Below are positions 1 through 34,163 of a stretch of DNA of 34,163 nucleotides, one piece after another. Each line of letters opens with the position of its first letter. Position 1 is the first letter of the stretch. The position numbers and the translations under genes are program-made. The notes below the pieces were generated by a model that saw nothing but the letters and a program-made list of their open reading frames with translations, was not told the DNA's origin and did no database searches. This DNA comes from a virus: positions 1 to 34,163 of IMG/VR virus record IMGVR_UViG_3300010397_000073; one strand, written 5' to 3'.

Positions 1-1237
1 ACCCGAAGAACAGCCGATTGTTGAACACCTGCATGCATGTGACGTTCCAACCGGTGAAAGGCGCCCATGCACCTGTTCGGGCATTGGTCACGAGTACCCG
101 CGGAATCGCCCCGTCCGCGTTCGGGGGCGCGATAAGCATCATTTGCTTAGTCGGCCAAAGCGTCACATGCCAGTTCAGGCCCGATCCCGCCGCAACCGCC
201 TTGTTCCACTCAATCTCGATCGGATAAGAGACCGCCACCGGAGACAACGCCGCGACGTCGCGTTGAAACGCAGTTGACAATGCAATCAGACCGATGCTGG
301 TGGAAATGACCAGGTCACCGCCGGCCCGGATGAAGGCTTTCGGTCCGAGCGGCTTTCCGATGCGATAAACGCCGACTTTGGCCCATGTCGAGGCGTCACT
401 CGGATCGGAACCGCGATAGGCTGCAACTTCTCCCTCCGACGTCGCGAACACGATCAATTCGTTCACTCCGTCGCCGGCATCGAGGGACCATGTCCCTCCG
501 AATACCAGCGACCCGCCGAGAGAAAACACGCCGCCCAATGGCAGGAGCACCGCCGCGCCGCCGATCGAATTGACAGGCAAATACCAGATATTGAGCGTGT
601 CCTTTTGGATGAACCAAAGGCGCGATTTCGCTGCAAACACGAAAGAAAGAGTTGTGGGGTCAACTGCGGTGATTGCGGGCGCCGTTGACCAACTCGTTCC
701 GTCGAACACCAGCGGAGTATCAACCCCGTTGACCAGGCGCAGGAACGTTCCGCCCGACGTGGCGAATTGCTCCACCGACCACTCACCGCTGGCCAGGAGA
801 TCCACCGAAGGTCCGGCCGTGATTGACCAGCCTCCGGAGATGAAATTGCCTGCATCGTCCACCAGGAAGTTGCCCAACTGGTCCACGAGCATAAGGTTCG
901 ACGGACTGAATGGCGACGTGATGTCATATATCTGCGTGTCCGTGGTGGCGAACAGCTTGGCGATATTGCCATTGAGGTAGGAGAAAATCGAAACGACACC
1001 GTGGATCTCATCCCCGATCGTGGCGAACAGATCGGAGCCGCCTCGCATGCGAGTTCCAGTCGCGGTCGGAAACCAGTTTTCGAGCAGCGACGCGCCCATA
1101 ACCACGCTGCCATCCGACTTGCGGGCGTTCGGCGTCAACAGATTCTGGTTCGCAATCCATCCTGAAATGGGTGCCGGGAAGGTCTTGAGTTGCGCGACGC
1201 GCGGCTTTGGTTGCGATTTGGCGGCGGGGCGTCTCAT
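1..1237 (-). CDS. Tail nozzle/stabilisation protein-like (P22 gp10 type), 3' end off the window
   Basis: About 412 residues are visible and no stop is reached before the left edge. The ATG at 1237 overlaps the TGA of the upstream exonuclease gene (ATGA). Near residues 49-70 the protein has a LENWFPTATGTRMRGG stretch followed by repeated beta-rich segments with regularly spaced Gly, Trp and Asp-Gly turns. This matches the P22 gp10-like 'packaged DNA stabilisation' family, beta-propeller proteins that extend the portal/adaptor complex. Its place after the adaptor gene supports a role in head completion or the short tail tube. Family membership is judged from the N-terminal style and gene order only; another beta-rich tail protein is possible. 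Confidence 0.55.
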   Translation of the reverse strand, partial: MRRPAAKSQPKPRVAQLKTFPAPISGWIANQNLLTPNARKSDGSVVMGASLLENWFPTATGTRMRGGSDLFATIGDEIHGVVSIFSYLNGNIAKLFATTDTQIYDITSPFSPSNLMLVDQLGNFLVDDAGNFISGGWSITAGPSVDLLASGEWSVEQFATSGGTFLRLVNGVDTPLVFDGTSWSTAPAITAVDPTTLSFVFAAKSRLWFIQKDTLNIWYLPVNSIGGAAVLLPLGGVFSLGGSLVFGGTWSLDAGDGVNELIVFATSEGEVAAYRGSDPSDASTWAKVGVYRIGKPLGPKAFIRAGGDLVISTSIGLIALSTAFQRDVAALSPVAVSYPIEIEWNKAVAAGSGLNWHVTLWPTKQMMLIAPPNADGAIPRVLVTNARTGAWAPFTGWNVTCMQVFNNRLFFG

Positions 1238-1668
1238 AGCAGCACCTTGCGAAGCGCTCGCGCATCCCACAGCGCGTTATGCCGCACGGCGCCGGGGAGC
1301 GCGGTCGGATACGAGGCGACACGGTGCACCTGGAATTGAAGCGGACCGGGAATGTCGACCATTTCACCGGGGCCGACGATCAAGCATTGGCAAAAGTAGC
1401 GGATATCATCCGGCCAATCGGCAATTATGACCGGGCGCGCATCGTCGTCAAGAAAAGTCGCGATGGCGTGACCGAAGTCCGACAAGTCAACCCAAATCGG
1501 TTCGGCACCGCGGCAATTGACAATCGGCATGACGTTCTGCGCTACCCACGCGCATGGGTCGGGGCAATCGGTGGCCAGATATAATTCGCGGCCGTCTTCG
1601 CTGACCAGGGCAAGGCTTACCAACCGACCGCCGAAACCATCAAACTCAACGTCCAAATAGTGGCGCAT
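1234..1668 (-). CDS. DEDDh 3'-5' exonuclease, Rv2179c-like
   Basis: 144 aa starting at the ATG at 1668, one base after the TAG of the adaptor gene. Residues 4-10 read YLDVEFD, giving the first D-x-E metal pair (D6, E8), followed by GGRLVSLALV and DGREL. The C-terminal HNALWDARALRKVL carries the DEDDh-type His and Asp (about H130 and D135). This is the pattern of Rv2179c-like 3'-5' exoribonucleases, single-domain enzymes that trim RNA or single-stranded DNA. It sits between two virion genes, an odd place for a nuclease. It could be a packaging helper, an end-trimming enzyme or a passenger gene. A second relative lies in the early region at 24892-25557. Confidence 0.75.
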   Translation of the reverse strand: MRHYLDVEFDGFGGRLVSLALVSEDGRELYLATDCPDPCAWVAQNVMPIVNCRGAEPIWVDLSDFGHAIATFLDDDARPVIIADWPDDIRYFCQCLIVGPGEMVDIPGPLQFQVHRVASYPTALPGAVRHNALWDARALRKVLL

Positions 1669-1669
1669 C

Positions 1670-2386
1670 CTACGTCCCCAACATCGCGGGGTAGGCAACC
1701 TCGTTGCTTCGCGACACGCGCTGGCGACCGACCGTGATAATCTGGTTGCCCTTGTCGGTGCCCATCGCCGCCATTTTGGCGATTTCGTAGTCCCTCAGAT
1801 CCTCTGCGTATTCCATGCGCTTGTTCGCGCGCCAGCGCCACACAATACCAAGCCGTAATAGGCGCTCGTCCAGTGCGAACGTGTCGGTGTCGGCGAGGAA
1901 ACTGGCTTGCGGGGTGACGCCGTCAGCGCCGGCAATCGCGTAATAGTTCGAGATGTAGAAGAATCGCGCCGTATCGTCGGCCGGCATCGGCGGGAAAATC
2001 TGCACCGCCTTATTCAGGATGACCCAATTTCCGGGCGAGCCTACCAAGAGGCTATCCTTCAGGAACAGCCATTCGTCGAGATCCTTTGCGGCGCGGAACG
2101 TCGCGTCCTTGAACCGCAGGGAATGCAGTTTGGCGCCCTTGATCAGGCGTTCAAACCCGGTCGTATTGGTCGCGAGCGGGAAAATGGTCGTACTGGCGTC
2201 GCCCGCAAGCGTCGCCATCAACGTCAACGCTCGCCACTCATGCTCCTCTTTGACGAGCGATTCGGCGGTGGTCTTCGCGGCCAAAAGCAACTCGGCCGCG
2301 AACGGGTCGGTCGTCGTGAACAGTGACGACGGCTGAACGCGATTGAGCAAAACCGCTGCGTCTCGGGCAACTGAGAGAATCGTCAT
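1670..2386 (-). CDS. Head-tail adaptor protein (SU10-adaptor-like)
   Basis: 238 aa. Mostly helical in the N-terminal half (AAELLLAAKTTAESLVKEEHEW), then a segment naming a target fold seen in short-tailed phage adaptors: FYISNYYAI, followed by FALDERLLRLGIVWRWRANK. The LDERLLRLGIVWRWR motif is typical of the SU10-like adaptor family, which forms the ring between portal and nozzle. Gene order (capsid side upstream, nozzle-like protein downstream) agrees. Start ATG at 2386; the stop is separated by one base from the next ATG, so translation is probably coupled. Confidence 0.75.
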   Translation of the reverse strand: MTILSVARDAAVLLNRVQPSSLFTTTDPFAAELLLAAKTTAESLVKEEHEWRALTLMATLAGDASTTIFPLATNTTGFERLIKGAKLHSLRFKDATFRAAKDLDEWLFLKDSLLVGSPGNWVILNKAVQIFPPMPADDTARFFYISNYYAIAGADGVTPQASFLADTDTFALDERLLRLGIVWRWRANKRMEYAEDLRDYEIAKMAAMGTDKGNQIITVGRQRVSRSNEVAYPAMLGT

Positions 2387-2415
2387 GATGTCTTCCCTTC
2401 AGCCGCCGGGAGAGA

Positions 2416-3192
2416 TCAGGCGGCGGCAGCGTCCCGCTTGGCCTTGATCTCGGCATTGATGGTATCGGCCTGCGCGACCAGCGTTGCATGGCTCGGGTTG
2501 CCCTTCGGCCGCGATCCGGTGGCTTCCTGAATCCAGTTCTTGATATCGTCGGCGCCCATAGCGAAGAACGGTGAGGCGTTCGGGTCTTCCGGCGCGGCAA
2601 TCGGCTCGTCTGCGGCTTCGTCGGCAACGGCCGCGCCCGACAAACGCGCCTCAAGCTGCTTCACCCGCGCTTCAAGCGCGGCGTTGAGCGCTGCGATTTG
2701 GACCGCGCCTGCGTTGTCCGTGGCGTTGTCCAGGTAGGTCTGCGCCTGGACCTTCAGTTCGCGTCCCTGCATGCCGAGCATTTTCAGGTTTGCGCCGTCG
2801 ACCGCCGCGAGCGCTTCCGCGGTGTGGATATTGAGCGCCTTGAGTTCGAGCCGCTTGGACGCGGTCAGGAACGGAAGTTCCGACGTCGGCGTGCCGGTGA
2901 GCGTCTGATGGTCGCCCATCTTGAACGCCCGGTATTGGTCGGCGTACTGGATGGCATAGGTGATTTGGTTGATGTTGCCGCCGTTGAGATCGCGTTCGGT
3001 ACGGAACACCTCGTGAGCCGGGGCGTGAATGATCTTCTCGCGGTTGCCGGCGAAGCGGACTTCGCACATCTCCATGTCCTGGAAGATCGGCCGACCTGCC
3101 TTCTTGGTCGCGGCGGCGTCCTCCACGGGGAGGATGAAAAACCGCGGAATGGTCATGGCCTCGTTCGCGGCGGTCTGTCGATTGGATGACAT
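2416..3192 (-). CDS. Virion-module protein of unknown function with helix-hairpin-helix-like segment
   Basis: 258 aa. An N-terminal beta-rich part (FFILPVEDAAATKKAGRP; VRFAGNREKIIHAPAHEVF) is followed at about residues 118-145 by a helical stretch resembling helix-hairpin-helix repeats (LKALNIHTAEALAAVDG). Then comes a coiled coil of about 30 residues ending in VKQLEARL, and an Ala/Glu-rich tail. I do not recognise a function. It is the first gene after an intergenic promoter-like element (TTGACA at 3260-3255). Its SD lies in a 16-bp sequence repeated before the scaffold gene, which suggests shared translational control. It could be a minor head protein or head-assembly factor. Confidence 0.7.
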   Translation of the reverse strand: MSSNRQTAANEAMTIPRFFILPVEDAAATKKAGRPIFQDMEMCEVRFAGNREKIIHAPAHEVFRTERDLNGGNINQITYAIQYADQYRAFKMGDHQTLTGTPTSELPFLTASKRLELKALNIHTAEALAAVDGANLKMLGMQGRELKVQAQTYLDNATDNAGAVQIAALNAALEARVKQLEARLSGAAVADEAADEPIAAPEDPNASPFFAMGADDIKNWIQEATGSRPKGNPSHATLVAQADTINAEIKAKRDAAAA

Positions 3193-3198
3193 AGGGGT

Positions 3199-3214
3199 TC
3201 CTTGTCTGAGAAGG
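3199..3214 (-). repeat. 16-bp repeat with SD, copy 1
   Basis: Sequence on the plus strand is TCCTTGTCTGAGAAGG, exactly repeated at 8443-8458. On the minus (coding) strand it supplies the SD AAGGA before the 258-aa gene and can form a four-base CCTT/AAGG stem that would hide the SD. Confidence 0.75.
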
Positions 3215-3232
3215 GTTGGCGGTGGGCAGTGT

Positions 3233-3260
3233 AACAGAGACGTTATAAACGAATTGTCAA
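3233..3260 (-). promoter_or_regulatory. Dispersed TTGACA element, minus strand, before the 258-aa gene
   Basis: TTGACA (3260-3255) followed by ATTCGTTTATAAC; the first 19 bases (GTTGACAATTCGTTTATAA) are identical to the copy at 22259. The hexamer 16 bases on is TCTGTT, a poor -10. It sits in the 78-base spacer behind the GT/methyltransferase gene and points at the 258-aa gene. Confidence 0.6.
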
Positions 3261-3270
3261 CGGTCGGACG

Positions 3271-5265
3271 CTAGGCAGACGGCATCTTGGCGAACCAACA
3301 GAAGTTTTCGCCGAGTTCGAGCGTGAGGCCGCGAGCGGCGATAAACTCGTCAACGGCGCGCGTGACGCCGAATTTGGGAAAGGCGGTATTTTCATAGTCG
3401 TGGCCGGAGATGTAGCCGCCCGGCTTGATCTTGGGCGCCCACGCCGCAATGTCGGCCGCGCACCCATCATAGGAATGATCGGCATCGATGAAGACGAACC
3501 CCAAATGACCATCCGGAAAGGTTCGCGCCGCGTCGTCCGATCGCATGCGAAGCACCTTCGCGCGCACCCCGGCGAAGCCAACCCGCACCTTGGCCAGGCG
3601 CATGAATTCTTCTTGGCTGGCGTCGTTGAGGGTCGCGTGCCAGTCTCCCGAGTCGCCCGCGTAGGCGTCGCCATGACCTTCCCAGCTATCGACCATGGTC
3701 AGATACAAGTCGGGATCGGCGCGCAACAGCGCAGCGGACATTTGACCCTGAAACACGCCTACTTCGACGCCCCAAGATCCCGCCGGCACCCGCGCGAGGA
3801 CTTCCGCCGCGCGCTGTTGCGCCGGGGATAGCGTGCCGAGCAGATCAAGGCCGATATCCGGCAGCAAGCCCGAACCGTGCACGGTGATGACTGCGCCGTC
3901 GGCCATATAGTTGGGCGCCAATTCGGCAAATTCCTGCGCCTGTCCAATCATCCAAGGCGCGCAATAATAGGTCTTGGTACCTTGGCTGGAGGTGTAGAGC
4001 GCTTCGGAGACACGCTCGCCGTCATTGAGCGGCTGCGGATAGGCGTGATGCGCGGGACCGCGGTAACAGCTATCGAAGCCGTACAGGTGAATGAAGCGAT
4101 ATCCGGCGAGGAAGGCGAGCGCGAGCGCGTTCATGCCAACGGTTGTTCCGCCGCCGACCAGATACGCGGCGCGGTGCGGCTCATTTGCCAGAAGGTCGGC
4201 CATGCCGGGCGAATTGACGTGGAATAGGGTTGTTGGCCGGCTTTCCACCGCACCAAACACAGCTTGATTGCATTGCGACGCGACCAGATACCCCGCCGCT
4301 TCGGTTAGAAACCCCGCCGTCTCGGGCCGCGCATCAAGCAATACTTGCGCATCATAGCGTATCCCGGTGCCCTCAAGTGCCTTATGGGCGTTATTCAGTA
4401 CCCATACCTCTTGCCCGATGCTTTGGCGCCACTGGATCTCCTCGATCTTGTCGACCAGGGACGGGCCGCCGCCGAGAATGGACACATGCCGGTCATGCTC
4501 ATCGGCCGGGGCGAACCACGGCAAGTCCAACGCGCACGCCTTCCGGACGTTTTCCAGGAGCTTTTCCGTCGCGGTGTTGCAGACGGCGGTCAGTTCGGCG
4601 CGCGAGATGCCGCCTTGGCACCAGACGCGCGGCACCCATCCGGTGAGTACTTCATGGGGACGGGGCTTACCGTGGAACACGACCACGGACGCCTTGTCGG
4701 GCAGCGCGCCGCCGCTGACCTTGTAGGAAACGAACATATCGGGAAGAACGTCTTGGAGGCGCACGGTCCAAGCCGGCAAATGGCGCTGCTCGATCCACGC
4801 TTGATCGCCGCCGCGATCGGTCTGCGGGTATCCGGCCGCCACAAACGACGACCAGATGCCGGTTTGCTCGCCCGCGCGCCACGACATGACCGACGACTGC
4901 ATGCCGTCGGCACCGCGGTGAAAATCGCGCAGAATGGCGAACGCGCCGTCATAAGCCGCGAGTCGGTCAATTGGGCCGGTGATGAGCGTGTCCAGGTCAA
5001 GATAAACGATGCGGTCACCGGTCGGGAACAGGTCGCGCTTGAACAGATAGAGCTTGTTCCACCAACCGGTGAGGTTGTTGGGTAGCTCGCGCTGCTCAAT
5101 GCCATCAGTATAGATACCATCCTGAAGCAGAAAATCCGTGAACACGACGAACCGGCCCGTCGTGCCTTCCTCAAGGTTGCGCCGGACCATGTCGAATAGG
5201 TTGTTGACGTACTCGACGCCGCGTCCCTGGTAATTGCCCCAATTGACCGTGACGAAATTAATCAT
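3271..5265 (-). CDS. Three-domain glycosyltransferase / DUF115-like / SAM methyltransferase fusion
   Basis: 664 aa with three domains in order. Residues 1 to about 225 form a GT-A-type glycosyltransferase: VYLDLDTL gives a DxD at 90-92, and GGDQAWI (152-158) and VVFHGKPRPHE (195-205) match GT8-like enzymes. Residues about 258-470 resemble the DUF115/MptE-like fold: SILGGGPSL (262-270), GGGTTVGMNALAL (371-383) and HLYGFDSC. Residues about 475-664 form a class I methyltransferase: EVGVFQGQM (501-509), FIDADHSYDG (592-601) and GHDYEN. The gene lies between two virion genes and has its own spacer with a strong hairpin upstream. Glycan modification of virion, host surface or DNA are all possible; the sequence does not decide. 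No frameshift was seen. Confidence 0.85.
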   Translation of the reverse strand: MINFVTVNWGNYQGRGVEYVNNLFDMVRRNLEEGTTGRFVVFTDFLLQDGIYTDGIEQRELPNNLTGWWNKLYLFKRDLFPTGDRIVYLDLDTLITGPIDRLAAYDGAFAILRDFHRGADGMQSSVMSWRAGEQTGIWSSFVAAGYPQTDRGGDQAWIEQRHLPAWTVRLQDVLPDMFVSYKVSGGALPDKASVVVFHGKPRPHEVLTGWVPRVWCQGGISRAELTAVCNTATEKLLENVRKACALDLPWFAPADEHDRHVSILGGGPSLVDKIEEIQWRQSIGQEVWVLNNAHKALEGTGIRYDAQVLLDARPETAGFLTEAAGYLVASQCNQAVFGAVESRPTTLFHVNSPGMADLLANEPHRAAYLVGGGTTVGMNALALAFLAGYRFIHLYGFDSCYRGPAHHAYPQPLNDGERVSEALYTSSQGTKTYYCAPWMIGQAQEFAELAPNYMADGAVITVHGSGLLPDIGLDLLGTLSPAQQRAAEVLARVPAGSWGVEVGVFQGQMSAALLRADPDLYLTMVDSWEGHGDAYAGDSGDWHATLNDASQEEFMRLAKVRVGFAGVRAKVLRMRSDDAARTFPDGHLGFVFIDADHSYDGCAADIAAWAPKIKPGGYISGHDYENTAFPKFGVTRAVDEFIAARGLTLELGENFCWFAKMPSA

Positions 5266-5280
5266 GCTGCCTCGTGCTGA

Positions 5281-5307
5281 ACCGCGGGGTTTCTGATGCC
5301 CCGCGGT
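5281..5307. other. GC-rich hairpin before the GT/methyltransferase gene
   Basis: Perfect nine-base arms ACCGCGGGG and CCCCGCGGT with a nine-base loop. No U-tract follows on either strand, so it is more likely a processing, pausing or stability element than a classical terminator. It separates the 200-aa gene from the glycosyltransferase fusion. Confidence 0.65.
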
Positions 5308-5320
5308 AGCATTAACGTAG

Positions 5321-5337
5321 TGAACAATCCGTTTAAA
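5321..5337 (+). repeat. Element copy TGAACAATCCGTTTAAA
   Basis: The 18-base sequence GTGAACAATCCGTTTAAA (5320-5337) recurs exactly at 17546-17563. It resembles TTGACAATTCG but points against the genes around it, so it is more likely a protein-binding site than a promoter. Confidence 0.55.
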
Positions 5338-5350
5338 GACGGAATGTCCG

Positions 5351-5953
5351 TTAGGTGATCGCGCCCTGCTGGGAAGGCCGATTGATCAGCACCACGACCG
5401 TCGAGGTGGTCGAAGTGACCGTGGTCAGGTTCGCACCGCGAGCGCCGAGGATCTGCTTGCCGGCAACCGACGTCTGCATGACGCGGCCAGCGGTGGCGGA
5501 CTGATAGATTTTGCCCTGCGGAGTGACCTTGACGGCCGTCTTGAGGATGGTGGCAAGGCCGGCGATCTGATACCAACCGTACTGTGCGGCGACATTCGCC
5601 GACATGGCGACCGCGACCGGGTTGTCTTCGTTCGCGGTGTTCGGCGAAAGCGCGGTCTGGAACGTGGTCGCATTGTAGGTCACCAGCAACCCGGCGAGCG
5701 TATTTGCAACGCCGAGCAGATAGATGAACTCACCTTCGCCGAAGGTCGGATGAAACGCCTTGGCGATGGTGCCGAGACGGCCGGGAGCAGATCGGCCGGC
5801 GGGCTGCGGGCTGCTGGAGAGCGTGCCAGCGGCGACGGTCCCCATGTTGGCGGAGACGGTGTTGTTCGCGGTGGTCTGCGCGATCGGGTTTTGTCCAAGG
5901 GAGGGCTCGCGGAAAACCCACGACTGGACGGCGGCACCTGCGGGAGCGGGCAT
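5351..5953 (-). CDS. Putative virion protein downstream of the major capsid gene
   Basis: 200 aa, ATG at 5953 with a good SD (AGGAAAG) ten bases upstream. It is rich in Ala, Thr, Gly and Asn, with a central hydrophobic part (EFIYLLGVANTLAGLLV), followed by YNATTFQT and a C-terminal Thr/Ser/Val-rich strand region. Composition and location one gene after the capsid suggest an abundant structural protein such as a decoration or stabilising protein. I recognise no named family. It is flanked by GC-rich hairpins on both sides (5281-5307 and 6017-6041), so its message may be processed as a separate unit. Confidence 0.7.
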   Translation of the reverse strand: MPAPAGAAVQSWVFREPSLGQNPIAQTTANNTVSANMGTVAAGTLSSSPQPAGRSAPGRLGTIAKAFHPTFGEGEFIYLLGVANTLAGLLVTYNATTFQTALSPNTANEDNPVAVAMSANVAAQYGWYQIAGLATILKTAVKVTPQGKIYQSATAGRVMQTSVAGKQILGARGANLTTVTSTTSTVVVLINRPSQQGAIT

Positions 5954-6016
5954 GTTTGTATCTTTCCTGTTACGGCGCCGTGGCTGCCGCGGATTTCGAG
6001 GTCGAGATGAACGGGA

Positions 6017-6041
6017 GGCGCGCGGGGTTGAGCCGCGCGCC
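6017..6041. other. GC-rich hairpin after the major capsid gene
   Basis: Nine-base arms GGCGCGCGG and CCGCGCGCC with a seven-base loop, seven bases past the capsid stop. No U-tract. May stabilise the 3' end of capsid message or partly stop transcription. Confidence 0.65.
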
Positions 6042-6048
6042 CTAGTCG

Positions 6049-7065
6049 TTACGAACCGGTGTTCGAGTCGTAGAACTTCCAGGTGAACAGCGGATTGTTC
6101 AGGGTGAGTTCACCCATGAATCCGATGTACTGAACCACGGCGTCCTGGTTGATCGGCATCATTGCGCGGCCGATCTTGTCGAAGTTCCGTTCCGGGTGGT
6201 AACGCATCTTGAGCGCGTCGGTATCAATGCCATAGGTGGTGTCCTGCGGCATGTTCGAGCCGATTCCGCCGTCCTGCACGATTTCCGCCGACCGTCCCGC
6301 ACCGAAGTATTTGAGGGTCTGGAAACCGAGCTTGCCGAGTCCGCTCTCGTTCTCGATCTTCTGAATCGCGACGGTGGCGGCATCATAGGCGGCGTAGTGG
6401 TTGCTGCTCATGAGCAGCAGATCGGCGCCCTTCTTGTTGCGCGACCGCTGGGTCATGATGGTGTTCAGGAACGGCCGAATCGTGGTCGAAGAGACCTGCG
6501 TGCCGATCGCGGTGTTCATGGTCTGCGCGTCGAACGTGGTCGTTCGCCAGATCGGGTTGGCCGCGCGATCGATGCCGGCATAGGTGCCGGTGGTCGCGAT
6601 CGTCGGAATCGCAAGCTGGAGGCCTGAGAATTCCTTGCCGCCGAAGTTGGTGCCGTTCGACTGCAGGGACGCATCCACGATGTCCTGAAGCTCGTTTTCG
6701 GCCGCCGTAATGTGGGCTTCCATCACATCTTCGATCTGGTTCGGACCGGAGTTGTTGAGGATTTCCTCGTTCGTCAGCGTCACGGCGACGGCGACCATTT
6801 TCGGCAGGTACTCGGCATCGTTGAACAGTTCGGCCGGGATCGAGTTCAGAAGGTCGAACCCGTTGTAGAAGACGCCCGAACCGGTCTTGTTGTAGAGCAG
6901 CCGCTCACGAATTCGCGGACCGGAATAGGTCTGCCAATTCTTCTTCTTCTGGATGATGTGCAGCAGCGCATTGCTGTTGCTGACAAGATCCTGGTAGCCG
7001 GCTGAACGATCTTCCAGGGCCAGCGAAAGGATTTCCTGGTTCTTTTCGACGGAGGTCAAGGACAC
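6049..7065 (-). CDS. Major capsid protein
   Basis: 338 aa. Start is GTG at 7065, with GGGAGG seven bases upstream; an in-frame ATG with a better site is absent. The protein has the features of HK97-fold coat proteins of this phage group: helix-rich N-terminus, FYNGFDLLNSIPAELF, long spine helix (TNEEILNN to DIVDASLQ, with EDVMEAHITAAENEL), NNPLFTWKFYD near the C-terminus, and YIGFMGELTL. It lies directly after the scaffold gene (28-base gap). A hairpin follows the stop. The SD strength and position fit high expression late in infection. Confidence 0.9.
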   Translation of the reverse strand: MSLTSVEKNQEILSLALEDRSAGYQDLVSNSNALLHIIQKKKNWQTYSGPRIRERLLYNKTGSGVFYNGFDLLNSIPAELFNDAEYLPKMVAVAVTLTNEEILNNSGPNQIEDVMEAHITAAENELQDIVDASLQSNGTNFGGKEFSGLQLAIPTIATTGTYAGIDRAANPIWRTTTFDAQTMNTAIGTQVSSTTIRPFLNTIMTQRSRNKKGADLLLMSSNHYAAYDAATVAIQKIENESGLGKLGFQTLKYFGAGRSAEIVQDGGIGSNMPQDTTYGIDTDALKMRYHPERNFDKIGRAMMPINQDAVVQYIGFMGELTLNNPLFTWKFYDSNTGS

Positions 7066-7093
7066 GGAATGTCCTCCCTAAACTGCGAAGCAA

Positions 7094-8431
7094 TCAGCGG
7101 GCGGCAGCAGCGGCGCGCTTGATCGCCTCTCGAATTGAGTTGGATGGCTGCTTCCTGACCGGGTCTGAGCCAGCGGTGGGCGTGCCTGCGATGGACCTTG
7201 CCCCGGCGTCGGATGAGGACGGTTGGACAAGGGTAGGTTTGGTACTGATGGGCGCGGATGAGGCGGCCACCGGTACGGGCTCGGCTACTTCTGCTTTGGC
7301 TTCCGGTGCAGCGGGCGCGGGGTTGAGCCGTTCCGCCAACTTGTAGGCCTCAACAAGATCCTTGGTGCGCGCGGGCTTCAGAACGTTGCCATCCTTGTCC
7401 CGCACGTCGCGGAGAAAATCCGCAATATCTTCCGCCAACTCCTCGAAACGAGGATGTTCGGCCGCGAATTTGGCAACCGCTTCGGTCGTCGAGTCGGTGG
7501 CGGCCTTAACGCGCTCCTGCTCAATCGTACCGACGCCCTTTTCCAGGCGATCGATTTTCGCTTCAAGAGCGGCAATCTTGGCATCGGCGGCGCTCGCGGC
7601 CTGGTCGGGCGTTTCGCCCGCAATCTTCGCGGCGACGTCGCGCAAGTTCAGGCCGGCGTTCTTCGCGATCAGTTCGAGACCCTTGACGGGATCTTGCCGA
7701 AGCAAGTTCTCCATACCGACGTATTGCGCGACAACGTCCTTGAGCGCCTTGTTGGACTTGCCGGCCATCTCGTGAAACTCGGCGAGCGAGGCGTCCCGCT
7801 CCGCGGCGGCGCGGTGCTTCTCGAACCCCTTGGTCAGTTCGGTGACGGCGCGCGTCACTTCGGCGCGGACTTCGTCCGGCGCTTCGGCCCATTTCTCCTT
7901 GGCAGCCGGCGAGAAGCGCGCGGGCGGCGGCTCGGCGGTGTGGCTCGGGAGGGCGGCGGGCTTCGCGGGGGTGTCGACCTTGGCGGCATCTGCAGCCGGC
8001 GCGGGTTCGGCGGCCTTGACCGAAACGAACTTGCCGTCCTCACCGCGCACCGGAGCGGCCGGCGCGTCCTTGACGGGCTCGGCGGCCTTGGTATCCTTCG
8101 CGGGTGCAGGCGCGTTCTTGGCGGCGACCGGTTCGGCGGCGGCCTTCGGTTCGACCTTCAGCGGCGATGCTTTCTCGGCGGTCGGCTCGGCGTGAACCTT
8201 GGCGGCTGCGGCGCGAATCGCCTCGCGGGTCGACAGCTTCGGCTTCGGCTCGTCCTTCGCGGGCTCGGCGGCCTTCGGGTCGGGCGCCTTCCGCGCGTTG
8301 GCGGCGATCTTGGCTTCCTCAGACTGACGAGCAACTTCGGCGACTTCACCAGGCGACGCGGCGCGCGGCTCCACGGATACGGGAGTCGGAAGGGGCGCAA
8401 TCACCGGTTCGTTTGAAATGCCGTCGCTCAT
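7094..8431 (-). CDS. Capsid scaffold protein
   Basis: 445 aa from the ATG at 8431; an upstream in-frame start at 8545 lacks an SD and would run into the divergent promoter region. The first 170 residues are low-complexity Ala/Pro/Lys/Glu repeats (many AEP, KAAEP and PAKD units). The middle (about 190-350) is strongly helical and coiled-coil-like, with VAKIAGETPDQAASAADAK followed by IAALEAKIDRLEKGV. The C-terminus is basic (REAIKRAAAAAR), as expected for a scaffold helix that binds the coat protein. Position immediately before the capsid gene supports the call. The SD (AAGGA) is embedded in a 16-bp repeat also found before the 258-aa gene. Confidence 0.85.
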   Translation of the reverse strand: MSDGISNEPVIAPLPTPVSVEPRAASPGEVAEVARQSEEAKIAANARKAPDPKAAEPAKDEPKPKLSTREAIRAAAAKVHAEPTAEKASPLKVEPKAAAEPVAAKNAPAPAKDTKAAEPVKDAPAAPVRGEDGKFVSVKAAEPAPAADAAKVDTPAKPAALPSHTAEPPPARFSPAAKEKWAEAPDEVRAEVTRAVTELTKGFEKHRAAAERDASLAEFHEMAGKSNKALKDVVAQYVGMENLLRQDPVKGLELIAKNAGLNLRDVAAKIAGETPDQAASAADAKIAALEAKIDRLEKGVGTIEQERVKAATDSTTEAVAKFAAEHPRFEELAEDIADFLRDVRDKDGNVLKPARTKDLVEAYKLAERLNPAPAAPEAKAEVAEPVPVAASSAPISTKPTLVQPSSSDAGARSIAGTPTAGSDPVRKQPSNSIREAIKRAAAAAR

Positions 8432-8442
8432 ATGCCAATGCG

Positions 8443-8458
8443 TCCTTGTCTGAGAAGG
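8443..8458 (-). repeat. 16-bp repeat with SD, copy 2
   Basis: Identical to 3199-3214. Gives the SD (AAGGA) for the scaffold gene at 8431, about eleven bases before the ATG. Confidence 0.75.
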
Positions 8459-8483
8459 TCTCCGAATAGTGACACAATAAGAG

Positions 8484-8562
8484 GTAACAATTCGTGAATA
8501 AGCGGAGTGTTGCAATATACGCGGAGTGTGCGTATTAGAGGCCACTGCGAGTGTGCGTTATG
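8484..8562. promoter_or_regulatory. Divergent control region between scaffold and plus cassette
   Basis: Contains GTAACAATTCG on the plus strand (8484-8494) and three imperfect direct repeats GCGGAGTGT (8502-8510), GCGGAGTGTGCGTATTAG (8521-8538) and GCGAGTGTGCGTTAT (8547-8561). On the minus strand the first two read ACACTCCGC, like the core of the early elements (GACACTCCG). No gene lies between 8432 and 8667. Both the scaffold gene and the plus cassette start from here. Confidence 0.6.
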
Positions 8563-8575
8563 CGCGCGGACGGCC

Positions 8576-8671
8576 ATGGGCGGTTCGCATCTTCACACGA
8601 ACGAGGAGACGCGCCATGAGATCGGCCGGGTGATGAAAGCCCGGCCACCTCATCGCAAAGGAGTAAAATGA
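8576..8671 (+). other. Possible leader peptide before cassette gene 1
   Basis: An ATG at 8576 opens a 31-codon frame whose TGA overlaps the cassette start (ATGA). An alternative tiny frame of five codons starts at 8615 with a perfect SD (GAGGAG) and ends inside the hairpin. Either could act as a leader peptide; no further support. Confidence 0.3.
8616..8653 (+). other. Long stem-loop upstream of the cassette SD
   Basis: Arms ATGAG/CTCAT and GGCCGGG/CCCGGCC with a small internal bulge and a nine-base loop. It ends five bases before AAAGGAG, so it could affect ribosome access to the cassette. Confidence 0.6.
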
Positions 8672-9018
8672 ACGACACATCGCCAAGCATGCGTTTGCGC
8701 TTGTCACGGAACTTCGCCACGGCTGCGAATCGCTTGATGTCGAATCGGAAGTCCGAATACACTCGCGGTTTTGATGATGGTGTTGATGCCGCCCGCGAGT
8801 CATTCGACCACGACATTTACCACAGTTCGGCCGGCGAAGGTCTAAATGACCCTTTCGAAGCGAACGCTACCGAATTGAACCAAATTTTGTACGGCGATGA
8901 GCGCTGTCACGTCGCCTGCAAGCCTACCCTGCGCGAATGGCTCAAGGTGCGGCGGGACCGCGTTCGTGACGCTTGGCTCGTTCTGACCGGTCAATCTCAC
9001 CTGGACGATTCGTTTTGA
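8668..9018 (+). CDS. Plus-strand cassette gene 1, unknown function
   Basis: 116 aa with an excellent SD (AAGGAG, four bases before ATG). Highly charged and probably cytoplasmic. It has a RGFDDGVDAARESFDHD segment of the kind seen in small phage proteins and an Arg-rich helix (EWLKVRRDRVRDAW). No family recognised. It opens a four-gene plus-strand cassette inside the minus-strand virion module and is preceded by a long stem-loop (8616-8653) that ends just before the SD. Confidence 0.8.
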   Translation: MNDTSPSMRLRLSRNFATAANRLMSNRKSEYTRGFDDGVDAARESFDHDIYHSSAGEGLNDPFEANATELNQILYGDERCHVACKPTLREWLKVRRDRVRDAWLVLTGQSHLDDSF

Positions 9019-9278
9019 GCACGTTCCCCAAGATCGAAATCCGCCGCAACTCAGATGACGTCACGCGTTCCTATGTCGACGAATACCCGTGGCAAGGCGT
9101 TTTCATCTGGCAGGACGGTAACTATTCGTGCGATTGCAACCGATATCTGTTCTTTGAACGGGCGGACGGCAAAACGCCCGAATGGGACGACGGAGAGTGC
9201 GGAGACGGCGGCTATTCGGTCCGGATCACCGCACCCGACGGCAAATTGCTCTACTCGGACGGAGAGTGGACCGCATGA
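9015..9278 (+). CDS. Plus-strand cassette gene 2, unknown function
   Basis: 87 aa if translation starts at the TTG at 9015, which overlaps the preceding TGA (TTGA). An ATG at 8973 in the same frame would give 101 aa but overlap the upstream gene by 46 bases. Acidic and aromatic: WQGVFIWQDGNYSCDCNRY, then FFERADGKTPEWDDGECGDGG. Four Cys are present but not in a clear zinc pattern. Function unknown. Tight coupling to both neighbours supports it being a real gene. Confidence 0.65.
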   Translation: MSTFPKIEIRRNSDDVTRSYVDEYPWQGVFIWQDGNYSCDCNRYLFFERADGKTPEWDDGECGDGGYSVRITAPDGKLLYSDGEWTA

Positions 9279-9469
9279 GCAGCATGCCCGCCACCGAATA
9301 TCGCGCCATCCTCCGCGCGCTCAGGCTGTCCCAGCACCGCGCCGCAAAGTGGCTTGGCGTGTCGGCGCGCACCGGGCAGAACTATGCGACCAAAGGGCCG
9401 CCCGAGCCCGTGGCGCGATTCATTAGGGCGTGGGTGCGGCTGGGGCTTAGCGTGGGGGATTTGACGTGA
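9275..9469 (+). CDS. Small helix-turn-helix protein (XRE/YdaS-like)
   Basis: 64 aa, ATG overlapping the previous TGA (ATGA). The body is one HTH: ALRLSQHRAAKWLGVSARTG (about residues 14-33) followed by QNYATKGPPEPVARFIRAW. This is the layout of small Cro/XRE-type regulators where helix 3 begins with VSARTGQNY. It is the only obvious regulator in the minus-strand half and might control the operator repeats upstream at 8484-8562. An alternative start ATG at 9284 would remove three residues. Confidence 0.75.
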   Translation: MSSMPATEYRAILRALRLSQHRAAKWLGVSARTGQNYATKGPPEPVARFIRAWVRLGLSVGDLT

Positions 9470-9651
9470 AGTGTCCCGAATGTGGCGCCGTATGCTGGCG
9501 AAATGAAATCGACGTGGGGGTCGGAATCATCAGCGACGAATGGAAATGCACCGAGTGCGCATGGGACGAAGACCAAGCCTATCCCATGACGGCTGCGAAT
9601 TGGGAAGACTTCTTGCGCACCGATGACGCTGTGGCTACCACGCCCCGTTGA
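9466..9651 (+). CDS. Zinc-ribbon-like small protein
   Basis: 61 aa, GTG start overlapping the previous TGA (GTGA). CPECGAVCW at the N-terminus and CTECAW about 22 residues later form a C-x2-C...C-x2-C zinc ribbon. The rest is acidic with several Trp. It is the last gene of the plus-strand cassette and ends convergent with, and overlapping by 17 bases, a small minus-strand gene. Function unknown; small phage zinc ribbons often bind nucleic acid or host proteins. Confidence 0.7.
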   Translation: MKCPECGAVCWRNEIDVGVGIISDEWKCTECAWDEDQAYPMTAANWEDFLRTDDAVATTPR

Positions 9652-9724
9652 GAACGCCGAGCGCCAAACCGTCGACCAGTACGGCGGCTGCAAAGGCGAA
9701 CCACATACACCTTTGAACAGCCAT
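9635..9724 (-). CDS. Tiny single-span membrane protein
   Basis: 29 aa; ATG lies two bases after the TGA of the upstream gene and is preceded by AAGGGGAAG, a good SD. MAVQRC is followed by one hydrophobic span (WFAFAAAVLVDGLALGVL) and a short tail. Size and shape recall other tiny phage membrane proteins. It overlaps the end of the convergent zinc-ribbon gene by 17 bases. Supported by coupling and SD only; no family known. Confidence 0.5.
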   Translation of the reverse strand: MAVQRCMWFAFAAAVLVDGLALGVLNGAW

Positions 9725-9726
9725 GG

Positions 9727-10080
9727 TCACTTCCCCTTGTGGATGTTCCGTTCGCCGCGCTCGACGCGCGCCACGGCCTTTCGAACCGTATCGCGAATGA
9801 CGGCGCGCGGGGTACGCGGCATTTTCCAGGGCGGGCGCTTGTCGTTGCCCTTCTCAATGTGACCGGTGGCCTTGTATTCCGCGCGCAGCGCCGATTTGGA
9901 CTCATACCACTTACCGGTCACCTGTGACTGCACGGCGCCCATGCAATCGGACAGCACTTGCGGGCACGGAAGATCCGAGCGCGGCGGGGCGAGCCGGTCC
10001 GGCTTCGGCTCAGGCAAGACGATCTCTTTCGAAAAGTCTATGCTCGCAAAGTTCGCCTGAAATGCGCGGAAGCTTCCCAT
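9727..10080 (-). CDS. Head-module protein of unknown function
   Basis: 117 aa from the ATG at 10080 (SD GAGG seven bases upstream); longer in-frame starts run through intergenic sequence without an SD. The core reads QSQVTGKWYESKSALRAEYK followed by ATGHIEKGNDKR. This 'GK-Y-SKSALRA-YK-G--E-GND' pattern recurs in short proteins encoded near capsid genes of many phages, function not known to me. The C-terminus is very basic (about nine Arg in the last 30 residues). Located between the cassette and the portal side of the virion operon. Confidence 0.7.
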   Translation of the reverse strand: MGSFRAFQANFASIDFSKEIVLPEPKPDRLAPPRSDLPCPQVLSDCMGAVQSQVTGKWYESKSALRAEYKATGHIEKGNDKRPPWKMPRTPRAVIRDTVRKAVARVERGERNIHKGK

Positions 10081-10209
10081 TACTGTCCTCTTTGTTTCAT
10101 GTCGGCGCGGGGCGATGCTTCCTGCGGGACATAACCCCCGCGTCTGACTGTGACCATTCGGTCGGACGGACAGTGACCCTGACTCTGGTCCAAGGAAGCT
10201 CCCCACGGG

Positions 10210-10461
10210 TTACGCCCCCGACGTCTTCTTGACGACCACGGCCGCCTCGGGGTGCCAACCGGCCATTGCCAGCTTGTGCGGGTCGAACGAGTTCGCGTTG
10301 ATCTGGCGCGCAAGCTCGGTGGCGGCCTGCGGCGTGACGCCGACGGCGACAAGCTGGTTCGCATTGGCGTTACCCGCGCCGGCATTCATCTGGCGCGCGA
10401 TCTCGATCGCGGTCGGGTAGGCAATGCCGGATTGGCAAATGGTGGCGGCGGATACGGTCAT
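10210..10461 (-). CDS. 83-aa protein built of three short repeats
   Basis: ATG at 10461 with GGAG nine bases upstream. The protein is three copies of a unit of about 27-29 residues centred on G-x-x-P-x-A: SGIAYPTAIEIARQMN, VGVTPQAATELARQIN and AGWHPEAAVVVKK. The second and first units share ARQ(M/I)N; the spacing of the Gly positions is 29 and 27. Such repeats can form helical hairpins. Function unknown. It is separated from the next gene downstream by 129 bases in which I see no gene. Confidence 0.65.
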   Translation of the reverse strand: MTVSAATICQSGIAYPTAIEIARQMNAGAGNANANQLVAVGVTPQAATELARQINANSFDPHKLAMAGWHPEAAVVVKKTSGA

Positions 10462-10491
10462 GGTCGTGGACTCCAGGTTACACGAGTTGAA

Positions 10492-10833
10492 TCAGAGGAT
10501 ACGGGGGCCACCGTTCGGACCTAGCGTGGGCGCAGACGGCGGCGCGGGCTGCTCCAAAGGGAGTTGCGCCGTCTCCGCTTCGTCCGGCGGTGCCCCGTTG
10601 CTCGGCTCGCTCAGTCGAGTGATCTGGTTCAACAGGTCGTTGCCGTATTGCTCCAGGCCCGGCGCGTAGCCCTCCAGCGCGGCAATCCCGCTTTCAATCA
10701 CGTCATGCGCATTGTCCACGCGCGCGCCGACCGCCGCCGCCCGCGCTTCCAAGCGCGTCCCGCGCGTCAGCCGCGACTTGAGTCCGGCAAGCTGGATCGG
10801 GGCGGGCAATTTCGGCGGGGTAATCGCGACCAT
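10492..10833 (-). CDS. Virion-module protein of unknown function
   Basis: 113 aa, ATG at 10833 with GGAG nine bases upstream. N-terminal Pro-rich start (ITPPKLPAP), a central basic helix (LKSRLTRGTRLEARAAAVGA), then an acidic helix and a Pro/Gly-rich tail (QPAPPSAPTLGPNGGP). No recognisable domain. Two small hairpins lie between this gene and the next one upstream (for example GTCTTG/CAAGAC at 10851-10871). Confidence 0.6.
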   Translation of the reverse strand: MVAITPPKLPAPIQLAGLKSRLTRGTRLEARAAAVGARVDNAHDVIESGIAALEGYAPGLEQYGNDLLNQITRLSEPSNGAPPDEAETAQLPLEQPAPPSAPTLGPNGGPRIL

Positions 10834-10920
10834 GTCTAACAACTCCGGATGTCTTGTCAGTATCTCAAGACGTAGTTTCAAATGTGCTACCGCAACGAAC
10901 GCGGTGAGACGGTCCATAAC

Positions 10921-11325
10921 CTATTTGATGACGGACGCGCCGACGCTATAAGTACAAGGATTCGCGTTGTTCGCTGTCACCAGGACGCGCCACGTCCGCG
11001 GCAGCGTCGCGTTCGCCGAGACGTTGGCGGTGGCCGGGGCGCCCGGATACACCTCATAAACATTGGTGCTGTTGGTGGTCACGGCAGCGCCCGCAAGCAG
11101 CGTATAGTATTTGCCGGACGCCACGTCTTTGCCCTGAATGGTCAGCGTCACCGAGCCGGTGCCCACGGTCGTCATGTCGAGCACGACTTTCACGCCGCGC
11201 CCGCCCCGGTTGGTCTGGTCGGCGCCGGTCTGAGTCGTGGTTGCAGCGACCGCGGCAATCAGCGAAACGTCGTTGTTCTGAAACGGAACGCCGTCTTGGT
11301 CGACGGGTGTAAAGGGGCTGGCCAT
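10921..11325 (-). CDS. Small beta-rich virion protein (decoration-like candidate)
   Basis: 134 aa; ATG overlaps the TAA of the upstream gene by one base (TAATG). Sequence is rich in Thr, Val, Ala and Asn with alternating beta segments: GVKVVLDMTTVGTGSVTLTI, then DVASGKYYTLLAG and RTWRVLVTANNANP. This composition is typical of small immunoglobulin-like or jelly-roll virion proteins. Similar short proteins sit next to portal and capsid genes in other phages. The exact role (head decoration, joining or tail) cannot be told. Confidence 0.65.
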   Translation of the reverse strand: MASPFTPVDQDGVPFQNNDVSLIAAVAATTTQTGADQTNRGGRGVKVVLDMTTVGTGSVTLTIQGKDVASGKYYTLLAGAAVTTNSTNVYEVYPGAPATANVSANATLPRTWRVLVTANNANPCTYSVGASVIK

Positions 11326-11672
11326 TAGCGTAATGCTCCAACGATTGCCTTGAAAACGTGATCCTTGGCCTTCTGATCGGCCGGGAGTTCGTCATAGGGC
11401 ACGAAACACGGATGCGTCTTGGCGTTCGCGTCCTTGACCGGGCCATATCGCCAGCCGGTGCGCGCTTTTTCGGCGAGCCACGAGTCATGATTGGCGCTCG
11501 GCGGCGCGTCGGGGTTCGCCGTGCAGAAAATCACACCCTTAATGGCGCTGTCGCGCTGCCACTGCGGCGCGTCTTCCCATGCCACCTGCGAATGGTCGCC
11601 GAACGCAGCGCAAAGCGCCCGGTTGGCCTCGTGGCAGGTCTTGGCGATGGTGTCGACGGTCTCGGGTGTCAT
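11325..11672 (-). CDS. RyR-domain protein
   Basis: 115 aa, ATG overlapping the portal stop (TAATG). The N-terminal part is helical (AKTCHEANRALCAAFGD, then VAWEDAPQWQRDSAIKGV). The second half carries the RyR domain signature: W-L-A-E-K...GWRYGPVKDANAKTHPCFV, then PYDELPADQKAKD. The RyR domain was named from ryanodine receptors and occurs alone in many phage and bacterial proteins, where its role is poorly defined; ligand or nucleotide binding has been proposed. Its placement directly after the portal gene, translationally coupled, is unusual for a non-structural protein. Confidence 0.85.
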   Translation of the reverse strand: MTPETVDTIAKTCHEANRALCAAFGDHSQVAWEDAPQWQRDSAIKGVIFCTANPDAPPSANHDSWLAEKARTGWRYGPVKDANAKTHPCFVPYDELPADQKAKDHVFKAIVGALR

Positions 11673-14158
11673 TATGCGGGTTCCTTCTTGGGCTTCTGAG
11701 CCGCAGCGGCGGCGTTTGCTTCATGCGCTTCGATCGCCGCTTCATCCTTGGCGAGCGTGCCCGCAGTCGTCACCTGCGCGTGCGCGATCTTGCCCTTGAC
11801 GAGTTCGATTTCGAGCGCGCCCTTTTCCAGGTCTTGGAGGTGCTTTTCGTGGAGCGTGATGCGCTGCAGTTCGGCAAGCGCCGCTTTTTGCTCCAGTTCG
11901 GCCCGGCGCGCGTCGGAGGCGTCCAATTCCTGCTGAACCTTGATCTTGCGCGCCACATCGGCATCGCGCGCCTTGGTCTGCGCCTCCAAGATGCGCGCCT
12001 GTGCGTCCGCCTCGGTGGCCTGTGCGTCGGCCGCGTCCTTCTGAGCGGCGGCGCCCTTGGCCGCCACATCGGCCTGCGTCGTGGCCTGGTCCTGCTGCAT
12101 CTTCGCCTGATGCGCTTCGGTATCCTGTTGTTGCTTGGCTTGCGCGGCCTTGGCGTTGGCTTCCGCCTCCACCTGCGCGGGGTTCGGCGGGGGCGGCTGC
12201 TCGGCTTTCTGCTTCATCTGGTCGGCGAACTTGTCGATAACGCCCTGAAGCTCGCGGCCGGCGCGGTATTGGCTGACGATGAATTTGAGCGTCTCCGCGA
12301 CCATGGCAGCAGCCTGCGGCATGCCTTCCACGAGCGGGATTGAGTTCTTCATATACCCACCGACAGCGGTCACAAACTCGGTGGCTCGCTGCTTGGCGGC
12401 GTTCTCGTCCGGCGCGATCGTCGAATCGGTCTCAATATCCAGGATGAACGGCCGCAATTTCTGCTCGCGCAGAAGCTTCATGACCTTGTCAATCGTGATG
12501 GTCTGTTCAAGCTCCTGCAACTGCACCTGCGCCTGCTGGCCAGCCTGTTGCATCTGCTGTGCTTTGGCCTGATCGGCCTGCATCTTCTGTTGCGCCTGCC
12601 CCAAGACGGCCTTCGCCTGATCGGGGTTGGCCTGCGCCAACTGCTGGATTTCCGGATCTTGCGCGGCGCTCTGAATTTCGGTCTGTAGCGCCTGCATCTC
12701 GGCCTGTAGGGCAGGGAGCGCCTTCGTGATTTGCGCCAACTGCTCCTGGAGCGGCTTCGCCTTCGCGGCGATATCCGCGTCCGACGGCAAATTCACCTGT
12801 GACATTGTCAGGAGCGTCTGCGCCGAGAAGTTCTCCGCCATGATCTCGGCGGTCAGCCGCGTGAGATCGCGCGCAACGCGCGTCAATTCGTCCTGCCGGT
12901 CCTTGATACGCACCGAGCCGTATTGACTCTTGAGTTGCTGCGCGCCGAGCGTTTCGCTGGCTTCGGTCTGCCCGCGCATGATGTCCGACAGGCCGGTGAC
13001 TTCATAGACGTCCTGGATCAACTCCTTGCGGAGCGCGATCAGTTCCTTGATGGTCGCCACGACCTGGTCAATTGGCCACCATACGACCATGTCCTTAACG
13101 CCGCCCGCGCCGATCCCCGCCCAATTGGCGATGGGTATCAGGAGGGTGTTCTTGGACGTGGCCTTGACGGCCGCTTCAATCGCGTTGCCGATCTCGCCCG
13201 CGCCACTCGGATAGAAGCCGCGGACCTGGATTGATTCGGTCAGCGACGAGATGCGCGCCGTGATCTCGTTGATCTCTTCAAGCTGGTCCTTGTAGAACAG
13301 CATATCGGGGACGGGCACCAGCGAGCGGCGCTCCACGGTCGCGAATGCCGGCTTGGGACACGGAAAAAAGCCTTCCAGCTTCAAATGCGGCGACCCTTCG
13401 TCCAAGCAAACGTCGGCGCCCTCGGACACCCACACGACCTTATTCTGCGACTTGCACCACAATTCCCAGATGCCGGCCTTCGACGCACCGTCATCCGAAT
13501 CGGCTTCCGCGTCCTTGCGCACCGAATAGGTGAGGTTCTTGTATGCGTCTCCGGAATGCGGCTTGAAGCGCTTCTTGGCCGCCGGCTCGGTGAGCCACGA
13601 CCGCTTGGCGACCCAATCGCAATCTTTCCACTTGCGCGCCGGCTCGCACAGGAAGTCCTTGCGGTCGGCCTGGTCAATACAGACGCGCTCGACGTCATCC
13701 ACCTTCTCATAGCGCAACCACGCGGCGCCGCGCGCCAGAATAACCAAGTCGTCGCGGATGAGACGCATCTCACCGTCAACGTCTTCCTTTTCGAACATGA
13801 CGACGGTGCAGCGTTCCAGCACCTCGGACGCCGCGCGCTTCAATTCGTCGTCGGATTTGAACCGGGGAATGACCACGGGCACGGGCGGGCGCGAATAGAC
13901 CGACGGCGCCATGACGGAGATGTTCGCCCAAAACAACTGCATCTCGCGGTCGCGGGTCGTCATCCCCAACCGTTCGAGATTCGCATACATCTTGTCGATT
14001 CTGTCGGCTTTTTCCTGATACGGCCGATACGCCTTTTCGGCGTCGGCAATCATCTTCAGCCAACCCTTGGAATTGGACGGGCCGGCTTTCTTGGGCGCCT
14101 TTGATGCTTCGTCCTCAGTCAGGGCGCGCGGGTCGGTGTCGTCGCCATCGTAGGCCAT
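11672..14158 (-). CDS. Portal protein
   Basis: 828 aa from the ATG at 14158, which overlaps the TGA of the small upstream gene (TGATG); a GTG 39 bases earlier lacks an SD. The N-terminal 400 residues carry podophage portal features: AEKAYRPYQEKADRI, LFWANISVMAPSVYSRPP (about residues 74-91), and a DVYEVTGLSDIMRGQTEAS segment near 405. The C-terminal part (from about 450) is unusually long, low-complexity and rich in Gln, Ala and Lys, with many AKAAQAKQQQD-type heptads that suggest a long coiled coil or barrel. This matches portals with extended C-terminal barrels. It forms the DNA entry vertex. Confidence 0.9.
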   Translation of the reverse strand: MAYDGDDTDPRALTEDEASKAPKKAGPSNSKGWLKMIADAEKAYRPYQEKADRIDKMYANLERLGMTTRDREMQLFWANISVMAPSVYSRPPVPVVIPRFKSDDELKRAASEVLERCTVVMFEKEDVDGEMRLIRDDLVILARGAAWLRYEKVDDVERVCIDQADRKDFLCEPARKWKDCDWVAKRSWLTEPAAKKRFKPHSGDAYKNLTYSVRKDAEADSDDGASKAGIWELWCKSQNKVVWVSEGADVCLDEGSPHLKLEGFFPCPKPAFATVERRSLVPVPDMLFYKDQLEEINEITARISSLTESIQVRGFYPSGAGEIGNAIEAAVKATSKNTLLIPIANWAGIGAGGVKDMVVWWPIDQVVATIKELIALRKELIQDVYEVTGLSDIMRGQTEASETLGAQQLKSQYGSVRIKDRQDELTRVARDLTRLTAEIMAENFSAQTLLTMSQVNLPSDADIAAKAKPLQEQLAQITKALPALQAEMQALQTEIQSAAQDPEIQQLAQANPDQAKAVLGQAQQKMQADQAKAQQMQQAGQQAQVQLQELEQTITIDKVMKLLREQKLRPFILDIETDSTIAPDENAAKQRATEFVTAVGGYMKNSIPLVEGMPQAAAMVAETLKFIVSQYRAGRELQGVIDKFADQMKQKAEQPPPPNPAQVEAEANAKAAQAKQQQDTEAHQAKMQQDQATTQADVAAKGAAAQKDAADAQATEADAQARILEAQTKARDADVARKIKVQQELDASDARRAELEQKAALAELQRITLHEKHLQDLEKGALEIELVKGKIAHAQVTTAGTLAKDEAAIEAHEANAAAAAQKPKKEPA

Positions 14159-14310
14159 CAGACGACCCGCCGAAGCATCTGCGCGTATGGATGCCACTCG
14201 CAGCCGGCGACGAACGCAGCGAGGCTGTGATTCTCCACGGCTTCACGCGAAATCCAGCGACCGGCGCGGAACCGGGCTTTCCAACGACGTTTGGAGTCAC
14301 GCTCTCGCAT
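14158..14310 (-). CDS. Small basic protein before the portal
   Basis: 50 aa, ATG at 14310 with GAGGGG six bases upstream. MRERDSKRRWKARFRAGRW is strongly basic and aromatic, followed by EAVENHSLAAFVAGCEWHPY. The stop overlaps the portal start (TGATG) and its start overlaps the preceding gene by 14 bases, so it fits the operon exactly. Function unknown; could bind DNA or the terminase. Confidence 0.6.
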   Translation of the reverse strand: MRERDSKRRWKARFRAGRWISREAVENHSLAAFVAGCEWHPYAQMLRRVV

Positions 14311-14632
14311 GGAGTGCCCCTCGCTGCGGCAATTCGCTGATGGGCGCGTTGACCGTATCGAACCGGGGCAGGCGCGGCATCACCTGCGGGTTGAGCCCCG
14401 TAGCGCGCATCACGTCGACAATGGAGCAACCGTTGCGCCAAGATCGTTGCGCCGCACATGGCGGCACATGATCGATACTGTCCCGGTCAATGTCCCGATC
14501 GCGCACCAAGTCGCAATAATGGGTGATCGGCTGTCCCTTGTCTTCGTGGTAATCGACCGGAAGGCCGTCGCGCATCCACACAATGCGAACGTGGTCGTCG
14601 AAACCAATATTCCAGACGCGGTGCGTGGTCAT
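14297..14632 (-). CDS. Unknown protein between terminase and portal
   Basis: 111 aa from the ATG at 14632; a GTG at 14668 would add 12 residues but lies within the -10 of the promoter-like element just upstream. Sequence: THRVWNIGFDDHVRIVWMRD, then LPVDYHEDKGQPITHYCD, with several His and Asp residues. There is a RSWRNGCSIVDVMRATG segment near residue 75. No family recognised. Being preceded by two TTGCGAATT-containing elements, it could open its own transcript covering the portal. Confidence 0.6.
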   Translation of the reverse strand: MTTHRVWNIGFDDHVRIVWMRDGLPVDYHEDKGQPITHYCDLVRDRDIDRDSIDHVPPCAAQRSWRNGCSIVDVMRATGLNPQVMPRLPRFDTVNAPISELPQRGALHARA

Positions 14633-14666
14633 CCGCTCACCATAGGAGCGAATGCGTTTAATTTTC

Positions 14667-14694
14667 ACTAAACCCGATAGTTGCGAATTGTTCC
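14667..14694 (-). promoter_or_regulatory. Element copy before the 111-aa gene (minus)
   Basis: GGAACA, then ATTCGCAACTATCGGG (16 bases), then TTTAGT. Shares ATTCGCAACTAT with the plus-strand element at 26534. The first hexamer departs from TTGACA, so strength is uncertain. It would feed the small genes and portal. Confidence 0.55.
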
Positions 14695-14725
14695 CACGGG
14701 GTTGCCAACGCGCAGAAGTTGTGCA

Positions 14726-14753
14726 GAATACCGCGCATGTTGCGAATTACACT
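14726..14753 (-). promoter_or_regulatory. Second, degenerate element copy (minus)
   Basis: AGTGTA, ATTCGCAACATGCGCG (16 bases), GTATTC. Shares the ATTCGCAAC core with the copy 60 bases downstream. Tandem arrangement suggests a paired binding site. It overlaps the doubtful plus-strand ORF at 14737. Confidence 0.4.
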
Positions 14754-14835
14754 GATCACCCTTGCAAACGCCGCAGCCTTTGGCGCCGTCGGCTTTTTCG
14801 CGTATCAAATATGGCACTTGGGACCGCTCGGCTAG
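14737..14835 (+). CDS. Possible tiny membrane protein on the plus strand
   Basis: 32 aa: MLRITLITLANAAAFGAVGF, then FAYQIWHLGPLG. One clear hydrophobic span. It fills the otherwise empty spacer between the terminase end and the next minus gene, and its stop overlaps the terminase stop by four bases. No convincing SD precedes the ATG, and it runs against the surrounding transcription and across a promoter-like element. It may be chance. Confidence 0.3.
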   Translation: MLRITLITLANAAAFGAVGFFAYQIWHLGPLG

Positions 14836-16208
14836 ATCCTGATGCGGCTGCGGCTCTCGCCCCCGAAATCATCCGGTGGCGGCGGCAGCATCGTTTGTCC
14901 CGCTTGCGGTTGCGGTATCGAGACGTCGATATGCACCGGAATAGTGCGCCATGACATAGCCAGATACCGAAAAGCGTCGGCGAGATGCGATGTCCAGTCG
15001 TGCACCTCGTTGGCCTTGAAGCACTTTTTCTCATCATCCCATTCGCGCCGGTATTGCTCTAGCGCGGCAATGCCGACTTCCTCGCACCGCGGATGGAACA
15101 GGCACGCGGGCAGGGTCTTGCGTACCGCGTTGATGCCGTCCAGCTTGCCGGCGAGCGGCACCAAGATCGGCTTCAGCCCGAGCAATTCCATGCTCTCGAT
15201 GCGCGTCCGGCCGGTACCCCATTCCTTCACCTTGGCGTCGTGCGGCACGTAATCGTTGCCGTCGACCCAACTATGCTCGAGTCGACGCTTGGCGACTTCC
15301 TCCGCGTAATGCTCCACGCCCGCGCCGGAATTGGTATAGCAATCCAGGATATAGATGCGCCCGCCGACGATCTGAAACCACCAGATGCTCGTATCGTCAC
15401 GAACGCCGATGTCCCACGCGCGATGCACGGGACGGCCGGGGATGGCAATCAGCGGGATCACGCGCCGCTCGGACCGGACCGTGACCATCTCGCGCGCATA
15501 GAAGGCGCCGAGAATGGCGGCATTGAACGAGCAACCATATTCCTGGTCGTACTGCGCTTGTCCGAGATCCTTCCCGTACAGCGCTATGTATTCCTCTAAG
15601 GTCTCCGCCAGCGCCTCGGGCGACAGCGCGCCGGTATGGTGGACATTGGAGATTTCCGCGAACCACTTCGGGTTCTTGGCAGCCATGTCGTACATGGTCT
15701 TGGCGTGGTTGCGGCCCCGCGGCGTGGTGATGAACGCGGCCCAACCGTTGTTCTCCTCCAGCATGGGGCGGTGGTAGGCCCACGCGCTCGGGTTCGCCAA
15801 GGCAAACTCGGAATAGGCGATGCCCGCCACGCCCGCGCCGACGGTCGAATTATAGCGATCGGAACCGATGATTTGCCAGGTCGACCCGCATTTGAGCTTG
15901 ATGAGCATTTCTTGCTCATTCTTGCTCTCGCGCAGTTCGGGCGGGAACGCCTCATCGATGCGGCGTTTGCCGGTGTGGGCGTTGATTGCGTTCCAAAGCG
16001 CCTTTCGCCCCTGCTCGTATTCGGGGAGGCAATGCCAGTAGTTGGCAGGGCGCTGGTGCGCAAGCTCGCACGTCGCGGCTAGAACGATCTCGTCCTTGCC
16101 CCATCGGCGGTGCGCGATCTCAATGGCACGCTTGCCACCGGACACCAAGTATTTGTGGAACGGCTGCTGATACGGTCTGATGCGTCGTTCGACGACCAGT
16201 TCAGACAT
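14832..16208 (-). CDS. terL: Terminase large subunit
   Basis: 458 aa from the ATG at 16208, which overlaps the preceding stop by eight bases. ATPase half: AIEIAHRRWGKDE (residues 28-40) is the deviant Walker A common in this group, and VAGIAYSEFALANP is the Walker B region with SE in place of DE. Nuclease half: RAWDIGVRDDTSIWWF and ILDCYTN give RNase H-fold acidic residues, and VHDWTSHLADAFRYLAMSW closes the domain. It pumps DNA through the portal and cuts it. Neighbours are the small-subunit candidate upstream and the portal downstream. Confidence 0.93.
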   Translation of the reverse strand: MSELVVERRIRPYQQPFHKYLVSGGKRAIEIAHRRWGKDEIVLAATCELAHQRPANYWHCLPEYEQGRKALWNAINAHTGKRRIDEAFPPELRESKNEQEMLIKLKCGSTWQIIGSDRYNSTVGAGVAGIAYSEFALANPSAWAYHRPMLEENNGWAAFITTPRGRNHAKTMYDMAAKNPKWFAEISNVHHTGALSPEALAETLEEYIALYGKDLGQAQYDQEYGCSFNAAILGAFYAREMVTVRSERRVIPLIAIPGRPVHRAWDIGVRDDTSIWWFQIVGGRIYILDCYTNSGAGVEHYAEEVAKRRLEHSWVDGNDYVPHDAKVKEWGTGRTRIESMELLGLKPILVPLAGKLDGINAVRKTLPACLFHPRCEEVGIAALEQYRREWDDEKKCFKANEVHDWTSHLADAFRYLAMSWRTIPVHIDVSIPQPQAGQTMLPPPPDDFGGESRSRIRI

Positions 16209-16449
16209 AACCGCGCCGGGGCGCCAAGTTGCCAGACCACGCCCATTCGTCATGCCCGGTACGGGTCAAGTCGCGCGCTTTCTCGTCACCATTGAGGTAT
16301 TGCGGCGGCATGCCGTCGCACGTAACGACAAATCCACCTCTTGTGACGGCGTGGAATGTTGGAATTGGCCACTTACTCTCGAACATCTCGCGACGGTCCG
16401 CGGGCAGATCGCGCAAAAAATCCTCAACCAGCCAAGGGTTATGCCCCAT
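16201..16449 (-). CDS. 82-aa protein between small and large terminase
   Basis: ATG at 16449, overlapping the previous gene by 11 bases and the terminase start by eight. MGHNPWLVEDFLRDLPADRR, then EMFESKWPIPTFHAVTRGGF and a Trp-rich tail (HDEWAWSGNLAPRRGYV). No family known. Strict nesting between terminase genes suggests a packaging-related role or a coupling function. Confidence 0.65.
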   Translation of the reverse strand: MGHNPWLVEDFLRDLPADRREMFESKWPIPTFHAVTRGGFVVTCDGMPPQYLNGDEKARDLTRTGHDEWAWSGNLAPRRGYV

Positions 16450-16816
16450 GGTTCACGACTTTCAGCGGCGCATCCTCATACACGGTCTTGAACGTCACGG
16501 TGAGCGGTCCCCCGCCTTCACCCGTCACCTGGAGCGGCAACACGCGCCCGAGCAGCCCGCAGAACGTCTTGGAATCGTTTAGGGCTACCTCGTATAGGTA
16601 ACCAGCCAAGCCGCCATCTCGCGTCTCGCCCCGCCCCGCTGCAGCTTCCGCGATGGCGTCCCCCGCCTTCTCCCCCGCGAGTAAAATCGCCTCCTTGAGC
16701 GCCCTGGTGACCTTGTTCGCGGCACCTGGAGGACGGCCTGACGCACCCGAAGGCAGACCCTTTTTCGGGGGTTCAGGTGCGGGACCGGGGGCGTAGGGGA
16801 GAGGCGGAGGCGTCAC
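16439..16816 (-). CDS. Terminase small-subunit candidate (DUF5681-like)
   Basis: 125 aa from the GTG at 16816 that overlaps the previous TGA (GTGA); a GTG at 16834 is an alternative. Pro-rich start, then SGRPPGAANKVTRALKEAIL, a pattern (GRP-G--NK--R-LKEAIL) found in small proteins encoded just before large terminases. The tail GYLYEVALNDSKTFCGLLGR, VLPLQVTGEGGGPLTV is also typical of them (DUF5681-type). Small subunits recognise phage DNA and load the large subunit. The call rests on this pattern and on location. Confidence 0.7.
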   Translation of the reverse strand: MTPPPLPYAPGPAPEPPKKGLPSGASGRPPGAANKVTRALKEAILLAGEKAGDAIAEAAAGRGETRDGGLAGYLYEVALNDSKTFCGLLGRVLPLQVTGEGGGPLTVTFKTVYEDAPLKVVNHGA

Positions 16817-17328
16817 AGGGCCGGCACCTTCCACGTTTCCACCTTCTCGGCGGTCAGTTCCTCAATCTCCAGCGCGGCAACCGCTGCGTTCCTGTTGATC
16901 TCTGCCACCCGACTTTGAAACGCGACATAGGCCGCGATGGCGCCCAACTGCCCCGGCGTCCGCATTTCTTCCGGAACACCGAGAGCTTCGGTCATGTCCA
17001 GGTTGAGCAGCGCGGCGCGGGCCGGCGACAGAATGGTGTTGATCGTGGCGGCAAGTGCGGCCGAAAGGGCTTGAGACAATTGCGCCTTGCGCTCATCGAG
17101 CGTCGGACCGTCGTCGAATATCTCGTAGGGCATCACCCGGAAGTCGTCGGGCAGCGGGTCGCCGCGCGGCACCTTGAGAATGAGCGCCTCGATGAGATCG
17201 TAATGTACAGGCGCCGCAATACCCGGCTTGCCCGCACGGTGCGCGACCAGGTCGGCGCGGTGCGCTTCCACCTCGCGCTTGAAAGCGTCGGGATCGCCGA
17301 CCAGGGACGAGGGGATACGAATTACCAC
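16813..17328 (-). CDS. Unknown helical protein upstream of the terminase genes
   Basis: 171 aa from the GTG at 17328 (SD GAGG five bases upstream). N-terminal VIRIPSSLVGDPDAF, a charged middle, then HYDLIEALILKVPRGDPLP. The C-terminal 90 residues are long helices rich in Ala (QALSAALAATINTILSPARA, then LNLDMTEALGVPEEMRTPG). No family recognised. The start overlaps the stop of the small membrane gene upstream, and its stop overlaps the next start, so it belongs to the operon. Confidence 0.7.
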   Translation of the reverse strand: MVIRIPSSLVGDPDAFKREVEAHRADLVAHRAGKPGIAAPVHYDLIEALILKVPRGDPLPDDFRVMPYEIFDDGPTLDERKAQLSQALSAALAATINTILSPARAALLNLDMTEALGVPEEMRTPGQLGAIAAYVAFQSRVAEINRNAAVAALEIEELTAEKVETWKVPAL

Positions 17329-17429
17329 GGAAACCTCGGGGGTTGATTGGCGAGCAGCCACAACATGCCGACCGCGCCGGCAATCAAGCCGACCAGGGCA
17401 CCGACAATGAGACAGACGGCAACGAGCAT
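17322..17429 (-). CDS. Tiny single-span membrane protein
   Basis: 35 aa, ATG at 17429 with GGAG seven bases before it. One hydrophobic span (LVAVCLIVGALVGLIAGAVG, then MLWLLA) and a short Pro-rich tail. The stop overlaps the GTG of the next gene, consistent with coupled translation. It could be a holin-like or host-membrane protein; nothing identifies it further. Confidence 0.6.
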   Translation of the reverse strand: MLVAVCLIVGALVGLIAGAVGMLWLLANQPPRFPW

Positions 17430-17563
17430 GGGAGCGCTCCAAATTCACCCGCCCGCCGCGATCGAGCCTCGCACGCTGAATGGCTGATTTGGGGTGCGGT
17501 CGATCCCGCGACGGACGGGGCGACCCGCAGAATATCCGGAGCGGGGTGAACAATCCGTTTAAA
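17430..17563 (+). promoter_or_regulatory. Intergenic spacer with opposed element copy
   Basis: No gene is visible. TGAACAATCCGTTTAAA at 17547-17563 is the second exact copy of the 5321 element. It faces against transcription and overlaps the stop of the Arg/Ala-rich gene. Confidence 0.5.
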
Positions 17564-18071
17564 TGTGAAGTGTGCGCTTCCGACGCTTCAGAGCGGAGCG
17601 GGCGGCGTTGTGCGCCCATCGGCGTCGCGATACCCGGTCTTCTCGTTCCAAGCGCTCCGCGCGCTGGTCGGACGTCTCCATGGCCTCCCGCAACAGGCGT
17701 TTCGCCCGGCGCGCTGCGTCCAGGATCTCTTGGGTATGACGCTTGGCCGCGCGCGCGGCCGCAACCGCAGCGGTGCGACCCATCTCCGCTTCAATGCGCG
17801 CGGCGCGCTCCTGGTCCGTCTCGTTTGCCAGGGCCGCCCACTTTTCCGCGGCATGCTGCAGCGATCGGCGCTTGTTCCCTTTCGCTCGCGCAGCCAACGC
17901 CGCGAGTCGTTGCGCCTGTCGCTCGGCGTGGGTCAGACGCGGCTTCTCTTCTCGCGGTGCCGTGGGCGTCTTGGGGCGCGGAGGCGGCGCATCCCGCAAC
18001 GCTTCCTTGCGCGCGGCCAAGCGCCGGTCGAGCCGATCCCGAGCGCGCTGCAATCTCACATAAGGCAACAT
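17559..18071 (-). CDS. Arg/Ala-rich coiled-coil protein, first gene of the minus operon
   Basis: 170 aa from the ATG at 18071 (GGAG nine bases upstream); a GTG at 18113 is less likely. Almost entirely helical and very basic: RLQRARDRLDRRLAARKEAL, AERQAQRLAALAARAKGNKR, then EAMETSDQRAERLEREDRV. Such composition suggests a nucleic-acid-binding or scaffolding helix bundle, but no family is recognised. It is the promoter-proximal gene after the minus-facing TTGACA element at 18139. A copy of the dispersed element on the opposite strand overlaps its stop codon (17547-17563). Confidence 0.6.
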   Translation of the reverse strand: MLPYVRLQRARDRLDRRLAARKEALRDAPPPRPKTPTAPREEKPRLTHAERQAQRLAALAARAKGNKRRSLQHAAEKWAALANETDQERAARIEAEMGRTAAVAAARAAKRHTQEILDAARRAKRLLREAMETSDQRAERLEREDRVSRRRWAHNAARSALKRRKRTLHI

Positions 18072-18111
18072 GATCCTATCTCCGCGCACGATGTGGAATT
18101 TTCCAGGGGTC

Positions 18112-18150
18112 ACAAGCCACGTTTAGCGCGAATTGTCAACGGACCAGTTT
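18112..18150 (-). promoter_or_regulatory. Leftward promoter candidate for the virion operon
   Basis: Minus-strand AAACTGGTCCGTTGACAA (18150-18133) followed by TTCGCGC. The -35 is TTGACA (18139-18134); the hexamer 16 bases on (GCTTGT) is weak. The 18-base upstream part is identical to that of the rightward promoter at 18417-18434, in opposite orientation. Confidence 0.65.
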
Positions 18151-18170
18151 CGGCACAGATTCTTGGTCCA

Positions 18171-18243
18171 CTCTTTTTCCCTTTATCTTCAATTACTTAT
18201 CCCTCTTCGGAAAAAGGGATCAAATATAGAGAGGGATAAAGAG
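18171..18243. other. Nested inverted repeats in the control region
   Basis: TTATCCCTCT (18197-18206) pairs perfectly with AGAGGGATAA (18230-18239). TTTTTCC (18174-18180) and GGAAAAA (18209-18215) form a second, competing stem, and CTCTTT pairs with AAAGAG. Alternative folding suggests a regulatory RNA or protein-binding palindromes. Confidence 0.5.
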
Positions 18244-18416
18244 TTTGATCAGAGAAAATAAATCGCCGAGACCGTACCGGGGCGGCCCTGGTGAGTGTGT
18301 TGTGGGGCGCTATATGAAAACGGCCCCCTTTTCTTGGTGCATTGGTCCAACGTTAGCTAAATCGTTGATTTTAAATGGAACAAGTGTGGCCCACGTTTCT
18401 TGTGCCAGTGTGCCAA

Positions 18417-18455
18417 AAACTGGTCCGTTGACAACCCACCGTACCATGGTAGGTT
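18417..18455 (+). promoter_or_regulatory. Rightward promoter for the early region
   Basis: AAACTGGTCCG, TTGACA (18428-18433), 16-base spacer, TAGGTT (18450-18455). The spacer ends in a palindrome TACCATGGTA. Located 36 bases before the first early gene. Confidence 0.65.
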
Positions 18456-18491
18456 GCACCGTGGCAATAACGCAACAGACCGGTGACTCCA

Positions 18492-18629
18492 ATGCATCGG
18501 AACTTGCTCCTATTCGGCCTTTTAGTGTGCCTGGTCGGCGCGTTATTCTTCATGCCGAAGTCGCCAAGCGAGATCGTGTGCCAACCGGGATCGGTCGAGC
18601 AGCTATTTTTCACGGATTGTGCGCGGTGA
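18492..18629 (+). CDS. Small membrane-anchored protein, first early gene
   Basis: 45 aa. MHRNLLLFGLLVCLVGALFF is a signal-anchor-like start, followed by MPKSPSEIVCQPGSVEQLFF and a short tail with a second Cys. The outer part would be about 25 residues with two Cys that could pair. The SD is weak (GGTGA). A promoter with TTGACA and TAGGTT 16 bases apart lies 36 bases upstream. It would be the first gene made from the rightward early promoter. No family recognised. Confidence 0.55.
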   Translation: MHRNLLLFGLLVCLVGALFFMPKSPSEIVCQPGSVEQLFFTDCAR

Positions 18630-18633
18630 GGCC

Positions 18634-18671
18634 AACTTATTTGTTGACACTCCGTTTTTAGGGTGTATGGT
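18634..18671 (+). promoter_or_regulatory. Early promoter B1
   Basis: AACTTA, four bases, TTGACA (18644-18649), CTCCG, 16-base spacer, TATGGT (18666-18671). Precedes the 51-aa gene. Shares about 33 bases with B2 and B3. Confidence 0.7.
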
Positions 18672-18697
18672 TGGGTCATTGAAACGGAGCGCACGTC

Positions 18698-18853
18698 ATG
18701 ACCAAGACTTTCGCAATTGAGTGGATGAATTTTAACGGTGCTTGGTACGTAACTCCTGGTTCGCTTTACCCGACCCGCAAGGCCGCTAACGACGTACTTC
18801 GCGTGCTCGGACTGACCAACAACCCAGCGTATCGCGTCATTGAGTTGCGCTGA
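18698..18853 (+). CDS. 51-aa early protein of unknown function
   Basis: ATG preceded by GGAG nine bases upstream, behind promoter element B1. Sequence starts MTKTFAIEWMNFNGAWYVTP and ends with an aromatic-poor helix. The beta-then-helix plan (short strands, then TRKAANDVLRVLG) recurs in other small proteins here. Stop overlaps the next start (TGATG). Confidence 0.65.
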   Translation: MTKTFAIEWMNFNGAWYVTPGSLYPTRKAANDVLRVLGLTNNPAYRVIELR

Positions 18854-19077
18854 TGTTCCGCATCATCAACACCACCGAACCCCATGTCGGTCCGCGCGGC
18901 GTCCGCTACGTACACGACGCAGCCCGTCCATTCGCGGTGCTCTTTGCCAGCAATCGCGGCGAGATATGCTCGGCACGCTGCGCCACCATGGAGCGCGCTG
19001 AAGCAGTGATGGCGGGATTTGTAGCGGCTCGCTTGAGATGGGCGGCGCGGCACACGTTGGGTGCAGCGCAGATTTGA
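18853..19077 (+). CDS. 74-aa early protein of unknown function
   Basis: TGATG-coupled to the upstream gene. RIINTTEPHVGPRGVRYVHD, then AVLFASNRGEICSARCAT and a helix (ERAEAVMAGFVAARLRWAAR). Looks like a small alpha/beta phage protein. Two Cys only; no known family. Confidence 0.6.
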   Translation: MFRIINTTEPHVGPRGVRYVHDAARPFAVLFASNRGEICSARCATMERAEAVMAGFVAARLRWAARHTLGAAQI

Positions 19078-19088
19078 ACAATGTTCAA
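19074..19088. other. 15-base palindrome TTGAACAATGTTCAA
   Basis: Perfect inverted repeat with six-base arms around AAT, overlapping the end of the 74-aa gene. It lies in a 142-base gene-free spacer that also holds promoter B2 and a degenerate element (GTTGAATTTCGC, about 19108-19120). Could be an operator. Confidence 0.5.
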
Positions 19089-19130
19089 GTTTCGTATTAA
19101 AGTTAAACGTTGAATTTCGCAAGAGAACGC

Positions 19131-19168
19131 AACTTATCTGTTGACACTCCGGTTTTAGAGTGTATGGT
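19131..19168 (+). promoter_or_regulatory. Early promoter B2
   Basis: AACTTA, four bases, TTGACA (19141-19146), CTCCG, 16-base spacer, TATGGT (19163-19168). The best match to B1. Precedes the 64-aa gene. Confidence 0.7.
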
Positions 19169-19219
19169 CTGAATAGGAATTGAGCAGCAATCACGCTGCT
19201 TCCCTAAAGGGAGTTTCCC

Positions 19220-19414
19220 ATGCGCTTCGCCTCCTCAACTGACCTCGCGATTGCAGTTGCCTCTAAGGCTGGCACGCTAACCCTTACGGAGCGCCCCTCG
19301 CGCTTCGGTGATACCTTCATTGCGATTGCCGATGACTTCGGCATCATCGAAGTGCAGTTGACCATGACGGAGGCGCAAGCGCGCGTCATCAGTATCACGC
19401 AGAGGGTTGCGTGA
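19220..19414 (+). CDS. 64-aa early protein of unknown function
   Basis: ATG preceded by GGGAG six bases upstream and by promoter element B2. MRFASSTDLAIAVASKAGTL, then FGDTFIAIADDFGIIEVQLT: a beta-rich small protein. Stop overlaps the next start (TGATG). Function unknown. Confidence 0.65.
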   Translation: MRFASSTDLAIAVASKAGTLTLTERPSRFGDTFIAIADDFGIIEVQLTMTEAQARVISITQRVA

Positions 19415-19722
19415 TGTACCAGTGGCGCAACGTCACCCCATCGAACGACCCGCGGTTCTTGGTCAACGGAACCGAACTCAACAACGCGATTGTGCCCGGC
19501 ACCCTGTCGCGATTTCAGCTTTGCGAGACCCGCACGTATGATCGGCTAACGCGCACGCACGACCGGCAGTACGTGATTCGCGATGCCGCAACCGTGACGG
19601 ACGAGCAAGTGCGTGAGGGCAAGCGCTCCGCGATCGTCGCGCGATTTCCTGACGAACTGGCGGCAATCGAGTGGTGTGCGCAGCAAATCGGTTGCACCGT
19701 GGCGAAGTTGCTGGCCTCTTAG
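19414..19722 (+). CDS. 102-aa early protein of unknown function
   Basis: TGATG-coupled to the preceding gene; the GTG at 19411 is the other possible start. MYQWRNVTPSNDPRFLVNGT, then a charged middle with a DRQYVIRDAATVTDEQV segment and a C-terminal ELAAIEWCAQQIGCTVAK helix. No family known. Together with its two neighbours it forms a short module behind element B2. Confidence 0.6.
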   Translation: MYQWRNVTPSNDPRFLVNGTELNNAIVPGTLSRFQLCETRTYDRLTRTHDRQYVIRDAATVTDEQVREGKRSAIVARFPDELAAIEWCAQQIGCTVAKLLAS

Positions 19723-19724
19723 AG

Positions 19725-19997
19725 ATGCCCCATCACGCAGACAGCCGAGACTATTACGTCTCCCTGCGACGCGGCGCCCGCTACGCGCTGCTCGCTGGTC
19801 CATTCGCCACCCACACCGAGGCGCTGGCATGGGTTAAGCCCGCAGCAGCCGAAGCGGAGACCCAAGATCCAAGAGCGTGCTGGGACGCATCGGGGACATG
19901 CTCGCTGCCGCGCGCCGTGGGGAATGTGCCGGGTAAGCTGAATGAGCGGTTAGGGGTCGTGCCGCGAACGTGGACGTGTCCGGCGCTTCCCTACTGA
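19725..19997 (+). CDS. Small protein with the 'LLxGP-T-EAL-' pattern common in phages
   Basis: 90 aa, ATG three bases after the preceding stop. SRDYYVSLRRGARYALLAGP followed by FATHTEALAWVKPA fits a recurring type of short phage protein (hydrophobic strand, then G-P-x-x-T-H-E-A-L). The later part (AETQDPRACWDASGTC) is also typical of that group. Function unknown. Confidence 0.65.
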   Translation: MPHHADSRDYYVSLRRGARYALLAGPFATHTEALAWVKPAAAEAETQDPRACWDASGTCSLPRAVGNVPGKLNERLGVVPRTWTCPALPY

Positions 19998-20023
19998 CGC
20001 AGCCCCAACGCACAGGAATGTGA

Positions 20024-20061
20024 AACTTAACTGTTGACACTCCGTTTTTAGCGTGCCAATC
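20024..20061 (+). promoter_or_regulatory. Early promoter-like element B3
   Basis: AACTTA, TTGACA (20034-20039), CTCCGTTTTTAGCGTG, then CCAATC in place of TATGGT. The upstream part is conserved but the -10 is not, so this copy may be an operator or a weak promoter. Precedes the 54-aa gene. Confidence 0.55.
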
Positions 20062-20087
20062 TCCCTACAGAGCAGAGGGACAACGTC

Positions 20088-20252
20088 ATGAGCCAACTCG
20101 CAATCGCCAACCACCTCCTTTTCAAACTCGCTCATGCCGACGCCCGCGAAAACGTCCGCCGTTTCGGTATACCCTACCGCGCCGCGTTCAAGGACTGCCT
20201 CGCCGGCCGCCGAGCGGTTGCGGCGGGATATACGGGAAGTTTCGTTCGCTAA
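20088..20252 (+). CDS. 54-aa basic early protein
   Basis: ATG preceded by GAGGG, behind promoter element B3. MSQLAIANHLLFKLAHADAR, then basic RRFGIPYRAAFKDCLAGRRA. Predicted helical. Function unknown. Small size but a good SD and dedicated promoter. Confidence 0.6.
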   Translation: MSQLAIANHLLFKLAHADARENVRRFGIPYRAAFKDCLAGRRAVAAGYTGSFVR

Positions 20253-20272
20253 ACCCAACAGGAGCAGCCCAC

Positions 20273-20410
20273 ATGACCCGTCGCATTCGCCCCGCCTGCC
20301 GAGCCTCCGCCCGCGCATTCCTCATCGATCACTATGTTGAGCCCGTAGAGGAGAAGCGGACCGAGCCACCCGCGCCGATCTCGCCTCCGACCGAACCGGT
20401 GCAATTGTGA
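20273..20410 (+). CDS. 45-aa early protein, Pro-rich tail
   Basis: ATG with GGAG ten bases upstream. Basic Arg-rich N-terminus (MTRRIRPACRASARAFLID) and a Pro-rich C-terminus (RTEPPAPISPPTEP). The stop overlaps the next GTG. Function unknown. Confidence 0.55.
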   Translation: MTRRIRPACRASARAFLIDHYVEPVEEKRTEPPAPISPPTEPVQL

Positions 20411-20595
20411 CCGAATGGGGCGGCGGGGATGGAGACGGGCGCCCCACGCAACGTAAATGCCCGGACTGCGACAAGTTGGTTCGCGGACTCAAGGCGCATC
20501 GCAACGACGTCCATAAAGCGAACATGAAACGGCACCGAGCCCACACACTCGGTTGTATCTGTCCGAAGTGCGACCCGGAAGGGGAATACACATGA
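20407..20595 (+). CDS. Small zinc-finger-like protein
   Basis: 62 aa, GTG start overlapping the previous TGA. CPDCDKLVRGLKAHRNDVH has a C2H2-like layout (C-x2-C-x9-H-x4-H), and CICPKC adds a second Cys cluster at the C-terminus. Likely binds zinc and possibly DNA. Function unknown; lies in a coupled run of small genes. Confidence 0.65.
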   Translation: MTEWGGGDGDGRPTQRKCPDCDKLVRGLKAHRNDVHKANMKRHRAHTLGCICPKCDPEGEYT

Positions 20596-20927
20596 CCCGC
20601 AAACCTCCTCCACCCTTCGAAGTCGGCGACATGGTGCGCGAGATCGGCGGCCGCGTGACAAGGCGGGTCGACGCCGTCGGCCGCGATGAACCCTTCGTCG
20701 GCTATATCATGGTGTCGGGTGTGCTCGGCTGGTGCGCAGCGACGCGGTTTGAACGGGAAAAGGAACCAAGCGCCCGCGATGATCTGATTGATGGATTGGT
20801 CACTGACGCGCTTGACGTGTTGCACCACGACCGCGACGATGACGGAGTGGTAGACCAGCACGAGCGCACGGCGTTGCGAGCGCGGTTCGAGAAACGACTC
20901 GCCAACTGGCGGAGGGTTCGGAAATGA
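20592..20927 (+). CDS. 111-aa early protein of unknown function
   Basis: ATGA-coupled. FEVGDMVREIGGRVTRRVDA resembles the small beta-barrel opening of phage proteins that start with a 'GD-V-' strand. A long charged acidic helix follows (DALDVLHHDRDDDGVVDQHE), then a basic C-terminus. The acidic DRDDDG segment could bind a metal. No family known. Confidence 0.6.
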   Translation: MTRKPPPPFEVGDMVREIGGRVTRRVDAVGRDEPFVGYIMVSGVLGWCAATRFEREKEPSARDDLIDGLVTDALDVLHHDRDDDGVVDQHERTALRARFEKRLANWRRVRK

Positions 20928-21109
20928 GCGCTCATGACCTACTCGTGGCGATGGTCGCCGACGCGATCATGGTTGCGTTGTCCCGCCCGATTGGGGCGAT
21001 CGTGTACGCCCGTAACGACGACCTGGAAAACGTCTTCGTCGAGGTTGAGTCGGTGAACCTGCGCAAAGTCGCTCGAGCAGTGATTGATCTGGTGGAGAAA
21101 TTGAAATGA
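20924..21109 (+). CDS. 61-aa early protein of unknown function
   Basis: ATGA-coupled. MSAHDLLVAMVADAIMVALS, then IVYARNDDLENVFVEVESVN and a short helix. Mixed alpha/beta, mildly hydrophobic N-terminus but no clear span. Function unknown. Confidence 0.55.
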   Translation: MSAHDLLVAMVADAIMVALSRPIGAIVYARNDDLENVFVEVESVNLRKVARAVIDLVEKLK

Positions 21110-21342
21110 AAATACCGCGCAGCAAAGGTCCGCCGATCACCGACAACAAAGAAGCCGCGGCGCTCATCGACCGTGCGAAAGATCGTTGTGAGGGTTGCCG
21201 GTTGTCATGGCGCTTGGATTTACGGCATGGCGGCGGTTGGAAACACCGCGAGCCGATGCCGATCGAGTGCACCGCTCAGACGGAGCGCCAGCAACTCCGC
21301 GACATTGCAGCGCGCAGTCGGGCTCGGGAGCACCAGATATGA
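21106..21342 (+). CDS. 78-aa early protein, two Cys near a basic core
   Basis: ATGA-coupled. PITDNKEAAALIDRAKDRCE is followed by GCRLSWRLDLRHGGGWKHRE, a His/Arg-rich stretch. With C-E-G-C and later C it may bind metal (CEGC, IEC). A basic helix closes the protein. Function unknown. Confidence 0.55.
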   Translation: MKIPRSKGPPITDNKEAAALIDRAKDRCEGCRLSWRLDLRHGGGWKHREPMPIECTAQTERQQLRDIAARSRAREHQI

Positions 21343-21590
21343 GGACTTCGGAACAGATGTTCAGGAAACTGCAGCGCCAGCTTGACGCGGACAGTCGCAT
21401 GATGAAGGAAGCCGAAGAGTCTGCCCGACGAAAGGCGGAAAGTGAGCAAGCGCGCTTGGATGAACCCTTGACGCGACGCGAAGTGATCGGCGCAATTGAA
21501 ACGGTTGCTTGGGGATATGCCTGTAACGGCGACCACGATTCCGACTTGGTCGCAAACGCCTTTCGTGCGCTCAAGGACGTGCTGTCGTGA
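21339..21590 (+). CDS. 83-aa charged helical early protein
   Basis: ATGA-coupled. A long charged helix (EQMFRKLQRQLDADSRMM, then EAEESARRKAESEQ) is followed by LTRREVIGAIETVAWGYACN. Coiled-coil-like first half. Function unknown. Confidence 0.55.
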   Translation: MRTSEQMFRKLQRQLDADSRMMKEAEESARRKAESEQARLDEPLTRREVIGAIETVAWGYACNGDHDSDLVANAFRALKDVLS

Positions 21591-21811
21591 GCACCCCCGC
21601 CGCGTCCCCGCGCGAGCCCGCCGTTCCAGTCCCCACGACACGCCTCGAACAGATCCGCTATGCTCTGTTGTGCGCCCGCACGGCCCGCGCCTGGTTGCGC
21701 GAGGCCGGCGCCGACAACGCGGCTCGCTATGTGGCTCGCGCGATCAAGTCTGTTGAGGGCGCTGAGCGCAATGCAGCGCGCCAATCTGGAGAGGAAGGGG
21801 AAGCGATATGA
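21587..21811 (+). CDS. 74-aa early protein of unknown function
   Basis: GTGA-coupled. Pro-rich start (AASPREPAVPVPTT), then helices TRLEQIRYALLCARTARAW and ARYVARAIKSVEGAERN, like tetratricopeptide-style helix pairs. Function unknown. An SD-like GAGGAAGGGG near its end serves the next gene. Confidence 0.55.
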   Translation: MSTPAASPREPAVPVPTTRLEQIRYALLCARTARAWLREAGADNAARYVARAIKSVEGAERNAARQSGEEGEAI

Positions 21812-21987
21812 CTAAACGTTATGTGATTGCAACAATTGAAGTTCCGGACCGTGCGACCATCGCCGAAACCATACAATACGTCGTCGAGGAATTGAAGGCG
21901 GCGGGCGGATGCCGCCGTTCCGACAATCCCCTGTTTGAAAGTATCGCCGTCGTATCAATCGGTAGCACCAAATTGGTGAAATCGTGA
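21808..21987 (+). CDS. 59-aa early protein of unknown function
   Basis: ATG overlapping the preceding stop, with GAGGAAGGGG eight bases upstream. MTKRYVIATIEVPDRATIAE, then a helix and a beta tail (ESIAVVSIGSTK). A small alpha/beta fold with strand-helix-strand order. Stop overlaps the next GTG. Function unknown. Confidence 0.6.
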   Translation: MTKRYVIATIEVPDRATIAETIQYVVEELKAAGGCRRSDNPLFESIAVVSIGSTKLVKS

Positions 21988-22262
21988 GCGCGCCCGACAG
22001 CAACGTGTTGGCCTTCCCACCCGCCCGATCGGCGCGTCTCCTCTCGCATGTCACCCTCCATACCCTGGACGGGCGCGTGCTCGCCTCCGCCAGCTTTCTG
22101 CCGGGCGACCCCGGCGCGGCGTGGGAATGGGTCGTCGAGAATGCGGTGCGCGTCTTCGGTTGCGCGGAGTCGGAAGTAGGGACGGCGGACGGAGATTTGG
22201 TCACGGTCGGCGGTATTCCGGCCTATATGGTTGAAATCGTTCGACCTGCGAAATGGTGTTGA
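21984..22262 (+). CDS. 92-aa early protein of unknown function
   Basis: GTGA-coupled. SARLLSHVTLHTLDGRVLAS, then FLPGDPGAAWEWVVENAVRV and a beta strand. The stop codon TGA (22260-22262) lies inside the TTGACA of the next promoter, so the gene ends exactly where the new transcript is set. Function unknown. Confidence 0.6.
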   Translation: MSAPDSNVLAFPPARSARLLSHVTLHTLDGRVLASASFLPGDPGAAWEWVVENAVRVFGCAESEVGTADGDLVTVGGIPAYMVEIVRPAKWC

Positions 22263-22286
22263 CAATTCGTTTATAATGGGTACGTT
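22259..22286 (+). promoter_or_regulatory. Early promoter A1
   Basis: TTGACA (22259-22264), ATTCGTTTATAATGGG, TACGTT (22281-22286), then CGCATATC. The TGA inside TTGACA is the stop of the preceding gene. Shares GGTACGTTCGCA with element A3. Confidence 0.65.
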
Positions 22287-22308
22287 CGCATATCTGGAGG
22301 ACTCGCGT

Positions 22309-22434
22309 ATGAAGGTTCGCACCACCCTTTTAATTGCCGCCGCGCTGGTCGCATCGGTCGCACTCTATTTCGCCGTTCCCGCGATCTGGTGGGCGGTGCC
22401 GAACCATTTTCCACCGCCGGCCGGGATCTGGTGA
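22309..22434 (+). CDS. Small membrane protein (41 aa)
   Basis: ATG at 22309 with GGAGG eight bases upstream, behind promoter element A1. MKVRTTLLIAAALVASVALY is one hydrophobic span with a positive N-terminus, then FAVPAIWWAVPNHFPPPAG. Single-span or signal-anchor protein with a Trp/Pro-rich outer tail. Function unknown. Confidence 0.65.
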   Translation: MKVRTTLLIAAALVASVALYFAVPAIWWAVPNHFPPPAGIW

Positions 22435-22438
22435 CGCC

Positions 22439-22759
22439 ATGAACCAGCTTCAGCCGGGGCAACGTGTGAGGTGTGTTCGAGGCGGTTTCCAGTTGTACGC
22501 GGGAACCGACTACACGATTGATGAAGTCTGGTGTCACGGTGAGTGGGTGAAACTGCGGGAAACCGATGGTGGATGGCTCGCCGACCGCTTCAAGCCCGTG
22601 GTGCGCGTCAAGGCGGTGTGCGTGCCGAGCCTGGATCTGATGGTGCGTCGTGCGAATGCCGCGTTCGCCAAGCTCTCACCCGAGCAGCAAACCGTGCATT
22701 GGGAGATGCAACGTCGATCATGGGTGCGTGGCGAAATGGCGCTCGGGGCGGACCGATGA
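22439..22759 (+). CDS. Early protein with a small beta-barrel-like start
   Basis: 106 aa, ATG four bases after the previous stop. NQLQPGQRVRCVRGGFQLYA then DYTIDEVWCHGEWVKLRETD looks like a small SH3-like barrel (G-x-x-V-x-C-V/L...). The C-terminal half is helical and basic. Function unknown. Confidence 0.6.
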   Translation: MNQLQPGQRVRCVRGGFQLYAGTDYTIDEVWCHGEWVKLRETDGGWLADRFKPVVRVKAVCVPSLDLMVRRANAAFAKLSPEQQTVHWEMQRRSWVRGEMALGADR

Positions 22760-22926
22760 CCCCCGGCGCGCGAGGATGGGTCGTGTTGCTCGCTGTGGCG
22801 CTCACTGCCACATGTATCGGCTTCAGTACAGGGCGGGCGCGTGAGCGCGCCGGCTGGGAGCGGTGGGCTGCTCCGGAAGTGGTGCGAGTGGTGAAGGCCG
22901 ACAGGTTCGCGGGGTGGACGAAATGA
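22756..22926 (+). CDS. Small membrane-anchored protein (56 aa)
   Basis: ATGA-coupled. A start of GARGWVVLLAVALTATCIGF is one hydrophobic span, followed by a basic/aromatic tail (RARERAGWERWAAPEVVRVV). Could be an inner-membrane protein. Function unknown. Confidence 0.55.
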   Translation: MTPGARGWVVLLAVALTATCIGFSTGRARERAGWERWAAPEVVRVVKADRFAGWTK

Positions 22927-23078
22927 CAGTAGCCGGCTTTCAAGACTTGGTGGGGAACCTGCACGCGCGGCTGCTCGAAACGCAGCAGGAGCGGGACCGG
23001 CTCCGCACCGAACGCGACGCCCTCACTCTCCAGGTCGCAATCCTCACCAATGAGCGCGACGAAGCGCGGGCCGCTTGA
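22923..23078 (+). CDS. 51-aa coiled-coil protein
   Basis: ATGA-coupled. NLHARLLETQQERDRLRTER, then DALTLQVAILTNERDEARAA has hydrophobic residues at heptad positions, a clear coiled coil. Possibly an oligomeric partner for its neighbours. Function unknown. Confidence 0.55.
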   Translation: MTVAGFQDLVGNLHARLLETQQERDRLRTERDALTLQVAILTNERDEARAA

Positions 23079-23317
23079 TGCCCCTGAACGACGCCCAAGC
23101 CAACTTCCTCGCGCTCCATATCCGATTCGTCGTGGAGCGCTGGCAGTGGGTTTTCGCCGACGGAATGCTGCGCGCCTTCGCGTCGCGGGCTCGGTGTGCA
23201 TCGGTGAGTAGGGCCGAACTGGACGACCTGGTCCGAAAGGGTCTTGTCGAACGCGGACCGGGACAAATAGTGCGCGTCACCGACGCGGGACGCGAGCATG
23301 TAAAGGAACCAACATGA
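23078..23317 (+). CDS. Small winged-helix-like protein
   Basis: 79 aa from the ATG at 23078, overlapping the previous stop (TGATG). Residues about 45-79 read RAELDDLVRKGLVERGPGQI, then VRVTDAGREH. This helix-wing pattern (E-L-x-x-L-V-x-x-G-L-V-E-R...V-T-D-x-G) is typical of winged-helix domains such as MarR-type. DNA binding is likely by analogy but unproven. Function unknown. Confidence 0.6.
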   Translation: MPLNDAQANFLALHIRFVVERWQWVFADGMLRAFASRARCASVSRAELDDLVRKGLVERGPGQIVRVTDAGREHVKEPT

Positions 23318-23520
23318 TTCGACAACGTGCGGACGATGCGCAAATGCCAGCGCCTCGCTGCGAACGAAAGCGGCGTACCGCAGGATTTCCGGCTGCGCTC
23401 AATTGCGGACTTTGTATGCGTGGTCCGTGCTGGGACTGTCCTCCCCCGCCAGCACCGCCGCCGCGTGTTCCCAACCGCCTCAAGGGCGTGACGATTAACG
23501 GGGAAGGGTGCGCGGTATGA
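23314..23520 (+). CDS. 68-aa Cys/Pro-rich protein
   Basis: ATGA-coupled. Basic start, then NCGLCMRGPCWDCPPPPAPP: four Cys in C-x2-C-x4-C-x2-C, a zinc-binding candidate, next to a polyproline run. Stop overlaps the next ATG. Function unknown. Confidence 0.5.
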   Translation: MIRQRADDAQMPAPRCERKRRTAGFPAALNCGLCMRGPCWDCPPPPAPPPRVPNRLKGVTINGEGCAV

Positions 23521-24113
23521 CCGATTTCGCAGATTGGACGCGCGCTCTACGGACCACGTCGTCCCCGCCCCTTGCGCCGCCAGACGTCCGCAAAGGTGAC
23601 TGGATGCAGACCGTATCCGGTCGGCAATTTTGGCCCCTCGATCCGCGACCGGATGAAATCCACATTGAGGATATCGCGCACGCCCTCAGTCAACTGTGCC
23701 GCTACGGCGGGCATGTGCTGCGCTTCTATTCGGTGGCCGAACACTGCGTTCACGTCGCCCGTGCGGCGCCGCAGCCCTTGAAACTCCCGGCGCTCCTGCA
23801 CGACGCGAGCGAAGCGTATTTGCAGGACGTGATTCGTCCGATCAAGCGGCATCTGACCAATTACGAGCGCATAGAGGCGGAGTTGGAACGCGCGGTCGCG
23901 GTGCGGTTCGGATTGTCGTGGCCGTGGCATCCGGAGGTGAAGCGGCTCGATGCGCGAATCACCAATGATGAAATCGACCAGGCTTTAGCGCAACCGGCTG
24001 TCGCGTTTCGCATTTCGACCGAGCCGGCGCTTGGCGTGCGACTGCAATTCTGGTCTCCGCAGCGAGCGGAGAAAGCATTTCTGTGCGCATTCGCTGAATA
24101 CGGAGGCAAGTAA
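23517..24113 (+). CDS. HD-domain phosphohydrolase
   Basis: 198 aa from the ATG at 23517. Pattern: GDWMQTVSGRQFWPLDPRP, then EDIAHALSQLCRYGGHVLRF and FYSVAEHCVHVA, with H76 and the HD pair at H95-D96 (ALLHDASEAYLQDVI), and a later Asp in KRLDARITNDE. This is the HD-family phosphohydrolase type seen in phages and bacteria, including YfbR-like nucleotidases and phage dATP-specific DatZ. Substrate is unknown; likely (d)NTP or (d)NMP. Its neighbours carry no clear nucleotide gene, but a MazG-like protein lies 6.4 kb downstream. Confidence 0.85.
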   Translation: MTDFADWTRALRTTSSPPLAPPDVRKGDWMQTVSGRQFWPLDPRPDEIHIEDIAHALSQLCRYGGHVLRFYSVAEHCVHVARAAPQPLKLPALLHDASEAYLQDVIRPIKRHLTNYERIEAELERAVAVRFGLSWPWHPEVKRLDARITNDEIDQALAQPAVAFRISTEPALGVRLQFWSPQRAEKAFLCAFAEYGGK

Positions 24114-24359
24114 ATGGCTCGTCACAAGTGCGCGGATGTTGCCTGGAGCATTGATCAGACGCGACCGGGTATCGTCTCTAACGTAGACGCGCAACTCGCC
24201 GTCCTGATGGATATCCGCGACGAATTGCAGACCCTTCGGCGGCTGGCACAGTGCTATCGGCTACCGCGCGCCCTGGACGCGTGTATTGAGTTGGGTGCGG
24301 AAGCGCGCCGGAAGAAACGGGCAGCCGCGAAGCGCAAGGCGGCTAAAATTAAACGTTGA
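24114..24359 (+). CDS. 81-aa basic early protein
   Basis: ATG directly after the HD gene's TAA; SD GGAGG lies twelve bases before. Middle: VLMDIRDELQTLRRLAQCYR. C-terminus KKRAAAKRKAAKIKR is strongly basic. The stop TGA (24357-24359) falls within the TTGACA of the next element. Function unknown; may bind nucleic acid. Confidence 0.6.
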   Translation: MARHKCADVAWSIDQTRPGIVSNVDAQLAVLMDIRDELQTLRRLAQCYRLPRALDACIELGAEARRKKRAAAKRKAAKIKR

Positions 24360-24383
24360 CAATTCGGACCTATCGTGGAAAGT
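24356..24383 (+). promoter_or_regulatory. Early promoter-like element A2
   Basis: TTGACA (24356-24361), ATTCG, 16 bases, GAAAGT. Good -35, poor -10. TGA again serves as the stop of the upstream gene. Confidence 0.5.
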
Positions 24384-24389
24384 GACGCC

Positions 24390-24611
24390 ATGACCGTAAC
24401 CCGCACCGACCTTTCCAAGTTGATGTACGCGCTCGCGGATAGCGGGCACGGTCGCGCCACCGAGCTACGTATGCGGGCCGGCGCGTTCGACACTGCGACG
24501 CACGGGTTCGTTTCCGCGCAGCCGCAGACCCACACCGTCAAGCAAATGGTCGGCGCGTGGGCGCGGGCTCGGCGTCTCTATTGCGAGTGCACGGGGGAGG
24601 CTTTGATATGA
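24390..24611 (+). CDS. 73-aa early protein of unknown function
   Basis: ATG at 24390 (a GTG at 24375 is the alternative), preceded by GGAAAG. TVTRTDLSKLMYALADSGHG, then RMRAGAFDTATHGFVSAQPQ and a helix ending CECTG. Lies just after promoter-like element A2, whose -10 is poor. Function unknown. Confidence 0.55.
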   Translation: MTVTRTDLSKLMYALADSGHGRATELRMRAGAFDTATHGFVSAQPQTHTVKQMVGAWARARRLYCECTGEALI

Positions 24612-24895
24612 CCGATATAGCTGCGCTTGCCAAGTTGGTTCAATCATTTGAGGACGCGTTGCGCGTCGCGAAAGAGCGACTCCACAAGGCGCAGTGTGAC
24701 GCAGTCGGAATCGCGATCGATGACATTGTGATCGGCACCGGTCGACGCCATGCTGGTAAGCGGTTCAAAGTCTGCAAAATCGAACCGATTTGTTCCAAGC
24801 CATGGGTTTCAGGATATCCCGAGCGCGTAGCCGGCGGCTGGTCGACTCAGGTGCGCAATTTGTTCGACAACTGGACAAAGGAGTCGACGACGTGA
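24608..24895 (+). CDS. 95-aa early protein of unknown function
   Basis: ATGA-coupled. An N-terminal coiled coil (LVQSFEDALRVAKERLHKAQ) precedes a small beta-rich part (DDIVIGTGRRHAGKRFKVCK). The stop overlaps the exonuclease GTG. It may be a partner of the exonuclease; not recognised. Confidence 0.6.
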   Translation: MTDIAALAKLVQSFEDALRVAKERLHKAQCDAVGIAIDDIVIGTGRRHAGKRFKVCKIEPICSKPWVSGYPERVAGGWSTQVRNLFDNWTKESTT

Positions 24896-25557
24896 CCCAC
24901 ATCCTTGTCGACCTTGAGACCTTGGGTACGCGCCCCGGTCATGTTGTGCTGTCCGCCGCATTTGTGCGCTTCAGCGACGAAGCGTCGTGCACCTTGAACT
25001 TGTCCATCCCCGACCAGGAAGCGTTGGGACTGACGATCGACCCCGAGACGCACGCTTGGTGGGGCACCCAGCCGCCCGAGGCGTGGGCCGCAGCGACCGC
25101 CAACCCGACCCCGTTGCGAACGGCCTTGGAATACTTCGCTACCTGGATCGAATGGGCCGTTGCCGCAGGGGATCGGACTATCTGGTGCCGCGGCTTCATG
25201 GACACGCCGATGCTGCAGGAGGTGTACCGCCGCGCGGGGGTGAAGTGCCCTTGGGAGCACTGGCAGACCGAATCGTCACGCACAATGCAGAAACTCGCTG
25301 GTGTGGATGAACGCCCCTTCAAAGTCTTGCCCAAGCATGTCGCGTTGAATGATGCGTTGGGGGAGGTGCGCGCCTCGAATGCGGCGTTGGCCATTCTGGC
25401 GAAGGCGCACGCGCCCGGAGGGAACGGCGGCCCTATCGAGCGCCGGCAGATCGCCGAGATTGCGATTGGCAACGCGGAGTGCGCGGCGCAACTCAACGTC
25501 GCGAGCCCGGTCCTGCGCGCGGCACTGCTCGACAATATCACGCTGGCGTTCACATGA
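24892..25557 (+). CDS. 3'-5' exonuclease, Rv2179c-like (PF16473 type)
   Basis: 221 aa from the GTG overlapping the previous stop. MTHILVDLETLGTRPG puts D7 and E9 as the first metal pair. The middle has a Trp-rich WWGTQPPEAWAAAT segment and an acidic IWCRGFMDTPML stretch. HVALNDALGEVRASN near residues 148-162 holds the later His and Asp. This is the phage exonuclease type related to T4 DexA and Rv2179c. Probable role: degrading single-stranded ends of nucleic acids. The last 40 residues are extra helices. Confidence 0.85.
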   Translation: MTHILVDLETLGTRPGHVVLSAAFVRFSDEASCTLNLSIPDQEALGLTIDPETHAWWGTQPPEAWAAATANPTPLRTALEYFATWIEWAVAAGDRTIWCRGFMDTPMLQEVYRRAGVKCPWEHWQTESSRTMQKLAGVDERPFKVLPKHVALNDALGEVRASNAALAILAKAHAPGGNGGPIERRQIAEIAIGNAECAAQLNVASPVLRAALLDNITLAFT

Positions 25558-25772
25558 CCGGAGAACCCATCCCCTTCCGTCCCGCGCGTCCTAGCCCCAA
25601 GGCGCTCCTCGCCGAATACCTGGAGCGCGTCTATCCCAGCCGGGGCCACGGCGCGACGGACTGCGGCGAATACCTCGCCGACGGCGGCACTCTGAGCGAT
25701 GCCGACCATATGATTCAGTGGTTGGCGGAACGCGGCGTTGCGGTGGTGGGGACGAAAGGCGGAACGCGGTGA
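25554..25772 (+). CDS. 72-aa early protein of unknown function
   Basis: ATGA-coupled. Pro-rich start (EPIPFRPARPSPKALLAEYL), then GHGATDCGEYLADGGTLSDA and a helix-strand end. Small alpha/beta. Function unknown. Confidence 0.55.
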   Translation: MTGEPIPFRPARPSPKALLAEYLERVYPSRGHGATDCGEYLADGGTLSDADHMIQWLAERGVAVVGTKGGTR

Positions 25773-25996
25773 ACCGCCAAGACGTCCGGGAAATCATCAC
25801 GATCGTGATTGATCATCACCCCAAGGAATGCATTTTTGTACCGAACGTCGTTGATGAGATCATGTTGGTACTATCGGATGCAGAATGCGAAGGACCGCCG
25901 AACCTTCTGGTGGATCTGCTCGAACGGCATATTTTGTCTCGGGAGATTTATTGTCCTTACGAAGGTATCGACCGGCGCACAGAGTTTGGTTTATGA
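25769..25996 (+). CDS. 75-aa acidic early protein
   Basis: GTGA-coupled. REIITIVIDHHPKECIFVPN, then EIMLVLSDAECEGPPNLLVD: strand-rich, acidic, with three Cys. Function unknown. Confidence 0.55.
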   Translation: MNRQDVREIITIVIDHHPKECIFVPNVVDEIMLVLSDAECEGPPNLLVDLLERHILSREIYCPYEGIDRRTEFGL

Positions 25997-26355
25997 CCCT
26001 TCCCCTCACAAAGGAGACGCTTGCGGCGGCCTATGACTATCTCGCCGCGACGCCTCCTTTTTATGATTGGAATCTGCCTGACTCGGAGGAAGTTGACTTC
26101 AAGGTGTCGCGCCGCTCGGGCGAGTTTGGTCGTTACCAGTGGGTTGGCAAGCACACGATTTCCCTGTCATCGAAGGCGATCGGGCACACGACGACGCTAC
26201 TGCGCACCATGGGCCACGAGATGGTGCACCTCCACCTGGAAATGACCGGCATGGAAGCCAAGAGCGGAGGGCCGAACGTCCACAACGCGGCCTTTCGCCG
26301 GAATGCGGCCAAGGTGTGCAAATTCCACGGCTGGGATCTGAAAGAGTTTTGCTGA
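25993..26355 (+). CDS. SprT-like zinc metallopeptidase
   Basis: 120 aa from the ATGA-coupled ATG at 25993. TMGHEMVHLHLEMTG holds HEMVH at residues 75-79 (zinc-binding HExxH), and NVHNAAFRRNAAKVC supplies the likely third ligand H97. A SprT-like fold. Relatives cleave DNA-protein crosslinks or DNA-bound proteins (SPRTN) and are scattered in phage genomes. Here it lies in the early block and could act on host or phage DNA-bound proteins. The remaining C-terminal zinc-ribbon of full SprT is absent, though a Cys-rich protein follows directly. Confidence 0.85.
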   Translation: MTLPLTKETLAAAYDYLAATPPFYDWNLPDSEEVDFKVSRRSGEFGRYQWVGKHTISLSSKAIGHTTTLLRTMGHEMVHLHLEMTGMEAKSGGPNVHNAAFRRNAAKVCKFHGWDLKEFC

Positions 26356-26537
26356 TGCGGGAATGCAGCGCGCGGAAGACCAGGGAAGGCGGAATGCGTT
26401 GCGTCCTGTGCCGCTCGGCGTGGGATGCGGACGATACCGCGCCGCCGTGCGCGCCGTGGATACCGAGCCCGCCGACACAGCCCAAGCGCCCCGAAAAAGT
26501 GCAGTTTGTTTCGGCGCTCGCACCGGATATCCGTTGA
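26355..26537 (+). CDS. Cys-rich small protein downstream of the SprT gene
   Basis: 60 aa, TGATG-coupled to the SprT-like gene; an ATG at 26394 is an alternative, with AAGG four bases before it. MRCVLCRSAWDADD gives C-x2-C, and CAPW adds a Cys, so a possible zinc ribbon. Pro-rich tail. Its TGA (26535-26537) lies in the TTGACA of element A3. It may be a split-off ribbon for the peptidase. Confidence 0.55.
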   Translation: MRECSARKTREGGMRCVLCRSAWDADDTAPPCAPWIPSPPTQPKRPEKVQFVSALAPDIR

Positions 26538-26561
26538 CAATTCGCAACTATACGGTACGTT
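26534..26561 (+). promoter_or_regulatory. Early promoter A3
   Basis: TTGACA (26534-26539), ATTCGCAACTATACGG, TACGTT (26556-26561), then CGCACATC. TGA stop of the upstream gene is inside the -35. Very like A1 over both hexamers. Confidence 0.65.
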
Positions 26562-26587
26562 CGCACATCACCGAGGAGATCGACATA

Positions 26588-26950
26588 ATGCCCACAATCG
26601 AAACACTGCAGGCCAAGCGCGCCGCGTTGGTCGCATCGCAGGAACAGCTTATCGGTCAGATCAACCGAGTCGGCGGCGCCATTTCGGTCATTGACGAACT
26701 AGTCAGTGAGCAGCAGGCGGCGTGGGAAGAGGAAGCCCGCGAGGCAGAACCGATCTCCCTTGGAGGTATCGACCGCAGTCCCAATCCTTCCTGGAACGCC
26801 CCGCCCACCGCCGCCCCCGCCATCGCCCCCGAAATGATCCCGGTGACCAAGTTCGCGCCATGCGGTCAGTGCGTCGAACCGCTCGGCTGCGAGGCCGGCG
26901 GCTGTGACGTCGCGGTGCAATATGTCGCTCCCGCGGGAGACGCAGCGTGA
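26588..26950 (+). CDS. 120-aa early protein with Cys-rich end
   Basis: ATG preceded by GAGGAG behind element A3. The N-terminal half is a coiled coil: IETLQAKRAALVASQEQLIG, then VGGAISVIDELVSEQQ. A Pro/Ala linker follows, and the end is PCGQCVEPLGCEAGGCDV (four Cys). Possibly zinc-binding. Function unknown. Confidence 0.6.
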   Translation: MPTIETLQAKRAALVASQEQLIGQINRVGGAISVIDELVSEQQAAWEEEAREAEPISLGGIDRSPNPSWNAPPTAAPAIAPEMIPVTKFAPCGQCVEPLGCEAGGCDVAVQYVAPAGDAA

Positions 26951-27045
26951 CCTACGATCGCGCAATGCGCCTTCTGATCAATGCCGGTCTCTCGTGGCGT
27001 GAGGCCGACAAGATCGCGAGCACCTTCCCGGAGATGGCATCATGA
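26947..27045 (+). CDS. 32-aa peptide in the coupled run
   Basis: GTGA-coupled at both ends (stop overlaps ATGA of the next). MTYDRAMRLLINAGLSWREA, then a short helix. It is short, but its exact overlaps with both neighbours make it likely real. Function unknown. Confidence 0.5.
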   Translation: MTYDRAMRLLINAGLSWREADKIASTFPEMAS

Positions 27046-27242
27046 TCCTGTTCTCACTGCCGTTTTGGCTGCTCGGAGCGTGGTTCGGAATTGCGAGCGT
27101 GACCGGGCTTGCTGCGACATTTGCCAGGGTGATGTTCGCCAACACCGCGCACGTTGACCGGCGCTCCAGCGTCCGCGGGGATCTCGCGCTCTTGCTGGTG
27201 GCTGGTCAGTGTCTTTTCGCTGCCATTTGGTTGTGCTCATGA
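27042..27242 (+). CDS. Small two-span membrane protein (66 aa)
   Basis: ATGA-coupled. LFSLPFWLLGAWFGIASVTG and LALLLVAGQCLFAAIWLC are two hydrophobic spans separated by a charged loop (ANTAHVDRRSSVRGD). A two-span hairpin in the membrane, the architecture of small holins and antiholins, but nothing else supports a lysis role here. Confidence 0.65.
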   Translation: MILFSLPFWLLGAWFGIASVTGLAATFARVMFANTAHVDRRSSVRGDLALLLVAGQCLFAAIWLCS

Positions 27243-27565
27243 CAACCATGTACCGGTCTCCAAATGTCGTCATCGGCGAGTTCGAGTGGCACTTGTTGGT
27301 CCGCAAGAAAGAGGGCCGGTTGACCACGGTGCATTATTGGCGCCCGCTTTCCCGGAAGGCGTTTCGGTGGCTTCCCGTCACGTCCTGGACGGGACCGAAG
27401 CCGAGCGACCTGCACAACCGCATGTGGCCGTTCCGAACGCATATCAAGCGCGCAATGGACTCCGAGAAGGTGCGCACCGAGGCAATCTCCAGGCTGGAGC
27501 GCCAGCGGATGCCTACCGCAATGGCAATGCGCAATCCGGGCCGTTTGGAAGGGGTGGCGGCGTGA
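27239..27565 (+). CDS. 108-aa early protein of unknown function
   Basis: ATGA-coupled. VVIGEFEWHLLVRKKEGRLT, then VHYWRPLSRKAFRWLPVTSW: strongly aromatic and basic. C-terminal helix (SEKVRTEAISRLERQRM). Function unknown; likely a nucleic-acid or membrane-associated protein, not recognised. Confidence 0.6.
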   Translation: MTTMYRSPNVVIGEFEWHLLVRKKEGRLTTVHYWRPLSRKAFRWLPVTSWTGPKPSDLHNRMWPFRTHIKRAMDSEKVRTEAISRLERQRMPTAMAMRNPGRLEGVAA

Positions 27566-27828
27566 CCGGAAAACATCTCAAGTGCATTGGTGGTCCGTGG
27601 GACGGACGGTCGGCGATGCTCGAACCCGGCTATAGGCATTTGACTGTTCGTGAACACGTCGGCATGTCCGCGTTGCAAACGGTACCAAATCCAGTAACTG
27701 GACCAATGTACACCGAAATGCGCTACGTTATCGGTCGGGTTCATGCAGATGGGGAGACTATCGAATTTCTCCATCCTTCGGACTGGTCGGCGGAGAGGAC
27801 GCTACGACACGCGCTCGGTGCCGCGTGA
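27562..27828 (+). CDS. 88-aa early protein of unknown function
   Basis: GTGA-coupled. MTGKHLKCIGGPWDGRSAML (a G-G-P-W-D-G start common in small phage proteins), then MRYVIGRVHADGETIEFLHP. Beta-rich small protein. Function unknown. Confidence 0.6.
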   Translation: MTGKHLKCIGGPWDGRSAMLEPGYRHLTVREHVGMSALQTVPNPVTGPMYTEMRYVIGRVHADGETIEFLHPSDWSAERTLRHALGAA

Positions 27829-27971
27829 CCCTTCAGGAAGCAGCGCTCGCAGTCGGTGCCACCCAACTCGGCGAAAAGCCGCATTTCATTTTCGACCTGG
27901 AAAAGCTGGCGGCGTTCCTTGCCTTGGTCGCTAAACCCGCGCCCCCGCCGCTTCCATATTCCCTTCCGTGA
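27825..27971 (+). CDS. 48-aa protein before the helicase
   Basis: GTGA-coupled on both sides. MTLQEAALAVGATQLGEKPH, then FIFDLEKLAAFLALVAKP and a Pro-rich tail. Could be a helicase partner peptide; function unknown. Confidence 0.5.
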   Translation: MTLQEAALAVGATQLGEKPHFIFDLEKLAAFLALVAKPAPPPLPYSLP

Positions 27972-29635
27972 TAGTCCTCCGCCCGAACCAGATCGCCGCG
28001 GCCGATGCGGTCGAAGACGCATTCCGCGCCGGCATCAACCGGCCACTGGTGGACTCCTGCGTCGGGTCGGGGAAATCAATCGGTATGGCGGAGGTATCGC
28101 GGCGCGCGTGGGAACGCGGCGAACGCAGTATCATTGCCGCACATACCCGCGAGTTGGTCGAGCAGAACGCGGAAGCGTGCCGGCTGCTCGGCCTGGAAGT
28201 GGGGATCAATGCTGAAGCGTTGAAAGAACGCTGCTGGCGGGCACCCGTGATCTCCGCCAGCATCCAATCGATCTATAAGAACGCCGCGTCGTTTGGCGTC
28301 ATCGCCCTGTTGCAAGTTGACGAGTGTGATTTGATTCCCCACTCGGAAATGGGGATGTACCGCAGCCTGCGCCGCGGGCTCGGGATGCCGCGGCAAGCCG
28401 GCTGGTCCGGAACCGTTTTTCGTCTCAACGGTGGTTCGCTGGTCGAAGGTGAGGAAGCGCCGTTCGACAAGGTGGTTTACCGCTATTCCATCATTGACGG
28501 CATCCGCGACGAATTGCTTGTGCCGGCGTTCTCCGCGCCGGCCGACGATAAAATGGACGCGTCGAAGCTTCGAACGCGCGAGGGCGACTATACGGGCGAG
28601 TCGCAAGACATTCAGATGATTGCGGCGATGGATAATCACATCGCGCAAATGCTGCACCATGGGCGATCTCGAAAAGCCTGGTTGGTGTTCGAGGCGTCGA
28701 CCAAGGCCGCCAAGGCGATGGCGGAAAGAATGAACCAGTGGGGCATTCCCACCGGTCTTGTGCTCGGGACCACGCCTGCCGCCGAGCGCGCGGCGTCCAT
28801 TGCGGCGTACCGAGCGGGCCGGCTGCGCGCATTGGTCAACGTCAATGCGCTGACCGTCGGGTTCGACGTCCAAGAGACGGATATGGTTGTGATGCGGCGC
28901 CGAACGAAATCCTTGCGCCTCTATATCCAGATGATTGGGCGCGGGCTGCGAACGATCGGCGGACACATTCTGCGCAGCATTGCGGCAGGTAAAGCTGACC
29001 TTCTTGTGCTCGACTTCGCCGGCAATATCGACGCGCACGGCCCGCTTGACTTCATTCGCCCCAAGGAAACCTCGATAAGCCTGGTCTCCTGCGAGGAGTG
29101 CGGCAAGCGCAACCAACCCGCCGCCATGCGGTGCTGGAGTTGCGACGCGGTGATGACCAAGCTCTGTCCAAAATGTCTAGGTGGTCCGGAGAATATTGGT
29201 ATCCCCAAGGGAACGTTGATCTGCACCATCGTATTGGAAGACGGTACGACATGCGCGCACGACATGCGAGCGGGACCGCGCGAGGAGGGGAAGCCGACCA
29301 AGCTCCTGGACACGCCGAGCGGCGCCGCGCTGATCTCGTCCTATCGCCCCGGACCGGCGCGCGAGGGCGGGTGGATGCCCATTCGCAAGGTGTGGAGCAA
29401 AGAAGGTGTCATGAGCGCTTTGACCGAAGCGGGCGAGGCGCTGGAGATCCCCGCCGCGCTCTCTATGCTTGCCGCCGACGCGCGTTGGGTACGATCGGAT
29501 GGCGCGCTCCTGGTACCGAATGGTGCGAACCGAACGTCGGTGAGGATGTATGGACCGGGCGGCGGTATGCTCGTGGTGCCGATGCCCATGGTGCAACAGC
29601 AACAAAGCAAGTTAGATGTTGACAGTTCGCAATAA
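27968..29635 (+). CDS. SF2 DNA/RNA helicase with C-terminal zinc ribbon
   Basis: 555 aa, GTG start overlapping the previous TGA. Motif I: CVGSGKS (31-37). Motif II: DECD (118-121). Motif III-like: SGTVFR. Motif VI: QMIGRGLR (321-328). After the helicase core come Cys pairs (CEECGKRN, then CWSCD and LCPKCLGG), a zinc-ribbon insertion near 375-410, and a long C-terminal extension. Similar DEAD/DEAH proteins unwind replication or recombination intermediates in phages. The TTGACA of the next promoter overlaps its last codons. No nuclease or recombinase domain was seen. Confidence 0.9.
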   Translation: MIVLRPNQIAAADAVEDAFRAGINRPLVDSCVGSGKSIGMAEVSRRAWERGERSIIAAHTRELVEQNAEACRLLGLEVGINAEALKERCWRAPVISASIQSIYKNAASFGVIALLQVDECDLIPHSEMGMYRSLRRGLGMPRQAGWSGTVFRLNGGSLVEGEEAPFDKVVYRYSIIDGIRDELLVPAFSAPADDKMDASKLRTREGDYTGESQDIQMIAAMDNHIAQMLHHGRSRKAWLVFEASTKAAKAMAERMNQWGIPTGLVLGTTPAAERAASIAAYRAGRLRALVNVNALTVGFDVQETDMVVMRRRTKSLRLYIQMIGRGLRTIGGHILRSIAAGKADLLVLDFAGNIDAHGPLDFIRPKETSISLVSCEECGKRNQPAAMRCWSCDAVMTKLCPKCLGGPENIGIPKGTLICTIVLEDGTTCAHDMRAGPREEGKPTKLLDTPSGAALISSYRPGPAREGGWMPIRKVWSKEGVMSALTEAGEALEIPAALSMLAADARWVRSDGALLVPNGANRTSVRMYGPGGGMLVVPMPMVQQQQSKLDVDSSQ

Positions 29636-29646
29636 ACCGGTAAGGT
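29619..29646 (+). promoter_or_regulatory. Early promoter A4
   Basis: TTGACA (29619-29624), GTTCGCAATAAACCGG, TAAGGT (29641-29646). Overlaps the last codons of the helicase gene. Precedes the two-span membrane gene and the tandem HTH gene. Confidence 0.6.
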
Positions 29647-29670
29647 TTCACGGGAGACATGGGGTACCAA

Positions 29671-29847
29671 ATGAGCAACTCGAAAGATGACAATGACGGT
29701 TCCGGATGCCTGTTCATCGTCGGCGCTGTTATCGCGGGGCTTTCAGTCGGAGAGCTTTCCCAAGCGGTTTACGGATGGCTGGTCATCGGCGTATCGCTCA
29801 TGATTATCGGTGCCATTTCGGTGCGTGGGCGGCCCGTCCGCAAATGA
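29671..29847 (+). CDS. Small two-span membrane protein (58 aa)
   Basis: Start ATG at 29671 with GGGG six bases upstream; an ATG at 29659 is too close to its SD. Charged N-terminus (MSNSKDDNDGSG) then spans CLFIVGAVIAGLSVGELS and YGWLVIGVSLMIIGAISV with a basic end. Hairpin in the membrane, holin-like in topology, but no other evidence. Preceded by promoter element A4. Confidence 0.65.
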   Translation: MSNSKDDNDGSGCLFIVGAVIAGLSVGELSQAVYGWLVIGVSLMIIGAISVRGRPVRK

Positions 29848-30134
29848 CCGCTCCCGATCCCACCATCCTTTCCCGCTTTGATGCGGGTGAAACGCCCGTG
29901 CAGATCGCCAAGGCGACCGGTGTCAAGTCGGCTCGGGTATACGCAATCCTCCGCAAGCATCGTCCTGACCGCCCCCGTGCCGCACGGTCGCGCACCAGCA
30001 CCAAGCCGGAGCAAATGCTTGCGCTGCACGCGGAGGGGGTCGCGGTGGAGCGCATCGCTGAGATCCTGGAAGTGTCCAAGGCCTACGTATACGGTCAGAT
30101 TCAGAAAGCGAAGGACCAAGCCAATGCTTCCTAA
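29844..30134 (+). CDS. Tandem helix-turn-helix protein
   Basis: 96 aa, ATGA-coupled. Two matching HTH units: PVQIAKATGVKSARVYAI (about 18-35) and VERIAEILEVSKAYVYGQ (about 68-85), both of the resolvase/Hin-tail type, joined by a basic linker (RPDRPRAARSRTSTKP). An internal duplication. Its two equal DNA-binding units make it a candidate reader of the dispersed promoter elements, but that is not shown. Confidence 0.75.
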   Translation: MTAPDPTILSRFDAGETPVQIAKATGVKSARVYAILRKHRPDRPRAARSRTSTKPEQMLALHAEGVAVERIAEILEVSKAYVYGQIQKAKDQANAS

Positions 30135-30318
30135 AGTCGCGTTCTTTGGCGTCGATTGGGGCCGCAAAAACGGCGACATGTCCTGTGAAGTGGAGTTTGA
30201 GCGATTGCCCGACGGGGCGCTTGCAGTGAAGGACATGCGGGCATGGAAACACGACCTTGAACTTGAGGCCAATAAGATGCCGCACCGAAACGGAAAACTG
30301 CCAGGAGAGCCCCGATGA
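30124..30318 (+). CDS. 64-aa early protein of unknown function
   Basis: Overlaps the previous gene by 11 bases. LPKVAFFGVDWGRKNGDMSC, then EVEFERLPDGALAVKDMRAW: strand-rich small protein. Stop overlaps the next ATG. Function unknown. Confidence 0.55.
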   Translation: MLPKVAFFGVDWGRKNGDMSCEVEFERLPDGALAVKDMRAWKHDLELEANKMPHRNGKLPGEPR

Positions 30319-30515
30319 ATGAGACTTTCCCGCCAGACTTCGACGCCCTCTCCGCGCACGGTGCCACACTGCTTGCAGTCCACGTCCGGAAATGGTGGGC
30401 GGCAAGGGGCTACGCGGTCCGAACGTGGCGCGTGCAGATCAATGAAACGTCGTGGGGCGTCCGGAGCAGCTTGGTTGACGGGCTGCCGTCTGTTCGACGT
30501 GTGGGATTGCGTTAA
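30315..30515 (+). CDS. 66-aa early protein of unknown function
   Basis: ATGA-coupled. NETFPPDFDALSAHGATLLA, then VRKWWAARGYAVRTWRV: a Trp/Arg-rich small alpha/beta protein. Last of the coupled genes in this run. Function unknown. Confidence 0.55.
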   Translation: MNETFPPDFDALSAHGATLLAVHVRKWWAARGYAVRTWRVQINETSWGVRSSLVDGLPSVRRVGLR

Positions 30516-30540
30516 CGGCAAGTCAAAGAAAGGTTTGAAG

Positions 30541-30894
30541 ATGGGTCGACCAGCAGAATTTTTGGCATGGGCGCGGGCAATGTTCGGCCCTGTCGCGCTG
30601 CTTCGAAGCGAGCGCCTGTTGCGGTTTGTCGAGGAGGCGATCGAACTCGCCCATGCCGAGGGCATGGAGCGCGAGATCTTTAATAGGGTGGCCGACCGCG
30701 TCTATGCTCGACCGCCAGGCAATGTCGGCAAGGAGATCGGGCAAGCTCAGGCGTGCCTGGAAACGTTCGCCGAGAACATAGGTATGTCCAGCGATGCTGA
30801 AGCTGAGCGCGAGTGGGTGAGAGTCCGAGAGATATCGCAGGATGAATGGAGCCGCCGACGCGCCGCCAAGATTGCTATAGGCATTGCGCATTAA
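30541..30894 (+). CDS. MazG-like nucleotide pyrophosphohydrolase
   Basis: 117 aa from the ATG at 30541 (SD AAAGG seven bases upstream). RLLRFVEEAIELAHAEG (residues 26-42) contains the E-E-x-x-E motif (E31, E32, E35), and the following VADRVYARPPGNVGKEIGQA and later helix match MazG-type all-alpha NTP pyrophosphohydrolases, as in phage-encoded short versions. It would hydrolyse (d)NTPs to (d)NMP and pyrophosphate, adjusting nucleotide pools or alarmones. Together with the HD phosphohydrolase it makes a nucleotide-pool pair. Substrate unknown. Confidence 0.8.
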   Translation: MGRPAEFLAWARAMFGPVALLRSERLLRFVEEAIELAHAEGMEREIFNRVADRVYARPPGNVGKEIGQAQACLETFAENIGMSSDAEAEREWVRVREISQDEWSRRRAAKIAIGIAH

Positions 30895-30915
30895 CGCGTC
30901 GTCAGGGGAAACTAG

Positions 30916-31209
30916 ATGGAGAAGATTATGGTTATCCCGTGGGGTGTCAGCACAATCGGCAGCATGTACCATCCTGATGTACAGTCCGGACTGCCGGACG
31001 GTCGATGGGTGGCGGCTGTTGCCGAGCCCTATTCGTGCAATTGGATCGAGGCGATCCGGGCTGCGTGGTGGGTATTCACCGGCAGGGCGCAAGCGGTCAT
31101 CTGGCCTGATGCTGGGGATCTAGAGGACATTTGGACTCGCGACAATCCAACGCTTCGCGATCGGCCGCTGCCGTTCATCCCGCGAAAACCGCGTTCTTTA
31201 GACAGGTAG
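30916..31209 (+). CDS. 97-aa protein of unknown function
   Basis: ATG after AGGGGAAAC, a leader shared with the next genes. VIPWGVSTIGSMYHPDVQSG, then a Trp-rich helix (CNWIEAIRAAWWVFTGRAQA) and a Pro/Arg end. Function unknown. From here genes are spaced rather than overlapped. Confidence 0.6.
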   Translation: MEKIMVIPWGVSTIGSMYHPDVQSGLPDGRWVAAVAEPYSCNWIEAIRAAWWVFTGRAQAVIWPDAGDLEDIWTRDNPTLRDRPLPFIPRKPRSLDR

Positions 31210-31220
31210 GGAAAACCGAC

Positions 31221-31427
31221 ATGGGTTGCTGTTGTCTTGGTCCGCAAAATGGCGAACCGCTTTGTCCATGCCAGATGGGTGCCGCGCGTCAATACTTGAC
31301 TCGTGAGTTGCCACCTGTCTTGCAATCTCGTCCGATGGGGTGCGTCTGTCCGGCTGGTGCAGAGGCTACCTGCCAGGGGTTCGCGTGCCCTCGGAAGCCT
31401 ATCAACATCAGTTTCGGTCATAGGTAG
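31221..31427 (+). CDS. 68-aa Cys-rich protein
   Basis: ATG preceded by AGGGAAAAC. Starts MGCCCLGPQNGEPLCPCQMG, later MGCVCPAGAEATCQGFACPR: nine Cys in 68 residues, suggesting zinc clusters or a knot. Function unknown. Confidence 0.55.
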   Translation: MGCCCLGPQNGEPLCPCQMGAARQYLTRELPPVLQSRPMGCVCPAGAEATCQGFACPRKPINISFGHR

Positions 31428-31433
31428 TTAGCG

Positions 31434-31679
31434 ATGGAAATAAGGTTCGGAGACGGCCCCACTCACTACGGCCCGGGCGTAGCCATTGAGATGACGGGCA
31501 GCGAGGTTGCAACGGCAATCATCGCGTGGTTGGTTGCTCATGACGTGCACATCAGCGGTGCCCGCACCGTGAGGGTCAACGGAGAGCTTTGCGAGGTCGG
31601 CGAGGTGTATGTGGACCCAAGCGGGTCTGTTGTCGCTGACGGGAAGCGATATCTCGGCCGCGGACAGATAGAACCTTAA
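31434..31679 (+). CDS. 81-aa protein of unknown function
   Basis: ATG six bases after the previous stop, weak SD. GDGPTHYGPGVAIEMTGSEV, then a helix and beta strands with VRVNGELCEVGEVYVDPSGS. A small alpha/beta protein, not recognised. Confidence 0.55.
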   Translation: MEIRFGDGPTHYGPGVAIEMTGSEVATAIIAWLVAHDVHISGARTVRVNGELCEVGEVYVDPSGSVVADGKRYLGRGQIEP

Positions 31680-31700
31680 TCAGCAGACAGGGAAAACACT

Positions 31701-31802
31701 ATGAACGCCGCACCTCACAAACAGCCAGACCCTAAAGCCCCTTGGCGCTGCATCGAATGCGGTGAGAATTTGGACAAATGCGCATGCGGGAAGCCGCGTT
31801 AG
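31701..31802 (+). CDS. 33-aa zinc-ribbon peptide
   Basis: ATG after AGGGAAAACACT. WRCIECGENLDKCACGKPR has C-x2-C and C-x-C, a small zinc-binding site. Function unknown. Supported by leader similarity to neighbours and by the Cys pattern. Confidence 0.5.
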   Translation: MNAAPHKQPDPKAPWRCIECGENLDKCACGKPR

Positions 31803-31840
31803 CAGCACAGTGGGATCAGCAGTTAAAGCAGGAGGGATGA

Positions 31841-32062
31841 ATGGGAGTTCTCGACCGCAAGGACTATGCCGTTATTTCCCGGCATGAGCTTGGACACCCT
31901 ATGGTTCGAGTCTTTTGGAAGCGGGAGTCTCCCCCAACAGAAGATGACGTGCCGAACCACACGAAGACATTCAAGCCGGAAGACCATATGGATGCAGCGG
32001 TGAAGTGGGTAAAGGATTGGTATATGTACGCAGTGGTCCTGTCCCCGGAGGAGACCATATGA
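31841..32062 (+). CDS. 73-aa protein of unknown function, last plus-strand gene
   Basis: ATG with GGAGG five bases upstream. VLDRKDYAVISRHELGHPMV, then KTFKPEDHMDAAVKWVKDWY. The HELGH resembles a metallopeptidase motif but lacks other support. Convergent with the primase-helicase gene, 41 bases apart; no terminator hairpin was seen between them. Confidence 0.6.
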   Translation: MGVLDRKDYAVISRHELGHPMVRVFWKRESPPTEDDVPNHTKTFKPEDHMDAAVKWVKDWYMYAVVLSPEETI

Positions 32063-32103
32063 GCCGCGTCGACAAATAGGCATCGTTATCATCACACCAA
32101 AGC

Positions 32104-34163
32104 TCAATACGGTAGCGGCGGACACACTCGCCGCGCTCCCGGTCCGATCGTGACGCGCGGGCGCCCTTCCGCCGTCTTCCCCACCAGATACCTTGTCGCT
32201 GTTTCCGGCCGCTCCGTCCCGCGTATCCATCCCCGCGTTCGCGTACCCAATAGGCGCGGTTGCACCTCGCGGAACCCGAGCCGCTTCAACACCCCCGCGC
32301 GCTCCTTGCGCTCCGCGCCCCTCCATCCGCATAGATCCGCCAACTCCACCAGATCGTCAGTTGCCACGAACGCGGCGGCCGTGTGGGGTGTCTCGGCGAA
32401 CCAGGCGCACAACCGCGCCTCCACGTCCGACACCGAACGGGCGGCCTCCTGGTGGGCTGCCGCTTCGGACCATATTTCCCGTGGGAGATCGAACCCCTCG
32501 CCCAATGCTTCCAGCGCCGCGGCCTCGCCGACGATTTGCCCCACGGTGCCATGAAAGCCGACCAGGTCGATTTCCTGGGTGATGTGGATCGGCAGGAACC
32601 GACGGTTTCCCGATGTGTCGGTCAGCGGGTTCTCGTCATTTGTCGTGCCGATAAAAATATTGCGCCGCGGCCTTTCCGAGACAGCACGGGCGTAGGCGGT
32701 CCGGCCGGCGTCGACCTGTCGCGATAACATCGCCTTGACGTGGGTCACGTTGGCGTTGCCGCGCGTACCCATTTCGCCGATCTCCGCCACCAGCTTGCCG
32801 GCAAGCGACAAGACCAACTCTTTCGAGGCGTCGCCAAGCATGACGTTGTCGGTGAAGTTCTGACCATTGCCGCGCAGGATCTCGGCGAGCGGCGTCACAC
32901 CACCATCGGACAAGATCGCGGCCAGGGTGCTTTTTCCGGTCCCCTGCGACCCGAAGAAAATCGGCATGAAGTCGAATTTGCAGCCGGGATGCCGCGCCCG
33001 CTTGACCATACCGCCGACGATCAGTTTTCCGACGGCCTGGTGGTAGGCGTCATCCGGGGTACTGCAGAACCGGGAAAGCCAGTCAGAAAGGCGGGCGACA
33101 CCATCCCAGCCTTTGGCCAATTGGGAAAGCGTCTCCAAAACGGGATCGATCGGGTTTGCGTGGGCGAGCGTGAGAAGCGATTCCCACAGGAAGTCCTTTG
33201 CCGGTCGGAAACGGGTCTTGGTGCGGTTGGCGCGGGTGCGCGGTTTGGCCACCACCGTATCGTCGACATAGGACCACGCTTTCCACGATAGGTCGCTGTC
33301 GGTGCCGCCGCCCTGGATCTCCATTCGCTCCAGCCACGCATTCCAGCGCAGTTCGAGAGAGAGCACCCCGAGCAGCACCACGACGTTGTCGCTGTTGTCA
33401 TTTTGCGGCTCGCCGTTCTTGTCGTATTCCCATTTGTCTTGGGTGACGGTGATGCGTTCGACCTTTTCGGACAGGTTCGCCGCCGCCAGCCGAATACGTT
33501 TGTCCTGGAGCGTGTGGCCGGCGGCGCGCACGCGGCGCGCGACAGCGTCGAACACGTCGGCGTGCAGCAGGTTGAGCACCGCAAGCGGATCGGTGACGCG
33601 GCTGGGACGCCATTTATTTGGCGCTTCGGTGAGCGCCACAATTCGCGCGATCGAGGCGCACATGGGCTCGTACAGACCGTGCCCGGACATTGCGGCGGGT
33701 AGGGTCGGCCACTCGGGCGAGGTGGGAGCGGGCGTATCGGCGGTGGCGGCGAGGAAGTCGGCGAGGATCGGCGCGGCGAGGCGAGCAAGCTCCTCCTGAC
33801 CGGCCATCATGGGCATTCCGTCGCCTGCCGCGCCGGGAGTCGGCATCCCACCGGACAAGGACGCGCCCGCCGCGGCGGCGAGTTGCGCGACTTCCGAGAA
33901 CATCGCGGCGGTGGAGCGCCGAATAGTCCCCTTCCACCCCGCGCGGTGGGCTCGGTCCATAAAACTGTTCAGCGTGACCGAGTCGGATGTAGGCTCGGTA
34001 GCGAACGACTCCCACTTCCTTTGCGCCTCATCGGGTGCCACGCTGTTGTCGTGGGTCAATTCCCACAATTCAAGACCCGAGTCACCGTATTCGATTCGCA
34101 GCGCCATGCCGGCGGCGCACCAATCCTCATAGGCTTCAAACTGCCCCTTCTCGTTCAACCATG
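32104..34163 (-). CDS. Primase-helicase, PriCT-2 plus VirE/SF3-type ATPase, 5' end off the window
   Basis: At least 686 aa; the frame stays open past 34158 and runs off the right edge, so the true start is missing. The visible N-terminal part (YEDWCAAGMALRI, then LELWELTHDNS and SFMDRAHRAGWKGT) is a PriCT-2 primase C-terminal module. The C-terminal half holds FFGSQGTGKST (Walker A), MLGDASKELVLSLAGKLVAE (Walker B region), and IFIGTTNDENPL, a VirE-type hexameric helicase (SF3-like). It probably unwinds and primes phage DNA. It is transcribed toward the early block, so regulation is separate. An N-terminal primase or bifunctional domain may lie outside the window. Confidence 0.85.
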   Translation of the reverse strand, partial: WLNEKGQFEAYEDWCAAGMALRIEYGDSGLELWELTHDNSVAPDEAQRKWESFATEPTSDSVTLNSFMDRAHRAGWKGTIRRSTAAMFSEVAQLAAAAGASLSGGMPTPGAAGDGMPMMAGQEELARLAAPILADFLAATADTPAPTSPEWPTLPAAMSGHGLYEPMCASIARIVALTEAPNKWRPSRVTDPLAVLNLLHADVFDAVARRVRAAGHTLQDKRIRLAAANLSEKVERITVTQDKWEYDKNGEPQNDNSDNVVVLLGVLSLELRWNAWLERMEIQGGGTDSDLSWKAWSYVDDTVVAKPRTRANRTKTRFRPAKDFLWESLLTLAHANPIDPVLETLSQLAKGWDGVARLSDWLSRFCSTPDDAYHQAVGKLIVGGMVKRARHPGCKFDFMPIFFGSQGTGKSTLAAILSDGGVTPLAEILRGNGQNFTDNVMLGDASKELVLSLAGKLVAEIGEMGTRGNANVTHVKAMLSRQVDAGRTAYARAVSERPRRNIFIGTTNDENPLTDTSGNRRFLPIHITQEIDLVGFHGTVGQIVGEAAALEALGEGFDLPREIWSEAAAHQEAARSVSDVEARLCAWFAETPHTAAAFVATDDLVELADLCGWRGAERKERAGVLKRLGFREVQPRLLGTRTRGWIRGTERPETATRYLVGKTAEGRPRVTIGPGARRVCPPLPY

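Follow-up and report, generated by a model that had tools for sequence, protein, structure and literature searches.

The stretch of DNA analysed here (the window) is a viral record of 34,163 bases. Its end falls inside a primase gene that runs to 886-916 codons in relatives, so the record is a fragment. To the left of position 18,072 the genes lie on the minus strand and include those for the large terminase, the portal and the major capsid protein, and to the right of 18,494 a plus-strand early arm begins that includes genes for a dNMP phosphatase, an exonuclease and a helicase. The 421-base gap that separates this virion operon from the early arm, which we call the hub (Table 1), lies exactly where the initial annotation had drawn a boundary between two halves of the genome. 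A search of GenBank phages returned no near-identical phage. The virion arm is akin to one phage lineage (the portal of Rhizobium phage RHph_I3_18 matches with 54% identity over 75%) and the early arm, judged from helicase and primase records, to a different one. That the joint is a real mosaic is supported by L033; among the contigs found, it alone matches the junction on either side. The 45-aa ORF that opens the early arm had no match in a family search. Within the minus-strand virion arm there is a small cassette of plus-strand genes (8668-9469), which includes a weak Xre-like helix-turn-helix (HTH) protein (9275-9469).

An 18-base sequence, AAACTGGTCCGTTGACAA, occurs in the hub in two exact copies that face outward with 266 nt between them, as the initial annotation had reported. 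The window holds no further copy at up to three mismatches, and shuffles give an expectation of 0.01. The two TTGGTCC motifs described between the copies are present at 18163 and 18342 (+), and the nested inverted repeats at 18170-18244. The 7-mer is not enriched genome-wide (6 copies, 3.86 expected); the shorter TGGTCC occurs 4 times in the 421 bp, with 0.32 expected, and 2 of these 4 copies lie inside the 18-mers. The symmetry extends beyond the 18-mer: the two flanking arms, one reverse-complemented, align with a score of 44 (at most 32 in shuffles, 0/2000). Downstream of the two -35 boxes no mirror match is seen (918/2000 shuffles). Because the arms align without the 18-mer and the downstream parts do not, the 18-mer is the best preserved stretch of a mirror repeat that is longer, though imperfect, and spans both promoter-upstream regions. 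The region also has a strong single-strand fold (z -4.8), which reflects the inverted repeat. A transcript hairpin across this region was ruled out, as divergent transcripts would begin outside it. A 15-mer scan of viral contigs gave 17 matches, none of them a relative with the same junction, and we took these as chance.

Both 18-mer copies end in a -35 box, TTGACA, and the first start codon of each arm follows 66-67 nt further downstream. The GGTCCG directly 5' of the box is identical in the two copies, and none of the other promoters of this phage has it. The initial description of mirror-image promoters is borne out by these -35 boxes at promoter distance, but the two copies are not equivalent, differing in both -10 and operator. 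The early-facing promoter reads TTGACA-N16-TAGGTT, with a -10 that fits the class TANGKT described below; compared with TATAAT, TAGGTT agrees at 3/6 positions and falls under the threshold of a consensus scan. The virion-facing copy has a perfect -35, and its best -10 candidate, GCTTGT, agrees with the consensus at 2/6 positions. On the minus strand TTGACA is followed by ATTCGCGCTAA, with the ATTCG operator, as behind this phage's other TTGACA boxes, whereas on the plus strand it is followed by ACCCACC, unlike that pattern. Since the early-facing copy has no operator, membership of the hub in the regulon is not uniform. Reading the hub as a two-way promoter is well supported on the early side and plausible on the virion side, where the -10 is poor enough that a transcript from that copy is a guess.

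Table 1. Features of the hub and of the promoter set in the window (positions from the first base of the window).
Feature	Position	Strand	Remarks
Operator-bearing -35 (ATTCG) in virion arm	3233..3260	-	poor -10; 68 nt before start of 2416-3192
First virion-operon gene (170 aa, basic)	17559..18072	-	start codon 67 nt downstream of -35
Virion-facing spacer	18112..18133	-	operator bases ATTCGCGCTAAACGTG (18133-18118); poor -10 GCTTGT (18117-18112)
Virion-facing 18-mer copy	18133..18150	-	shared upstream element AAACTGGTCCG and -35 TTGACA (18139-18134); exact match
Mirror repeat, left arm	18151..18223	-	upstream of virion-facing -35
AT-rich core with nested inverted repeats	18165..18255		kept in L033 (about 4560-4626) though flanking motifs differ
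Mirror repeat, right arm	18334..18406	+	upstream of early-facing -35
Early-facing 18-mer copy	18417..18434	+	shared upstream element and -35 TTGACA (18428-18433); exact match and class match
Early-facing spacer	18434..18455	+	ACCCACCGTACCATGG, without phage operator; class-typical -10 TAGGTT (18450-18455)
First early ORF (45 aa, N-terminal part hydrophobic)	18494..18629	+	start codon 66 nt downstream of -35
Early class promoter	18644..18671	+	operator variant CTCCG
Early class promoter	19141..19168	+	operator variant CTCCG
Operator-bearing -35	20034..20061	+	CTCCG; no good -10
Early class promoter	22259..22286	+	operator ATTCG
Operator-bearing -35	24356..24383	+	ATTCG; no good -10
Early class promoter	26534..26561	+	operator ATTCG
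Early class promoter	29619..29646	+	operator GTTCG; upstream of tandem-HTH gene
Tandem HTH protein (96 aa), candidate regulator	29844..30134	+	Pfam HTH_23/HTH_7
VapE/PriCT_2 primase	32104..34158	-	domain match

Of 42 records, 11 contain the class TTGACA-N16-TANGKT, with 26 matches in all; the reversed-pattern control gave 1 match, and the class is absent from the 29 records obtained by way of the terminase. Six matches fall in the window, all on the plus strand from 18,428 rightwards (0 in 100 shuffles). We compared 25 distinct class sites within and between phages. At positions 7-12, counted from the start of TTGACA, identity is 0.71 within and 0.39 between phages (p=0.0005), and at positions 13-17 it is 0.48 and 0.30 (p=0.002); for the -10 hexamer the values are 0.80 and 0.79. 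Flanks outside the spacer are near background, the sole weak signal lying at -30 to -21 (p=0.03). Such a pattern is what one would expect if the bases after the -35 were an operator recognised by a protein particular to each phage. The main caveat is common descent of the promoters within a genome, which could partly explain the within-phage sharing; duplication as its sole source is disfavoured, as the flanks are not alike. The 18-mer observation stands and exceeds chance, and the larger result is a phage-specific promoter-operator set that includes the pair. A search for CtrA boxes found none. A 17-mer, TGAACAATCCGTTTAAA, found at 5321-5337 and 17547-17563 (+) near minus-strand virion gene starts, is operator-like without TTGACA.

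Many asymmetric, phage-specific sites in one orientation, mostly intergenic, are seen most clearly in the related phage G009, and more weakly in the window (about 9 sites). G009 has 22 sites of its own 13-mer, TTGACATACAACG, and G010 has 22 of a different one, TTGACAATAAACC, each with few copies elsewhere (the control for G009 gave 0). All 22 sites in G009 are intergenic and co-directional with the next gene wherever one was called, and most lie about 50-67 nt ahead of its start with or without a -10, which is present at 16-17 nt in 14 of them. Virion-arm copies have a -10 in 2 of 11 cases and other copies in 27 of 42 (p=0.015), which fits virion promoters needing help from a phage protein, but this tally was made after seeing the pattern and is therefore only suggestive.

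The best candidate for a regulator of this promoter class is the 96-aa tandem-HTH protein, modelled with confidence as two domains (pLDDT 89). Its gene in the window comes after the operator-bearing promoter at 29619, with a short ORF between, and in G009 it lies directly behind such a promoter. Relatives of the protein occur in 12 early-arm phages (every one of the 11 records to which the helicase led, and 1 more) and in none of 29 terminase-type records, and L033, a 15.5-kb fragment, has no HTH match. Since the gene adjoins the helicase through which most of the records were found, this co-occurrence in one lineage is weak evidence. For the same protein, tblastn gave no phage match and comparison with solved structures no close fold match; searching for relatives by the HTH gene alone gave nothing useful. 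The Xre-like protein of the cassette is a weaker candidate. The earlier remark that no repressor gene sits beside the hub holds for the CI type: searches of the window, itself a fragment, for integrase families and for CI-type HTH_3 domains found none, while these two other HTH proteins are encoded there. Integrases are present in 5 related early-arm phage records.

From these sequence comparisons, we consider it probable (about two in three) that in this uncultivated tailed phage the hub is a divergent early/virion promoter region, part of a phage-specific operator-promoter regulon of L5-like type, and possibly a replication origin as well. Host RNA polymerase would fire the early-facing promoter at once, as we infer from its good -10 and lack of an operator. 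An early phage DNA-binding protein, for which the 96-aa protein is the best candidate, would then act via the operator at the remaining early promoters as well as at the virion-facing one, whose weak -10 would hold it off until helped. A second protein may bind at the shared GGTCC element and the AT-rich core, which may double as the origin.

Of the alternatives, the one that survives best makes the hub mainly a replication origin, with an AT-rich melting core and phage-specific iterons read by a VapE/primase-type replication protein, the promoters being incidental. It is a real possibility, though not one we favour, and it is compatible with the promoter hub rather than exclusive of it. In P4-type origins, iterons are bound by an alpha/VapE-like primase-helicase. 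The hub shares with these an AT-rich segment (51.5% AT, about 39% genome-wide), phage-specific repeats and a VapE/PriCT_2 primase encoded in the same record, and differs in its weak iterons: the window offers four TGGTCC, two of them within the 18-mers. GC skew is unreadable, because gene direction flips at the same point, and the hub has no adjoining initiator gene. A search through the terminase gathered 80 loci as wide relatives. A scan for the core pattern matched L033 alone. The AT-rich core of L033 can be aligned to the core in the window (score 48, 0/2000), and in both records it points the same way with respect to the virion arm, so that the core is both present and kept while the motifs around it have changed. 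The mirror arms of L033 (score 60, 0/2000) are built on GTTCTA, with 11 of the 13 copies in the hub and several 11 bp apart; its virion-side -35 is TTGACC and it has no 18-mer pair. In G009 two outward copies of the phage's own promoter flank an ATGCCCG repeat cluster, with 10 CGGGCAT copies in the hub and the strongest mirror signal (z about 12). Repeats are thus strong in L033 and G009 and weak in the window. A constant plan with varying letters suggests a protein-DNA pair that switches specificity, and either a regulator or a replication initiator would fit.

Most other divergent gaps tested in relatives have no mirror hub. In the terminase-type relative L031 (4253-5033), a mirror repeat around CTAAAAATTATTTGGATTAG lies in a divergent gap (z 4.8). 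Two early-arm phages have repeats in AT-rich divergent gaps without a clear mirror pair, AGTTAC in 6 copies (L107, 1376-1876) and ACTGAA in 7 (L114, 3814-4510).

The initial annotation had proposed that a single regulator, binding the shared ACTGGTCCGTTGACA, controls both operons. We find this unlikely as stated. The identical GGTCCG, confined to the two hub promoters, and the local clustering of TGGTCC do speak for a shared protein; however, the copies are unlike in their -10 and operator bases, few bases stay specific to the pair once TTGACA and parts of AAACT...CG, shared across the class, are set aside, and L033 has the hub but not the pair. With ATTCG in the virion-facing copy and not in the early-facing one, it is unlikely that one regulator reads both alike through the operator; what could be kept of the proposal is a second protein binding the upstream GGTCC alone. 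The initial annotation also saw a resemblance to a lysis/lysogeny or early/late switch. In early regions of the lambda pL/pR type, found in temperate phages, each of two arms is under a promoter that faces outward and has flanking sites in common with the other, and the hub would be alike in this. The hub differs in that a CI/Cro-type gene lies neither between nor beside its promoters, the window as a fragment having no HTH_3 match, and in that its left arm is the virion operon and not an immunity operon.

A further alternative takes the dispersed sites as stoperators in the strict L5 sense, at which a lysogenic repressor stops elongation, with the hub copies just two of them. As L5 itself was not in the collection searched, D29 served as the yardstick for cluster A, queried with CTTGACAKCCACC, which we take to be the L5-type 13-mer. 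D29 has 25 copies, co-directional and mostly intergenic, at varying distances to gene starts, and a -10 is present in 2 of the 25. Our sites look much the same in being asymmetric, phage-specific, co-oriented with transcription, mostly intergenic and present in about 20 copies with TTGACA included. These are the features described for cluster A, whose stoperators are asymmetric, TTGACA-containing, group-specific sites (L5 and D29 have about 20 such 13-mers, TTGACA plus a subtype-specific hexamer, co-oriented and mostly intergenic; PMC6550527; PMC9283540). The integrases of the 5 related early-arm phages would also fit. Against this, the -10 is present in 14 of 22 sites in G009 and in 2 of 25 in D29 (p=0.0001, with slightly different -10 rules), and most of the G009 sites lie 50-67 nt before the start codon, so that the design is cluster A-like but the sites here are mainly built and placed as promoters. 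Neither an integrase nor a repressor was found in the window. Strict stoperators are therefore improbable. The phages are also unrelated to cluster A in gene content as far as compared. The 96-aa candidate has two HTHs, where the known L5-type repressor uses two DNA-binding domains.

Least probable is that the segment inverts or recombines, or that a promoter was duplicated in inverted form by chance and without regulatory meaning. Recombination would be possible between the perfect 18-bp inverted repeats, which enclose 266 bp, and the arms resemble a diverged inverted duplication. Against this, the resolvase family PF00239 is absent from the window and from 12 related records (so that the invertible segment was rejected, and nothing speaks for a flip-switch sense of the "switch" first proposed), the core of L033 keeps its orientation relative to the virion arm, and relatives show further mirror hubs, which most of the other divergent gaps tested lack.

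Beyond cluster A, the promoter-operator regulon has a parallel in the T1-like phages (T1, Stevie, TLS), which have 16-21 asymmetric, mostly intergenic repeats in the direction of transcription, in TLS at a fairly fixed distance of about 76 nt ahead of start codons (PMC4319613; PMC11447400). Those repeats differ in sequence (ATAGCAC...TTGnTAAAA, 21-22 bp), and T1-like phages are lytic.

A fuller version of the promoter-operator regulon is more doubtful. In it, a partly integrase-bearing lineage would place a private operator in the -35/spacer region of about twenty promoters, read by the small tandem-HTH protein and with letters changing from phage to phage; the early-facing hub promoter would escape this control and the virion-facing one would depend on it. 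If true, this would be L5-like, specificity-switching control at initiation, outside the actinobacteriophages. The best-known phage-specific dispersed operators are those that define immunity groups among cluster A mycobacteriophages. An operator fused to working promoters, with variable letters next to a constant -35 and -10, would be a second case in which diverging immunity or timing specificities can be read from sequence, and would allow phages that share a regulator to be predicted from sequence only. The mirror hub would join early and virion control, and possibly replication, in one short DNA segment.

One further feature recurs at the protein level: PPLPY-like tails end several unrelated predicted proteins, in the window (27825-27971, +, and the primase), in L033 (4789-5256 and 5532-5780) and in L109.
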